Translations under genes and position numbers: made by a program
Source: Mermis nigrescens
Taxonomy: Eukaryota; Nematoda; Enoplea; Mermithida; Mermithidae
Length of the DNA stretch: 64,000 nucleotides
Direction of reading: 5' to 3'
Assembly: GCA_036768485.1 (NCBI GenBank)
Contig: JAVLUZ010000271.1
Location: forward strand, 4,260,309 to 4,324,308
Shown here: positions 1 through 64,000 of the stretch, in pieces
How the letters are laid out: each line of letters opens with the position of its first letter
Position numbering within the stretch: the stretch's first letter is position 1
Notes under the pieces: generated by a model
The model's database searches: none
The model's input: only the letters and a program-made list of their open reading frames with translations
What the model was told of the DNA's origin: nothing

Positions 1-1976
1 TTCACAGAAAAAACAAGACAAAAACACGTTTAAGTCCCCCATTTTTTGACTTTACAGCTCCCGAAAAAGCTAAATAGTGATGTAAACAAACGCAATTCGC
101 TGTGACGCGTACCCCTTAGAAATTACTTTATTTTTATCCTATTCGTCCTCGTCCGACTCCTGAAGAGAGAAAGTGGCGGACAAAAAATGGACAAACACGT
201 ATTTTCCACTGTCCACCACATTGTAAACTTTAAAAATCGGAACCTAACGCCCTATTGAATGTAAATTAATTCACTTCGGGCTAGTTCGTTGCCCTTTAAT
301 TGTAGTACGTTTTTATGTGCCAAACTTACGTTCCGCAAAATATTTCATATGATTTACCAATCAAAATACGAGAAAAACCTGTTTTTTCGCCCATTTTACA
401 CCTCAGACTTCGAACTTTACACCCCATAAACAACTCAATATTACGTTTTTTTAACGCGGCTTGCTTCGACGTGTAGCCATTAGAAAAAACCTTTTTTCTG
501 TTTTATTCTATTCATCCCAACTCACAACTGAAAAGGTTGGCAGAGAAATGTTTGACAAAATCTGTTTTTTACTCATCCACTAGAGGGTAAAGTTTAAAAC
601 CCTGGTACTAACTGCGTATTGATTGTAGAAAAGTTTGCTGGTAAGCACAAGATAGCCCTTGATCGTAGTACATTTCTGTCAGAAAAAATTCCTAAAACTC
701 ATGACCGGAGTTGTTGGCAGCCATAAACAAGTCGAAAACTCAGCCAAAATATGTCTTTTCACTTCCAGATTTTCGCACTTTTTACACTCCCATTCGAGAA
801 CTGAGGCGAAATTTAAAAAAAAACAAAAATGTGTTATCTGCAGAACCTAAATAGATGAATAAGTCAAATAAAGTGCATGGTTTTTCCGAAAGAATCAAGA
901 AGATTAAAAAGTCAGCTATCAGAAGATTCGAACATATCATTCTTTTTTTGAGACCGCATCCGAGAACGGAGTTGCCAACCACTGCGCCAACTCGACATGT
1001 CGGCAGATTTTAGCTTGATTATACTATTTTGAAAAATATTCATCATTCTACTGAATTTTAGGAATAGTGCATTTATGATGATAAAAATAATTATTTATTA
1101 TAGACGAGTCAAAAAACTCTGAAATAAGAAAAATCTGATCAAAAATATGCAATATGGAGTTGTCTATTGGCATTAGAAAATAGATGTAGATATAATTCAA
1201 AGTTCACCTCTTCATACCTCAACAAACACTGGCTGTAGAAAAGTTTAAAGGTCAGATTCGTTATTCTGACCTTACGTAAAACATTTTTAAAAAATTCATC
1301 ATCCACGACGCTCTGGGCGCAAAAGTGTTTCTCGGTGTAAACTTCACACTTATGGTAATACCGCAATATTGGGTGTATAGAAGCAGAATAAACTGGGATC
1401 GGTAACGCTAAGGTCAGGGCACATTTTAAGCATAATTAGCATGTTCCGCCTACTTAGCGGAGTAGTTGAAGAAATATCGTTTTTCGTCTCGAACCCTGTA
1501 CACTAAAACGATCACAGATCTGAAAATATTTCGTGAAAAGAGATAAAAAAATTGCTCCTAGAGATTTTGTAACCCTCTACATTATAAAACCAATTCAACT
1601 GCACAGAAACCAAAATTGAATTAGATAAGCTGAAAACAAGCAAAGAGTAAAAAACCAGTATACTTTACATTTTTGTGCAACAACCATTGAGTGTAAAGAA
1701 ATTTAAAGGTCCGATTCGTAATCTACAGCTCGGAGGCAACATTAAAAAAATTGGCCCTCCGCAAATTATTTGATTTTTCGGTTTACACTTTACACACTCA
1801 TTGCTAACTCGGTATTTAGTGTTAACAAAAAAAACACGGGCATCGAATTTTTTTAGTCATCCATCGATTAAAAAGAACCGCACCTCCCAGATGTGTGCCG
1901 TTATAGCTGTGAGGGGGACACAAATTTCGCACCCGCTGTGAAAAACATATAAGAAAAAAGGATGGCCAAGTATATT
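1..1976. repeat. GTGTAAA-rich dispersed repeat, copy 1 (family G)
   Basis: AT-rich non-coding sequence studded with GTGTAAA/TTTACAC words and phrases such as 'ctcataaccggagtt'. About 100-1976 matches 52.2-53.99 kb in the same orientation, including the closing block 'ccgttatagctgtgag' just before the hairpin and microsatellite. Similar modules lie at 34.6, 39.5, 42.6, 45.1 (inverted) and 55.6 kb. Its short open frames are not conserved between copies, so I call no gene. Confidence 0.7.
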
Positions 1977-2002
1977 ATAGGTAGCGCTATCGCACTACCT
2001 AT
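1977..2002. repeat. Hairpin at the end of family G
   Basis: Arms ATAGGTAG and CTACCTAT enclose a short GC-rich centre. The same hairpin, usually ATAGGTACGCG with CGCTACCTAT, ends the G modules at 41.03, 44.96, 53.99 and 58.01 kb and is followed by a TA or TATG microsatellite in each case except 58.01 kb, where only a stub remains. Confidence 0.75.
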
Positions 2003-2152
2003 GATATATGTATGTATGTATATATGTATGTGTATGTATGTATGTATGTATGTATGTATGTATGTATGTATGTATGTATGTATGTATGTATGTATGTATG
2101 TATGTATGTATGTATGTATGTATGTATGTATGTATGCATGTATGTATGTATG

Positions 2153-2184
<32 letters not shown>

Positions 2185-2194
2185 TGTATGTATG

Positions 2195-2228
<34 letters not shown>

Positions 2229-2356
2229 TGTATGTATGTATGTATGTATGTATGTATGTATGTATGTATGTATGTATGTATGTATGTATATGTGTATGTA
2301 TGCATGTATTTGTGTATGTATGTATATATGTATGTATAAATGTATGTATGCACATA
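2003..2356. repeat. (TATG)n microsatellite
   Basis: About 350 bp of tandem tatg with rare interruptions. It opens long low-complexity frames on both strands that are not genes. Confidence 0.98.
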
Positions 2357-3690
2357 TAGTTGCTTAACTCAAGTGGCTGCAAATTCATAAATTACATAAC
2401 CCTACAACTCCATCAATACTTTATTGACTTTCACATGTATATTTAACGTACTTTTGTACGTAATACGATACGATTTTGACCAGGCGAATCCATTTTTTTA
2501 TATTCATTTCAGAATGTTACCGTATTCGTCGGCTTATTCGTAGCTAGAATACTAGTATGACCGTTTTTGAATCTATGACGCATAAATTGTTTATTATCGT
2601 ACCCGGAAGCTAGACTAAGTCGACAGCCGATTCATCTTCGCCTTTTCCTATGACTAAGAAAGGAAGATCATAGATGTACAGCAGTTAAATTTTGTGGACT
2701 CGATGGTGTAAAGCGCGAAAAATAGCACTGAATATTTGGTTCCGAGATCCATCGATTTTTGGGATCTTTCAGATTCTGAGGATTTATGCTCTATCCTTCT
2801 CACCTGTCTTCGCACGAATTCTCGCTATGATGCACTATATAACTTTCGAATGTTCATATTTTAGGCGAACGCGCTATGGTGCAAATGTTAAGAAAATGTT
2901 GTCGGCTTCACAATTGCGAAATAAGCGAGTTGAGGAAATATTGCCCAAAGCTTATTCATCACAAAGGTTATGCGAAGAAAAAGGAAAACAAAAAGCAATT
3001 TTGAAATCGTCGGCTCAATTATATTTTTGGATTACTTAGTAATTACTTAGTCTTATAAAAAGCAATTTAATGAAGGCGAATTAGCTCGAAATCTCAAATC
3101 ACACATCGCAAACTGTGTCCAAAATTAATGAAAGCTCTTCAGCAGCAAGTCATAAGCGCGAATAACACCGTCACATACTTAAATTTAAAAGGAGATGAAA
3201 ACATTTTGAAAAATTAAAACAACGACAATTATTCCGTGCTTTTAAATAATAAACGTTAAAAGATAGATCAAAGATTTATAAAATAAATTGCACAAACAGG
3301 AACACAAAAAACCTTAAAATGTACTTAAAAGCGTATGCTGATGCTACGCTAGTAAAAAAAGAAGTGATCAGATAGACGTTTTCGAGAATTCGATACACCT
3401 TTCTCATCAAATGGCATATTTTTTCTATAGATGTCACCTGATTAAGGCCGCAAAATAAAGCATTTTAGATGAAATTCACGAATGTGATTCAATGTATCGT
3501 TTCCTGACAACTTCTGAAATCTAAAAATTTCGCGCATTCATTAAATTATTCTAATCAAATAATTGAAAAATTATGAGGTTTGAATTTTTCTTCAAATAAA
3601 ATGTATCTTAAAAATAGTAAACTCAAGTACTAAGTCGCCATTTTGCTGTTTGCTGAGAGATAGACCAGATGGTTAGAGGTCGAAGGTTAC
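2357..3690. repeat. Dispersed repeat family C, copy 1
   Basis: Starts 'agttgcttaactcaagtg' directly after the TATG tract. About 1.3 kb aligns with 14161-15392, where it also follows a TATG/TGCA microsatellite. The 115-codon frame at 2692-3039 is not preserved in the second copy, so I do not call a protein. Probably a non-autonomous element with a microsatellite at one end. Confidence 0.7.
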
Positions 3691-4254
3691 AAGTCATCAA
3701 CGGTCGAAAATCTAATGAATACGTGAATAAAGATTTCAATTTATTAATCAATTGGTCGATTTGTTTTATTTGAGAATCATGTAATAATTAAGTAAAATAA
3801 AACGTACATCTTTAAAATGCTAATTCTCGAGAATTATACCCTTCAAAATTTTAAGAGAAAAAATTGAACAATTTGAATAGGAATTGAAGCCCGTTTTCCA
3901 AATTTGAATATAAACAATATTTAAGTGATTATATTTTTTACTAGCGAAAAGTGAAAATTTGGATGTCCAAAGCTCTAATAAGTTTCCAATTATAAATCAT
4001 CAGAGAAATGAAATATAATAATAATAATAATATAGCGAAGAATTCGTTTGAAAAATTGTAGAAATAAATTACCTCTCAAATGACCATTTAATCTTAATTC
4101 AGAACTTGGAAAAATTGAATTTTAAAAAAATAATGAGCAATGACAGCGTAACTGTTTCTAACTTCAAACATCTTCAAAGTTTTAAAAATTTTTTTCTCCA
4201 CCTTAGAGCGAATACAACAACAAACTGACGAAATATCCGTCCATAGTTAAGCAC
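3691..4254. other. AT-rich sequence, no feature seen
   Basis: No coding pattern, RNA gene or clear repeat recognised; a short (ATA)n run lies near 4017-4035. Confidence 0.5.
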
Positions 4255-4480
4255 ACCAAAATTCTAGGGATGCAAGAATTGATTAATGGCGAAAAACCAC
4301 CACTTTTCAACGTTTCTCACCAAGCACTATCCATTGGCATCAAAAAATTGCGAAAGAAACGAAAAAAATTTTTCAAAAATTGACGTCAGCGGGGGGTATT
4401 TCTGTATTTCTGTTTTGCTGGGGGAATACATACCCCCAACTCTAATTCCCCTTACTCCTTACCCTCCACGTGTGCATCCA
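4255..4480 (+). repeat. Dispersed repeat family B, copy 1 (diverged)
   Basis: Carries the family B signature: 'ttggcatcaaaaaattgcga', then a G-run 'ggggggtatttctg' and a C-rich end before 'cacgtgtgcat'. The other eight copies are listed separately. Confidence 0.65.
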
Positions 4481-5799
4481 TACCGCTTTCGAGTATTAAA
4501 ATTTTTTAAATTTCTGTTTAATAACTAGTAAACCGATTGAATGAATTTCTTTCGATTCAAAATTAGGAAGAATTAGGAGAAAGCAAACATAAAATTTTTC
4601 AAAAATGCGAAATATGATACTCTTAATTTGAAAAATCATATTTATTTGGATGATCACTGCTTAATTTCACCGATTCTGCTAAAAATCGTAGAATGAAATA
4701 TATTATAACTTTTGGTTAGCAATATGTGCATGCTATTAGTTCAAAATCAGAATTTTTGCTACAACTCATTAATTTGGCCGAACAAATAAGGATTTTTGAA
4801 TCTAAATTGTAATGGGTGTTTAAAAATAAAGCAGCAAACATTATTAAGGAAATATGAAAGAGAGGAAATTTAAGTAGAAAAATAAATAAATGGAAGGATT
4901 AAGAGTTGGACACTGAACGCAAAACAGAGATGAAAAATAAAGACCAATTAATGATGAAACAATAAAGCTGACTATATCTAAACATTACTACATCTAAAAT
5001 TTTATAACTGGCATATTATTCGTGCTGCTTTCTAGGCATCCAGCCTAGAATTCAAGTATTTTCATCCAATCGCATCTTTATTTTTGTCTTTTGAATATGT
5101 GTAATGGTTCGTAATGTTTAACGAACGACTGTCTTTTGTACGGCAACAATAGAATCCGTCAATTAGAACACTAATTCTAAGTAGTACTCCGATTTAAATA
5201 ATTTCTACAAAGAAACTATATTCTTCTATTCATCATGTTCGAATAGACACGGTCGAATAAGTAGCCACTTTTCCATAGAATAGCTCTGCAAGCGCAAAAG
5301 ACAAATACGTGCAGATGATTCAAAATTGCTCAGTTTGGTCGTCCTTTCGCACATTTTCACAAAGGGATGCCCATACATTACACAAAGTTCCTTCATTCAA
5401 TATATTCATAATAACTTGCTTGTATACAGAGCGGAGAGCATTGGCGCACAGCATGACGAGTTCTTTTGGGTAAAAAGTACGACCAAAAGCTGTTATTAAT
5501 GCTTAAACTAGCAAATGGGGCGCTTCGCTGCCCCATCTGCTAGAGTGTTTGTAAACAAATAATATCTTAACCAGTAATTGGTATAAAAATTGAATGACTT
5601 CTGCAATGGATCGGCGAGCGGTTTTTATATTTTTTATATCTAGCTGAGCTGCCCCGCGTTGCCCTGGCTGAACTTAGGCCTGATAGCTGTATGGGTTTGA
5701 GATGTCTCTTTGTATTTTTTATTTTTCGGGACTTTTGATGTTTTTGGGATATTTCTAAAAAAATTGTTGGTAAAAACATATTGTATTTTTACATTTTTC
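4481..5799. other. AT-rich sequence, no gene seen
   Basis: Mostly stop-rich in all frames. The 70-codon minus frame at 5567-5779 is of unremarkable composition and has no recognisable domain. Confidence 0.5.
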
Positions 5800-6180
5800 A
5801 AAACTGTCTTTTGTCAACCATTTCTTTGATTAAATCCATATTTCTGACGTTATAGAATGGTTCTGAGAATTCTTTATCCTAAATCATATTTTTGATGTTC
5901 TGGAAATTATACCATTAGATGGTTTGAGATGTTTAAAAATTTTTGTTTTGATCATAACCATATTTTTAACGTTTTGGAATATTAAAAAAACTTTATTGGT
6001 CCAAAACCATACTTTTGATGTTTTTGGAGGTTTAAAAATTTTTTTTGGTCAAAACCATATTTTTGATGTTTTTGGAGGTTTGAAAATTTTCTTTTGGTCA
6101 AAACCATTTTTTTATGTTTCGGGATGTTTAAAGATTTTTTAGGTGCAAACCTTATTTTTGATGTTTTGGGACACCAATCT
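5800..6180 (-). repeat. Degenerate minisatellite, TTTTTGATGTTTTGG type
   Basis: Repeats of about 40-60 bp built on 'ccatatttttgatgtttttgg' without a strict period. The reverse complement (AACATCAAAATTATGGATTTTT) forms a tandem array at 58.87-59.18 kb. Confidence 0.75.
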
Positions 6181-6420
6181 TACAGCACAGGATATGTTAT
6201 AGCACTCGGTATGGTATATCACGTCCTATCTTGTAGCATGGGGTATGTTATATCACGTCCTATCCTGCAACATTAGGTATGTTATATCACGTCCCATCTT
6301 ACAGCATGAGGGCATGTTATATCACGTCCTATTGTATAGCATGGGGTATAGTTACATCACGTCCTATTGTATAGCATTGAGTATGTTGTATCACGTCCTA
6401 TCTTATAGCGTCGGGTTCAA
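6181..6420 (-). repeat. Minisatellite, ATATCACGTCCTATCTTGTAGCATGGGGTATGTT type
   Basis: Roughly 38-45 bp imperfect repeats with the words 'atatcacgtcctat' and 'agcatggggtatg'. The reverse-complement array is at 58.38-58.86 kb, again next to the 'aacatcaaaattatgg' array, so the two minisatellites travel as a pair. Confidence 0.8.
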
Positions 6421-8308
6421 CTTTGTACAATGTTCAACTTTGCCCTCATTGTAAACAAATGCAAAAAGTTGCATATTAAATTAGACGCTAGAAGCAAAAA
6501 CATTTGGATTTGTATTTTCGAAAGCCGCATGTTTGCTGCTTTCGATTGCTTTGCATTAAATTTCACGCGCGCTGGTTTACAAGGTCAAAAATTTTGACTT
6601 GGTGCAAGCTCTTTTTCAGTGATTAATCATGTTTATAAGTACCCGTACGTGATATCCTTTTAGCCCGTCTCATACATGTTTTATGATGCCAGATCGTATA
6701 TTTAGAGTAGCGAATATGGAATCAGCGGTCCCAGAAACCCCAGGGCCAAATTTTGGAAGCAACAGTCAATCTGTGCTTCTGCAAAAAGACAAAAACCTAA
6801 ATTTTACGCTATGCATAGGGTACCTTTGGGCTCCCGTACCTCAAAAATCAATCCGTGAATTTTCTTCAAATTCTACAGTAAGGTCAATCATAAGATATCT
6901 AATAATTGGTGGAAACTTTAAAAAATTTATCCGCTCCGATTTGAGATATTTGATAAAATACACTTGAAAATCACGTTTTTCTTACGGCATCACATCAGTT
7001 TACACTGTAGTGTAAAGTGGTTCACACCAGTCGATAGCGCATAAAAAGTTGATCTAGGCTGGCTTTAAAATTTTACCCTGCCGCAATTGCATAAGCGGCT
7101 AGAGGTACCAAAACCTTTTACATAAATCCGTAGTTTCCGGGTTTCAGGAGTCCGATCGAGCCATTTTAATCCAAAAATTGTAATTAGCGCCCGAAAATAC
7201 CCATTGAGTGAAAATATAAGTATCACAAAATTATCCAGTAAAAACTTTTTTGCCTCACAGACACACACACACACTTACACACAACTCGAAATTAATATTA
7301 TAGATGGCCTCTAAAATATATTGTTCAGCAGTTGCAGGTGAAATTGAAGCGATTTGGAAGAAATTTTTTATTTTTAAGTCGCTTTTTAGCATTCGTTTTG
7401 CCTTTTATCCTCGAAAAATTTCATGCTTTTCCATTGTAAGGTGTCTGCGTAATGATAGCTCTTCTTTCATCTGACCCTTAAATACCCCCAAGTGCAATTC
7501 TGCTAGTGAAATAAAGAGCGGTCGATCTAGAGAATCATCCGATCTAGAGTAGTGAGTGAGCTTTTTTCGAACCAAAATTGAATCAAAAACCGGTATCAAT
7601 GCTGAAACAGCGTAATCATGACTATATTCTACAGGTTCTGGCCAATTTCAGTCAGTTTTGACCACATCGTCTTCTGTTTTGTCATATATTTCCCTTAAAA
7701 TTTTTCGTTTTTTCTATGTTAGGAGATTTATCACCAATTCACCCTCCCCCAGAGCGCAGGTCAGTGTCGTGCATTTCTTTGATGTTCACACAGTTAGCAG
7801 GTACGAGGGACCGGCTTGAGAACTTTTTGGCTGAAATACGGATTTACAGTAGGATACATGTTGAATTCAGAGAACAAAATCGTCCGTTTTGCTTGATATC
7901 GAGCATCTCTGTATGACATATCTTCAATCTTAAGTTGACTTTTTTCCGGCAAAACTGTTCTATTGAAGTCGAAATTGTGAATCTCTCCATGTCCATGTCT
8001 AGCGTTGCCAGACGTCAGGGATAAAACTATGCTTTGGCGGGGTGGGAAGGGGGTTGCAAGCCAGGCGGTCGCCTAAGGCGGCTGAAAGTCAAAGTCTCCA
8101 GAAAAAGTACAGAGAATAATAAATAAAATCCGTTTTAGCAACCCTAATCTGACAAATCTTTATAACAAACGAATGTTTACAGAGATGCCTCTACACAATT
8201 TTGGCAATCAGTGCTTATCTGGTTGCTCACAAGGCTGTGGCACTTAAATAAACCACAACTTTAGCTTTGCCGTTTTATACTTATTTTGTGCTTATTTAGA
8301 CCCATTTT
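6421..8308. other. Intergenic, no gene recognised
   Basis: Contains short unsupported frames (6683-6967 plus; 7405-7599 minus), a short (CA)n tract near 7259-7275 and a GC-richer patch near 8037-8090. None resembles a known domain. Confidence 0.5.
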
Positions 8309-8314
8309 GAACAT

Positions 8315-8322
8315 ATAAATCA
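8315..8322 (+). promoter_or_regulatory. Possible TATA box for the 8359 frame
   Basis: 'catataaatcacc' lies about 40 nt before the ATG at 8359. A single AT-rich match in AT-rich DNA, so weak evidence on its own. Confidence 0.3.
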
Positions 8323-8358
8323 CCATCCATCGAAAAAGACAATTCTAAGGGACGAAAT

Positions 8359-8583
8359 ATGAAAGTTGGCAATGTTTGCTCCATAATTCTGTTTACTTTC
8401 ACCACTCTTCTAGTTCTAAATCACGCAACCGAAAATAAGCCACTGATTATACAATGCTCAATGTTCGACAATGATTTAATGGTTTTAGACGGCTGTGACG
8501 AAAAACGTATGTTAAACTGTATTGCAAGATATGTATGTATACATAAATTTGTACAAGCACAAATATATACACCTGGTGGCTAA
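8359..8583 (+). CDS. Possible secreted small protein or its first exon
   Basis: A 74-residue frame starting with Lys, then a hydrophobic stretch (about residues 7-20, VCSIILFTFTTLLVL), then a polar region with HATEN: the layout of a signal peptide with cleavage near residue 23-25. The mature part has four cysteines (in IQCSMF, DGCDE, LNCIA, YVCIH). Two GTATGT words (near 8507 and 8530) could be splice donors, so this may be exon 1 of a longer gene. No family is recognised, and a chance frame is possible. It overlaps no repeat that I could identify. Confidence 0.35.
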   Translation: MKVGNVCSIILFTFTTLLVLNHATENKPLIIQCSMFDNDLMVLDGCDEKRMLNCIARYVCIHKFVQAQIYTPGG

Positions 8584-8890
8584 AAAACGAATGGCATATT
8601 GGTCCTTATGACTTTTTCAATACTATATCAAATTTAATTAAATTTGCTTTTTTTAATTAGCCTATAACCTTTGTGAGAATGCGGCAAGCTTCTATTTCTT
8701 TAGATCAAGTTGCTGTTGGGTGTAAAATAAATCATGCAGAAGTCGGTTTTTGAGTTATGTACGAGTCTGCCAGAAGCATTATTTTCCGTTGTTAACCCTA
8801 TAACTTGAAAGAAGTATAGGATATTTAAATGCGACTCCTTTTGTTTGAAAGCTTTTTGATTACCTATCACTCATAAAATCTACTTTGTGG
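8584..8890. other. Intergenic, nothing recognised
   Basis: AT-rich, stop-rich in all frames. Confidence 0.5.
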
Positions 8891-8904
8891 TATTTAAAAA
8901 TGGT

Positions 8905-9150
8905 AACGTCCCGGGTGACCGACAGTCCCGGGTGACCGACAGTCCCGGGTCACCGACAAATAGTATAGAAATAGATCTGTCAATCAAAAAATTCCCGAGT
9001 GACCGACAGTACCTACTGGCCGACTGTTCCGAATGGCCGACAGTCCCGGGTGGCCGACTGTACCGGTTGGCCGACAGTCCCGGGTGGCCGACTGTACCGG
9101 TTGGCCGACAGTCCCGAGTGGCCGACACTGTACCGGGTGATCGATAGATG
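8905..9150 (+). repeat. Left arm of foldback element (17-bp tandem units)
   Basis: Starts 'cgtcccgggtgaccgacagt'. The inner part alternates the two GGCCGAC variants with a 34-bp dimer period. GC content is far above that of the flanks. Confidence 0.85.
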
Positions 9151-9188
9151 ACATGAAAATTCCCAAATGACCCGGTTGTACTATCACC

Positions 9189-9468
9189 ATAGGTGGGCAG
9201 CACCGAAATTCTGGGGAAGGGGGGGTGAAAAAATTTTCAAAGGTCGAAAAATGGTCTTAAAAGTGGTCGTATGGCGAAAAAAACACCATTTTTCGACGTT
9301 TCTCATCAAGCACTATCCAATGGCATCAAAAAAATCGCTAAAAAAGCAAAAAAAATTTTCAAAATTTGAATTCTGGGGGGGTATTTTGATTTCTGGGGGG
9401 GGTATTTCAACTTCTGGGGGGTGCATACTCCCCAAACCCCTCACGCCCATGTGTGACTATCACTATGA
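9189..9468 (+). repeat. Dispersed repeat family B, copy 2 (nearly complete)
   Basis: Begins 'ataggtgggcagcaccgaaa', carries 'accatttttcgacgtttctc' and 'ttctgggggggtattttga', and ends 'cacgcccatgtgtga'. About 280 bp and non-coding. It lies in the loop of the foldback element, so it inserted later or was captured. Confidence 0.8.
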
Positions 9469-10225
9469 ATAAATAATTTTTCAAAATCGAAATACGTAAT
9501 TTTTTCATTCTCTTAGAATAGCAATAAAGTTTGCACTGGCATGAATGTGAATATAAACTTATTACATGTACATATTGTATTGTACATAAACTTATTAAAT
9601 GTGCATATTTACTAACAATTTTGTATCAAATATCAAATATTCATTTTTGTCCAGTCGTCTTTAAGATCTTGATTTACTTATATTTTTGTGCGCGTTAAAT
9701 TCGGCCTACAGCGTAGTTTCACATGCGCTATGGAATGCATAAGCAATAAATCGCGTTTTCAGAATCAAAAAATTCTAAAAATAAAACCTCATTTGCATTT
9801 TGAATCGGGCGGATACTTAATCCTTTTTTGTCAAAATAAACATTTTTAAGTAGAGCGCTGCACAGTATTTTCGAAAACTGAGAAACTGGCTGCACCAAAG
9901 TCTTGGCTACGCCTCTGTTTTTGGTTAAATGGCGAGTAAATCATTTGATGGCACTTTCGCAGCACTGAAGTTACACAAATATGTAGCTGTAATTTTGCAG
10001 CCACAATAAGTTTAAGTAGGATAGCACTAAAATATTACGAAATGTAAATAATAGGCCTTTTTTACCAAATCCTGCATGTTTTAAATTTGCTATGAATTCA
10101 TATGAGCAATGTTATTGCATTGGTAAAACTATTTATGTGCATAAATACGTACCTACTTGAAAAGGCATTAATTTTCCGAAATCATTAGTCAGTTAGGAAT
10201 TTTCACGACAATTTTATTATTATAC

Positions 10226-10452
10226 CACTTGTCGGTCACCCGGGACTGTCGGCCACCCGGTACAGTCGGCCACCCGGGACTGTCGGCCACCCGGTATAGC
10301 CGGTCACCCGGGACTGTCGGCCAGACGGGAATTTTTTGATTGACAGATCTATTCTTAAAACCATTTGTCGGTCACCCGGGACTGTCGGTCACCCGGGACT
10401 GTCGGTCACCCGGGACTGTCGGTCACTCGGGACTGTCGGTCACCCGGGACAC
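10226..10452 (-). repeat. Right arm of foldback element
   Basis: Reverse complement of the left arm: 'ctgtcggtcacccgggactg' units, the core 'attttttgattgacagatct', then more units. Confidence 0.85.
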
Positions 10453-10465
10453 AATCATTTAAAAT

Positions 10466-11290
10466 TGGTGCACAATAATTGAACGTTAACCAAAGGTTGC
10501 ACATTTTACAACTGTTAGTAAATTAGGACCCTCGATGTATGAATGCAACAACCCGTGATAAAAACGTTGCTTTCCCTCACAGACTAAAGCAATCGAAATT
10601 GAAATGCACAGAGCAGTAAATGAAATAATTCTGGCTACATGGAAATCAATCCGTTAATTCAGCGTAAACTAAGAGCAGCTTAACCAGTATAATGAAAACT
10701 TTAGCACTGTCTTGCACAGCGATAGGCTGTTGGAAAAAGCATACTGAGTTTAATTTAGTGTAGAGAAAATATAGGGATAAACAGTCATTCCTTTTTGCGA
10801 GCAACGTAAATTTTTGTCAGATAAATCTAGCAAATACTTTATAATTTCTTTCTATCTAAAGTCTCTTTCACATAACTCCGTGACAGTAAGCCAAGGGTTA
10901 CAATCGCAATCTGTCAGCCTGTTTTTGGAGATAGTTTTAAAGTTATGACTGAAGTTGTATGAAACGGACTATAAACGTTGTAGCGTACGATTCAGAAAAA
11001 TAGGGAAAAAAGCGATTGACAAGGATCTTTTAATTATATTACCTTATATTATATTGATTTATATTACTTATATTTATATTATATTATTATATTACTCTTA
11101 TATTGATTTAAAAATTATTTTTCTATCTAATGTGTATATAGCAGCTAATGTAAATAGGGTCAATCATTTGGCATGAAAAAGGGGTGAGATGGGGGTATAA
11201 ATGTCACCTGAGCTATAGTGAATTTGGCCGAAAAAACATTTCAGCGCATAGCTACGCTTTTGAGTTCAAAACGGCTCGATACGATTACGA
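10466..11290. other. Intergenic, no gene recognised
   Basis: AT-rich. The 73-codon frame at 10955-11176 is low-complexity (Ile/Tyr-rich from a TATATT run) and not convincing. Confidence 0.5.
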
Positions 11291-11293
11291 ACA

Positions 11294-11521
11294 AAGGTGG
11301 ACAGCACCAACATTCTGGGGCTGGGTGCAGGTTTTATCGGTCTTAAAAATACTGGTATTGCAATAAAACACCATTGTTTAAAGTTTCTCATTAAACACTT
11401 GGCATAAAAAATTGCGAAGAAATAAGAAAAATTTTCAGGTATTTTGGTTCCGGAGGGTATTCGACCTTTTAGGTTTGGGGTGCGAATCTCAAGCCCACGC
11501 CCCTTCCACGCCCACGTGTAT
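11294..11521 (+). repeat. Dispersed repeat family B, copy 3
   Basis: 'aggtggacagcaccaacatt' start and 'cacgcccacgtgta' end with the usual interior; shortened. Confidence 0.75.
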
Positions 11522-11529
11522 ATACGATT

Positions 11530-13440
11530 ATCTGCTAGAAATTCTCGGAAGAATGATAAACTTTCGGCACGTACTATCGTTTTTTCGCTGTAGAATAGCT
11601 TTTGTCAAAGTTTCTAGCTGTCTCCAAGTACCGCCCAACAGCTATAACAAAACACTTCTGTATTTCGCTTTTGGATTTGAAAGATAAAGAAATTCAATTT
11701 ATCTTTTTACAATTTTTTTTCACTTCAACCCGTGGTGTATAGAGCTCGTAAACTTTTGCTGTAACGTTATAATATATGGATTTTTAAGTTTTGGTCTGTC
11801 ACACGACTTTTCTAACTCAGTATTGCATTCAATTTAGTCTGTTTTTTTAATTGAAAGTGACTTAATTTTTAGAATGTTAGTGTAATGAGTGTAAGAAATA
11901 TAAGGATCAAAGACACATTCAGGTCGGGTTTTTGACTTGTTTATGGCTGCCAAACTCTTTATAAAGTATTCAAAAAATCTATCTGCGAAAATGTACTACG
12001 GCTCAAGGGCTACCTTTGGCGTAACTGCAAACTTTCTTACACTCAAGGAGAATTATATCCAGGAGTTCATACTTTACACTCTAGTGGATGGTGTAAAAAC
12101 TGGATTTTGTCTTATATTTTTCTGCCAACTTTTCCGCCTATAAGTCGAGACAGATTGTATAGAATTAAAAAAAGCTCTGTCTGATGGCCGGACCTCGCGC
12201 CAATTCGCGGTTAAAAACTAAATGTTGACTTATTTATGGAAGTAAAGTTCGAAATCATTACGATGGGCAAAAAACACGTTTTTTCTTCAATTTTGATTAG
12301 TAAATATCCCTGGAAGAAGTGAAGTTTTGCCTATTTAATTAATATGGAGAAAGATTTAGGCTTTTAGAGTTTACAGTGCGATGGAGGATAGGAAAATATG
12401 CATTTGCTACTTTTTAGTTCACCTCTTTCTCCGTTCATAAGACAGACAAGTCTAATAGCTTAAAAACATAGTACTTTTTAAGGGACATACACGTCACAGC
12501 AAATTGCGTTCATCTACATCAATATCGAGCATTTTCGAGACGTGTAAAGTCAAAACTTTATTGTTTCTAAGCATGCTTCTGTGTTGTTTTTCTGACAACT
12601 TCTCCGGCTATGAGTCTAGACATGACCTCAAGCCTACAAATATTCCAGGAATCGAACGTGATACACTAGTTGGGCGCCTTTGTGTACACTCAACAGTGGT
12701 TTAATGTTTTTTACATTTTATATTTATTTGTCATCAGGCTATTGTGAAGACTAATTTTTTCATAAGTGTTGATCGTAATATCACGTTAATGAATCTGACA
12801 AAAAATCTTCTCTATTATCTCTAGCTGTGTAAAGTTTACACTGCAAATTAATTTTAGTTCTAGAGCCTTGAGGATGCTGAATTTTTTCATAATGCTTGAC
12901 GCAACATTGTAACTACGAATCTGTCTGTTAGTTTTTTTTACCAAGCGCAGTTGTATGAAGTTTGCACTATTCATTTATTCTCAATTTGCAGTTTACACTA
13001 TAAATTGGTTGAACTTCCAGAGAGTATCGAAATGTGAAATTTTTCCGATGTTCCATTAGGTCAGGATTATGAATCTAATTGTTTATTCTTCAAACACAGT
13101 ATTTATGTAAAGTTTAGACAGAAGATTAAATTTAGTTTCGAGCACTGCAGAAGCTTAATTTTTTCGATATGTTAGTGGTAACGACATGATTACGGATCTA
13201 TCTGTATATTTTCTTTACACTCAGTAATTATGTTAAGCTTACACTAAAAATTAAATTTAGTTTGGTAGCGTTACAATAGCTTAATTAGTTCAAAGAAGTT
13301 CAATGTAATGTAAGGATTACGAACATGAGTGTAAGTCTTCTATGCAGCTGAGTAGTTCCATGAAGTTCAAGCTTAAGGTTGTCGTGTTTGGAAAAGATAA
13401 AAAAACTTCAAAACAGATCCTACTAATTCAAAGTAGGTTA
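11530..13440. repeat. Degenerate family G sequence
   Basis: Contains family G phrases ('ggagttcatactttacactctagtggatggtgta' at 12061-12093; GTGTAAAGTTTACACT words through 12820-13250) in mixed order. No coding evidence. Confidence 0.5.
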
Positions 13441-14106
13441 CTAGCTAAGAAAAATGCTCTGATGGAACAAAAAAGACATTCTTGAGGTTGTGAATTGTTA
13501 AGGATATAAATGGAGGGGACTAGGAAAAAGCTACCTACATATGTATGCGCCTAAAGTCGTTAAATCTGCTAAATATCAAATAATCTCTGTAAACTAAAAT
13601 GTTAACCTTTTGTAAATTTCTTGTAAGTTGCAGGGCTGACTTGCTCTGTATCATGATTGCGATTGAAAACTAACTGCATTTGTATTATTCAAAAGTGTTT
13701 TATTTTCTTATCATGAGCGTTATAGGAAGGAAACTTGGCGTACTCGTTTCCTGCTGCTTCGAAAAAAACAATTTCTTTGATTGTCTTGATTGTATAATAT
13801 TTGCTATTTCATTCAATGGGCTTGCAAAGTCTCGCCTAATTACTCCTTCTAATTTCCCGTAGCTACTGCGTAGCTAATTTGCTGCTTTTTCAATTATTTT
13901 TTTTCGGTTCAATAGTTCATTAAAATCTGCATGCTGCAGTATATTCTTCGATTTTTGCGTTTCTTAGAGAAAGCCTGATTTTTTAGCAGATTTTGCGACT
14001 TATGCACATACATAGGTAGCTTATTCCTAGTCCCCTCCTTTTACATACTCAATAATCGACAATCCCAAATATATTCGTCTATTTTGTTCCATCTGAGCAT
14101 TTTTGC
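13441..14106. mobile_element. Family A MITE, diverged copy
   Basis: Left end 'ctagctaagaaaaatgctct' with 'gatggaacaaaaaagacatt'; right end 'cctagtcccctccttttaca' to 'ttttgttccatctgagcatt'. Inverted termini match the better-preserved family A copies. The interior is homologous to the short copies at 41.1 and 54.2 kb. Confidence 0.75.
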
Positions 14107-14160
14107 TTGTATGTATGTTTGTATGTATGCATGTATGTATGCATGTATGTATGCATGTAG
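14107..14160. repeat. (TATG/TGCA)n microsatellite
   Basis: 'atgtatgcatgtatgtatgc' tract at the start of family C copy 2, mirroring the TATG tract before copy 1. Confidence 0.85.
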
Positions 14161-15392
14161 TTGCTTAACTCAAGTGACAGCGAATTTATAAATTTCATAA
14201 CCCTGCAACTCCGTCAATACTTAATTAACTTTCACGTTAACATTTACTGCACTTTTTATGTAATACGATACGATTAAAAATTTTTACTAGGCGAATCTAT
14301 TTTTATCCATTTCAGAATGTTATTATATTCGTCGGCTTATTTGTAGCTAAACTACGAGTAATGGTCATTTGTGAATCTATGACGCATGAATTGCTTATCG
14401 TAGGCTAAGTCGGCAGCCGATAAAAATTCATCTTCGCCTTTTCCTATGACTATGAAAAAGAAGATCTTAGATCATAAATGGACAGCAGTCAAATTCTGAT
14501 GACTGGATGGGGTAAAAGCGCCAAAAATAGCACCGAAAATACGGTCACGAGATCTATCAATTTTTGGGGTGTTATAGATTCCTAAGGATTCAGGCTCTAT
14601 CTTCTTCATCTGCCTTCGCACGAATTCTCGCTCTGATGCGCTAGATAACTCTCATATGTTCATATTTTAGGCGAAGGCCCTATGTTGCGGATGATAAAAA
14701 AATGTTGTCGGCTTAGCAATTGCAAATTGAGCGAGATAAGGGAATATTGCCCGAAGCTTACTTATCAAAAAGATTATTTGTTGAAAAAGAACAAAAAGCA
14801 ATCTTGAAATCGTTCACTAACTTATACTCATGCATTGTTTACTTATTACTTGACCTAATAAAAGCGATTCAATGAGGCGAATTAGCTCATAGCTCAAAAT
14901 CTCAAATCACATATCGCAAACTGTGTCCAAAATTAGCGAAATCAGTGAGTCATAAGTCAATAAACATCAAAAACATAGATTTGAGATTTATTTATAAAAT
15001 TGTACAAACAGGAACACAAAAAGCTTAAAATGTGCTTAAAAGCATGTGCTGATGCTACGCTAGAAAGAAGTGAAGTGATCAGATATACATTTTTAAAAAT
15101 CCGAAACATTTCTCTCATTAAATAGCATATTTTTCATATATAAATCAGCCAATTTAGGCACCAAAATCAAAATTTTAAATAAAATTCACATATATAAATC
15201 ATTGTATCGTTTTCTGACAACCTCAGAAATCTAAATTTCCCGCATTTATTGAATACTTTCAATAAAATGTTTTTAAAATAATAAGGTTTGAATTTTTCTT
15301 CGAATGAAATTTATACTAAAAATAATAAAATGAAGTACTAAGTCGCCACCCTGCTGGAAAATAGATCAGACCGTTAGAGGTAGAAGGTTACG
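14161..15392. repeat. Dispersed repeat family C, copy 2
   Basis: Starts 'ttgcttaactcaagtgacag' and aligns over about 1.2 kb with 2357-3690, with small deletions. No conserved frame. Confidence 0.7.
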
Positions 15393-15394
15393 GG

Positions 15395-15633
15395 TATAGG
15401 TGGACGGCACCAAAGCTCTGGGATGTGCAAAATTATTCAAGCGACTAAATATGACCATAAAAATGGTGGTTAGGCTAAAAACACCATTTTTATACGTTTT
15501 TCATCGAGCACTTTCCATTGGAATCAAAAAACTGAGAAAAAAAGAAAATTTAAAAAAATTGAATTCTGGGGAAAGGGTATTTTTGCTTTCGGGAGTGCAT
15601 ACCCCCTAACCCATCTACGCCCAGGTGTGATCC
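15395..15633 (+). repeat. Dispersed repeat family B, copy 4
   Basis: 'tataggtggacggcaccaaa' start, 'ttggaatcaaaaaactgaga' middle, 'acgcccaggtgtga' end. Confidence 0.8.
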
Positions 15634-15711
15634 CATCCCCCTGTTATATGTCTGGGCATGTTATTCATGAACTTCTCTGATTATCAAATATTGTTGATAA
15701 AAAGATGAGTA

Positions 15712-16554
15712 CTAGCAAGGAAAAATGCTCCAATGAATCAAAAAAGGACGAATATACTTGGTAGCACGCATTATTGATGATATAAATGATGAGGACTAGG
15801 AAAAGTCATCTCTGTATGAAAAAATCATAAGAATATGCTAGACAATTAGACTTTTTCTAAATAATGCAAAAATTAAAATATCTTCCGCGGCCTCTGAAAA
15901 AGATGGTGTAAAACCTTTTTTGCTAGATTGATGTGTTATAAACAGTCAATTTACCGCTGATCAACATCGCAGTTTTTTGACGATATGTGACCAATATTTA
16001 ATAATAATTAATAAGGAATTAACGAATTATGGAACTCGCATCTTATATGTTATATAATGGTAATTTTCTTCTCGTTTCTTTGTCGTTATTTTGATTTCTA
16101 TTCAGATTTGCCGTCCGTTATCATGCATTGTTGTCTAATTTGCTCGTAATTCTTATTGCCTTTCTCATTATTCTTTTTTCATTTATACATTTAAGTGTTA
16201 ATTAAATATTCTTTATGCGTCTGTTTAGTCCTTGTCAGAATTAGCGCCGTGCTGCTTCATTAAATTTGCTTGTAAGTAAAGTAAATAAACCGCAAGATTC
16301 GTCTTTTTTAACTTTAAAGTTATCACTTCTATTTGTATAATATACAGTTTGTGCTTTTCCTCAGTAGGCCGCAGAATATTCTTCGATTTTTTGCATTGAT
16401 TAGAGAAAGTCAAATTTTTCATCATATTCTTACGATTTTGCATGCATAGGTGACTTTTTCCTGGTTCGTATATTTTGTTTGCTTATTAATGCGTGTTTCC
16501 ATGTGCGTGTATATTCGTCCTTATTTCTTCTTTCGAAGCATTTTTTCTTGCTAG
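15712..16554. mobile_element. Family A MITE, runs into the assembly gap
   Basis: Left terminus 'ctagcaaggaaaaatgctcc' after 'gta'; right inverted terminus from 'aggccgcagaatattcttcg' to 'cattttttcttgctag', which abuts the Ns. The expected TA after the right end is hidden by the gap. Non-coding. Confidence 0.75.
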
Positions 16555-16654
16555 NNNNNNNNNNNNNNNNNNNNNNNNNNNNNNNNNNNNNNNNNNNNNN
16601 NNNNNNNNNNNNNNNNNNNNNNNNNNNNNNNNNNNNNNNNNNNNNNNNNNNNNN
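16555..16654. other. Assembly gap, 100 N
   Basis: Exactly 100 Ns, a conventional placeholder for a gap of unknown size. Order across it is not proven by sequence. Frames reported through it are artefacts. Confidence 0.99.
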
Positions 16655-16674
16655 TTTTACATAATGGTACCGTT

Positions 16675-16835
16675 TTCTGAAGGTCTAGGAAGTGACGAAG
16701 GACCAGGAAGTCACGAAGGACCAGGAAGTCACAGGACCAAAAAGTCATATTTATATATGCTCAATCCTTTTGTGATCAAGTTCAGTTGCATAATGTGTCT
16801 AAGAAAGGACCAGGAAGTCAAATGTATAAGTTTTC
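16675..16835. repeat. Short minisatellite, GAAGGACCAGGAAGTCAC type
   Basis: Three to four copies of 'gaaggaccaggaagtcac', plus a separated copy at 16805-16820. Confidence 0.75.
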
Positions 16836-16869
16836 AGCAGCAAATAGCCATATGGTTGAGTAGTTATAC

Positions 16870-17130
16870 CTTGCGCCCAGCAAATGCTATAACATAACGA
16901 TGGTTAAGGATAGGCAATTCTTGAGGATAGGCAATATTTAAGCATAAGCTAACGCAGTAACAAATATAATGATTAAGCGTAGGCAAGGGGTTAGGGCCGT
17001 GCTCCCTGGGATAGGGGTCAAGGCGCAATGTTTAAGGCTAGGCAGTGTTAAACGATAGGCAATATCTAGGATAGACAATGGTTAAGGATAAGCAATGATT
17101 AAGCATAGACTAATGATATAACATATGAGG
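16870..17130. repeat. Degenerate tandem repeat, GGATAGGCAATG type
   Basis: Many copies of 'ttaaggataggcaatg' and variants at irregular spacing. Confidence 0.65.
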
Positions 17131-17189
17131 GTTTAGTTGTGGAGTTGAAGGGTCGAAATTAGCACAGTGCTAGCTTAGGCTTAAGATTA

Positions 17190-17915
17190 CACTTAGAAAG
17201 AAAGTATAAGTGCGCAGTTTGGAAAAGTATGCAGAGTTTCAAAAAAGTGAGCAGAGTTTGGGAAAAGTGTGCAGAGTTTAGAAAAAGTGTGCAGAGTTTC
17301 GTAAAAGTGTTCAGAGTTTCGTAAAAAGTGTGCGAGGTTTCAAAAAAGTGTGCAGAGTTTGGAAAAAAATGTGTAGAGTTTCGGAAAAGTGTGCAAAGTT
17401 TTGGAAAAAGTGTGCAGCGTTTCGGAAATGTGTGCAGACTTGAAACATTATTTACACGTTATAACATGGGAAGTGTGCAGAGTTTGGAAAAAAGTGTGCA
17501 GAGTTTAGAACAAAGTGTGCTGAGTTTCGAAAAAGTGTGCAGAGTTTGGGGAAAAGTGTGCAGAATTTTGGAAAAAGGGTGTGCAGACTTTGGAACATTA
17601 TTTACACATTACAACATAGGAAGTGTGCAGAGTTTAAAAAAGTGTGCAGAGTTTAGAAGAAAGTGTGCAGAGTTCCGGAAAAGGATGCAGATTTAGGAAA
17701 AAGTTTGCAGAGTTTGGAAAAAGTGTTCAGAGTTTGGAAAAAGTGTGCAGGGTTTGGAAAAAGTGTGCAGAGTTTCAAAAACAGTTTGCACAGTTTAGAA
17801 AAAAGTGTGCAGAGTTTCATAAAAAAGTGCAGAGTTTGGAAACAAGTGTGCAGAGTTTTGATAAAAGTGTGCGGAGTGTGGAAAAAAGTGTGCAGAGTTT
17901 GGAAAATACCCAGAA
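17190..17915 (+). repeat. About 20-bp minisatellite, GTGTGCAGAGTTTGGAAAAA
   Basis: Over 30 imperfect copies of 'gtgtgcagagtttggaaaaa', interrupted twice by 'aacattatttacacattaca'-type spacers near 17440 and 17600. Repetitive frames through it are not genes. It shares the AGTTTGGAA core with the minisatellites at 18.7, 28.7 and 63.5 kb. Confidence 0.9.
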
Positions 17916-18308
17916 TATTAAAACATATCTTGAAATTATTAAAAAGTCATTAGTTATCAGCCAACTCTTGTATAATAGAGATATATAGTGTAAGTGGGTG
18001 GCCCGAGTACAGCAATCCATGTAGGGCTAAGAGCGACACCCAAGAATGATATGGTCAAAAAATCTTTTTGCTTTGACATAGTCTATTAAATAAATTATAC
18101 TGGTATATTAGATTTAACAATTTGACGTGAACATGTGTCCGAAATACAAACACAAGAATAAGCATTTTGATACTATTATTAACTTGAGTATTTATCCGTA
18201 AATATAGGGTAGCCAACAAGGGTAGCGTGGCTGTCAAAATAATTTGATCAGTCAGCAAATTTTCATAGAAATAGATATTATGCGCACACTTGCTTGCTAT
18301 ACAACCAT
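17916..18308. other. Intergenic, nothing recognised
   Basis: AT-rich, no repeat or frame of note. Confidence 0.5.
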
Positions 18309-18577
18309 AAGTGGGCAGCAAGAAAATTCTGGGAGAGAGGGCTGGAAGATTTTTGGAAGGTCAAAAAATGACCTTTAAAATGGTGGTATGGCGAAAAAAC
18401 ACCATTTTTCGACGTTTCTCATCGAGCACTATTTATTGGCATCAAAAAATTGTGAAAAAAACGAAAAAAATTCGAATTCTGGGGGAGTATCTAGATTTCT
18501 AGGGAGAGGAGGTATTTTGGTTTCTGGGGCTGCATACCCCAAAACCTCCCCTCTCCTCCCCCGCCCAGGTGTGTACA
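18309..18577 (+). repeat. Dispersed repeat family B, copy 5
   Basis: 'ataagtgggcagcaagaaaa' start, 'accatttttcgacgtttctc' middle, 'ccgcccaggtgtgta' end. Confidence 0.8.
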
Positions 18578-18671
18578 CAACTGTCCTGGCTTGCTTGGCC
18601 ATCACATTCATTATTGCAACCCTCAATACATGCAGGAAAATATTGCATACAGTAGACAAAGTCTGTTGAAT

Positions 18672-19280
18672 TTAAAAGAGTGCTTGTAAAGTTTGAGGAA
18701 AGTTAGTAAAGTTTGGAACATTTTTTGTAAAATTTAGAACATTTTGTGTAAAGTTTGGAACATTTCTTGTAATGTTTGCAACATTTTTGTATGGTTTGGA
18801 ACATTTTTTGTAAAGTTTGGAACATTTTTTGTAAAGTTTGGAACCTTTCTTGTAATGTTTGGAACATTTTTTGTAAGGTTTGGAACATTTTTTGTAAAGT
18901 TTGGAACATTTTTGTAAAATCTGGAACATTTTTTATAAAGTTTGGAATACGTTTTTTGTAAAGTTTAAAACATTTTTTGTAAGTCTGGAACATTTTTGTA
19001 AAGTTTGGAACATTTCTTGTAATGTTTGGAACAATTTTTGAAAGGTTTGGAACATTTTTTGTAAAGTTTGGAACATGTTTTGTAAAGTTTGAAACATTTT
19101 TCGTAAAGTTTGGAATACATTTTTTGTAAAGTTGGGAACATTTTTGTAAGTTTGGAACATTTTTTGTAAAGTTTGGAACATTTTGTAAAGTTGGAAACAT
19201 TTTTTGTACGTTTGGAACATTTTTTGTACACTTTGGAACATTCCTTGTAAGGTTTGAAACATTTTGTGTAAAGTTCAGAG
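18672..19280 (-). repeat. About 20-bp minisatellite, GTAAAGTTTGGAACATTTTT
   Basis: About 30 copies of 'gtaaagtttggaacattttt'. The minus strand gives a 222-codon Asn/Phe/Gln-rich frame that is a by-product of the period. It forms the outer edge of the large inverted repeat at 19.28-21.26 kb. The same unit occurs inside the Polinton at 28.69-28.87 kb and at 63.46-63.72 kb. Confidence 0.92.
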
Positions 19281-19800
19281 CAAAGCTTGTAAAAGTCAAA
19301 ATAAAGTTATATAAATATTCAGATATTAGAATTTGGCCACATTTGAAGGAATATATCTGCCCATATTGCATTCAAAAATCCTTGCTTTTATTTCCTAAGT
19401 TAATACAGCAAGTTGCAGAGATAAAGCATAATACATGTACACTGTTACGCATATGTACAGAAATTTATATTTGTGAGGCTACATTATCTGCCTTGCTGGT
19501 TAGGTGTAAGCATGGCAAACAGCTAGCGCAGTGTGCGCTAAAAATTCTGCTTGTTTATTGATAATGAGCATGACAAACCTAACCAAAGCACACACAAATA
19601 GCCAGAAATACACAAGACTATTCAAATTCCACACTACATTGGGAAAGTTTGTGCTGCAAGACTTAGCTTACTTGTACTAAAATGGATAACATTAACTGAG
19701 CAATTTAGCAGCATGACAAGCATCAGCTGCATGCTTTTGTATGTATTGTTAAAATATCATCTCAGTACTGCAAATCCTGATATTTGGCAGCAATATATCA
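19281..19800 (+). repeat. Left arm of a large inverted repeat
   Basis: Runs from 'aagtcaaaataaagttatat' to 'cagtactgcaaatcctgata' and matches the reverse complement of 20757-21260 at roughly 85-90% by eye. It encloses a short frame with no recognised domain. Confidence 0.85.
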
Positions 19801-20756
19801 AGGTGCTTTCACCCGGACTTACACAAAGTGCTGTACCTTTAGACCAGTGCAGAGGGTGTCCCACCCGCATTTTGGAAGACATTAACTTGCAACCTACAGC
19901 ATGGTTGAGACTATACAGAGCTATAGGCATCAAAACTGTAAGATACCAAAAATCATTAGCCTAGAACAGGAATGCACATTTTCAATATTTAAATAACATC
20001 AAAGACATAAAAAACATTAGTGAGCCACATTAAAATTGAGGCATTGATCCGACTATCTGCTGCAAAGCACCCGGCATATGAAACAGCAACAATTAATTTA
20101 CAGCTTGTTATGCCCTATCATGTGCATTGATTGTTAACACAGTAAGTCCTCAAACGTCTTTGTCTATTTGGCCAAATGTGAACCATTAATTCAGCAAAAG
20201 CTTCATATAAATACATCAAATTGTTTCAATCTAATCCCTAAACCAACAAAACACAACCATATTACCAATCTAGCTTACTTTCTATAAATATGTTGCAAAA
20301 ATTCATTAAAAGATTATATTATTTTATTAATTTCAGTTTTACAGACCCTGGCTAGAAAGCAGACCAGCACATCTCTACTTCTCTCCTCTGATGTTTTGTT
20401 TCACTGACTAACATAATGCCATTTTTACATGTATTCTGCACATAAATGCTTGACTACAGTATTTTTAAGCACCGCTGGAGAAGCTTATCTTCTATAGGGG
20501 TAGGGAAATCTCCCTACCCCAGGAAGCCAACACTGTTGAATGATTTTATCGACACCAAGTAGTACATTTCTGTATGAATTTAACAAACTATCACACCAAG
20601 TAGTATATAAGTTTTGTTTTTACCTATAAAATTCCTAGAATGAACTTAAAATAATTTTAAAAGATGACAAAACTAGTCAGAACTAGACAAAAAAGAATTA
20701 CAGTTATCTGCACTTTAAGATTTTGTATAGCCAAAACTGTAAATTAGTGTCTTCAA
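19801..20756. other. Loop of the large inverted repeat; holds a perfect hairpin
   Basis: Unique AT-rich sequence. The 83-codon frame at 19713-19964 continues from the arm but matches nothing I know. The hairpin is at 20497-20520. Confidence 0.6.
20497..20520. other. Perfect GC-rich hairpin
   Basis: GGGGTAGGGA and TCCCTACCCC are exact reverse complements around an AATC loop: a 10-bp stem, GC-rich against a strongly AT-rich background. Confidence 0.85.
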
Positions 20757-21260
20757 ATATCAGGATTTGCAGTACTGAGGTGATATTTTTACACGATAGA
20801 CAAAAGCATGCAGCTGATGCTTGTCATGCTGCTAAATTGCTCAATTAATGTTGCACGTTTTAATACAAGTAAGCTAACTCTTTCAGCACACACTTTCCCA
20901 ATAAAATGTGGAATTTGAATACTATTGTGTATTTCTGGTATATTTGAGTGTGCTTTGGCTAGGTTTGTCATGCTCATTATCAATGAACAAGCAAAATTTT
21001 AAGCGCACAGTGCAATGCTAGCTGTTTGTCATGCTTACACATACCCAGCAGGGCAGATAATGCAGCCTCACAAATACAAATTTCTCTACATGTGTTTAAA
21101 AGTGTATGTGTATTATGCTTTATCTCTGCAACTTGCCGTATTAACAGGCAATAAAAGCAAGGATTTTTGAATGCAATATGGGCAGATATATTCCTTTAAA
21201 TATGGCCAAATTCGGATATGTGAACATCTATATAACTTTATCTTGACTTTGACAACCTTT
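20757..21260 (-). repeat. Right arm of the large inverted repeat
   Basis: Begins 'atatcaggatttgcagtact', the reverse complement of the left arm's inner edge, and ends 'gacaacctttgttctgaact' next to a short TTCCAAACTTTACAAA array. Confidence 0.85.
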
Positions 21261-21261
21261 G

Positions 21262-21370
21262 TTCTGAACTTTACAAGAAATACTCCAACTTTTGCAAGAC
21301 ATGTTCCAAACTTTAAAAAATGTTCCAAATTTCACAAAGAATGCTCCAAGCATTACAAAAAATGTTATAC
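21262..21370 (+). repeat. Short, diverged end of the 20-bp minisatellite
   Basis: Four to five degenerate units such as 'gttccaaactttaaaaaatg', inverted relative to 18672-19280, completing the symmetry of the 18.7-21.4 kb structure. Confidence 0.75.
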
Positions 21371-21400
21371 TCGAAACAAATTCAAAAAAAATACTATATA

Positions 21401-21994
21401 CAGGGTGGGCCAAAAAGGCTACATCCCAATTCAACAGGTCATAACTTAAGCTGTTATGAACATGAGACGGTAGAACTGGCAACATTAGATAGATAAAAGT
21501 GCCTTCTTTCGAATTGTGTAAAAAACTTTGGTCAGATATCAATGCTCCGAGCGCTACGGCAATTAGTTTACACCCTATTTTGATATTGTTTAAAGGCCAA
21601 TAGCGTCATTGGTCCTGCCATCTATTTGTGCATCCCATTTTCACGATATCCTGAAATTTTTGCACTCAGTAAGAAGCGTATCCACTCTGGGGCTTTAAAA
21701 AATGTGCTACCTAATTTTTGTGAAGGTATTTATTATCAAACAGGTCAAAAAAGGCTTCCTACATACACAGTAATGTGATACAATGCAGAAACTCCTGAGG
21801 TTAGAACAATATCAAAGTGAGGTGTAAACAAATAGCCGTAGTGCACGAAATGCTGGCAGCTGGCCAAAATTTTGTACACGATTCGAAAGAAGACACTTTT
21901 ATCTATCTAATGTTGCCAGTTTTAACGTCTCATGTTCAGATCAGCCGAAGTTATGTCCTGTTGAATTGAAATGTGCTTTTTTTGGCCCACCCTG
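21401..21994. mobile_element. MITE with CAGGGTGGGCC termini, TA-flanked
   Basis: Termini 'cagggtgggccaaaaaggct' and 'tttttttggcccaccctg' are inverted, with about 120 bp of matching subterminal sequence ('acattagatagataaaagtg' / 'cacttttatctatctaatgt'), flanked by TA on both sides. That fits a Tc1/mariner-type non-autonomous element of about 0.6 kb. No transposase frame. Confidence 0.85.
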
Positions 21995-22190
<196 letters not shown>

Positions 22191-22462
22191 TACTTGGGAT
22201 TGTGAATTATCGAGGATGTAAAAGGAGGGAGTTGGAAAATCTCCTATGTTATATGCCAAAAATCGCAAAATATGTTAAAAATTAGACTTTCTCTAAACAA
22301 TGCAAAAAGTCAAATTATATTCTGCGGTCTCTGAAAAAACGTATTATTTTAAAATAATTTTTCTGATTGAGATAATATCTTAAAAGCATATTACGTAATG
22401 CAACTTTTTGCAGACTTCATTCAACTTTGAGTTGCTTAATAATGTGACTGAAAGTGAAATGC
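22191..22462. mobile_element. Family A MITE, left part (split by the Polinton)
   Basis: 'acttgggattgtgaattatc', 'gatgtaaaaggagggagttg' and 'tctctaaacaatgcaaaaag' match the left terminus of other family A copies. It continues at 34068 after the Polinton. The last five bases, AATGC, are the target duplication. Confidence 0.85.
22458..22462. repeat. Polinton target-site duplication, left (AATGC)
   Basis: AATGC directly before the left terminus AGTAGTAAGG; repeated at 34068-34072. Polintons usually give 6 bp; I can match 5. Confidence 0.8.
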
Positions 22463-22702
22463 AGTAGTAAGGAGACCCCCCCGCGCGCATTTTGGGGGCG
22501 CCACACGTTATAACATAGGACGATTTTCCCGAGCTTTTCTACTTGGGGGCGCCATGCGGGTGACCGCCTTCGGCTACCCCCGCGAAAAGAAAAAAGAGTG
22601 GGTTAGTGGGAATCGAACCGCGAACAAAGCGGATTACAGTCCAACGCATAACCACATGCGCGATCTAAGTTGTTTTTAAAAAGTTAAAGTTATTAATAAG
22701 CC
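22463..22702 (+). repeat. Polinton terminal inverted repeat, left
   Basis: About 240 bp from AGTAGTAAGG to 'aaagttattaataagcc', matching the reverse complement of the right end. GC-rich outer half with CGCGCGCATTTTGGGGGCG. The minor capsid gene stops only 9 bp inside its inner edge. Confidence 0.93.
22598..22664 (-). ncRNA. tRNA-Tyr-like sequence in left inverted repeat
   Basis: Read on the minus strand: a D-arm-like hairpin CGCAT-GTGGTT-ATGCG, an anticodon-like loop GGACTGTAATCC (GTA in the Tyr anticodon position) and GGTTCGATTCC, a perfect match to the Pol III B-box consensus. The T stem and acceptor stem do not pair properly, so this is a tRNA-derived promoter or relic and not a working tRNA. 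It points outward, towards the element's left end. Confidence 0.6.
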
Positions 22703-22710
22703 GGATGAGT

Positions 22711-23490
22711 CTACCTAAGCGTTCTAAAATGTAGTTTTACGATAGTTTTTCCGAACTCAAAAGGCACAGGTTTATCTTGATCACTCTTAATGTTCACTTC
22801 AATTGTATTGAATGATTTTTTGAGCACAGGTATATAATGTGGACTAATATATGCGTGATTAACAATATCCATATACTTTCCTTCTATATTCACAACCTGC
22901 AGGAGCGGCGCAAAAATATTTCCAACAATTTGAGGCTCAACTATATCACAATATACATAAAAGTTATGCATTCCACCTAGCATGTCAGGCGAATGGTGCG
23001 CAACTATGTTCAATTCTTTCTTAACGGTATAATCTATATTGCCAAGCTGGCTCTCTAGAAATCCTAGCATATACATTAAATGCTTTGTAAGCTTCACACT
23101 TTGAATATATTCAGAATTTATTGTCAGATGACAAAATTTTCTATTTTCATCATACTTTATGCCAATGTATTGCATGTAATCAAATTTATCTATTGAGCTA
23201 ATCGTTTTTATTCCATTCCTGATGGCTTGAATGAGATCGTGTATATTTAAATACCTTGCTCGAGGTATAAGCAATTTTTGTCGCACATTGTTTTTTATAT
23301 CATAAAATTGTATCATATTCTGCTCCTCGGAAACATTGTGCCATGTATTTGCATAAATTATTTCTACTAAACCAACCTCCCACTCACCATTTAATACAAT
23401 TTGTCTAGGCAGATTGGTAACAAATGTGGCTGCAGTATTTGTTTCTTGTGAATTGCTTGGAAGAGTAAGGTAAAATTGTTTCATATCCAT
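22711..23490 (-). CDS. Minor capsid protein (penton-like)
   Basis: 259 residues, intact. It belongs to the Polinton family of minor capsid proteins (single jelly-roll, vertex or penton role), recognised from 'FYLTLPSNSQE' at the N-terminus, 'GEWEVGLVEI' (about 35-44), 'YVYCDIVEPQIVG' (about 178-190), 'SPHYIPVLKKSFNTIEV' and the end 'PFEFGKTIVKLHFR'. The family and its virion role are known from capsid-protein comparisons; the fold is inferred here. The ATG lies 2 nt after the protease stop. A TATA-like box (23513-23524) sits in the end of the protease gene, 23 nt upstream. Last gene of the virion module, ending beside the inverted repeat. No stops or frameshifts. Confidence 0.87.
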   Translation of the reverse strand: MDMKQFYLTLPSNSQETNTAATFVTNLPRQIVLNGEWEVGLVEIIYANTWHNVSEEQNMIQFYDIKNNVRQKLLIPRARYLNIHDLIQAIRNGIKTISSIDKFDYMQYIGIKYDENRKFCHLTINSEYIQSVKLTKHLMYMLGFLESQLGNIDYTVKKELNIVAHHSPDMLGGMHNFYVYCDIVEPQIVGNIFAPLLQVVNIEGKYMDIVNHAYISPHYIPVLKKSFNTIEVNIKSDQDKPVPFEFGKTIVKLHFRTLR

Positions 23491-23492
23491 GT

Positions 23493-23915
23493 TTACAACT
23501 TAAGTTTATTTAAGTATTTATAGATTTTTTCATGTTGCATTGATGTGACAATTTTCTTAAATGAAATACCTTGTGCACGGCAAACTAGAAAATAGATGCA
23601 CATGTGGCCGCATGAAATGCTAAATATGCCTTGAACTTTTGCATTATTGTATGTGTAAGCTTTTGCATTATGCTGTATATACTCTTTGAGCTCAAATGGT
23701 CTTCGTCCGTAGCTGTCAAAATATTCACAGTGTCCTTTGTGATTAAAATAGAGGGCAACCCAGTGGGAGCCAGGTTGATTGCTATCATCTAGGTTCACTA
23801 CAAGGGCAGCAGGGTAACTCTTAATGCGAGGTACAAGGTCTAATGGGAAAACACCTAAAAATGTACGATTTTGAAAAGCAGCTTTAAGGATTTCAATTAT
23901 TTCAATAGTATTCAT
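23493..23915 (-). CDS. Adenovirus-type maturation cysteine protease
   Basis: 140 residues, intact, shorter than many relatives (about 180-200). The expected catalytic set is present: His51 in GSHWVALYF, Asp67 in EYFDSYG, Gln95 in VQGIF (oxyanion-hole side chain) and Cys102 in SISCGHMCIYFL. These proteases (C5 / Ulp1-like fold) cut precursor virion proteins during maturation; likely substrates are the neighbouring core and capsid proteins. The gene starts 3 nt after the capsid stop and ends 2 nt before the minor capsid ATG. I saw no clear TCTATAAATACT box within 60 nt of its ATG, so it may be read from the capsid transcript or use the weaker 'gattataacgcat' just upstream. Confidence 0.93.
   Translation of the reverse strand: MNTIEIIEILKAAFQNRTFLGVFPLDLVPRIKSYPAALVVNLDDSNQPGSHWVALYFNHKGHCEYFDSYGRRPFELKEYIQHNAKAYTYNNAKVQGIFSISCGHMCIYFLVCRAQGISFKKIVTSMQHEKIYKYLNKLKL
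23513..23524 (-). promoter_or_regulatory. TATA box for minor capsid gene
   Basis: TCTATAAATACT on the minus strand, 23-34 nt before the ATG, inside the last codons of the protease gene. Confidence 0.7.
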
Positions 23916-23918
23916 GTT

Positions 23919-25211
23919 TTATGCGTTATAATCATGAAAAGTGTTACGGTTTTTGTCAATCATTATCAAATTGTCAAATTCAGCATATATAATAATTTCA
24001 ACACCTGAATCGGGCAAATTACCACTGAATTTTATATGAATGCTGGTTGTACCCTCGTGGATCAAATCCCAATGCCCACTATCATCTTCATCAGGAGTCA
24101 GGTCGAACACGAAAAAACAGTGACTCGTTTTAAATTCAGCTCTGCTAATAAAATTACTTTCACGCCCCAAATCTAATGCATCAAACATTTGATTAAAAGC
24201 TTGTAGGTATCTATCATGTTTAAATGAAATGCTGAGTGGGTAAGCAGGAAATGTTACACCACCACATGTTACTTTTACATCATTTATATTGAAAGGCTTG
24301 AAATTAAATGGTGATTTTTCTATATTACCTCGATAAGCACTGCCTTCAACACATGCAAATACAATACGCCGAGGGAGCTGACCAGTAAACAATGTATAAT
24401 TAGGCGTTTCTCTTGCTGGATTTGATAAATGCAAGTTGGTCATAGCCACTCTCCTTATGGGATATTTTGCAGTACACGATTGCATTGTTTGTTCAAGGGC
24501 TAGATTTACACTGTCCAAAACCTCAACTTTTCGAATGAAAAATTTCATTTGTAGGACCTGTAGTTCTAAATTTAAATCCTCAAAGCACTGCAAAACAAAT
24601 GCATTGCTATTTCTATGTAATTCTAGGCGAAAATCGGTAAAATTAAGCAAATATCTGTCTTGTGAAAACATGTCAATGTGCAGTGGAGCTAAAACTTCTA
24701 CAATGTTTTCATCCTTAAACATTTTTGACCGCTTTTTGAATGCTTCATTGTCTTTTGTGTCAACATCACCTCCACCTTCGTGAAAGTACAAGGCTGTCTG
24801 TAAGTGAGAATGCTTTGCATCATATCCAAAATTAAGCTCGGTTTCAAAATAAGCCCTGTAAGCGTATTTGTCAGAGCTGTCAAAAACTAATTGACCTCCT
24901 AAAAAGCACTTTACTTGCTTGAAAAAAGTTTTACCAATGAGATTGATAGGCGCATAGTCGGGTATTGCTGCCCCTGCAGCAACCGCTGGTTTCCTTATTC
25001 TTAGTAACATATAAATGTGGTTTTTGCTAAGTTGCAGATAATGTGGGTCAGGTGGTATTCGAAATTCGTATGGTCCTTCATTTGTAATTGGATGCGTTGG
25101 CTGGATTTCGTGCCAGAAGCCTTGTTTTATCACTACTTGGGTAGGAGGGACTGTGAAAAGGTCAAGTTCGGTTTTTGTACTTGGAGTTGATTTTATGTCT
25201 ATGAGAGCCAT
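23919..25211 (-). CDS. Major capsid protein (double jelly-roll, hexon-like)
   Basis: 430 residues, intact. It belongs to the large invertebrate family often labelled 'F54H12.2-like', the double jelly-roll major capsid protein of Polintons/adintoviruses. Family marks: 'FTVPPTQVVIKQGFW' near the N-terminus, 'PINLIGKTFFKQVKCFLGGQ' (about 88-107), 'YAYRAYFETELNFGYDAKHS' (about 116-135), 'PLHIDMFSQDRYLLN' (about 176-190) and 'LFTGQLPRRIVF'. It would build the icosahedral shell. The start overlaps the end of the pVI-like gene by 50 bp in another frame. A TATA box (25249-25260) lies 38 nt upstream. Length is typical of this subgroup. The clean frame contrasts with the broken polymerase. Confidence 0.92.
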   Translation of the reverse strand: MALIDIKSTPSTKTELDLFTVPPTQVVIKQGFWHEIQPTHPITNEGPYEFRIPPDPHYLQLSKNHIYMLLRIRKPAVAAGAAIPDYAPINLIGKTFFKQVKCFLGGQLVFDSSDKYAYRAYFETELNFGYDAKHSHLQTALYFHEGGGDVDTKDNEAFKKRSKMFKDENIVEVLAPLHIDMFSQDRYLLNFTDFRLELHRNSNAFVLQCFEDLNLELQVLQMKFFIRKVEVLDSVNLALEQTMQSCTAKYPIRRVAMTNLHLSNPARETPNYTLFTGQLPRRIVFACVEGSAYRGNIEKSPFNFKPFNINDVKVTCGGVTFPAYPLSISFKHDRYLQAFNQMFDALDLGRESNFISRAEFKTSHCFFVFDLTPDEDDSGHWDLIHEGTTSIHIKFSGNLPDSGVEIIIYAEFDNLIMIDKNRNTFHDYNA

Positions 25212-25608
25212 TATTTTTGTTTAGTATTGAAAAGGCATCATTCGTATTAGTATTTATAGACTTTGGGCGGCTACCAAGCCCTTCCCCTTGCTGCAGAGCT
25301 TTAGAGGCTTCATCAAACAATTGAGCAGCTTCTCGCTTTGAGTGTTCTTTAGTTGATTGAAAAAGGGGTTTTCCTTGCGCCAAATCAGATGCTATGTTTG
25401 AACCTGCAACTAGAGCATGTTTCCCAACTCGCTTACCAATTGACTGCAAAACTGGGATGGCCATTCTGAAAAGCGAACGGAAAAAGCTGCCTAGACCAAC
25501 ACCCCGCTGGTATGGGATGCCTTTAAACCCCTCCAACTCATAGCCCGCCTGCCCAGTGTAGTACTGAAGCCAAAAATTGTAATTGTCTGGATGAAATTGG
25601 ACATGCAT
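25162..25608 (-). CDS. Core/membrane-active peptide, adenovirus pVI/pX-like
   Basis: 148 residues, intact. The conserved block 'GVGLGSFFRSLFRMAIPV' (about 36-53) is followed by an amphipathic helix with 'GKRVGKHALVAGSNIASDLA', a pattern shared by small proteins next to the capsid gene in Polintons/adintoviruses and compared to adenovirus pVI/pX. The GxG step before the helix could be a protease maturation site. A role in core condensation or membrane disruption is inferred from the comparison, not shown. The C-terminus 'KSINTNTND' reads through the TATA box of the capsid gene. Its own TATA box is at 25639-25650. Confidence 0.7.
   Translation of the reverse strand: MHVQFHPDNYNFWLQYYTGQAGYELEGFKGIPYQRGVGLGSFFRSLFRMAIPVLQSIGKRVGKHALVAGSNIASDLAQGKPLFQSTKEHSKREAAQLFDEASKALQQGEGLGSRPKSINTNTNDAFSILNKNNGSHRHKINSKYKNRT
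25249..25260 (-). promoter_or_regulatory. TATA box for major capsid gene
   Basis: TCTATAAATACT, 38-49 nt before the capsid ATG, embedded in the 3' coding end of the pVI-like gene. Confidence 0.72.
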
Positions 25609-25638
25609 TTTTGTGAATTGCTACTGCAAAGTAATAAG

Positions 25639-25650
25639 AGTATTTATAGA
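25639..25650 (-). promoter_or_regulatory. TATA box for pVI-like gene
   Basis: AAAGTCTATAAATACT context, 31-42 nt before the ATG, in the only real intergenic gap (61 nt) of the virion module. Confidence 0.75.
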
Positions 25651-25669
25651 CTTTCATCCCAATCAAAAT

Positions 25670-26212
25670 CTATGTCAGTTCGAGCTGCTGCAAAAGGTGC
25701 CTTCCTTGTTTATTGCCAATGCTTTCAATTGGAACATTTATACGATTGAGTGCTTTTAGTAATTCTATTGTACCTGGGTGTTTGCTTATATTTTTTCGCT
25801 CACGGGCTAAATCATGCACTATATCTGTGACATTAGAACCATAAATTTCTTGGCCATCAATAACAAGCTGTCCACTAGGGGAAATTTCGATATTTGGACT
25901 GCTGTGAATGTAGTGTAAGAGCATTTTTGCTTTCTGATACTGCGATTTTGGGATATCTTCAAGAATTTCCACATCATTAGCAATTTGACTTTCTATGATA
26001 TTTGCTTTAAAAGGTTGTTTTTTCTTTTCCTGTAATCGCATAAATCTACCAACAAGCTGATTATATTTCATAAGCTTTACGTCAGGTGGTACACTCTTAT
26101 CACTAAAAAGTTTTTGCATCTCCTTGTCTAGAGTGCCAAGTAAGCTATCAACAGGTTTCCTTCGTTCAGTCAGTTCACTAGGTATTAGAATTATTTTTTC
26201 TGTGTGCTTCAT
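25670..26212 (-). CDS. Conserved Polinton protein of unknown function (180 aa)
   Basis: 180 residues, intact. The layout matches a protein commonly found between ATPase and capsid genes of invertebrate Polintons: 'LDKEMQKLF' in the N-terminal third, a middle helix-rich part ('KSQYQKAKMLLHYI'), then 'QLVIDGQEIYGSNVTDIV' (about 115-132) and 'ALNRINVPIESIGN' near the end. Predicted soluble and mostly helical, with no enzyme motif. Its start overlaps the previous stop (ATGA, 26209-26212), suggesting translation from a shared transcript or a promoter inside the upstream gene. Possibly a virion or assembly protein from its position; function unknown. Confidence 0.75.
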   Translation of the reverse strand: MKHTEKIILIPSELTERRKPVDSLLGTLDKEMQKLFSDKSVPPDVKLMKYNQLVGRFMRLQEKKKQPFKANIIESQIANDVEILEDIPKSQYQKAKMLLHYIHSSPNIEISPSGQLVIDGQEIYGSNVTDIVHDLARERKNISKHPGTIELLKALNRINVPIESIGNKQGRHLLQQLELT

Positions 26213-26559
26213 TTTCTACTTATTATTGCATCAGCTAATAGACTGCCAACAATTGAAAGTATGGGAGTGAGTAATAAAGGAAGAAACCCACCGTTCTGTA
26301 ATATAATGTCTTTTCTTTGCTTTGTTGTTGCCTGCTTATTGTTTGCTAGATATCTAATTTGATTCTGATACCTTCTAAGTGTGTTGGTGTCTTTTTCTAA
26401 AAAAGGAATATTACCGTTTAAAAAGTTATGAGCACAATCACATATGCAAAGAATCTGATCCTTGCTAGCAGTATTTATTAGCGCGTTTCTCTGAGGTTTC
26501 TTTGCAATGCTTAGCACGTGTAAACAACTTATATTCCGTTTCAGTCGTTTTGGAGCCAT
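26209..26559 (-). CDS. Conserved small Polinton protein with hydrophobic tail (116 aa)
   Basis: 116 residues, intact. Basic N-terminus, a central region 'ILCICDCAHNFLNGNIPF' and a Lys/Arg-rich stretch leading to a hydrophobic segment 'GGFLPLLLTPILSIVGSLLA' (about 90-109). Proteins of this shape, with the GGFLP...L tail, are frequent beside the Polinton ATPase gene. The tail could insert in membranes or be an amphipathic virion peptide; the role is not known. A TATA box at 26587-26598 lies 28 nt upstream, inside the ATPase gene end. The stop overlaps the next ATG as ATGA. Confidence 0.75.
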   Translation of the reverse strand: MAPKRLKRNISCLHVLSIAKKPQRNALINTASKDQILCICDCAHNFLNGNIPFLEKDTNTLRRYQNQIRYLANNKQATTKQRKDIILQNGGFLPLLLTPILSIVGSLLADAIISRK

Positions 26560-26568
26560 CTTAAATTT

Positions 26569-27208
26569 TTATTTTTCATTTTCATTAGTATTTATAGACT
26601 TTGGTACATAAATAGATGGATGTTTATTGAATATATTCGTTTTTAGCCTATAAGTGTCCATAATATTTTGTGTTAAATCGATGAAAAGATACCCGTGAGG
26701 TTGAGAAGTTGCATCTGAATAAGCTTCTATAAAATATTTTTGATTGTTAGGATAAAGCTGTCGAGATAAAACTTGTGCCTGTAACTGATCAGCAGGATTT
26801 TTAAATAGCACAATATAATCAGAATTTATGCGAGAAGTGCGCAGGCCATCAAAAAATAGGTTTTGCACTATGTGAATGACACTGACATTCCAGTGGTGGC
26901 AACCTCGTGTAAATAATTGTATGATTTGCCCATTGCCTTTAGTTTCCTGCATCAGATCGTCAAGTATAAGTAGTTGAGGCGTTGGGCTTGTCTCTTTGAG
27001 TCTGTTAAAGTTTGGCAACCCTTTTATGAAGGTGACATTTTTTATTTTCGTGTATAATGGCTGATCTTCTGTAAAGCACCACCAAATTTTTGCAATTTTT
27101 GTGTCAATTATGTCTTTCACGATTTTCTATAAGCTCTTTCACAAACGTTGTTTTACCTGATTTTGTAGGGCCTGAAACAATGCATGTAAAAGGATGCTCT
27201 AAAATCAT
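26569..27208 (-). pseudogene. Packaging ATPase (FtsK/HerA, A32-like), frameshifted
   Basis: The N-terminal frame starts at the ATG 27208-27206, which overlaps the integrase stop as ATGA. It carries Walker A 'GPTKSGKTT' within its first 22 residues, then hits TGA at 27104-27106. The rest reads in another frame from about 27120 with Walker B 'QLLILDDL' and ends 'YVPKSINTNENEK'. One frameshift near 27110-27125 separates the halves, which otherwise cover the family length (about 215 residues). The family pumps DNA into capsids. The C-terminal KSINT is the reading of the next gene's TATA box. Sequencing error is an alternative explanation, but integrase and polymerase are broken too. Confidence 0.92.
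26587..26598 (-). promoter_or_regulatory. TATA box for the 116-aa gene
   Basis: AAAGTCTATAAATACTAATG context; 28-39 nt before the ATG at 26559, within the ATPase 3' end. Confidence 0.72.
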
Positions 27209-28261
27209 TTTGGTTGCTCATAAAACTTCAGTTCTCTCTTTGTTAATTCTGTACTAAACTTATTTGGCCAATTTTTGAATTTGACTTTGTATGTCCCTTT
27301 ACCAGTATTTATAGCCTTTGCAACTCGCTTATGCATTTCAGCCTCTGGTTCAGCCACTTGGAGCTCCTTTCTATAAAATGCTCCAATTATTGGCTCTCCC
27401 ATTAAATCCTCCAATCTGTATGTTTTAGGGCAACTGTCTGACTCCTCTTTTATGCGAAACAGCTCATCGGTATATGTGTGCTTGCTTGCTTTTGCAAACC
27501 CGCTTTTGAGTGAAGTTATTCTCACAAGTTGTCCAATAGGTAGTGCTGCTTCTGATTTACACATTTTTCTATTTTTTAGCATAAATGCTAATAATTCTCC
27601 TGTATTTTCAGAATTTACATCATTTGGGGCTGTATTGTTAAGGCTACTATGAGGCGTGCTATTATAGCTCTCAATGATGCTTTTATATACCTTTGTCCAA
27701 TTTTCATTTGAATAGTATGTCATGTATCGCATGAGCTTGTCACGGAATGTTCTATGAAATCGCTCCACAAAATTAGCCTTAATCTCGGGACTACTTGTCA
27801 ATATATGCTTGATTTTGTATGACTTAAGCAATCTATTAAATTCCCCTTTAAATTCATTACCATGATCAGTTCGCACTGCCTGAGGGATGTTAAGGGGCAA
27901 TATCTTTTCAAAAGCTTGTGATGCAGTCTTAGCACTTTTATTAGTCATTGCCTGTCACATAAGCTTTACGCGAAAAAACATCAATAGCCATCAATATGTA
28001 TCGATTTTTATAATTTTTATTCCTAAATTCTTTAAGATCAAGAAGATCTACATCCCACAGAAGATTAGGACCTGAAACTATAATTGCCCGCCTAGGAAAT
28101 CGCTTCCTCACTGGTTTATGCAATTGATAAGTAAACTGTTTAGACAAAAATTCTTTTACTCGCTTATTTGATGCTTTGCTAACTTTTTGCAGTTTATTGA
28201 TACCTGCAAATGCGCCCGGCTTGCCCACCTCAGTCCACTGTATCTTTAATGGTTCCATCAT
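27205..28261 (-). pseudogene. Retroviral-type integrase with chromodomain-like tail, frameshifted
   Basis: Two frames overlap at 27941-27948. The upstream part (28261-27941, 106 codons) has 'LHKPVRKRFPRR' and the first catalytic Asp in 'LLWDVDLLDL'. The downstream part (27948-27205) has the second Asp in 'RTDHGNEF' and the Glu in 'NFVERFHRT', 33 residues apart. It ends with a chromodomain-like stretch 'GTYKVKFKNWPNKF'. The DDE residues therefore survive but are split by a one-base shift near 27945-27960. This enzyme inserts the linear element into host DNA. It shares a short divergent promoter region with the TBP-like gene at 28304; the stop overlaps the ATPase ATG. Confidence 0.95.
27304..27315 (-). 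promoter_or_regulatory. TATA-like box inside integrase, possibly for ATPase
   Basis: GCTATAAATACT (one base off the consensus), 96-107 nt before the ATPase ATG, further than the others. It reads as 'AINT' in the integrase frame. Confidence 0.45.
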
Positions 28262-28303
28262 TTATAAATATAGACAAAGAAGAGTTTAAAGTATTTATTA
28301 AAA
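28262..28303. promoter_or_regulatory. Divergent promoter between integrase and TBP-like gene
   Basis: 42 bp containing TATAAATATAGAC on the plus strand (28264-28276, 28-40 nt before the TBP-like ATG) and AATAAATACTT on the minus strand (about 28290-28300, 29-39 nt before the integrase ATG). Both resemble the element's box. Confidence 0.55.
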
Positions 28304-28656
28304 ATGGTTACCATACAAAACATTGTGTTGACTACATGCCTACCAAATGTGCTTGATCTAGATGACATCTACCTGAAATTACCAAATAATCAGGAAAAAT
28401 TGTATGTCTTGGAGCAAAAACTATACAAGAAGGCGAAAATACGATAATGTTGAAAATAAAGCCTGTGCTGTTTGTTGGCTCGGCTAACTTGGGATTTCGC
28501 ATTGATCTTTGTAAGTTTTATGAGCTGGTGAAAAGAAAATGCATGTACGAAGTAGAATTATTTCCCGGCCTAGTATACAAATTTAGAAATGTGACTTTTT
28601 TACTCTTTACAAGCGGAAAAATGATTCTCACAGGTGCAAAACACAAGCATGCTTGA
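28304..28656 (+). pseudogene. TATA-binding protein-like gene, broken
   Basis: Two consecutive plus-strand frames. 28304-28447 (47 codons) starts 'MVTIQNIVLTTCLP', like the start of the first TBP repeat, then jumps to a helix-like end. 28447-28656 (69 codons) matches the second TBP repeat: 'VGSANLGFRIDL', 'ELFPGLVYKF' and 'LLFTSGKMILTGAK'. Both DNA-intercalating phenylalanine positions of that repeat (in LFPGL and LFTSGK) are kept. The middle of repeat 1, about 35-40 residues including its Phe pair, seems deleted. The frames differ, so there is a frameshift near 28440, and the end after TGAK is cut short. Divergence from conserved animal TBP argues against a recent host retrocopy. It is the only plus-strand gene of the element. 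Confidence 0.85.
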
Positions 28657-29042
28657 GAAATGCAGATTAGATACATAATATTCGAAACTTCACAAAAAAA
28701 TTTCCAAACTCTGCAAAAAATTTTCCAAACTTTACAAAAAAATATTCCAAACTTTACAAAAGTACTATGCTTAAGCATGTAAAATTAATTCCAAACTTTA
28801 CAAAAAATATTCCAAAGTTTACAAGAAAATTTTGAAACTACAAAAAAATTATCAAATTTTACAAGCTTTTGTGCCCATTTGTCGATGTCCGATCCACACC
28901 ACAAGGAGGTTGGCACAATGGTGGATCATTTCCAGCTAAAATTTTTACTGGCAAATTCAAGACTCCTGACCACGTGCCCATTTAAGTAGGATATCAGGCG
29001 CCTTGTTATCGTGCATGAGAGAAGCTGAAATTTATTTAAAGT
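28657..29042. repeat. 20-bp minisatellite and conserved hairpin between convergent gene ends
   Basis: 28690-28868 holds degenerate units 'ttccaaactttacaaaaaat', the unit of the arrays at 18.7 and 63.5 kb. At 28869-28918 TTGTGCC pairs with GGCACAA around 'cacaccacaaggagg'. The same hairpin-plus-minisatellite order follows the polymerase tail in the remnants at 63.3-63.8 kb, so it belongs to this element lineage. It may end transcription for the converging polymerase and TBP-like genes. Minus-strand AATAAA lies near 29032-29037. Confidence 0.7.
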
Positions 29043-32000
29043 TTATATATCTAGCGGGACTGTTGTTATTCCATCAGGTAGAACCTATCTCTTAACATAC
29101 AGGTATGGAAGTCCCTACTTTTCTTGTATGTATGTCCACATTTGATTATCAGGTTGCATGCGGAAACCAATATTTCTTCCACCTTGAGGTTCCTGATTTT
29201 GCAAGACATTGCTGTATTGTTCAAAGCTGAGCTTGTTTATTTTTTTCATCAAGCCTTTACTGCTAGCTTTGATTTTGTTAGTTTCCTCATCTATAGAAAT
29301 GTATGTTTTAGCTGCCAAACAACACATTGCTGTTCCTCTGAATTCCTCTTTTAGCAGCCCTGGAGTTCTTTTGGTTGCCTTTGATGTTACAAACCAATAT
29401 GGATATGCATTTTCGAACTCCTGCCTTCTTTCTGGCTTAACTATATCCAATAAATTTTCTGCAGTCAGTGCCAAGTAAATGCTATCTGTATCGGTCTGCA
29501 AACACTGATAATCTGCCTTATCAAAATATTTCAATAATATATCATAGAAAAATTCTAACATGCGAATTTTAGCCCAATTATACACTGAAAGGCCGACTAC
29601 AATGGGCAGATCTAAAGTTATTTCTTTCTTACGCATGTGTACTTCATAGCAGTTATTAGTAATGTGTTTTATTTTCTTAATATAAGGACTCAGGCTGCAT
29701 TCAGCTGCTTTTTCATAGTCAGCATAAAATACATCTATATGTTGTTCCTTGTTTGTAAGAGTCTTGCCATAACCTGTGTTTCCGAGCAGCTTAAACGTAT
29801 CAGCAATCATAGCAAGTTCTCGATCTTCATCCCCTTCTTGCCTATGCTTCGTGACTGTATCTCGGAATTTTTCAAATGGTCTTGCTCTATCATATTGTAT
29901 TACCTCGTGTATTTTATCCAATGCAAGGCCATGATTAATTAAAAATCTGATCATTTCTGTAGATAAGATGATACTTTTTCCAAAATAGCTACTTATCAGA
30001 TTTTGGCGGGGCTTTTTCAGTAAATCAATTTTTTCAGCATACTCTTTCATGAGAGACCCAATGTCTTCCCTACTAATTTCAGCATGCTTTATAATTGGTG
30101 GAAAATCAGCATAAAGGTCTCTTAAATGATCAGGAGTTGAAATATCTACTTTGGCAAAGCCAAAGACAGATCCATCAAGAATAGCCTGAATCATTTCCTT
30201 AGTGCTAACCCAATTTTTTGAATAAAAATGTCTAACGTTTTGGGTTTTTAGATATTCTGTACGTAGCTCATGCCATTGACACTCCCATATAGTAATGAGA
30301 TTGTATCCCAATGATTTTGTGTAAGCTTCCTTCTCCTTAATCCACTTTTGGGCCTCCTCTGGATCGATGTCTTTGTTTCGGGTGCCTGCTAAGCAATTGT
30401 GGCCATGCCAGAAACAGCCATAAAACTCATAGACTGTATTTGTTTCAGTACAAAAGCCATCAACTGGTAAGCATCTAGGGCCCACAACTTTTTCTTTTCC
30501 TTTCCCTAAATGCTGCATTAAATGATTTATTTTTTGACTTTCATATTCCAAAAATTCAATTGATACTGGCTTGGCAGAAGAGATTTTATGAAATTTATCA
30601 TTTTTCTCAGGAAGCCAATGATCAAAATAGCCTACTGGCGTGTCCATAGATTGTGCCCATAAATATAGTGCATTAAAATCGAGGCCAACTATTGCTTTAA
30701 CTGGTTTGCTGGGATTGTTGCATATATATGTTTTATCTTTTATTGCAAGGCGTGTCATGACCATAGAAAGGCCCCCTCTCATGCTTGATTTAAGAGTATA
30801 GTATACATCTTTAGACAAGGATGCAAAGAGCGCAAATTGGGTTTCCGGAATATTTTTGAAAAGGTAGCGTTCTGTGATGCCCGGAAGTGACATTGCCTCT
30901 CTAAAAATATCAATTCTAAATCTGTCCCAGTACAGCTGGGCCATAGTTATACAAGCTTCTAAGAAAGGTACAACATCTCTTAGATTGTAAAATATGAGGT
31001 AATCCTTTAAAGTTCTCATATTGTATTGTTTCCAGTAAATTTGACATTGTTTGTAATCTTCCATGCTTATGCATTCTTCTTTTAAGGTGCTGTAAAATGC
31101 TTCAGGAGGAGGCAACTTGGATTCAGATAACTTATGAAAAGAATATAAATATTCATAAGGGAATTTCGCTTTGACAAGGCTTGCTTTATATGCTTTCATA
31201 AATGCATCTAAGCTAAAACCTGGGGCTACACAGGTACTGATGTCTAGAAATTTGAAAAGATGTGTAGATAGGCAGAGTGTTGTGCCATTTCTCAGAATGG
31301 CTTTTGGCCATTTATTATTTTGAGGATCCTAACGCACTTTCTGTATGAGTGCTGGGAACAAGTTGCGTTTGATTAAATTCAGGTCATACTTGCTTGAGTT
31401 GAAGCCAAGGCAAGTTAACTGAGTGCAGTACCTGTGTAATTCAATTCTCAGTAAATTCAAATGATTCAGGAACCCTTTTTCGCGCCTTACATCCCTTTCT
31501 CTATGTTCCTTAATGTAGGCGATCTGATTTTGAATCTTCTGATTGAGGGCTTTAAAGATATCTTGAAAGTATGGTAAGAGTAGGGCGCTTTGCGCCTGCT
31601 GAATTTTTTCAAGATGCTGTAGTAACTGTATGATCAGTTGATCAGGATCCTCATTTATGAGACATGTTGGTTCAAATCCTGGCACATTTGTATTTACTGC
31701 ACATGAAATGGGTTGATGCTGTGTTATAAACTGTAGTTTATCTGAACCTTTAACTTCTTTTTTAATTAAAATTGCCTCAAAGTCATATACAGCCAGATAA
31801 GGACAGAAATGATTTTCTATTGGAATGTCGAGATCAGCCAGTTCTTCAAAAACAGTTTTCTTCTGTTGAAACACTCCACCTGGAAATTTGTGCTTTGTCT
31901 CACCCTGATTACAATGATATTTAGCATGCTGACTTAAGTATTCAGACTTTTTGAATAATCTGCTGCACATGATACACAGGTATCGCTTTGCATACTGATC

Positions 32001-33283
32001 GAGATTTATGATATAGCTATAGTGTGCCTGATCAGAAGCAGTCATTGAAACATCTAAATTTAACAGTTTGTCATATTTCCTAATCACGTTTTTCCAACAA
32101 ACAGCTGTTTGCTTATCAGCATCGATATGAAAACACTGAATATCTACTTCGAACCATTTTTCTATTTTTTCCAAATCAGTATATGGAACTCCTTCAAAAT
32201 ATTAAGTGTTTGCTTGAATATTTTTATTTTGACAATACTGTACAAAAAGTCTATAAACTGCATCCGGTTCAAAATTTTCAAAAAGACATTGTGCTAAGCA
32301 ACGGAAAAAGCAGAGATTGTCATTAAACTTGTGTCTGTTGCTATCTTGTGTCATGTGCAATGTATGCCTTTGATTGGTTACTTCTATCGGAAGTGAAATA
32401 TCAGTGCAACCAGCAACAAAATTTTTCTGAGGAGTTACAAAAAATTCTACATTTTTTATAGCCTGAAGTCCCCATTTTGTATCTGGGCGGCTGAATTTTT
32501 CCTAAATATCCATTTCTTCAAGCTTTTCTGCTAAATTTTTCACATCATCACTGTTTCTGATTAGAACTGGCTTTCCACGAAGGGTAAGATTATTTTGGCA
32601 TGCATACCAGTAATTGCTTACACCAGTTTCGCGATTTTTCAAAATACAACCTAATGCTGCATCCACGCGGAATGCTTCTTTTTCAATATTGAAAATATCA
32701 CTTAGCATATCTAAGTATTTACCGGTTCCCCAGCGATAATTATAGGCATGATCTAGCACATCATTTATGCTTTTAGTTGTACATATCAAATTCCAGTACT
32801 TCCTGACTTCCTCCCTAATATTATCAGGGTAGTTGAACAAATTTTCTGGAAGAAAACTGTCCTCAGGCATAACTGTAGTCTGAACAGGCTCAACTTTTTC
32901 TAATTTAAGTCCTGGATTAGCTTTTACTAGTAAGCATGCTATCATATGAGTGTCTGAGAAAGGATCTGATGAGTCACAATACATGCACTTTTTTCTACGT
33001 GCTTAGTCTCAAAATGCGCACAAAGCTTTCTAGGAAGCCTAAAAAGTGATGCACATGAAGGGCAGCGATACCTAGCACCTATGTGCACAGATTCCTCATG
33101 CTCCTTTAACTTGTTAGATCGTGTGAATGTTTTGTTACATGTTGTGCAAGTGTGCAGCTTACGCTCCGGAAGCTGCGATTGGTTTGAGCCGGCCTCAAAA
33201 AAAGTTACTGGCATCGGCCGGTGAAGGCTATTTTTTAGCCCTTCTGAGACCAGTAACCCCGGAATTCTGACGTTTGTAGTCAT
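29043..33283 (-). pseudogene. Protein-primed family B DNA polymerase, five stops and one frameshift
   Basis: About 1,400 codons. From the ATG at 33283: C2H2-like fingers ('CTTCNKTF', 'RCPSCASLF'), a frameshift near 32985-32998, a third finger-like 'CMYCDSS', TAG at 32502-32504, the block 'DNLCFFRCLA', TAA at 32202-32204, exonuclease motifs 'YDFEAIL' and 'GFNSSKYDLNLIK', TAG at 31329-31331, ExoIII 'FYNLRDVV', 'MRGGL', motif A 'GLDFNALYLW', a Vsr-like insert ('GCFWHGHNC', 'IWECQW'), motif B 'KLLGNTGYGK', motif C 'DTDSIYL', TAG at 29115-29117, TAG at 29085-29087 and a terminal TAA at 29043-29045. Apart from the frameshift the frame is continuous, so the stops are point mutations in one gene. It would copy the linear element by protein priming; dead as it stands. 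Confidence 0.97.
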
Positions 33284-33616
33284 AATTTCCAGAATGTTCC
33301 TAAACTTATATATTTGAAATTAGAAAGAGTTTTAATATTTATAGACTTAGTCGGATAACAATTTTTACTCGAAAATTTCTTATATTTATAGACTTTTTGA
33401 TATTTATAGACTTTTGATATAGTCGGATGACAAATTTCGCAGAAATTTTTGATATTTATAGACTTGATATAGTCGGATGCTATGCTTAAAACTAGTCACT
33501 TTTTGACAAAAAAAGTGCATCAAATCCGCTTATATCTCCTATTTAAAACATTAAACTCACGGGTTGAACCGAATATGTGCTGCCATCTTTGTTTTGGCAC
33601 TTTGCCAACGGAATTC
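33284..33616 (-). promoter_or_regulatory. Polymerase promoter region with four TATA boxes
   Basis: TCTATAAATAT at 33334-33345, 33381-33392, 33399-33410 and 33451-33462 (minus strand); the first lies 51-62 nt before the ATG. Three are preceded by ATCCGACTA(TATC), giving a roughly tandem unit ATCCGACTATATCAA-AGTCTATAAATATC. No reading frame in this stretch. Confidence 0.75.
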
Positions 33617-33662
33617 GCCTTATAAATAACTTTAACTTTTTGAAAACAACTGAAATCGCGCA

Positions 33663-33868
33663 CAGGGACGTAACCAGGATCTTATTTTGGGGGTGTCTGA
33701 ACAGTTTTGGGGGGTCTCAAAGGGTAAAAAAACGACGTTCAACTTGAAGATGGCTTATTTTCCTTTACTCCCCCTTTGAATTTTTTTGTGACGATTCCAT
33801 TTTGGGGGGTCAAAAGACATTTGATTTTACAATTATATTGAAAGGATGAAAAATCTTAATTTAAAATT
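33663..33868. mobile_element. 206-bp insertion in the right inverted repeat
   Basis: Starts 'cagggacgtaaccaggatct' with G-runs, lacks a frame, and is flanked by TCGCGCA on both sides (33656-33662 and 33869-33875); the left repeat has that word once. A 7-bp duplication marks a short non-autonomous transposon. The 'CGTAACCAGGAT...GGGGG' opening resembles many invertebrate DNA-transposon ends; family not assigned. Confidence 0.75.
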
Positions 33869-33869
33869 T

Positions 33870-33936
33870 CGCGCATGTGGTTATGCGTTGGACTGTAATT
33901 CGCTTTGTTAGCGGTTCGATTCCCATTAGCCCATAC
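33870..33936 (+). ncRNA. tRNA-Tyr-like sequence in right inverted repeat
   Basis: Counterpart of 22598-22664: CGCAT-GTGGTT-ATGCG hairpin, GGACTGTAATTC loop region, and B box GGTTCGATTCC. It points to the element's right end. B box intact, stems imperfect. Confidence 0.6.
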
Positions 33937-34067
33937 TTTTTTCTTTTCGCGGGGGTAGCCGAAGGCGGTCACCCGCATGGCGCCCCCAAGTAGAAAAGCT
34001 CGGGAAAATCGTCCTATGTTATAACGTGTGGCGCCCCCAAAATGCGCGGGGGGGTCTCCTTACTACT

Positions 34068-34072
34068 AATGC
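34068..34072. repeat. Polinton target-site duplication, right (AATGC)
   Basis: Directly follows the right terminus ...CCTTACTACT and matches 22458-22462. Confidence 0.8.
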
Positions 34073-34571
34073 TATTAACAAATCATAATTAAGTTGTTCG
34101 TATTTCATTATTACTAAGCATGTCACTTAGCAGATACAGCCATTCTAAGTGTCAAAGTGCAAGCAATATTCAAATACCAAAAAATTGATTGAAAAAAGCA
34201 GCGAATTAGCAATGCAGTAGCTAAGCGAATTGAATGAAATAGTACATAACGATGCATTCAAGACAATCGATGATATCGTTGGTTCAAAGCAGTAGGAAAC
34301 ACGGAAGCTGACGTGCAACAGACCTTATGTAGACACTCTTTTACACATGTCCATAACAATTGTTTACTAAACTTTTACATTTTTCAGAGGCCGCAGAATG
34401 TACTTCTATTTTTTGCATTGTTTAGAGAAAGTCTGATTTTAACATATTTTGCGATTTTTGGCATATAACATAGGGAGATTTTTCTTAGTCCCCTCCTTTT
34501 ACATCCTCTATAATTCACAATCCCAAGTATGTTCCCCTTTTTTGTTCCATCGGAGCATTTTTCTTTGCTAG
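34068..34571. mobile_element. Family A MITE, right part (split by the Polinton)
   Basis: Starts with the second AATGC. The interior (34170-34330, 'gcagtaggaaacacggaagc') matches the interior of the 41.1- and 54.2-kb copies. The right terminus runs from 'gaggccgcagaatgtacttc' to 'catttttctttgctag'. With 22191-22462 it rebuilds the host MITE. Confidence 0.88.
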
Positions 34572-36930
<2,359 letters not shown>

Positions 36931-38220
36931 CTAGCAAGAAAATATGCTCCAATGGAACAAAAAATGGTAGAATTTACATGGAACAAAGAATCATCAAGGA
37001 CGTAAAAGGAGGGGACTAGAAAAAGCTCCTATCTAGGAATGTCACAACATTTGCTAACACTCAGAAATTTCCTAAACAAACAAAAAATGAAAGTAAGTAA
37101 ATCAAAGAAAAAACCTACCTGTGCCTAAAACTGCAAGATCTGCTAAAAATCAGACTTTTTCTAAGCAACGCAAAAATCGAAGTATATTCTGCGGCCTGCA
37201 GAAGAAAGCAGCATCCTGTCGAACAAAGATATAACATTGGGCTAGATAAGTGAACTACTCAATCTGCAAAAGCAGATATCGCCATAGCTGAGCAGCGCCA
37301 TGTTGCAATATTTTTCTGGGTCCAAAGATAGTAATTATGGTATGTCGGAAAAACGGCAATTTTTGACTATGATTGAACACTTGTGCATACCCCTAACCTC
37401 CCATGCCTAATGGTTATCAGTTTACATGGGCAGGAATGAAATCCGGGTGGTCTGTTTGGATTAAACGCCAGAAGAGTACTGAATGGACGCATTCATTATA
37501 TAGAAATCACAGTCTTCCGTTGCAGTCTTGCAAATAATCATGGAATATAACTTTTTGTAATATTTTACTAGCCACAATATCGAATAAATTAACCTTGCAA
37601 GTGATTAGCAAAAAACGCAGATGTGAGATTTATTTTATAAGCTTTATATTAAGCATTGGACACCAGACCTAGACATAGGGGGTTTGGGGAGTATGCACCC
37701 CAAGGCAAAATACCCAACAAGAAAACGCAAATACCCAACAATACCTCCTGAATTCTATTTATTAAATCTTTCTGCTCTTTTTTAATTTTTATTGGTAGGT
37801 ACCAATAGATAGAGCTTGACAAGAAACGTTCAAAAATGGTGTTTTCTTCGCCATAGCACTATTTTTAAGGCCAATATTCCAATTTGAAAACCCCCTCAGA
37901 ATTTTGGAACCGCCCACTGTATGGTGGACAATATGAGAAGTTTCACCTATTTTTTTTGAGGCCGCAGAATATACTTCGATTTTTGCGTTGCTTAGAAAAA
38001 GTCTGATTTTCAGCAGATCTTGAAGTTTTAGGCACAGGTAGGTTTTTTTTATTTACTTACTTTCATTTTTTCTTTGTTCAGGAAATTTCTGAGTTTTAGC
38101 AAATTTTGTGACATTTGTAGATAGGAGCTTTTTCTAGTCCTTTCCTTTTACGTCCTTCATAATTCTTTGTTCCAAGTATATTCTACCTTTTTTTGTTCCA
38201 TCGGAGCATTTTTTTGCTAG
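36931..38220 (+). mobile_element. Family A MITE, long form
   Basis: Termini 'ctagcaagaaaatatgctcc' and 'ggagcatttttttgctag' with about 270 bp of inverted match, flanked by TA. Non-coding interior with a nested family B repeat. Same long form at 46917-48184 (inverted) and 48192-49549. Confidence 0.9.
37664..37922 (-). repeat. Dispersed repeat family B, copy 6 (nested)
   Basis: Reverse orientation: 'acctagacatagggggtttg' to 'ccccctcagaattttggaac' and 'gcccactgtatgg'. Present in all three long family A copies, so the insertion predates their spread. Confidence 0.8.
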
Positions 38221-38530
38221 TACCCAACTTTTTGCTTGTAAAAAATAGTAGTTATTCCTATCTTTGTCAGTGTTGTAGCGAATGTCATTAGGTACTGCTT
38301 CCATCTTAGCAATTTATACCTGCATTGTGTATGCATTATATTCCGACTCCGCGCGTTTGCAATATTAGTTAGCTGAAGTTCGAAGCAGTATTTTTTTGTG
38401 CTCAAGCTGGAATTCACTTATCGCTTCTGATTGTTGCTTACTTCGACCATGATGCAACTTCAACAAATAATCTCACGTTTTGTCATTTTACTTCTCGCTG
38501 ACTCTTATTTAGTCCGATAAAGTTGACTGC
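38221..38530. repeat. Repeat arm, inverted copy at 46608-46916
   Basis: 'gtagttattcctatctttgt' to 'actcttatttagtccgataa' is found as its reverse complement immediately left of the family A copy at 46917. 49550-49660 carries a third, partial copy. Confidence 0.85.
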
Positions 38531-39449
38531 CCGCAGCAATGCACTGGCTAATGGACCTAAGAAACACGCATTTCAAACTAAAATGCATGTGTCGTTCAAG
38601 TGGCAAAATCATTTTTTGGCTAGGTATGTCACAAAGTCAGCCAAGTCAATATTTATAAGTGTAGGTATGCAAACAGTCAAGTCTGATGTACCTATATCAG
38701 GAAAAACCCACCAAAAACCCCCAAAAACCCGTCAGAAACCCCAAACACCCAAAAAAACCACCAAACACCCACGAAAACCCAAAACGCAAAATTTTCAAAT
38801 CTGGGTTTTTGCTTGCCCTGATCGGGTCGGGTTGTCGGGCCCAGACTTTTCATCTCTACCTAGTAGCGCTTAATCCTTTATATCTTGCTGTAGGAAAATT
38901 TTGTTGATCAATTTTAGCCTTGAAGGCTGCGAGAAAGTTGCATGAGAAGCAGTAGTCACAATATTCCATTCGCATTCGCTCAACTCACTCTATCAATACC
39001 CGCATTAACACTACGTACAGTAATTAGGCTTATGCAACAAGTCAAAGAACGACAAATCAATTACCTGCGGATCAAAGCATTTATGATAAATTTATACATG
39101 TATGATAACGTAACCAACACTTATAACAATTTCTAAAGCAAACCATTATGAATGCGAAGCAACATGCATGAATAAAAATTTTTGAATCACTGTGCTCAAA
39201 AAATTGAAGTGACTTTAGCTGAAGCAATAATCATAATATTGTACTTAGCAATTACATGACACATGAATGTTTACTTTTCAAAACTATATTAGTGTAGGCA
39301 ATTTTTCAATCACTTCTGTGGTCACTTGATAATGAGCTGAAAATTGATTCTCATGCACAGAATTACATGAAATACATAAGACTGTAGCTAAGCCAAAACC
39401 TTGTTCTAATCGTTATAAGACCACTTTTTGAAAAGCGACATTGTAAACA
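38531..39449. other. About 0.92-kb insertion absent from the inverted copy
   Basis: The inverted copy at 46.6 kb passes directly from 'ccgataaagtt' to 'cattgttaacaaacgc'; here 919 bp intervene. The insert has a 116-codon Pro/Lys-rich plus frame (38523-38873) driven by an 'accccaaaaacc' run, and nothing recognisable. Its origin is unclear. Confidence 0.55.
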
Positions 39450-41045
39450 AACGCTACCAACTGGCATCTCGCACTTGATTTATTGTTATTTTTGAATTTA
39501 AGAAAAATATTATGTTTTTGCAAGGCTCTAGGTCAAAAGTTCATATGCAGTCTTTACTTAAATACACAGGATCCACAGAAGATATTAGTCGGATTCGTAA
39601 TTCTGATATTACGCGGATATTACAATCAACATTTATAACGACATCATGTCTCAACAATGGTCTGATGACAAATTAATATTAGGGGTAAAACAGTTTACAC
39701 CACTGTTGTGTAAAAAACGTGTCTAATCGACTTCTCACACTTGATTAATTAAAAATTTCTAGTCATAAGGAAAAAATTAGGTTTCCGCAAGGCTCTGAAA
39801 CGAAGATTAATATGTAGTGTAAACGATATGTTAACACCTAGTGTAAACAAGATTTTGGTCAGAATCGTAATTTTAATATTGCTTCGATATTACGACCATC
39901 TTTTATGAGAATAGTAAGTCTCCATAATGTCGTAAGGATAAATTAACATTGGTTTAAACCACTTTACTGAACTGTTGAGTGTAAACATACGCGCCTAAAT
40001 TGCGTATCGAATTTGGTTTCAGGTTCATTTACAGACTTGAGAATCATGTCCCTGACTCATAACCGGAGAAGCTGGCAGAAAGAAAAAAGATAGAAACCTT
40101 TTAAAGCACGCACTCCATTCTTGACTTTACTCTCGTTTAATATTGGTTTAGACATACGCGATTCGCTATGACATACCCCCCATAAAAGGCACTTTATTTT
40201 TATTCTGTTGGACCTATCCTGACTTCTGAAAGGAGGAAGTGGCGAACAAAACCCAAACAAAGACATATTTTCTATCATTCAGAACATTGTAAATTTTAAA
40301 AATCCGTACTGTATTCCCCATAAAGTGTAAAGAAATTCGGTTCAGTACAGTTTGTAGCTTTCGAGTCGTAGTACGTTTTTATGTGCAAAAATTCTGTTGC
40401 AAAAAATATTTGATATGATTTACCAATCGAAATTGAGGAAAAAACGTATTTTTCCGCCCATTTTTCACGTCTGATTTCGAACTTTACACCCCCATAAATA
40501 ACTCAATATCGCGTTTTTTAAATCCGCTTTGCTGCGATTTGTAGCCCCTGAAAGGCGTTTTATTAGTGTTGTATTCAATTTACCCTGACTCGTAAACGAA
40601 AAAATTTGGCAGAGAAATCTTAGTTAAAATCCGTTTTTTTACACCATCCATTAGAGTGTAAACTTTAAACCCCAGGATCTAACTCACCATAGGGCGTAGA
40701 AGAATTTGCTTATATGCAGAATGTAACCCTTGACCCGCTCTATATTTCTGTCGGAAAACATTTTGAAAAACTCATATCCGGAGTTAGTATCAGACATAAG
40801 CAGGTTGAAAAATCGACCAAAAAGTGCTTTTTCACCCCCAGATTTTCGCACTCCTTACACTGCCATTCTGAAAATAATGCGAATTTCAAAAAACGAAAAA
40901 ATGGTGATCTGTAGAATTCATCCCTCTATAATCCTATGCTGCTTAATCGTTCGAGTCATCAATACTCAGTTGTCCATATGCCGCAGTCAAAAGATCCCAA
41001 AAGGGGTACCCAAGTATATTATAGGTACGCGCTAACGCGCTACCT
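39450..41045. repeat. Family G module, copy 3, with terminal hairpin
   Basis: Matches the reverse complement of 45.06-46.6 kb. Ends with 'gtacccaagtatattatagg' and the hairpin ATAGGTACGCG/CGCTACCTAT at about 41021-41047. Confidence 0.75.
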
Positions 41046-41046
41046 A

Positions 41047-41111
<65 letters not shown>
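41046..41111. repeat. (TA)n microsatellite
   Basis: About 65 bp of TA between hairpin and family A element. Confidence 0.95.
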
Positions 41112-41113
<2 letters not shown>

Positions 41114-41871
41114 CAAAGAAAAATGCTCCGATGGAACAAAAAAGATGAATATACTTGGAATTGTGGATTATTATGGATGTAAAAGGAGGGGACTAGGAAA
41201 AATCTACCTAAAGTCGGAAAATCTGCTAAAAATCACACTTTCTCTAAGCAACGCAAAAAATCGATGTATATTCTGCGGCCAACAGATTAAAATGAATATT
41301 CAACCATAACAATGATTGAAACAGCAGCACGTTAGCTATGCAGTAGCTATGGGAAATGATATTAAGTAAACTAACAGTCTTCCAAGCCAATTGAATGAAA
41401 TAGCAAACATCGAAGACAATTGAAGACATGTTTGGTTAAAAACAGTAGGAAACACGTAAGTTGACTTGAAACAGACTTATTGTAGATACACTAGCATGCC
41501 CGAAACGATTGTGTGCACTAATCAATCGGCTCCTGCTTTGCTTGCTATAATGCTCATAAAACAAAACAACTTTAAATACAATACCTCTTAGTTTTCTATC
41601 AATCAGGTGCCAGCAATTTAAAAAAGTAACCTTGATAGATTTCGTTTATACACTCTTATCTGAAACTTCGAACATTATCTAAAAAAGACACTTTTTTAGA
41701 GGCCGCAGAATATACATCGATTTTTTGCGTTGCTTAGAGAAAGTGTGATTTTTAGCAAATTTTCCGACTTTAGGTAGATTTTTCCTAGTCCCCTCCTTTT
41801 ACATCCATAATAATCCACAATTCCAAGTATATTCATCTTTTTTGTTCCATCGGAGCATTTTTCTTTGCTAG
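41112..41871 (+). mobile_element. Family A MITE, short form
   Basis: Inverted termini 'agcaaagaaaaatgctccga' / 'cggagcatttttctttgcta' with about 170 bp of match, and an interior with 'gcagtagctatgggaaatga'. Near-identical copy at 54166-54927. Confidence 0.9.
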
Positions 41872-44800
41872 TACACTACTTTTAATTAGCGTGATTTCAG
41901 TACATCAGTCAGTAAACACAATCAGTAACATGCCACAATAATGACAACAGTCCAAGAACGCGGAAAACAATATTGTTCTTAACATCAGCATTATCCTTTT
42001 TAAACAAGACAACCTTATTGACACCATCCATTTTCAAATTAAAACTGCATTAAGTTATTTCTTCTTAATGTGCAGTTCACTTATAATCAAGCACAAAAAT
42101 TTAACCAACGAATTCACATTGCAAATCCTCACTCAATCAATACACAAGCACAATGTGTTGTGACTTTTGAAATTGAAAACACCCAATTTTCAATTTTCAA
42201 ATTGAAAATTGGATCAATTTTCAAATTGAAAATTGGGTCAATTTTCAAATTGAAAATTGGGTGTTTGAATTTGCGATGAAGAAAATAATCAAAAGATAGT
42301 CACTTGGTTTATTTAAGCCGAGTAATAAAATAACGACCGTCCACCAATTCCAAACTAAACGCAACTAATCTGATCACTATGAAAAAGTTTTGAAAAATGA
42401 GCTTGCTAAGCGAGAGTTGTAAACCAAGAGAAACTTAAAGTTAAAACCTACCATTAAATTATGAGAGAATTATAAAAGATTTTAAACTTCAAGAAAATGG
42501 AAAAGGATGTTGGTAAATTAGAAGGCAAAGATTTTCGGCAAAAATTCAAAAACTTCACGCAAATATCAAATGTAAGGAACACTAACGCTTCGATTTGGTA
42601 GTAAAATAAATTTGTAGTATAGACTACATATTAACAACAAATGAATAGTGCAAACTTTACACAACTACTAGGTGTAGAGAATACTAACAGTTTACGGATT
42701 ATTAATGTACATGATTACAATAAAGCTGTATATCTTTGTCGACTTCTGTGCACAGTAGTGTGATTGCTGGTTCATTTTAAACCACTTTTGCAGGCAATTT
42801 ACATCAATTAAACGATAGCTCTCCATGTGCAAGATTTTGTGAAACATATTATAAACACGGCTAAGAAAGATTTAATTTTAATGCAACCCATTTAAGACAA
42901 AATTACATCTCTTCAATGATCTAAGGACACTTGAACATAATTTTTAAATCACTTTAGATTACTTTTGAGGGTAAACAAACTCACTTAATTGATGTCTCAC
43001 ATATGAATCCTTGAAAATTTCTTGACTTCAGTTACAAAGTCTCTGCAAGTCTATCGAATTAGGGTTAACACGTAACGTAAACTTTACACAAACACATAGC
43101 GTAAAGAATATTTTAGTCGGATTCGTAATTTTGATATTGCTCCGATATTTCTTTCAGCATTCATGGAAAAATGAGTCTCCATAATGTTTTAAAGTCAATA
43201 AACATTAGGTTTAAACCAATTTGTAATACTGCTGAGTGTAAGCAAGCGCGCCCAATTGACGTATATATTTCATTCCCTGTAAATTTTTATATCTCAGGAA
43301 AAAATTTCGATTTTTGCAATGCTCTAGAACAAAGGCTAACATGCAGTGTAAAAAATTACTCGGATATTATGATCAACATTCATGAAAAAATTATGTCTCT
43401 ACAATGGTCTGAGGACATATAAACAATGAATGTAAACTACTTTACATCACTGTTGGATGTAAACAAACGCGCCTACGTGACGTCTCACATTTGATCCTTT
43501 GAAAACTTCTAGGCTCCAAGAAAAAATTAGGTTTCAGGAATGCTCAAAAACGAAGATAAATATATATGTAGTGTAAACTTCATGTAAACACCTAGTGTAA
43601 AGAAGATTTTAGTCAGATTCGTAATTTTGATATTGTTCCGATATTACGATTAATATTTATGAAAAAATTAAGTCTACATAATGTTCTATGGGCAAACTAA
43701 CAATTGGTGTAAACTACTTTACAACACCGTAGAGTGTAAACATATGCGCCAGACTGGCATATCAAATTTGATTCCTGGTCCATTTCTAGACTTGATAAAC
43801 GTGTCCCTGACTCGTAACCGGAGAAGCAGGCAGAAAAAACAAGACAGAAACGCATTTAAAACTCCAAATTTTTGACTTTACACTCGCTAAATATTAATGT
43901 ATAGACAATTTGCTTTGACATGCACCCGATATCAAGCACTTTATTTTTATTCTATTAGACTTATCCCGACTTCTGGACGGAGAAAGTGGCGAACAAAAAA
44001 CGCAACAAAAACGTATTTTCCACCATTTAGAACACTGTAAACTTTAAAATTCCGTACCGAACTCCCCATTGAGTTTAAAGAAATTCGGTTTGGTACAATT
44101 TGTAGCTTTTAAATCGTAGTACATTCCTGTGTGCCAAAATTCTGTTGCACAAATTATTTGGCATGATTTATCAATCAAACTTCGGAAAAAACGTGTTTTT
44201 TAGCCCATTTTTACCTCTGATTTCGAACTTTACCCCCCATAAATAACTCAATATTGCGTTTTTTAAATGCGGTTTGCTGCGATGTTTAGCCCCTGTAAGG
44301 CACTTTATTAATGCTGTCTTCGATTTGCACTGACTCATAAGCGGAAAAATTTGGCAGAGAAATCTTAGTTAAAATCCATTTTTTTACACCATCCACTAGA
44401 GTGTAAACTTTAAACCCCAGGATCTAACTCATCATAGAGCATAGAAGACTTTGCTTATATGCAGAATGTAGCCCTTGATCCGCTCTACATTTCTGTCAGA
44501 AAACATTTTAAAAACCTCATAACCGGAGTTAGTATCGGACATAGGAAGGTTGAAAACTCGACCAAGAAGTGCTTTTTCACCCCCAGATTTTCGCACTCTT
44601 TACACTGCCGTTCGATAAATAATGCGAATTTCAAAAAACAAAAAAAGAGTCATCTGTAGAATTCATCCCTCTATTATCCTATTCTGTTCAGTCCTTCGAG
44701 TCATCAATACTCAGTTGTCCACATGCCGCAGTAAAAAGGTCCCAAAATTTGTCCTATGTTATAACGTTACACAAAAACTTTACACCTTCTTTACACAGTA

Positions 44801-44968
44801 AATTTCGAGTTTCAAGAAAAACAAAAAAACACGGGCAGCGAATTTTTTTATTATCTTTCTTTTAAAAAAAACCGCACCTTCCAGAAGTGTCCCGTTATAG
44901 CTGTAGGGTGGTGCCCAAGTGTTGGGGGTACCCAAGTATATTATAGGTACGCGCTAACGCGCTACCTA
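41872..44968 (+). repeat. 3.1-kb remainder of the duplicated unit (copy at 54928-58030)
   Basis: Apart from a few indels this is the same as 54928-58030, offset by 13,055-13,056 bp. It contains a palindromic cluster (42165-42262), family G sequence from about 42580, and the hairpin end near 44942-44968. Frames at 43171-43422 and 43681-43875 recur in the copy only because the DNA is duplicated. Confidence 0.88.
42165..42262. repeat. Tandem palindromes CAATTTTCAA-A-TTGAAAATTG
   Basis: Three copies of a 21-bp near-palindrome (10-bp arms around one base) separated by GGATC/GGGTC; repeated at about 55233-55320. Confidence 0.8.

Positions 44969-45042
<74 letters not shown>
44969..45042. repeat. 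(TA)n microsatellite
   Basis: About 74 bp of TA after the hairpin; the following 'agcaagaaaaaatgg' is a fragment of a family A terminus. Confidence 0.95.
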
Positions 45043-45045
<3 letters not shown>

Positions 45046-46916
45046 CAAGAAAAAATGGGGAGGTTTTTTAAGCGGCATGTGGACAACTCAGTATTGACTC
45101 GTCAAATAAATTAATGGCACAGATTTATAGAGGAAGGGATGCTCCAGAATGACTTTTTTTGTTTGTTGAAATTCGCATTAGTTCTCGAATGGTAGTGTAA
45201 AGAGTGAGAAAATCTGGGGGTGAAAAAGCACATTTTGGTCGAGTTTTCAACTTGTCTATGTCTGATACTAACTCCGGTTATGAGTTTTTAAAAATGTTTT
45301 CTGGCAGAAATGTAGAGTGGATCAAGGGCTACAATCTGCCTACAAGCAGACTTTTCTACTCGCAATAGGGAGTTAAGTCCTGGGGTTTAAAGTTTACACT
45401 CTAGTCGATGGTGTAAAAAACAGATTTTTACTAAGAATTCTCCGCTAGCTTTTTCCGCTCATGAGTTGGACTTAAATGAGTATAACAGTAATATCAAGCA
45501 ACTTCTAGGGGCTACACGTCGCAGCAAACCGCGTTCAAAAAAACGCAATATTGAGTTATTTATGGGGGTGTAAAGTTCGAAATCGGACGTGAAAAATGGG
45601 CGAAAAACACGTTTTTCCCCAATTTTGATTGGTAAATCATATCGAATAATTTTTGCAACAGAATTTTTGCACATAGAAACGTACTACGACTTGAAAGCTA
45701 CAAACTGTACCAAACTGAATTTCTTTACACTCAATAGGGGATACGGTAAGGATTTTTAAAGTTTACAATGTTCTGAATGATGGAAAATATGTCTTTGTTT
45801 GGGTTTTGTTCGCCTATTTCTCCAATCAGAAGTCAGGATAGGTCCAATAGAATGAAAATAAAGTGTTTTATATGGGGTGTATGTCATAGCGAATCGCGTA
45901 TGTCTAAACCAATATTAAGCGAGTGTAAAGTCGAGAATGGGGTGCTTTAAACAGGTTTTTGTCTTGTTTCTTTCTGCCAGCTTCTCCGGTTATGAGTCAG
46001 GGACATGATTCTCAAGTCTGTTAATGAACCTGAAACCAAATTCGATAAGCGATTTTGGCGCGTATGTTTACACTCAACAGTTCAGTAAAGTGGTTTAAAC
46101 CAATTTTAATTTATCCTTACTTTATGGAGACTTACTAAATTCATAAAAGTTGGTCGTAATATCGAAACAATATTAAAATTACGATTTTGACTGAAATCTT
46201 TTTTACACTAGGTGTTAACATATCGTTTACACTACATATTAATCTTCGTTTTAGAGCCTTGCGGAAACCTAATTTTTTCCTTTTGACTAGAAATTTTTAG
46301 GGAATCAAGTGTGAGAAGTCGGTTAGACACATTTTTTTACACAACAGTATTGTAAACTGTTTTACACCTAATGTTAATTTGTCATCAGACCATTGTTGAG
46401 ACATAGTGTCATTATAAATGTTGATTGTAATATCCGCGTAATATCAGATTTACGTATCCGACTAAAATCTTCTGTGCATTCTGTGTATGTAAGTAAACAC
46501 TGCATATGAACTTTTTACCTAGAGCCTTGCAAAACATAATATTTTTCTTAAATTCAAAAAAAACAATAAATCAAGTGTGAGATGCCAGTTGGGCGCGTTT
46601 GTTAACAATGAACTTTATCGGACTAAATAAGAGTCAGCGAGAAGTAAAATGACAAAACGTGAGATTATTTGTTGAAGTTGCATCATGGTCGAAGTAAGCA
46701 ACGATCAGAAGCGATAAGTGAATTCCAGCTTGAGCACAAAAAATAATGCTGCTTCGAACTTCAGCTAACTAATATTGCAAACGCGCGGAGTCGAAATATA
46801 ATTCATACACAATGCAAGTTTAAATTGCTAAGATGGAAGCAATACCTGATGACATTCGCTACAACACTGACAAAGACAGGAATAACTACTATTTTTCGCT
46901 AACAAAAAGTTGGGTA
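45043..46916 (-). repeat. Family G module, inverted copy
   Basis: Reverse complement of 38221-38530 plus 39450-40980, lacking the 0.92-kb insertion. It begins 'gcggcatgtggacaactcag' and ends at the family A element at 46917. Confidence 0.8.
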
Positions 46917-48184
46917 CTAGCAAGAAAAAATGCTCCGATGGAACAAAAAAAGGTAGAATATACTTCGAACAAAGAATTATCAAGGACGTAAAAGGAAGGA
47001 ACTAGAAAACGCTCCTATCTACAAATGTCACAAAATTTGCTAAGAAATTTCCTAAACAAAGAAAAAATGAAAGTAAGTAAATCAAAGAAAAAACCTACCT
47101 GTGCCTAAAACTTCAAGATCTGCTGAAAATCAGACTTTTTCTAAGCAACGCAAAAATCGAAGTATATTCTGCGGCCTCAAAAAAATAGGTGAAACTTCTC
47201 ATATTGTCCACCATACAGTGGGCGGTTCCAAAATTCTGAGGGGGTTTTCAAATTGGAATATTGACCTTAAAAATTGTGCTATGGCGAAGAAAACACCATT
47301 TTTGAACGTTTCTTGTCGAGCTCTATCTATTGGTACCTACCAAAAAAACCCAAAAAGAGCAGAAAGAATTAAAAGATTGAATTCTGGAGGTATTGTTGGG
47401 TATTTGCGTTTTCTTGTTGGGTATTTTGTCTTGGGGTGCATACTCCCCAAACCCTCTACGTCTAGGTATGGTGTCCAATGCCTAATATAAAGCTTATAAA
47501 ATAAATCTCAAATCTGCGTTTTCGCTAATCACTTGCAACGTTAATTTATTCGATATTATGGCTAGATAAATATTACAAAAAGTTATTTCCTATGATTATT
47601 TGCGATACCGCAACGAAAGACTGTGATTTCTATATAATGCATGCGTCTATTCAGTACTCTTCTGGCGTTTAATCCCACCAGACCACCCGGAATTCGTTCC
47701 AGCCCATGTAAACTGATAAGCGTTAGGCATTAGAGGTTAGGGGTATGCACCAGTGTTCAATCAGAAACGTCGAAAATTGCCGTTTTTCCAACATATCATA
47801 ATTACTATTTTTTGACCCAGAAAAATATTGCAACATGGCGCTGCTCAGCTATGGCGATATCTGCTTTTGCAGAGTGAGTGGTTCAGTTATCTAGCCCATT
47901 GTTTTATCTTTGTTCGACAGGATGCTGCTTTCTTCTGCAGGCCGTAGAATATACTTCGATTTTTGCGTTGCTTAGAATAAGTCAGATTTTTAGTAGATCT
48001 TGCAGTTTTAGGCACAGGAAGGTTTTTCTTTGATTTACTTACTTTCATTTTTTCTGTGTTTAGGAAATTTCTTAGCAAATTTTGTGACATTTGTAGATAG
48101 GAGCTTTTTCTAGTCCCCTCCTTTTACGTCCTTGGCAATTCTTTGTTCCAAGTATATTCTACCTTTTTTTGTTCCATCGGAGCA
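46917..48184. mobile_element. Family A MITE, long form, right end truncated
   Basis: Begins 'ctagcaagaaaaaatgctcc' after 'gta'. The right terminus stops at 'ttccatcggagca' and passes into 'atatat' and the next family A copy. It includes a family B repeat on the plus strand (47211-47482). Confidence 0.85.
47211..47482 (+). repeat. Dispersed repeat family B, copy 7 (nested)
   Basis: 'atacagtgggcggttccaaa' start, 'accatttttgaacgtttctt' middle, 'acgtctaggtatggtg' end. Confidence 0.8.
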
Positions 48185-48191
48185 ATATATA

Positions 48192-49549
48192 CTAGCAAGA
48201 AAAAATGCTCCGATGGAAGATGGAACAAAAAAGGTAGAGTATACATACTAGCAAGAAAAATGCTCCGATGGAAGATGGAACAAAAAAGGTAGAATATACT
48301 TGGAACAAAGAATTATCAAGGACGTAAAAGGAGGGGACTAGAAAATGCTCCTATCTACAAATGTCACAAAATTTGCTAAAACTCAGAAATTTCCTAAACA
48401 AAGAAAAAATGAAAGTAAGTAAATCAAAGAAAAAACCTACCTGTGCCTAAAACTGCAAGATCTGCTAAAAATCAGACTTTTTCTAAGCAACGCAAAAATC
48501 GAAGTATATTCTGCGGCCTGCAGAAGAAAGCAGCATCCGGTCGAACAAAGATAAAACATTGGGCTAGATAACTGAACCACTCACTCTGCAAAATCAGATA
48601 TCGCCATAGCTGAGCAGCGCCATGTTGCTATATTTTTCTGGGTCAAAAAATAGTAATTATGGTATGTTGGAAAAACGGCAATTTTCGACGTTTCTGATTG
48701 AACACTAGTGCATACCCCTAACCTCCCATGCGTAATGGCTATCAGTTTACATGGGCAGGAATAAAATCCGGGTGGTCTGGTGGGATTAAACGCCAGAAGA
48801 GTACTGAATGGACGCATGCATTATATAGAAATCACAGTCTTTCGTTGCAGTATCGCAAATAATCATAGGATATAACTTTTTTGTAATATTTATCTAGCCA
48901 CAATATCGAATAAATTAACGTTGCAAGTGATTAGCAAAAACGCAGATTTGAGATTTATTTTATAAGCTTTATATTAAGCATTGGACACCATACCTAGACG
49001 TAGGGGATTTGGGGAGTATGCACCCCAAGGCAAAATACCCAACAAGAAAACGCAAATACCTAACAATACCTCCAAAATTCAATTTTTTAAATCTTTCTGC
49101 TCTTTTTGTGTTTTTTGGTAGGTACCGATAGATAGAGCTCGACAAGAAACGTTGAAAAATGGTGTTTTCTTCGCCATAGCACTATTTTTAAGGCCAATAT
49201 TCCAATTTGAAAACCCCCTCAGAATTTTGGAACCGCCCACTGTATGGTGGACAATATGAGAAGGTTCACCTATTTTTTTCAGAGGCCGCAGAATATACTT
49301 CGATTTTTGCGTTGCTTAGAAAAAGTCTGATTTTTAGCAGATCTTGCAGTTTTAGGCACAGGTAGGTCTTTTCTTTGATTTACTTACTTTCATTTTTTCT
49401 TTGTTTAGGAAATTTCTGAGTTTTAGCAAATTTTGTGACATTTCTAGATAGGAGCATTTTCTAGTCCCCTCCTTTTACGTCCTTGATAATTCTTTGTTCC
49501 AAGTATATTCTACCTTTTTTTGTTCCATCGGAGCATTTTTTCTTGCTAG
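48192..49549 (+). mobile_element. Family A MITE, long form, with partly duplicated left end
   Basis: The terminus 'ctagcaagaaaaa' occurs twice (48192 and 48248), each followed by 'gatggaagatggaacaaaaaaggtagagtata'-like sequence, a local 56-bp duplication. The right end 'gcattttttcttgctag' is followed by TA. Confidence 0.85.
48985..49248 (-). repeat. Dispersed repeat family B, copy 8 (nested)
   Basis: Same nested position and orientation as in 36931-38220. Confidence 0.8.
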
Positions 49550-49660
49550 TACCCAACTTTTTGTTAACAAAAAATAGTAGTTATTCCTATCTTTGTCAGT
49601 GTTGTAGCGAATGTCATTAGGTACTTAGCAATTTATACTTGCATTGTGTATGTATTATAC

Positions 49661-50337
49661 TAGGAAAAATCTACCTAAAGTCGCAAAATCTACTAAAAAT
49701 CAGACTTTCTCTAAGCAACGCTAAAAATCGAAGTATATTCTGCGGCCTCTAAAAAAGTGTCTTTTTTAATAATGTTCGAAGTTTCAGATAAGAGTGTACG
49801 ATAATCTATCAAGGTTACTTTTATAAATTGCTGGCACCTGATTGATAGAAAACTAAGAGGTATTGTATTCAAAGTTGTTTTATTTTGTTATGAGCATTAT
49901 AGCAAGCAAAGCAGGGGCCGATGGATTAGTGCACACAATCGTTTCGGGCATGCTAGTGTATCTACATTTAGTCTGTTTCAAGTCAACTTACGCGTTTCCT
50001 ACTGTTTTAAACCAACCATGTCTCCAATTGTCTTCGATGTTTGCTATTTCATTCAATTGGCTTAGAAGACTGTTAGTTTACTCAATATCATTTCCCATAG
50101 CTACTGCATAGCTAACGTGCTGCTTTTTCAATCATTTTTATGGTTAAATATTTATTTTAATCTGTTGGCCGCAGAATATACATCGATTTTTAGCGTTGCT
50201 TAGAGAAAGTCTGATTTTTAGCAGATTTTGCGACTTTAGGTAGATTTTTCCTAGTCCCCTCCTTTTACATCCTTAATAATCCACAATTCCAAGTATATTC
50301 ATCTTTTTTGTTCCATCAGAGCATTTTTCTTTGCTAG
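49661..50337 (-). mobile_element. Family A MITE, short form, left-truncated
   Basis: Starts inside the terminus at 'ctaggaaaaatctacctaaa'. The interior is inverted relative to 41112-41871 ('tcccatagctactgcatagc'). Right end 'ctttgctag' then TA. Confidence 0.8.
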
Positions 50338-50889
50338 TACCCCACTTTTAATTAGTATGATTTGAGTACATCAGTCAGTAAACACATACAGTAACATGCC
50401 ACAATAATGACAGCAGTCCAAGAACACGGAAAACAATACTGTTCTCAACATCAGCATTATCCTCTTCAAACAAGACAACCTTACATTATTTTAACAGATC
50501 AAAGTTTTTCAGCATTAACTTTACGCAAATATCAATTGTAAGGAACACTAACGCTCAGATTTGGAAGTAAAATAAATTTGTAGTATAAACTACATTTTAA
50601 CAACAAATGATTAGTGCAAACTTCACACAACTACTAGGTGTAGAGAAAACTAACAGTCAGATTCTCAATTCTGATTTTACGTAGAACATTTTGAAAAAAT
50701 TAAGCTCCCGCAAGGCTCTAGAACAAGAGTTAATATGCAGTGTAAACTTTACACAACCACAGAGTTTAAAGAAAATTTCAGTCGGATTCGTAAATCTGAT
50801 ATTACGATCAACATTTATGAAAAAATTAAGTCTCCACAATGGCCCAAGGACAAATAAATATCAGATGTGTAAACGTAGACTCAAGCTAC
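50338..50889. repeat. Partial copy of the duplicated unit, with internal deletion
   Basis: 'ttttaattagtatgatttga' onwards matches 41873 onwards, then jumps to sequence like 42540-42700 and to family G words. Confidence 0.7.
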
Positions 50890-52005
50890 GTTCACTTCGC
50901 TTACTTAACCCGAATCTCAAGCTTATGCGCTCACACAGGGGTTCTCGCCCTTTTTAGGAGGTCGATCACCAGCCGGCGATTCGGGGGTAAGCGGCCCGGC
51001 CTGTTCAAGGTAGCCCGGCCCTCTACGCACGCACCTAGTGAAACTTACTTACTTAACCCCTTTGAGATTAAGTACCTAATTGAAGTAAGTTCCCTGGAAA
51101 CCTAATTGAGGGCTCAAAACCATCATTATTTAACTTGTTTTGGACCGAATTCCGGCGCTTGAAAATATTAAGGGTTCCTAAGTATAGTGTAGCACAAGGA
51201 CATAATTCAACAGCATGGAAATTCAACCGAGCCCAGCATCGTTAATTAAATAATTAATTTTTACAATATTTTTCGGACAGAAAAATTATGAAGCAATTAA
51301 ATAGCGACAGCATGGCGGATACATGCTGCCGACCGTCGTGTTACGCTAATCGGGTAAAATCAAACAATGTAATTAAACGAGGGCACAAAGCCCTGCCAAA
51401 GGCATACAACTGATGCCAATTCGCACAAACACGAATGATTAAAAACAAAGCGTACGGCGAAAAGAAGCGTGCACACTACGCAGGAAAACTAACAGACGAG
51501 TTCTGCAGCCAAGCAGGCAAGAAGGCGCGTACGGAGTCTGCTCACGTATGGCAACGAAAAGAAAAAAAGATACGCTCAGTCCGGAAGCTGGCGGAGAGGC
51601 TCTCAGGCTCAAAAACTAATTGTAAAATGTAAAATCTTAAAGTGCCGTCAAAACTGCGCTCGCACGCAGTTTTAACTGACGCGGAAAAAGAGGCGTAACA
51701 ACACGAACCAAGAGATATGAAAAGGATCTATGAATACGACAATAGGCCTATGGGCAAAAGCTTACGGTAAAGGTATGTACAAACGAGACAGGCACAAATA
51801 TGAGACACACACATATGATCTTTTAACACACGTAAGATATGATAACACACATATCAATGCGTACTCAAGTCGCATTAAGCCCGAGTGCCCATTTTCCTAT
51901 CCCGGATTTTGATTGAAAATATGTGTGGGAATGGAATGAAAAATATGATAATTTTTAGGGGAAGGTGGTCCGGGCGACTCACTTAAGCGTTGCGCTTAAC
52001 GGTCG
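50890..52005. other. GC-richer island without recognised gene
   Basis: Base composition changes sharply ('agccggcgattcgggggtaa', 'gcggcccggcctgttcaagg', 'gtccgggcgactcacttaag'). Short frames (51435-51632, 51730-51912) match nothing I know. A perfect hairpin TTAAGCG-TTG-CGCTTAA lies near 51984-52000. Possibly a solo LTR or other element of unknown class; I cannot show ends or a target duplication. Confidence 0.45.
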
Positions 52006-54927
<2,922 letters not shown>

Positions 54928-57900
54928 TACACTACTTTTAATTAGCGTGATTTCAGTACATCAGTCAGTAAACACAATCAGTAACATGCCACAATAATGA
55001 CAACTGTCCAAGAACGCGGAAAACAATATTGTTCTTAACATCAGCATTATCCTTTTTAAACAAGACAACCTTATTGACACCATCCATTTTCAAATTAAAA
55101 CTGCATTAAGTTATTTCTTCTTAATGTGCAGTTCACTTATAATCAAGCACAAAAATTTAACCAACGAATTCACATTGCAAATCCTCACTCAATCAATACA
55201 CAAGCACAATGTGTTGTGACTTTTGAAATTGAAAACACCTAATTTTCAATTTTCAAATTGAAAATTGGATCAATTTTCAAATTGAAAATTGGGTCAATTT
55301 TCAAATTGAAAATTGGGTGTTTGAATTTGCGATGAAGAAAATAATCAAAAGATAGTCACTTGGTTTATTTAAGCCGAGTAATAAAATAACGACCGTCCAC
55401 CAATTCCAAACTAAACGCAACTAATCTGATCACTATGAAAAAGTTTTGAAAAATGAGCTTGCTAAGCGAGAGTTGTAAACCAAGAGAAACTTAAAGTTAA
55501 AACCTACCATTAAATTATGAGAGAATTATAAAAGATTTTAAACTTCAAGAAAATGGAAAAGGATGTTGGTAAATTAGAAGGCAAAGATTTTCGGCAAAAA
55601 TTCAAAAACTTCACGCAAATATCAAATGTAAGGAACACTAACGCTTCGATTTGGTAGTAAAATAAATTTGTAGTATAGACTACATATTAACAACAAATGA
55701 ATAGTGCAAACTTTACACAACTACTAGGTGTAGAGAATACTAACAGTTTACGGCTTATTAATGTACATGATTACAATAAAGCTGTATATCTTTGTCGACT
55801 TCTGTGCACAGTAGTGTGATTGCTGGTTCATTTTAAACCACTTTTGCAGGCAATTTACATCAATTAAACGATAGCTCTCCATGTGCAAGATTTTGTGAAA
55901 CATATTATAAACACGGCTAAGAAAGATTTAACTTTAATGCAACCCATTTAAGACAAAATTACATCTCTTCAATGATCTAAGGACACTTGAACATAATTTT
56001 TAAATCACTTTAGATTACTTTTGAGGGTAAACAAACTCACTTAATTGATGTCTCACATATGAATCCTTGAAAATTTCTTGACTTCAGTTACAAAGTCTCT
56101 GCAAGTCTATCGAATTAGGGTTAACACGTAACGTAAACTTTACACAAACACATAGCGTAAAGAATATTTTAGTCGGATTCGTAATTTTGATATTGCTCCG
56201 ATATTTCTTTCAGCATTTATGGAAAAATGAGTCTCCATAATGTTTTAAAGACAATAAACATTAGGTTTAAACCACTTTGTAATACTGCTGAGTGTAAGCA
56301 AGCGCGCCCAATTGACGTATATATTTCATTCCCTGTAAATTTTTATATCTCAGGAAAAAATTTCGATTTTTGCAATGCTCTAGAACAAAGGCTAACATGC
56401 AGTGTAAAAAATTACTCGGATATTATGATCAACATTCATGAAAAAATTATGTCTCTACAATGGTCTGAGGACATATAAACAATGAATGTAAACTACTTTA
56501 CATCACTGTTGGATGTAAACAAACGCGCCTACGTGACGTCTCACATTTGATCCTTTGAAAACTTCTAGGCTCCAAGAAAAATTAGGTTTCAGGAATGCTC
56601 AAAAACGAAGATAAATATATATGTAGTGTAAACTTCATGTAAACACCTAGTGTAAAGAAGATTTTAGTCAGATTCGTAATTTTGATATTGTTCCGATATT
56701 ACGATTAATATTTATGAAAAAATTAAGTCTACATAATGTTCTATGGGCAAACTAACAATTGGTGTAAACTACTTTACAACACCGTAGAGTGTAAACATAT
56801 GCGCCAGACTGGCATATCAAATTTGATTCCTGGTCCATTTCTAGACTTGATAAACGTGTCCCTGACTCGTAACCGGAGAAGCAGGCAGAAAAAACAAGAC
56901 AGAAACGCATTTAAAACTCCAAATTTTTGACTTTACACTCGCTAAATATTAATGTATAGACAATTTGCTTTGACATGCACCCGATATAAAGCACTTTATT
57001 TTTATTCTATTAGACTTATCCCGACTTCTGGACGGAGAAAGTGGCGAACAAAAAACGCAACAAAAACGTATTTTCCACCATTTAGAACACTGTAAACTTT
57101 AAAATTCCGTACCGAACTCCCCATTGAGTTTAAAGAAATTCGGTTTGGTACAATTTGTAGCTTTTAAATCGTAGTACATTCCTGTGTGCCAAAATTCTGT
57201 TGCAAAAATTATTTGGCATGATTTATCAATCAAACTTCGGAAAAAACGTGTTTTTTAGCCCATTTTTTACCTCTGATTTCGAACTTTACACCCCCATAAA
57301 TAACTCAATATTGCGTTTTTTAAATGCGGTTTGCTGCGATGTTTAGCCCCAGTGAGGCACTTTATTAATGCTGTCTTCGATTTGCACTGACTCATAAGCG
57401 GAAAAATTTGGCAGAGAAATCTTAGTTAAAATCCATTTTTTTACACCATCCACTAGAGTGTAAACTTTAAACCCCAGGATCTAACTCACCATAGAGCATA
57501 GAAGACTTTGCTTATATGCAGAATGTAGCCCTTGATCCGCTCTACATTTCTGTCTGAAAACATTTTAAAAACCTCATAACCGGAGTTAGTATCGGACATA
57601 GGAAGGTTGAAAATTCGACCAAGAAGTGCTTTTTCACCCCCAGATTTTCGCACTCTTTACACTGCCGTTCGATAAATAATGCGAATTTCAAAAAACGAAA
57701 AAAGCGTCATCTGTAGAATTCATCCCTCTATTATCCTATTCTGTTCAATCCTTCGAGTCAACAATACTCAGTTGTCCACATGCCGCAGTAAAAAGGTCCC
57801 AAAATTTGTCCTATGTTATAACGTTACACAAAAACTTTACACCTTCTTTACACAGTAAATTTCGAGTTTCAAGAAAAACAAAAAAACACGAGCAGCGAAT

Positions 57901-58030
57901 TTTTTTATTATCTTTCTTTTAAAAAAAACCGCACCTTCCAGAAGTGTCCCGTTATAGCTGTAGGGGGTGCCCAGGTGTTGGGGGTACCCAAGTATATTAT
58001 AGGTACGCGCTAACGCCGCTACCTATGATA
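54928..58030 (+). repeat. Second copy of the 3.1-kb duplicated unit
   Basis: Nearly identical to 41872-44968 and ends in the same hairpin (about 58001-58027) but with only a stub of TA. Confidence 0.88.
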
Positions 58031-58380
58031 TATATCTACTATATATTTTTGAAAGTTTGTTTGTTTGTATGTATGTTCGTATGTTTGTGCCGGGTTGGCT
58101 CCGGCCCAATGAAATTTGGTGGGCTGATAATATTTTGGGCCGAGGTCGGTCCAATGGGGGAAGGAGCCGTAGCGACATTGAAATTCGACCAATCACAGCC
58201 GTTCACCCTATGCAGTAGTGAAGCGGCGTATCTTCCCGTGCTATAAGTATATGCGTTTTCGGGATATTGCCGATTTTTCTGGTACCAAACCGGTTAACAA
58301 CGGTTACTCAACTCCACCTTGTAAGCATAGTCGTTTTACACTCACCCACCAATGTGTTATGCGGGATGCCCTCCTACGTT
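58031..58380. other. Intergenic with GTTTGTATG-rich start
   Basis: A short GTTTGTTTGTATGTATG tract is followed by moderately GC-rich sequence with no domain. Confidence 0.5.
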
Positions 58381-58860
58381 TTACCATTACGAAACCTCAG
58401 AATTGCGGGTTTAACCAAATAACGCAATAACATACCCAATGTTATTAAATAGGACACGGTATAACATAACCAATGCTATAAGCAATGCAATGCTATAAGA
58501 TATGACACGGTATAAAGTACCCAATGCTATAGCATACACAATGCAATAAGATAGGACATGGTATAACATATCCAATGCTATGGGTTACCTAATGCTTAGA
58601 TGACACGGTATAACATATAAGATACCCAATGCTACAAGATGGGACACGGTGTACCTTACCCAATGCTATGAGATAGGATACTGTATAACATACCCAATGC
58701 TAACATACCTAATACTACAAGATAGGATACGGTATAGCATACCCAATGCTATAAGATACCTAATGCTATAACATACCCAATGCTATAAGATATGACACGG
58801 TATAAAGTACCCAATGCTATAGCATACTCAACGCTATAAGATAGGGCACGATAAAACACC
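58381..58860 (+). repeat. Minisatellite, ACCCAATGCTATAAGATAGGACACGGTATAACAT type
   Basis: About 12 imperfect repeats built on 'acccaatgctataagatagg' and 'acacggtataacat'; reverse complement of the array at 6181-6420. Confidence 0.85.
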
Positions 58861-59180
58861 AACATTATGGAAATTTTTTTCGAAACATCAAAATTATGGA
58901 TTTTTTAAAAAACATCAAAATTATGGATTCTTTTAAAAAACATCAAAATTATGGATTTTTTAAAATAACATCAAAATTATGCGTTCTTTTAAAAAAAACA
59001 TGGATTTTTTTAAGAAACATCAAAATTATGGATTTTTTAAAACATCAAAATTATGGATTTTTTAAAATCACATCAAAATCACGGATTTTTTAAAATAACA
59101 CCAAAATTACGGTTTATTTAAAAAAACATCAAAATTATGGATTTTCCAAGAAACATCAAAATTATGGATTCTTTTTAAAA
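58861..59180 (+). repeat. Minisatellite, AACATCAAAATTATGGATTTTTTAAAA
   Basis: About ten copies of a 27-29-bp unit; the same unit inverted is at 5800-6180. Confidence 0.88.
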
Positions 59181-60190
<1,010 letters not shown>

Positions 60191-60202
60191 TCTATAAATA
60201 CT
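60191..60202 (+). promoter_or_regulatory. Polinton-type TATA box
   Basis: TCTATAAATACT, identical over 12 bases to the boxes of the 22-34 kb element, 33-44 nt before the ATG at 60235. Confidence 0.65.
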
Positions 60203-60234
60203 AATAATTCTTTCATTAATTTAAATCTTCAAAA

Positions 60235-60559
60235 ATGGAGGAAAATATGGAACTGAGAAAACGTCCTTTTCACGGATGAGGAAAAGAAACCTTATGGGCG
60301 GACAATACGACCGCCTATTGAGTTATGTGGGAGGAATCTGGAGCGTCCCATGTACCCTCTCATGATACATTTATGTCATTTTTGTCAAAAAAATTCGTCT
60401 GAAAAAGACGTTTTTGAAACAAATTCAGGAAAATGGTATTTTAACGTTCAAATGTGCCCAAGATGTTGTGAATATAATCGGGCATCCCAGGAGGCTGGGA
60501 ACATGATGATTAAGAAATATGTTGCTCAACAGGTTGAAGAAGCGAAAAATGGCTTGTAA
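60235..60559 (+). pseudogene. Small protein with two CxxC pairs, frameshifted near its start
   Basis: The ATG placed correctly after the TATA box (60235) gives 14 codons then TGA. A second frame, open from 60257 and with its own ATG at 60350, runs to 60559. It carries 'LCHFCQKN' and, about 30 residues later, 'MCPRCCEYN', a CxxC...CxxC layout typical of a zinc-binding knuckle, followed by a charged helix. A frameshift near 60245-60275 would explain the mismatch of promoter and frame; a downstream start at 60350 is the alternative. Family unknown. Not present in the complete Polinton, so possibly an accessory gene of a related element. Confidence 0.5.
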
Positions 60560-60560
60560 A

Positions 60561-60572
60561 GTTATAAATATG
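60561..60572 (+). promoter_or_regulatory. Polinton-type TATA box
   Basis: GTTATAAATATG, 30-41 nt before the ATG at 60602, just after the stop of the preceding gene. Confidence 0.55.
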
Positions 60573-60601
60573 AGCGATATCTGACAAAAAGTATCTACAA
60601 A

Positions 60602-60928
60602 ATGAGTTCTCAAGGTGAATTGAGTTTTAATCATTTTGTGACCAAGTTGGCTGATAAAGCCTGCACGAGGTACATCACTTCTCACGATGTGCAAAGCATT
60701 GGCTCCTGCTTTTGGAGTTTGCTTTCTGAAGAATACAAAGAAAATCGCAAAAGCCTCGATAATCGGAAAGCATTTTGGAATTTTGCGCTTTATGTGAAAC
60801 GATGCCTAATAAATCGTGAAATCGAGCCTATTTTAGATTTATGGCAAGATTTCGATCAAAATGGCAAAAATACATGGGAAAGCATGTATGAAAATTGCCT
60901 AAACGAGCGAGTTAGTCGTGTATTATAA
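60602..60928 (+). CDS. Unknown 108-aa protein
   Basis: Intact frame 'MSSQGELSFNHFVTKL' to 'LNERVSRVL'. Mixed, globular composition with Trp (FWSLLSEEY, AFWNFALYV, LWQDF, TWESM), predicted helical, unlike the low-complexity frames elsewhere in the window. It follows the CxxC gene by 42 nt with its own TATA-like box, so the two form a pair. I recognise no family. No homologue is visible in the complete Polinton here; an accessory gene of a related element or virus is plausible. Confidence 0.6.
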   Translation: MSSQGELSFNHFVTKLADKACTRYITSHDVQSIGSCFWSLLSEEYKENRKSLDNRKAFWNFALYVKRCLINREIEPILDLWQDFDQNGKNTWESMYENCLNERVSRVL

Positions 60929-61671
60929 ACGATTTGATTGAATTGAAAAATCAAAAAAACCAAAAAATTAGCGCCTCTCAGAGGCATCAGTGTTATTTTG
61001 GTAGCCCAAAAATAATTAAAATATGATATTGGTATAGTTGACTTATTTTTAATATGATATAAATATGATATTCTGCTATTTTTCATTTAAAATATGATAT
61101 ATTTTTGATATTTGGTATATATTTAATATACTTTTGGTAGGTAAGTACCTATCGTGTAATTTCTGCAGCCATGTAAAAGTAGGTATCTATGTAAGCAAAA
61201 TACAGGTAATTAATACTCATTTATTATATTTCAAAGTCAAACGACTAATGCAAGCAATCAATATTTTTTCGAAGTAAAGCACAAGCATTACATTTCCAGA
61301 CGCTGTTTAAAAAATTTTCATATATGTATAAAACTTTCAAAATTTACGAGATTAAGTTACAAAATTACATAAATTCCTTTCACTTTTCGTCAAATAACAA
61401 GATTTCGGAATAACGATCAGACATGTGCGTGGGGATGTGGGGTCTAGACCACCCAGAATAGGAAGATGGAAAATTTTGTAGGGAAAATGAGGCAAAATGA
61501 AGGCCAAAACCGGATGCAAATTAAAAATTTTCTTCAAGTGTTTCAAATTGACCAGAAACAGTGTAATATCGTGGTTTTAAGGCTATTTAAGCGCTTATGC
61601 AAGTTATTGAGGTCATTTTGGCCCAAAAAGCTGAATTCTTGACCCCTGCCCCAAATCGCCCATGCTGTGCA
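60929..61671. other. AT-rich sequence, no gene seen
   Basis: 'aatatgatat' words repeat at 61018-61130 and again at 62463-62515, possibly the two sides of an unidentified insertion. Confidence 0.45.
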
Positions 61672-61935
61672 CCACACCTGAGCGTGGGGGTTTAGGGGTA
61701 TGCACCCCCCGAGAAACCAAAATACCCCCCCAGAAATCAAAATACCCCCCAGAATTCAATTTTTGAAATTTTTTGTTTTTTTCGCAATTTCTTGATGCCA
61801 ATGGATAGTGCTCGATGAGAAACGTTGAAAAATGGTATTTTTTCGCCGTACCACTATTTTTAAGGTTATTTTTTCACCTTTGAAAAATCTTGCTTTCACC
61901 CAGAATGTTCTTGCTGCCCACGTATGCTGTGCACC
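61672..61935 (-). repeat. Dispersed repeat family B, copy 9
   Basis: Reverse orientation, well preserved: 'cctgagcgtgggggtttagg', triple 'atacccccccagaa' motif, 'gatagtgctcgatgagaaac', ending 'gctgcccacgtatg'. Confidence 0.85.
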
Positions 61936-62849
61936 TATGATCACTATTAGCGAATCACAACGGTAAACAATACAGGTGGCAAACAAGAATCGAGAAAACA
62001 AGTATAATTTGATGGGTCAATGTCATGTGTTGTGGTACATACTTACCGACCTAACTGAGATTTTGAAATCTCCCAGATCTAGGCCACCCTTAATGAGCTG
62101 AGCTTGCCAAAAGTTATGCATTTATCAATTTCGACAGGATGTCACTCAATCATACTACACTGCGCTAATTGTATATATGTACATACGATTATATTGCAGG
62201 TGTATAACCCTTAACGGATATACAGTATACATATGTACAATAGGCGAGGTGGCTTGGTTGGGTATAGGTACATACGTAATTAAGTAGGTACCAATACTGT
62301 ATACTTAAGTATGTATTATGAAGATATGACCTGGAAAATACCTACTGCATCATGCTTCGAAATTTACAGGTAAGGTATAGAGCGAAGAAGGAAAAAGTGC
62401 TCCACTTTGTACCAAAATTATACCAAAATTATATCAAAAATATTTTCACGTTTCCGGAGTTTTTAATATGATAAGAATATGATATACCGAAATTCTCAAA
62501 TTAAATATGATATTGGTGATCCAACAAATTTCTAAATCATATAAATTCTATTACGAACCTCAAATACTTATTATATTTGTAGTATTATTTTAGCTTTTCT
62601 AAAAACAATAAAATTTAAGTCACCTTATACTGTAAAATTAAATTTAACACCTTTTGCAACAAACCGCCCTTTCAGTACGTAATATTTAAAAAAATTGTTT
62701 TAGATTTTGTATAATAGTGAATTCTATAAGTGTATAATTTGGAAAAAAACGTGAATATTTAGATTCTTTTATGATAATACTGTGAAATATTTTGGCTGTT
62801 CAGTTATCGGTGCGTGAACAGACACTGACAGCATACTCTTGGCTTATCT
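61936..62849. other. AT-rich sequence, no gene seen
   Basis: No frame or recognised repeat other than the 'aatatgatat' words. Confidence 0.5.
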
Positions 62850-63282
62850 AAAGAAAATTTGTTGGATTTAGTGAAGCCTGAACTCAGGAAGAGTTTGCGG
62901 AAATACATAAAAAGTGGTTTGTGACATCAAAAGCCACTAAACAAACTCTGTCTGCTGAAAGAGGAGTTTAAAGGAACAGCCTGTGCTGTTTAACTGCAAA
63001 AACGTATATTGCTGTTGACGACTTGACAAGAAATATTAAAGTCAGCAGTAAAGGTTTAATGAAAAAATTAATTGGCTGACCTTCGATCAGTATACTGGTG
63101 TGTTGGATACTCCAAACCTTTTTATGCATGGGGAAAAAATATTGGATTCAGGTTGCAACCAGATAATCAGATGTGGACATACATTCAAGAGAAACAGGGG
63201 CTGTCGTATCTATACATTAAGAGAAAAGTCCTGTCTGACGGCATATCTACAGTCCATGACATTTGAACACACTAAAAAATAA
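62850..63282 (+). pseudogene. Polymerase B C-terminal fragment of a second Polinton
   Basis: Reads in shifting frames through residues matching the end of the 22-34 kb polymerase: 'ENLLDLVKPEL' near 62855, 'LLKEEFKGTA' near 62957, then 'NIGFRLQPDNQMWTYIQEK' and 'LYIKRKVLSDGISTV' in the open frame 63072-63266. Several stops and shifts occur before 63100. At the two positions where the complete element has TAG in its tail, this copy has sense codons (CAG and AAA). Only the last ~150 codons remain. Confidence 0.85.
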
Positions 63283-63834
63283 ATTTTCAGGATTTTGCTC
63301 TTTCATGGCAATAGGGCGCCTAATATCCCTCTGAACCGGGCACGTGGTTAGGAGTTCTAGAGCCATGGTTAAATAGATATAAACTGAAAATGACCTACCA
63401 TTGTGCCAACCTCCTTGTGGTGTAGGTCGGACATCGACAAATGGGCACAAAAACTTTTGTAAAATATGGAAACAAAGTTTGTAAAGTTTGGAACATTCTT
63501 TGTAAAGTTTGGAACATTCTTTAACAAGTTTGGAACAATCTTTGTAAAGTTTGGAACCTAATTTATATGTTATAACATAACAAGTTTGTAAAGTTTGAAA
63601 CATTTTTTGTAAAGTTTGGAGCATAGCTTGTAAAATTTGGGAAAATTAAAAAAAAAATAAAACTCAAACTTTAAAGAATGTTCCAAACTTTACAAAGAAT
63701 GTTCGAAACTTTACAACCTAACAACATTTACAAAGGTTTGTGCCCATTTGTCCGGCCTACCACGAAGGTGGCACCTGGTTGTAACCTGATGGCTCTAGAA
63801 CGCCCGTCCTTATTCAGAGGAGATGACCTATTGC
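63283..63834. repeat. Palindromic spacer: hairpin, 20-bp minisatellite, hairpin
   Basis: 63401-63450 repeats the TTGTGCC...GGCACAA hairpin found after the polymerase gene at 28.9 kb; 63460-63650 holds 'gtaaagtttggaacattctt' units; 63661-63715 holds the same unit inverted; about 63738-63775 holds the second hairpin inverted. Confidence 0.8.
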
Positions 63835-64000
63835 ATGTGAAAATTTGTGCAGTGTGTTCAAATGTCAGGAGTGGGACTGTAGATGTGCCGTCAGACAGGA
63901 CTTTTCTGCCCGTATATGTCCACATCTGTTATCAGGTTGCATCCTGAAATCAATATTTTTTCCCACATAATTCTTTGTTTGAAAGTGTCCAACACACCAG
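63835..64000 (-). pseudogene. Polymerase B C-terminal fragment, inverted, runs off the window
   Basis: On the minus strand: 'KNIDFRMQPDN'-like sequence near 63945-63925, then 'MWTYTGRKVLSDGTSTVPL' (63925-63870). About 15 bases of the YIQEK...Y segment are missing relative to 63180-63230. The left part lies beyond the window end. Confidence 0.8.

Follow-up and report, generated by a model that had tools for sequence, protein, structure and literature searches.

Several groups of DNA viruses are known to encode a TBP of their own. According to PMC10132985, TBP is present in 59% of mirusvirus genomes, and megavirus is credited, in PMC11464507, with both TBP and TFIIB alongside RNA polymerase subunits of its own. 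Sporadic TBP genes have also been described in endogenous viral elements of Cymbomonas, for which PMC10675990 reports no identified PolB or DJR capsid gene. Mavirus, a relative of the Polintons, has an AT-flanked TCTA motif common to its genes, the counterpart of the late promoter of the giant virus CroV (PMC8547959).

The locus described here lies in a stretch of 64,000 nucleotides of the nematode Mermis nigrescens (contig JAVLUZ010000271.1), hereafter the window, and is the remains of a TBP gene carried by a Polinton, or Maverick. Mirusviruses and giant viruses likewise combine a DNA virus with its own TBP, but do so in large genomes, whereas the element in the window measures 11.6 kb; small integrated elements thereby join the viruses known to carry TBP. 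In its inverted repeats, rve integrase, adenain-type protease and probable PolB, ATPase and capsid genes the element matches described Polintons, from which it differs by the added TBP, and its relatives by added F-box genes. To our knowledge, neither TBP nor F-box belongs to the standard Polinton gene list. A TBP in several lineages, together with a shared extended TATA box, offers a direct and testable answer to the question of how Polintons switch on their genes in the nucleus.

No report of TBP in Polintons turned up in the literature searches, which covered few subscription papers; the original prediction had suggested that such a gene may be new. Terms for TBP are absent from PMC10120064 and PMC4642659, and where the search word turned up in PMC12220804, PMC13037468 and PMC4722103 it is an author's name or a primer.

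The Polinton and its genes

The element and its principal features, in window coordinates, are as follows.

22463..34067, no strand: Polinton/Maverick element, 11.6 kb, with an inverted repeat at each end, flanked by the 5-bp target-site duplication AATGC (22458-22462 and 34068-34072)
22463..22663, plus strand: left terminal inverted repeat, starting AGTAGTAAGG; it agrees with the right repeat in 193 of 201 columns
23493..23918, minus strand: adenain-type protease (Peptidase_C5, 3.2e-6, over cut-off)
23919..25220, minus strand: probable major capsid protein, 433 aa, open (DJR-like domain, 0.007, below cut-off)
26569..27126, minus strand: probable packaging ATPase (Pox_A32, 0.016, below cut-off; 61-81% identical to fragments of this gene in L022, L023 and L028)
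27205..28261, minus strand: rve integrase in two frames, with the break at about 27941-27954 (rve_3, 7.9e-7, over cut-off)
28304..28444, plus strand: start of the TBP gene, the first ~27 residues of repeat 1 and then out of frame; 78% identical to family C over 32 aa
28390..28656, plus strand: remaining part of the broken TBP gene, covering the end of repeat 1 (SGKIVCLGAK) and a repeat 2 that lacks its last helix (PF00352, 4e-20)
28677..28864, no strand: 21-bp minisatellite between TBP and PolB
29115..33319, minus strand: probable DNA polymerase B, broken into several frames; 72% identical to L019 and 26% in alignment to L016
33869..34067, minus strand: right terminal inverted repeat, pairing with the left over 193 of 201 columns

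The usual target duplication of a Polinton is 6 bp; here five base pairs match and the sixth does not. The element is in decay, its integrase lying over two frames and its PolB over several, yet its capsid frame is open. The broken PolB frames that were submitted gave no Pfam PolB match; DTDSIY, which we take to be PolB motif C, can be read directly in them, and the PolB piece of L016, a more distant relative, matches DNA_pol_B_2 at 2.7e-10. Pfam revealed no RNA polymerase gene in the element frames submitted and no sign of TFIIB or another transcription gene in those tried. The window's capsid protein was scored at 97 places in the host genome at 86-100% identity, its own included and best matches only, and two further places tie with its own score.

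Two minor features accompany the element. The minisatellite has words in common with an array at 18703-19371, outside the element, and both inverted repeats (22600-22660 and 33870-33930) hold a tRNA-like stretch, called by neither ARAGORN nor Rfam, with GGTTCGATTCC, which to us resembles a Pol III B box.

A broken TBP gene in the window

The original prediction read the plus-strand frame 28447-28656 as the C-terminal repeat of a TBP, and so it reads: the 69-aa piece matches PF00352 with an E-value of 6e-17, and residue alignment places both DNA-kinking Phe of repeat 2 within it. Far from lacking a significant profile match, the enclosing open frame 28390-28656 matches PF00352 strongly (4e-20, in two stretches), its 71.9 bits against a curated cut-off of 22.9 placing it in the family. 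The original prediction saw a C-terminal repeat here; the TBP-like reading stands, but the enclosing frame 28390-28656 opens with the end of repeat 1. A second, upstream frame, 28304-28444, had been likened to the start of repeat 1, and it does open with MVTIQNIV, although its own PF00352 match (0.019) is under the Pfam cut-off. Offsets against the sister copy L054, relative to which 73, 36 and 35 bp are missing, replace the picture of two separate frames with that of one gene with internal deletions. The window copy thus retains parts of both TBP repeats.

As predicted, the gene lies inside the element, between inverted repeats 22463-22663 and 33869-34067, and runs divergently from the integrase, 42 bp separating the two start codons. 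Among PDB sequences the window frame has 35 distinct matches (best 7e-17), named TBP or TFIID apart from one ECU04_1440 protein; four of the 35 are fusion constructs containing TBP. AlphaFold, run on the window piece alone, returned a pLDDT of 46.9, too low for the model to be of use. The piece is 89% identical to a member of family C, one of the families described below.

TBP genes in several Polinton lineages

The host genome (524 Mb) contains at least 150 places that match the TBP profile (the best 150 of 2551 candidates); two of these (C73) belong, as exons, to the TBP gene of the host itself. By a tally made by eye, in which some genes count as two rows, 121 of the 150 listed rows lie in stop-free frames of at least 160 residues. 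Twenty places were read with their flanks and 20 more, all of families A-C, as 0.9-kb pieces; those read sort into seven groups, A-C as one and then D, E, F, G, H and I. A shares 70-76% identity with B or C, B and C share 82-88%, D shares 44-48% with A-C, and the remaining pairs of different families share 30-54%. The element frames are ~165-190 aa long, and any N-terminal extension is short. Two TBP repeats stand in one protein in members of E (PF00352, 3.5e-50, 168.2 bits) and C (1.7e-40, 137.2 bits), each matching in two stretches, and in the alignment of nine relatives. Several Polinton lineages are shown to carry a full, single-frame, two-repeat TBP gene.

In A-D, F and G their neighbours include Polinton core genes. 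TBP adjoins the ATPase gene in families A and C, and in A is also near capsid and integrase genes; in B there is a capsid gene at fixed spacing, the link to the ATPase being made by that spacing and by the flank. It adjoins an F-box gene in D, with PolB or integrase near, PolB in F, and capsid, protease and 22711-type genes in G; in family I, PolB pieces lie near TBP in L027. No core gene was found in the stretches read around the TBPs of E and H. The neighbours in E are o2693 and F-box-like pieces, with large inverted arms in L009. The original prediction proposed a search for intact orthologues between PolB and integrase: open-frame relatives do exist, though their position is not always that one. 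Around the capsid genes, a TBP from the top 150 lies no more than 12 kb away in 12 of the 97 scored cases, and in 10 of the 12 the spacing is the same, against an expectation of 0.007 per MCP; since both lists hold best matches only, the count is a lower bound on linkage and is silent on the share of elements that have no TBP. The original prediction of a Polinton-borne TBP holds. It did not extend to the damage in the window copy, to the presence of the gene in many elements of several lineages, or to the extended TATA motif common to other genes of the element.

Some features of these neighbourhoods deserve separate mention. F-box genes recur near TBP, by Pfam at L016:4024-4908 (F-box-like, 1.2e-11) and L015:4764-5666 (4.9e-8), below cut-off at L026:4543-5001 (0.0017), and by similarity at L017:4457-5341, L018:1346-2194 and L028:1567-2394 (broken); they are possibly a way to steer host protein degradation. 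In L009 (94-5433), two inverted arms, 1.55 and 0.5 kb long and 97-99% identical, flank a family-E TBP; each carries the same gene of ~240 aa, one copy of which has no Pfam match. Two unlike TBP genes lie within 3 kb of one another in L015 (1705-2019 and 3392-3934) and in L028 (489-1004 and 3336-3851), which may represent two TBPs in one element or else nested elements.

Erosion among sister copies

Sister copies of the window element were taken from places at the window's spacing with a capsid identity of at least 93%, 14 being fetched of 18 such other places. TBP sequence is present in nine of the 14, and none was found at the expected spot in the other five. The frame is unbroken over the fetched piece and free of internal loss in L054, L057 and L058, and unbroken with an in-frame deletion in L067. 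Erosion in the window's subfamily is partly inherited, because the 36-bp loss is also found in L064-L067. Since the window element combines intact capsid frames and motifs with a broken TBP, and five of the 14 sisters showed none where it was expected, an element may be able to do without the gene or be supplied with its product in trans; supply from other copies would explain the persistence of elements whose own TBP is broken.

Descent and selection

TBP is among the slow-changing proteins of the cell (host and yeast TBP are 77% identical), and a genome that holds many divergent TBPs in mobile elements amounts to a natural experiment on which parts of the protein are needed for bending, for TFIIB and for repressors. 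Ten relatives are 31-44% identical to host TBP and the window piece is 43% identical over 58 aa, which is far from the near-identity of a host retrocopy that had landed in the element; recent retrocopies of host TBP are ruled out by the values for the ten relatives. The tree places A-C and D in one clade (94/95) and E, F, H and I in another (88/89), with family G nearer to cellular TBPs at values short of firm support (70/49). A single clade of all ten element rows, and with it one origin for all of them, is neither established nor rejected (p-AU 0.376).

Other sources of the gene were considered. Identity with TRF2/TBPL1 was rejected: TBPL1, represented by an unverified sequence on a long branch, fell with the cellular TBPs, and the element TBPs retain the kinking Phe. 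In the tree that includes it, family G stands beside the cellular group at 80/81 and the other families stand apart. IMG/VR yielded no relatives in single-protein scans with TBP, integrase and PolB, and none with a capsid alignment; a TBP alignment retrieved only five loci (L029-L033), archaeal-virus-like. These are TBPs by sequence, 25-31% identical, and their archaeal origin is read from the sequences, but the three used in the tree form a clade of their own (100/100), and an origin of the element genes from archaeal-type viral TBPs was set aside. In L029-L032 the TBP genes lie on archaeal-looking viral contigs of 40-166 kb.

For families A-E, the ratio dN/dS (Nei-Gojobori) was calculated. 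It is 0.12-0.20 from A to B or C, rough values because dS is near 1, 0.15-0.25 from B to C, and 0.13 within D. Young pairs, with few changes, give higher values, namely 0.72 within E (seven changes) and 0.46 and 0.66 within C.

Residues of the element TBPs

Ten relatives were compared under yeast TBP numbering, with roles (kinking Phe, TFIIB-facing, basic H2, minor-groove) taken from the TBP literature. As in eukaryotic TBP (PF00352), there are two repeats, kinking Phe and TFIIB-facing residues: an aromatic residue stands at each of the four kinking positions in all ten rows (40 of 40; 39 F and one Y, at the fourth position), E186 and E188 are present in 10/10, and L189 is L or I. Unlike eukaryotic TBP, the element proteins have no conserved basic helix, each row having at most three K or R among H2 positions 133, 137, 138, 141 and 145, and in A-D the minor-groove positions are changed, N159 to L or M and T124 to V. 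The basic helix is where TFIIA and TBP repressors hold cellular TBP. Judged by these residues, the element TBP would be a protein that bends DNA and binds TFIIB, but whose minor-groove face is altered and whose contacts to TFIIA and to repressors are weakened.

An extended TATA box shared by element genes

Several genes of the element are preceded by AAAGTCTATAAATA, and the extended TATA box GTCTATAAATA occurs seven times inside the element, where a Markov model expects 0.011, and nowhere else in the window. All seven lie on the strand that codes for the capsid and PolB genes. With no prior choice of word, AAGTCTATAAA, which lies in this extended box, is the most enriched 11-mer (eight inside, none outside). 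Allowing up to one mismatch, GTCTATAAATA is found at 12 places in the window against 2.8 expected. The boxes placed before genes, together with the plain box of the TBP gene, are these.

23515..23525, minus strand: ATCTATAAATA, one mismatch, before gene 22711-23499
25251..25261, minus strand: GTCTATAAATA, 50 bp before the ATG of capsid gene 23919-25220
25641..25651, minus strand: GTCTATAAATA, before gene 25162-25620
26589..26599, minus strand: GTCTATAAATA, before gene 26209-26568
28263..28268, plus strand: plain TATA box TTTATAAATA, with no GTC, 41 bp before the TBP ATG
33336..33463, minus strand: four GTCTATAAATA (33336, 33383, 33401 and 33453), upstream of PolB

Relatives of families A, D, E and F also have the box before genes; in G it takes the form GTCTATAAAA. 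In a set of 39 gene starts, drawn from the window and from 11 loci, the form [AG]TCTATAAA was sought 20-80 bp upstream, the motif having been picked on the window and then counted on hand-picked relatives; it precedes 15 of 27 non-TBP genes, 35-63 bp from the ATG, and none of 12 TBP genes (Fisher p 0.0009, on rows that are not independent). By gene, it was found at MCP (2/2), g25165 (3/3), g26212 (2/2), PolB (1/1), o2693 (3/4), o4028 (2/2), oMASP (1/1) and 22711-type genes (1/2), and was absent from all ten starts of PRO (0/2), g25673 (0/2), INT (0/3), ATPase (0/1) and F-box (0/2). The MCP of L020, whose start is unclear, was left out of the count; AAAGTCTATAAAAG lies upstream of it. The TBP genes themselves have in 10 of 12 cases a plain TATA-like box at -36 to -47, with an AT repeat in H and none near in E. 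Many non-TBP element genes are thus shown to have an extended TATA box in common, TBP genes having at most a plain TATA-like one.

The mavirus TCTA motif is likewise shared by the genes of a Polinton relative, but there it is a promoter of the CroV late type, whereas here the box is longer and the elements have their own TBP. In families A-C, 20 of 22 copies have TCTATA(A/T)ATA on the opposite strand, immediately ahead of the start codon of TBP. In the copies counted, this box precedes the ATG of the divergent frame (the ATPase gene in L022) by 42-43 bp. IMG/VR, scanned with an 18-base motif, gave two contigs, L068 and L069.

How the element TBP may be used

We lean towards a reading in which the elements encode their own promoter recognition, an early TBP serving the extended TATA boxes that precede the capsid, PolB and other genes; "early" and "late" are our proposed labels for the two gene classes. 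The TBP gene, along with the integrase, ATPase and F-box genes, would be on early, from a host-type TATA box. Its product would then bind the extended boxes, bend them with its four Phe and recruit host TFIIB and RNA polymerase II, and, with the basic helix lost, could act outside host control by TFIIA and TBP repressors, so that late genes would be transcribed on the element's own terms. Against this mechanism, the same motif is found across families with widely differing TBPs, G included, and for that reason TBP and motif do not visibly co-vary; moreover, host TBP could read TATAAATA too. The elements with a broken TBP, the high ratios of young pairs, the changed N159 and T124 of A-D, the lack of a TFIIB gene in the frames given to Pfam and the ten gene starts that have no motif also weigh against it.

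A fuller two-step version is possible but more doubtful, in which an early, fast-diverged TBP is freed from host regulators and itself recognises the GTCTATAAATA of the late genes, with o2693 perhaps reading the GTC. If true, an element of 12 kb would achieve a minimal transcriptional take-over, and it would be possible to trace a viral general transcription factor alongside its promoter through many copies.

It is unlikely, though consistent with the motif being common to families with very different TBPs, that host TBP and another GTC-reading factor, such as the CxxC...CxxC protein o2693, read the box and leave the element TBP minor or redundant. In A, D and E the gene o2693 does recur in the vicinity of TBP, and the motif precedes three of its four starts; mavirus has its motif in common with CroV, whose factors would read it (PMC8547959); the low dN/dS of TBP in A-D speaks against a redundant role. 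We also think it improbable that the element TBP is an antagonist that occupies host TATA boxes or TFIIB and so shuts off the host, the element's genes using host factors. Retained TFIIB-facing residues with a lost basic helix would suit a partly working competitor, and the repeated presence of an F-box gene close to TBP suggests that host proteins are manipulated, but the kinking Phe and most minor-groove residues examined are retained, and the element genes have strong TATA-type boxes of their own. That TBP is a mere passenger, a captured host retrocopy in decay, is hardly credible: the window copy is broken and at only 4/14 sister sites is the TBP frame unbroken along the stretch fetched, with an in-frame deletion in one of the four, but identity to host TBP is 31-44%, dN/dS between families is well under 1, and many copies are open in several lineages.

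A second Polinton piece lies elsewhere in the window, at 60190-60928. It contains o2693 (60257-60556), zinc-ribbon-like in its CxxC...CxxC pattern and with no Pfam match over cut-off, followed at 60560-60928 by an apparent relative of the oMASP gene, and has ATCTATAAATA at 60190.
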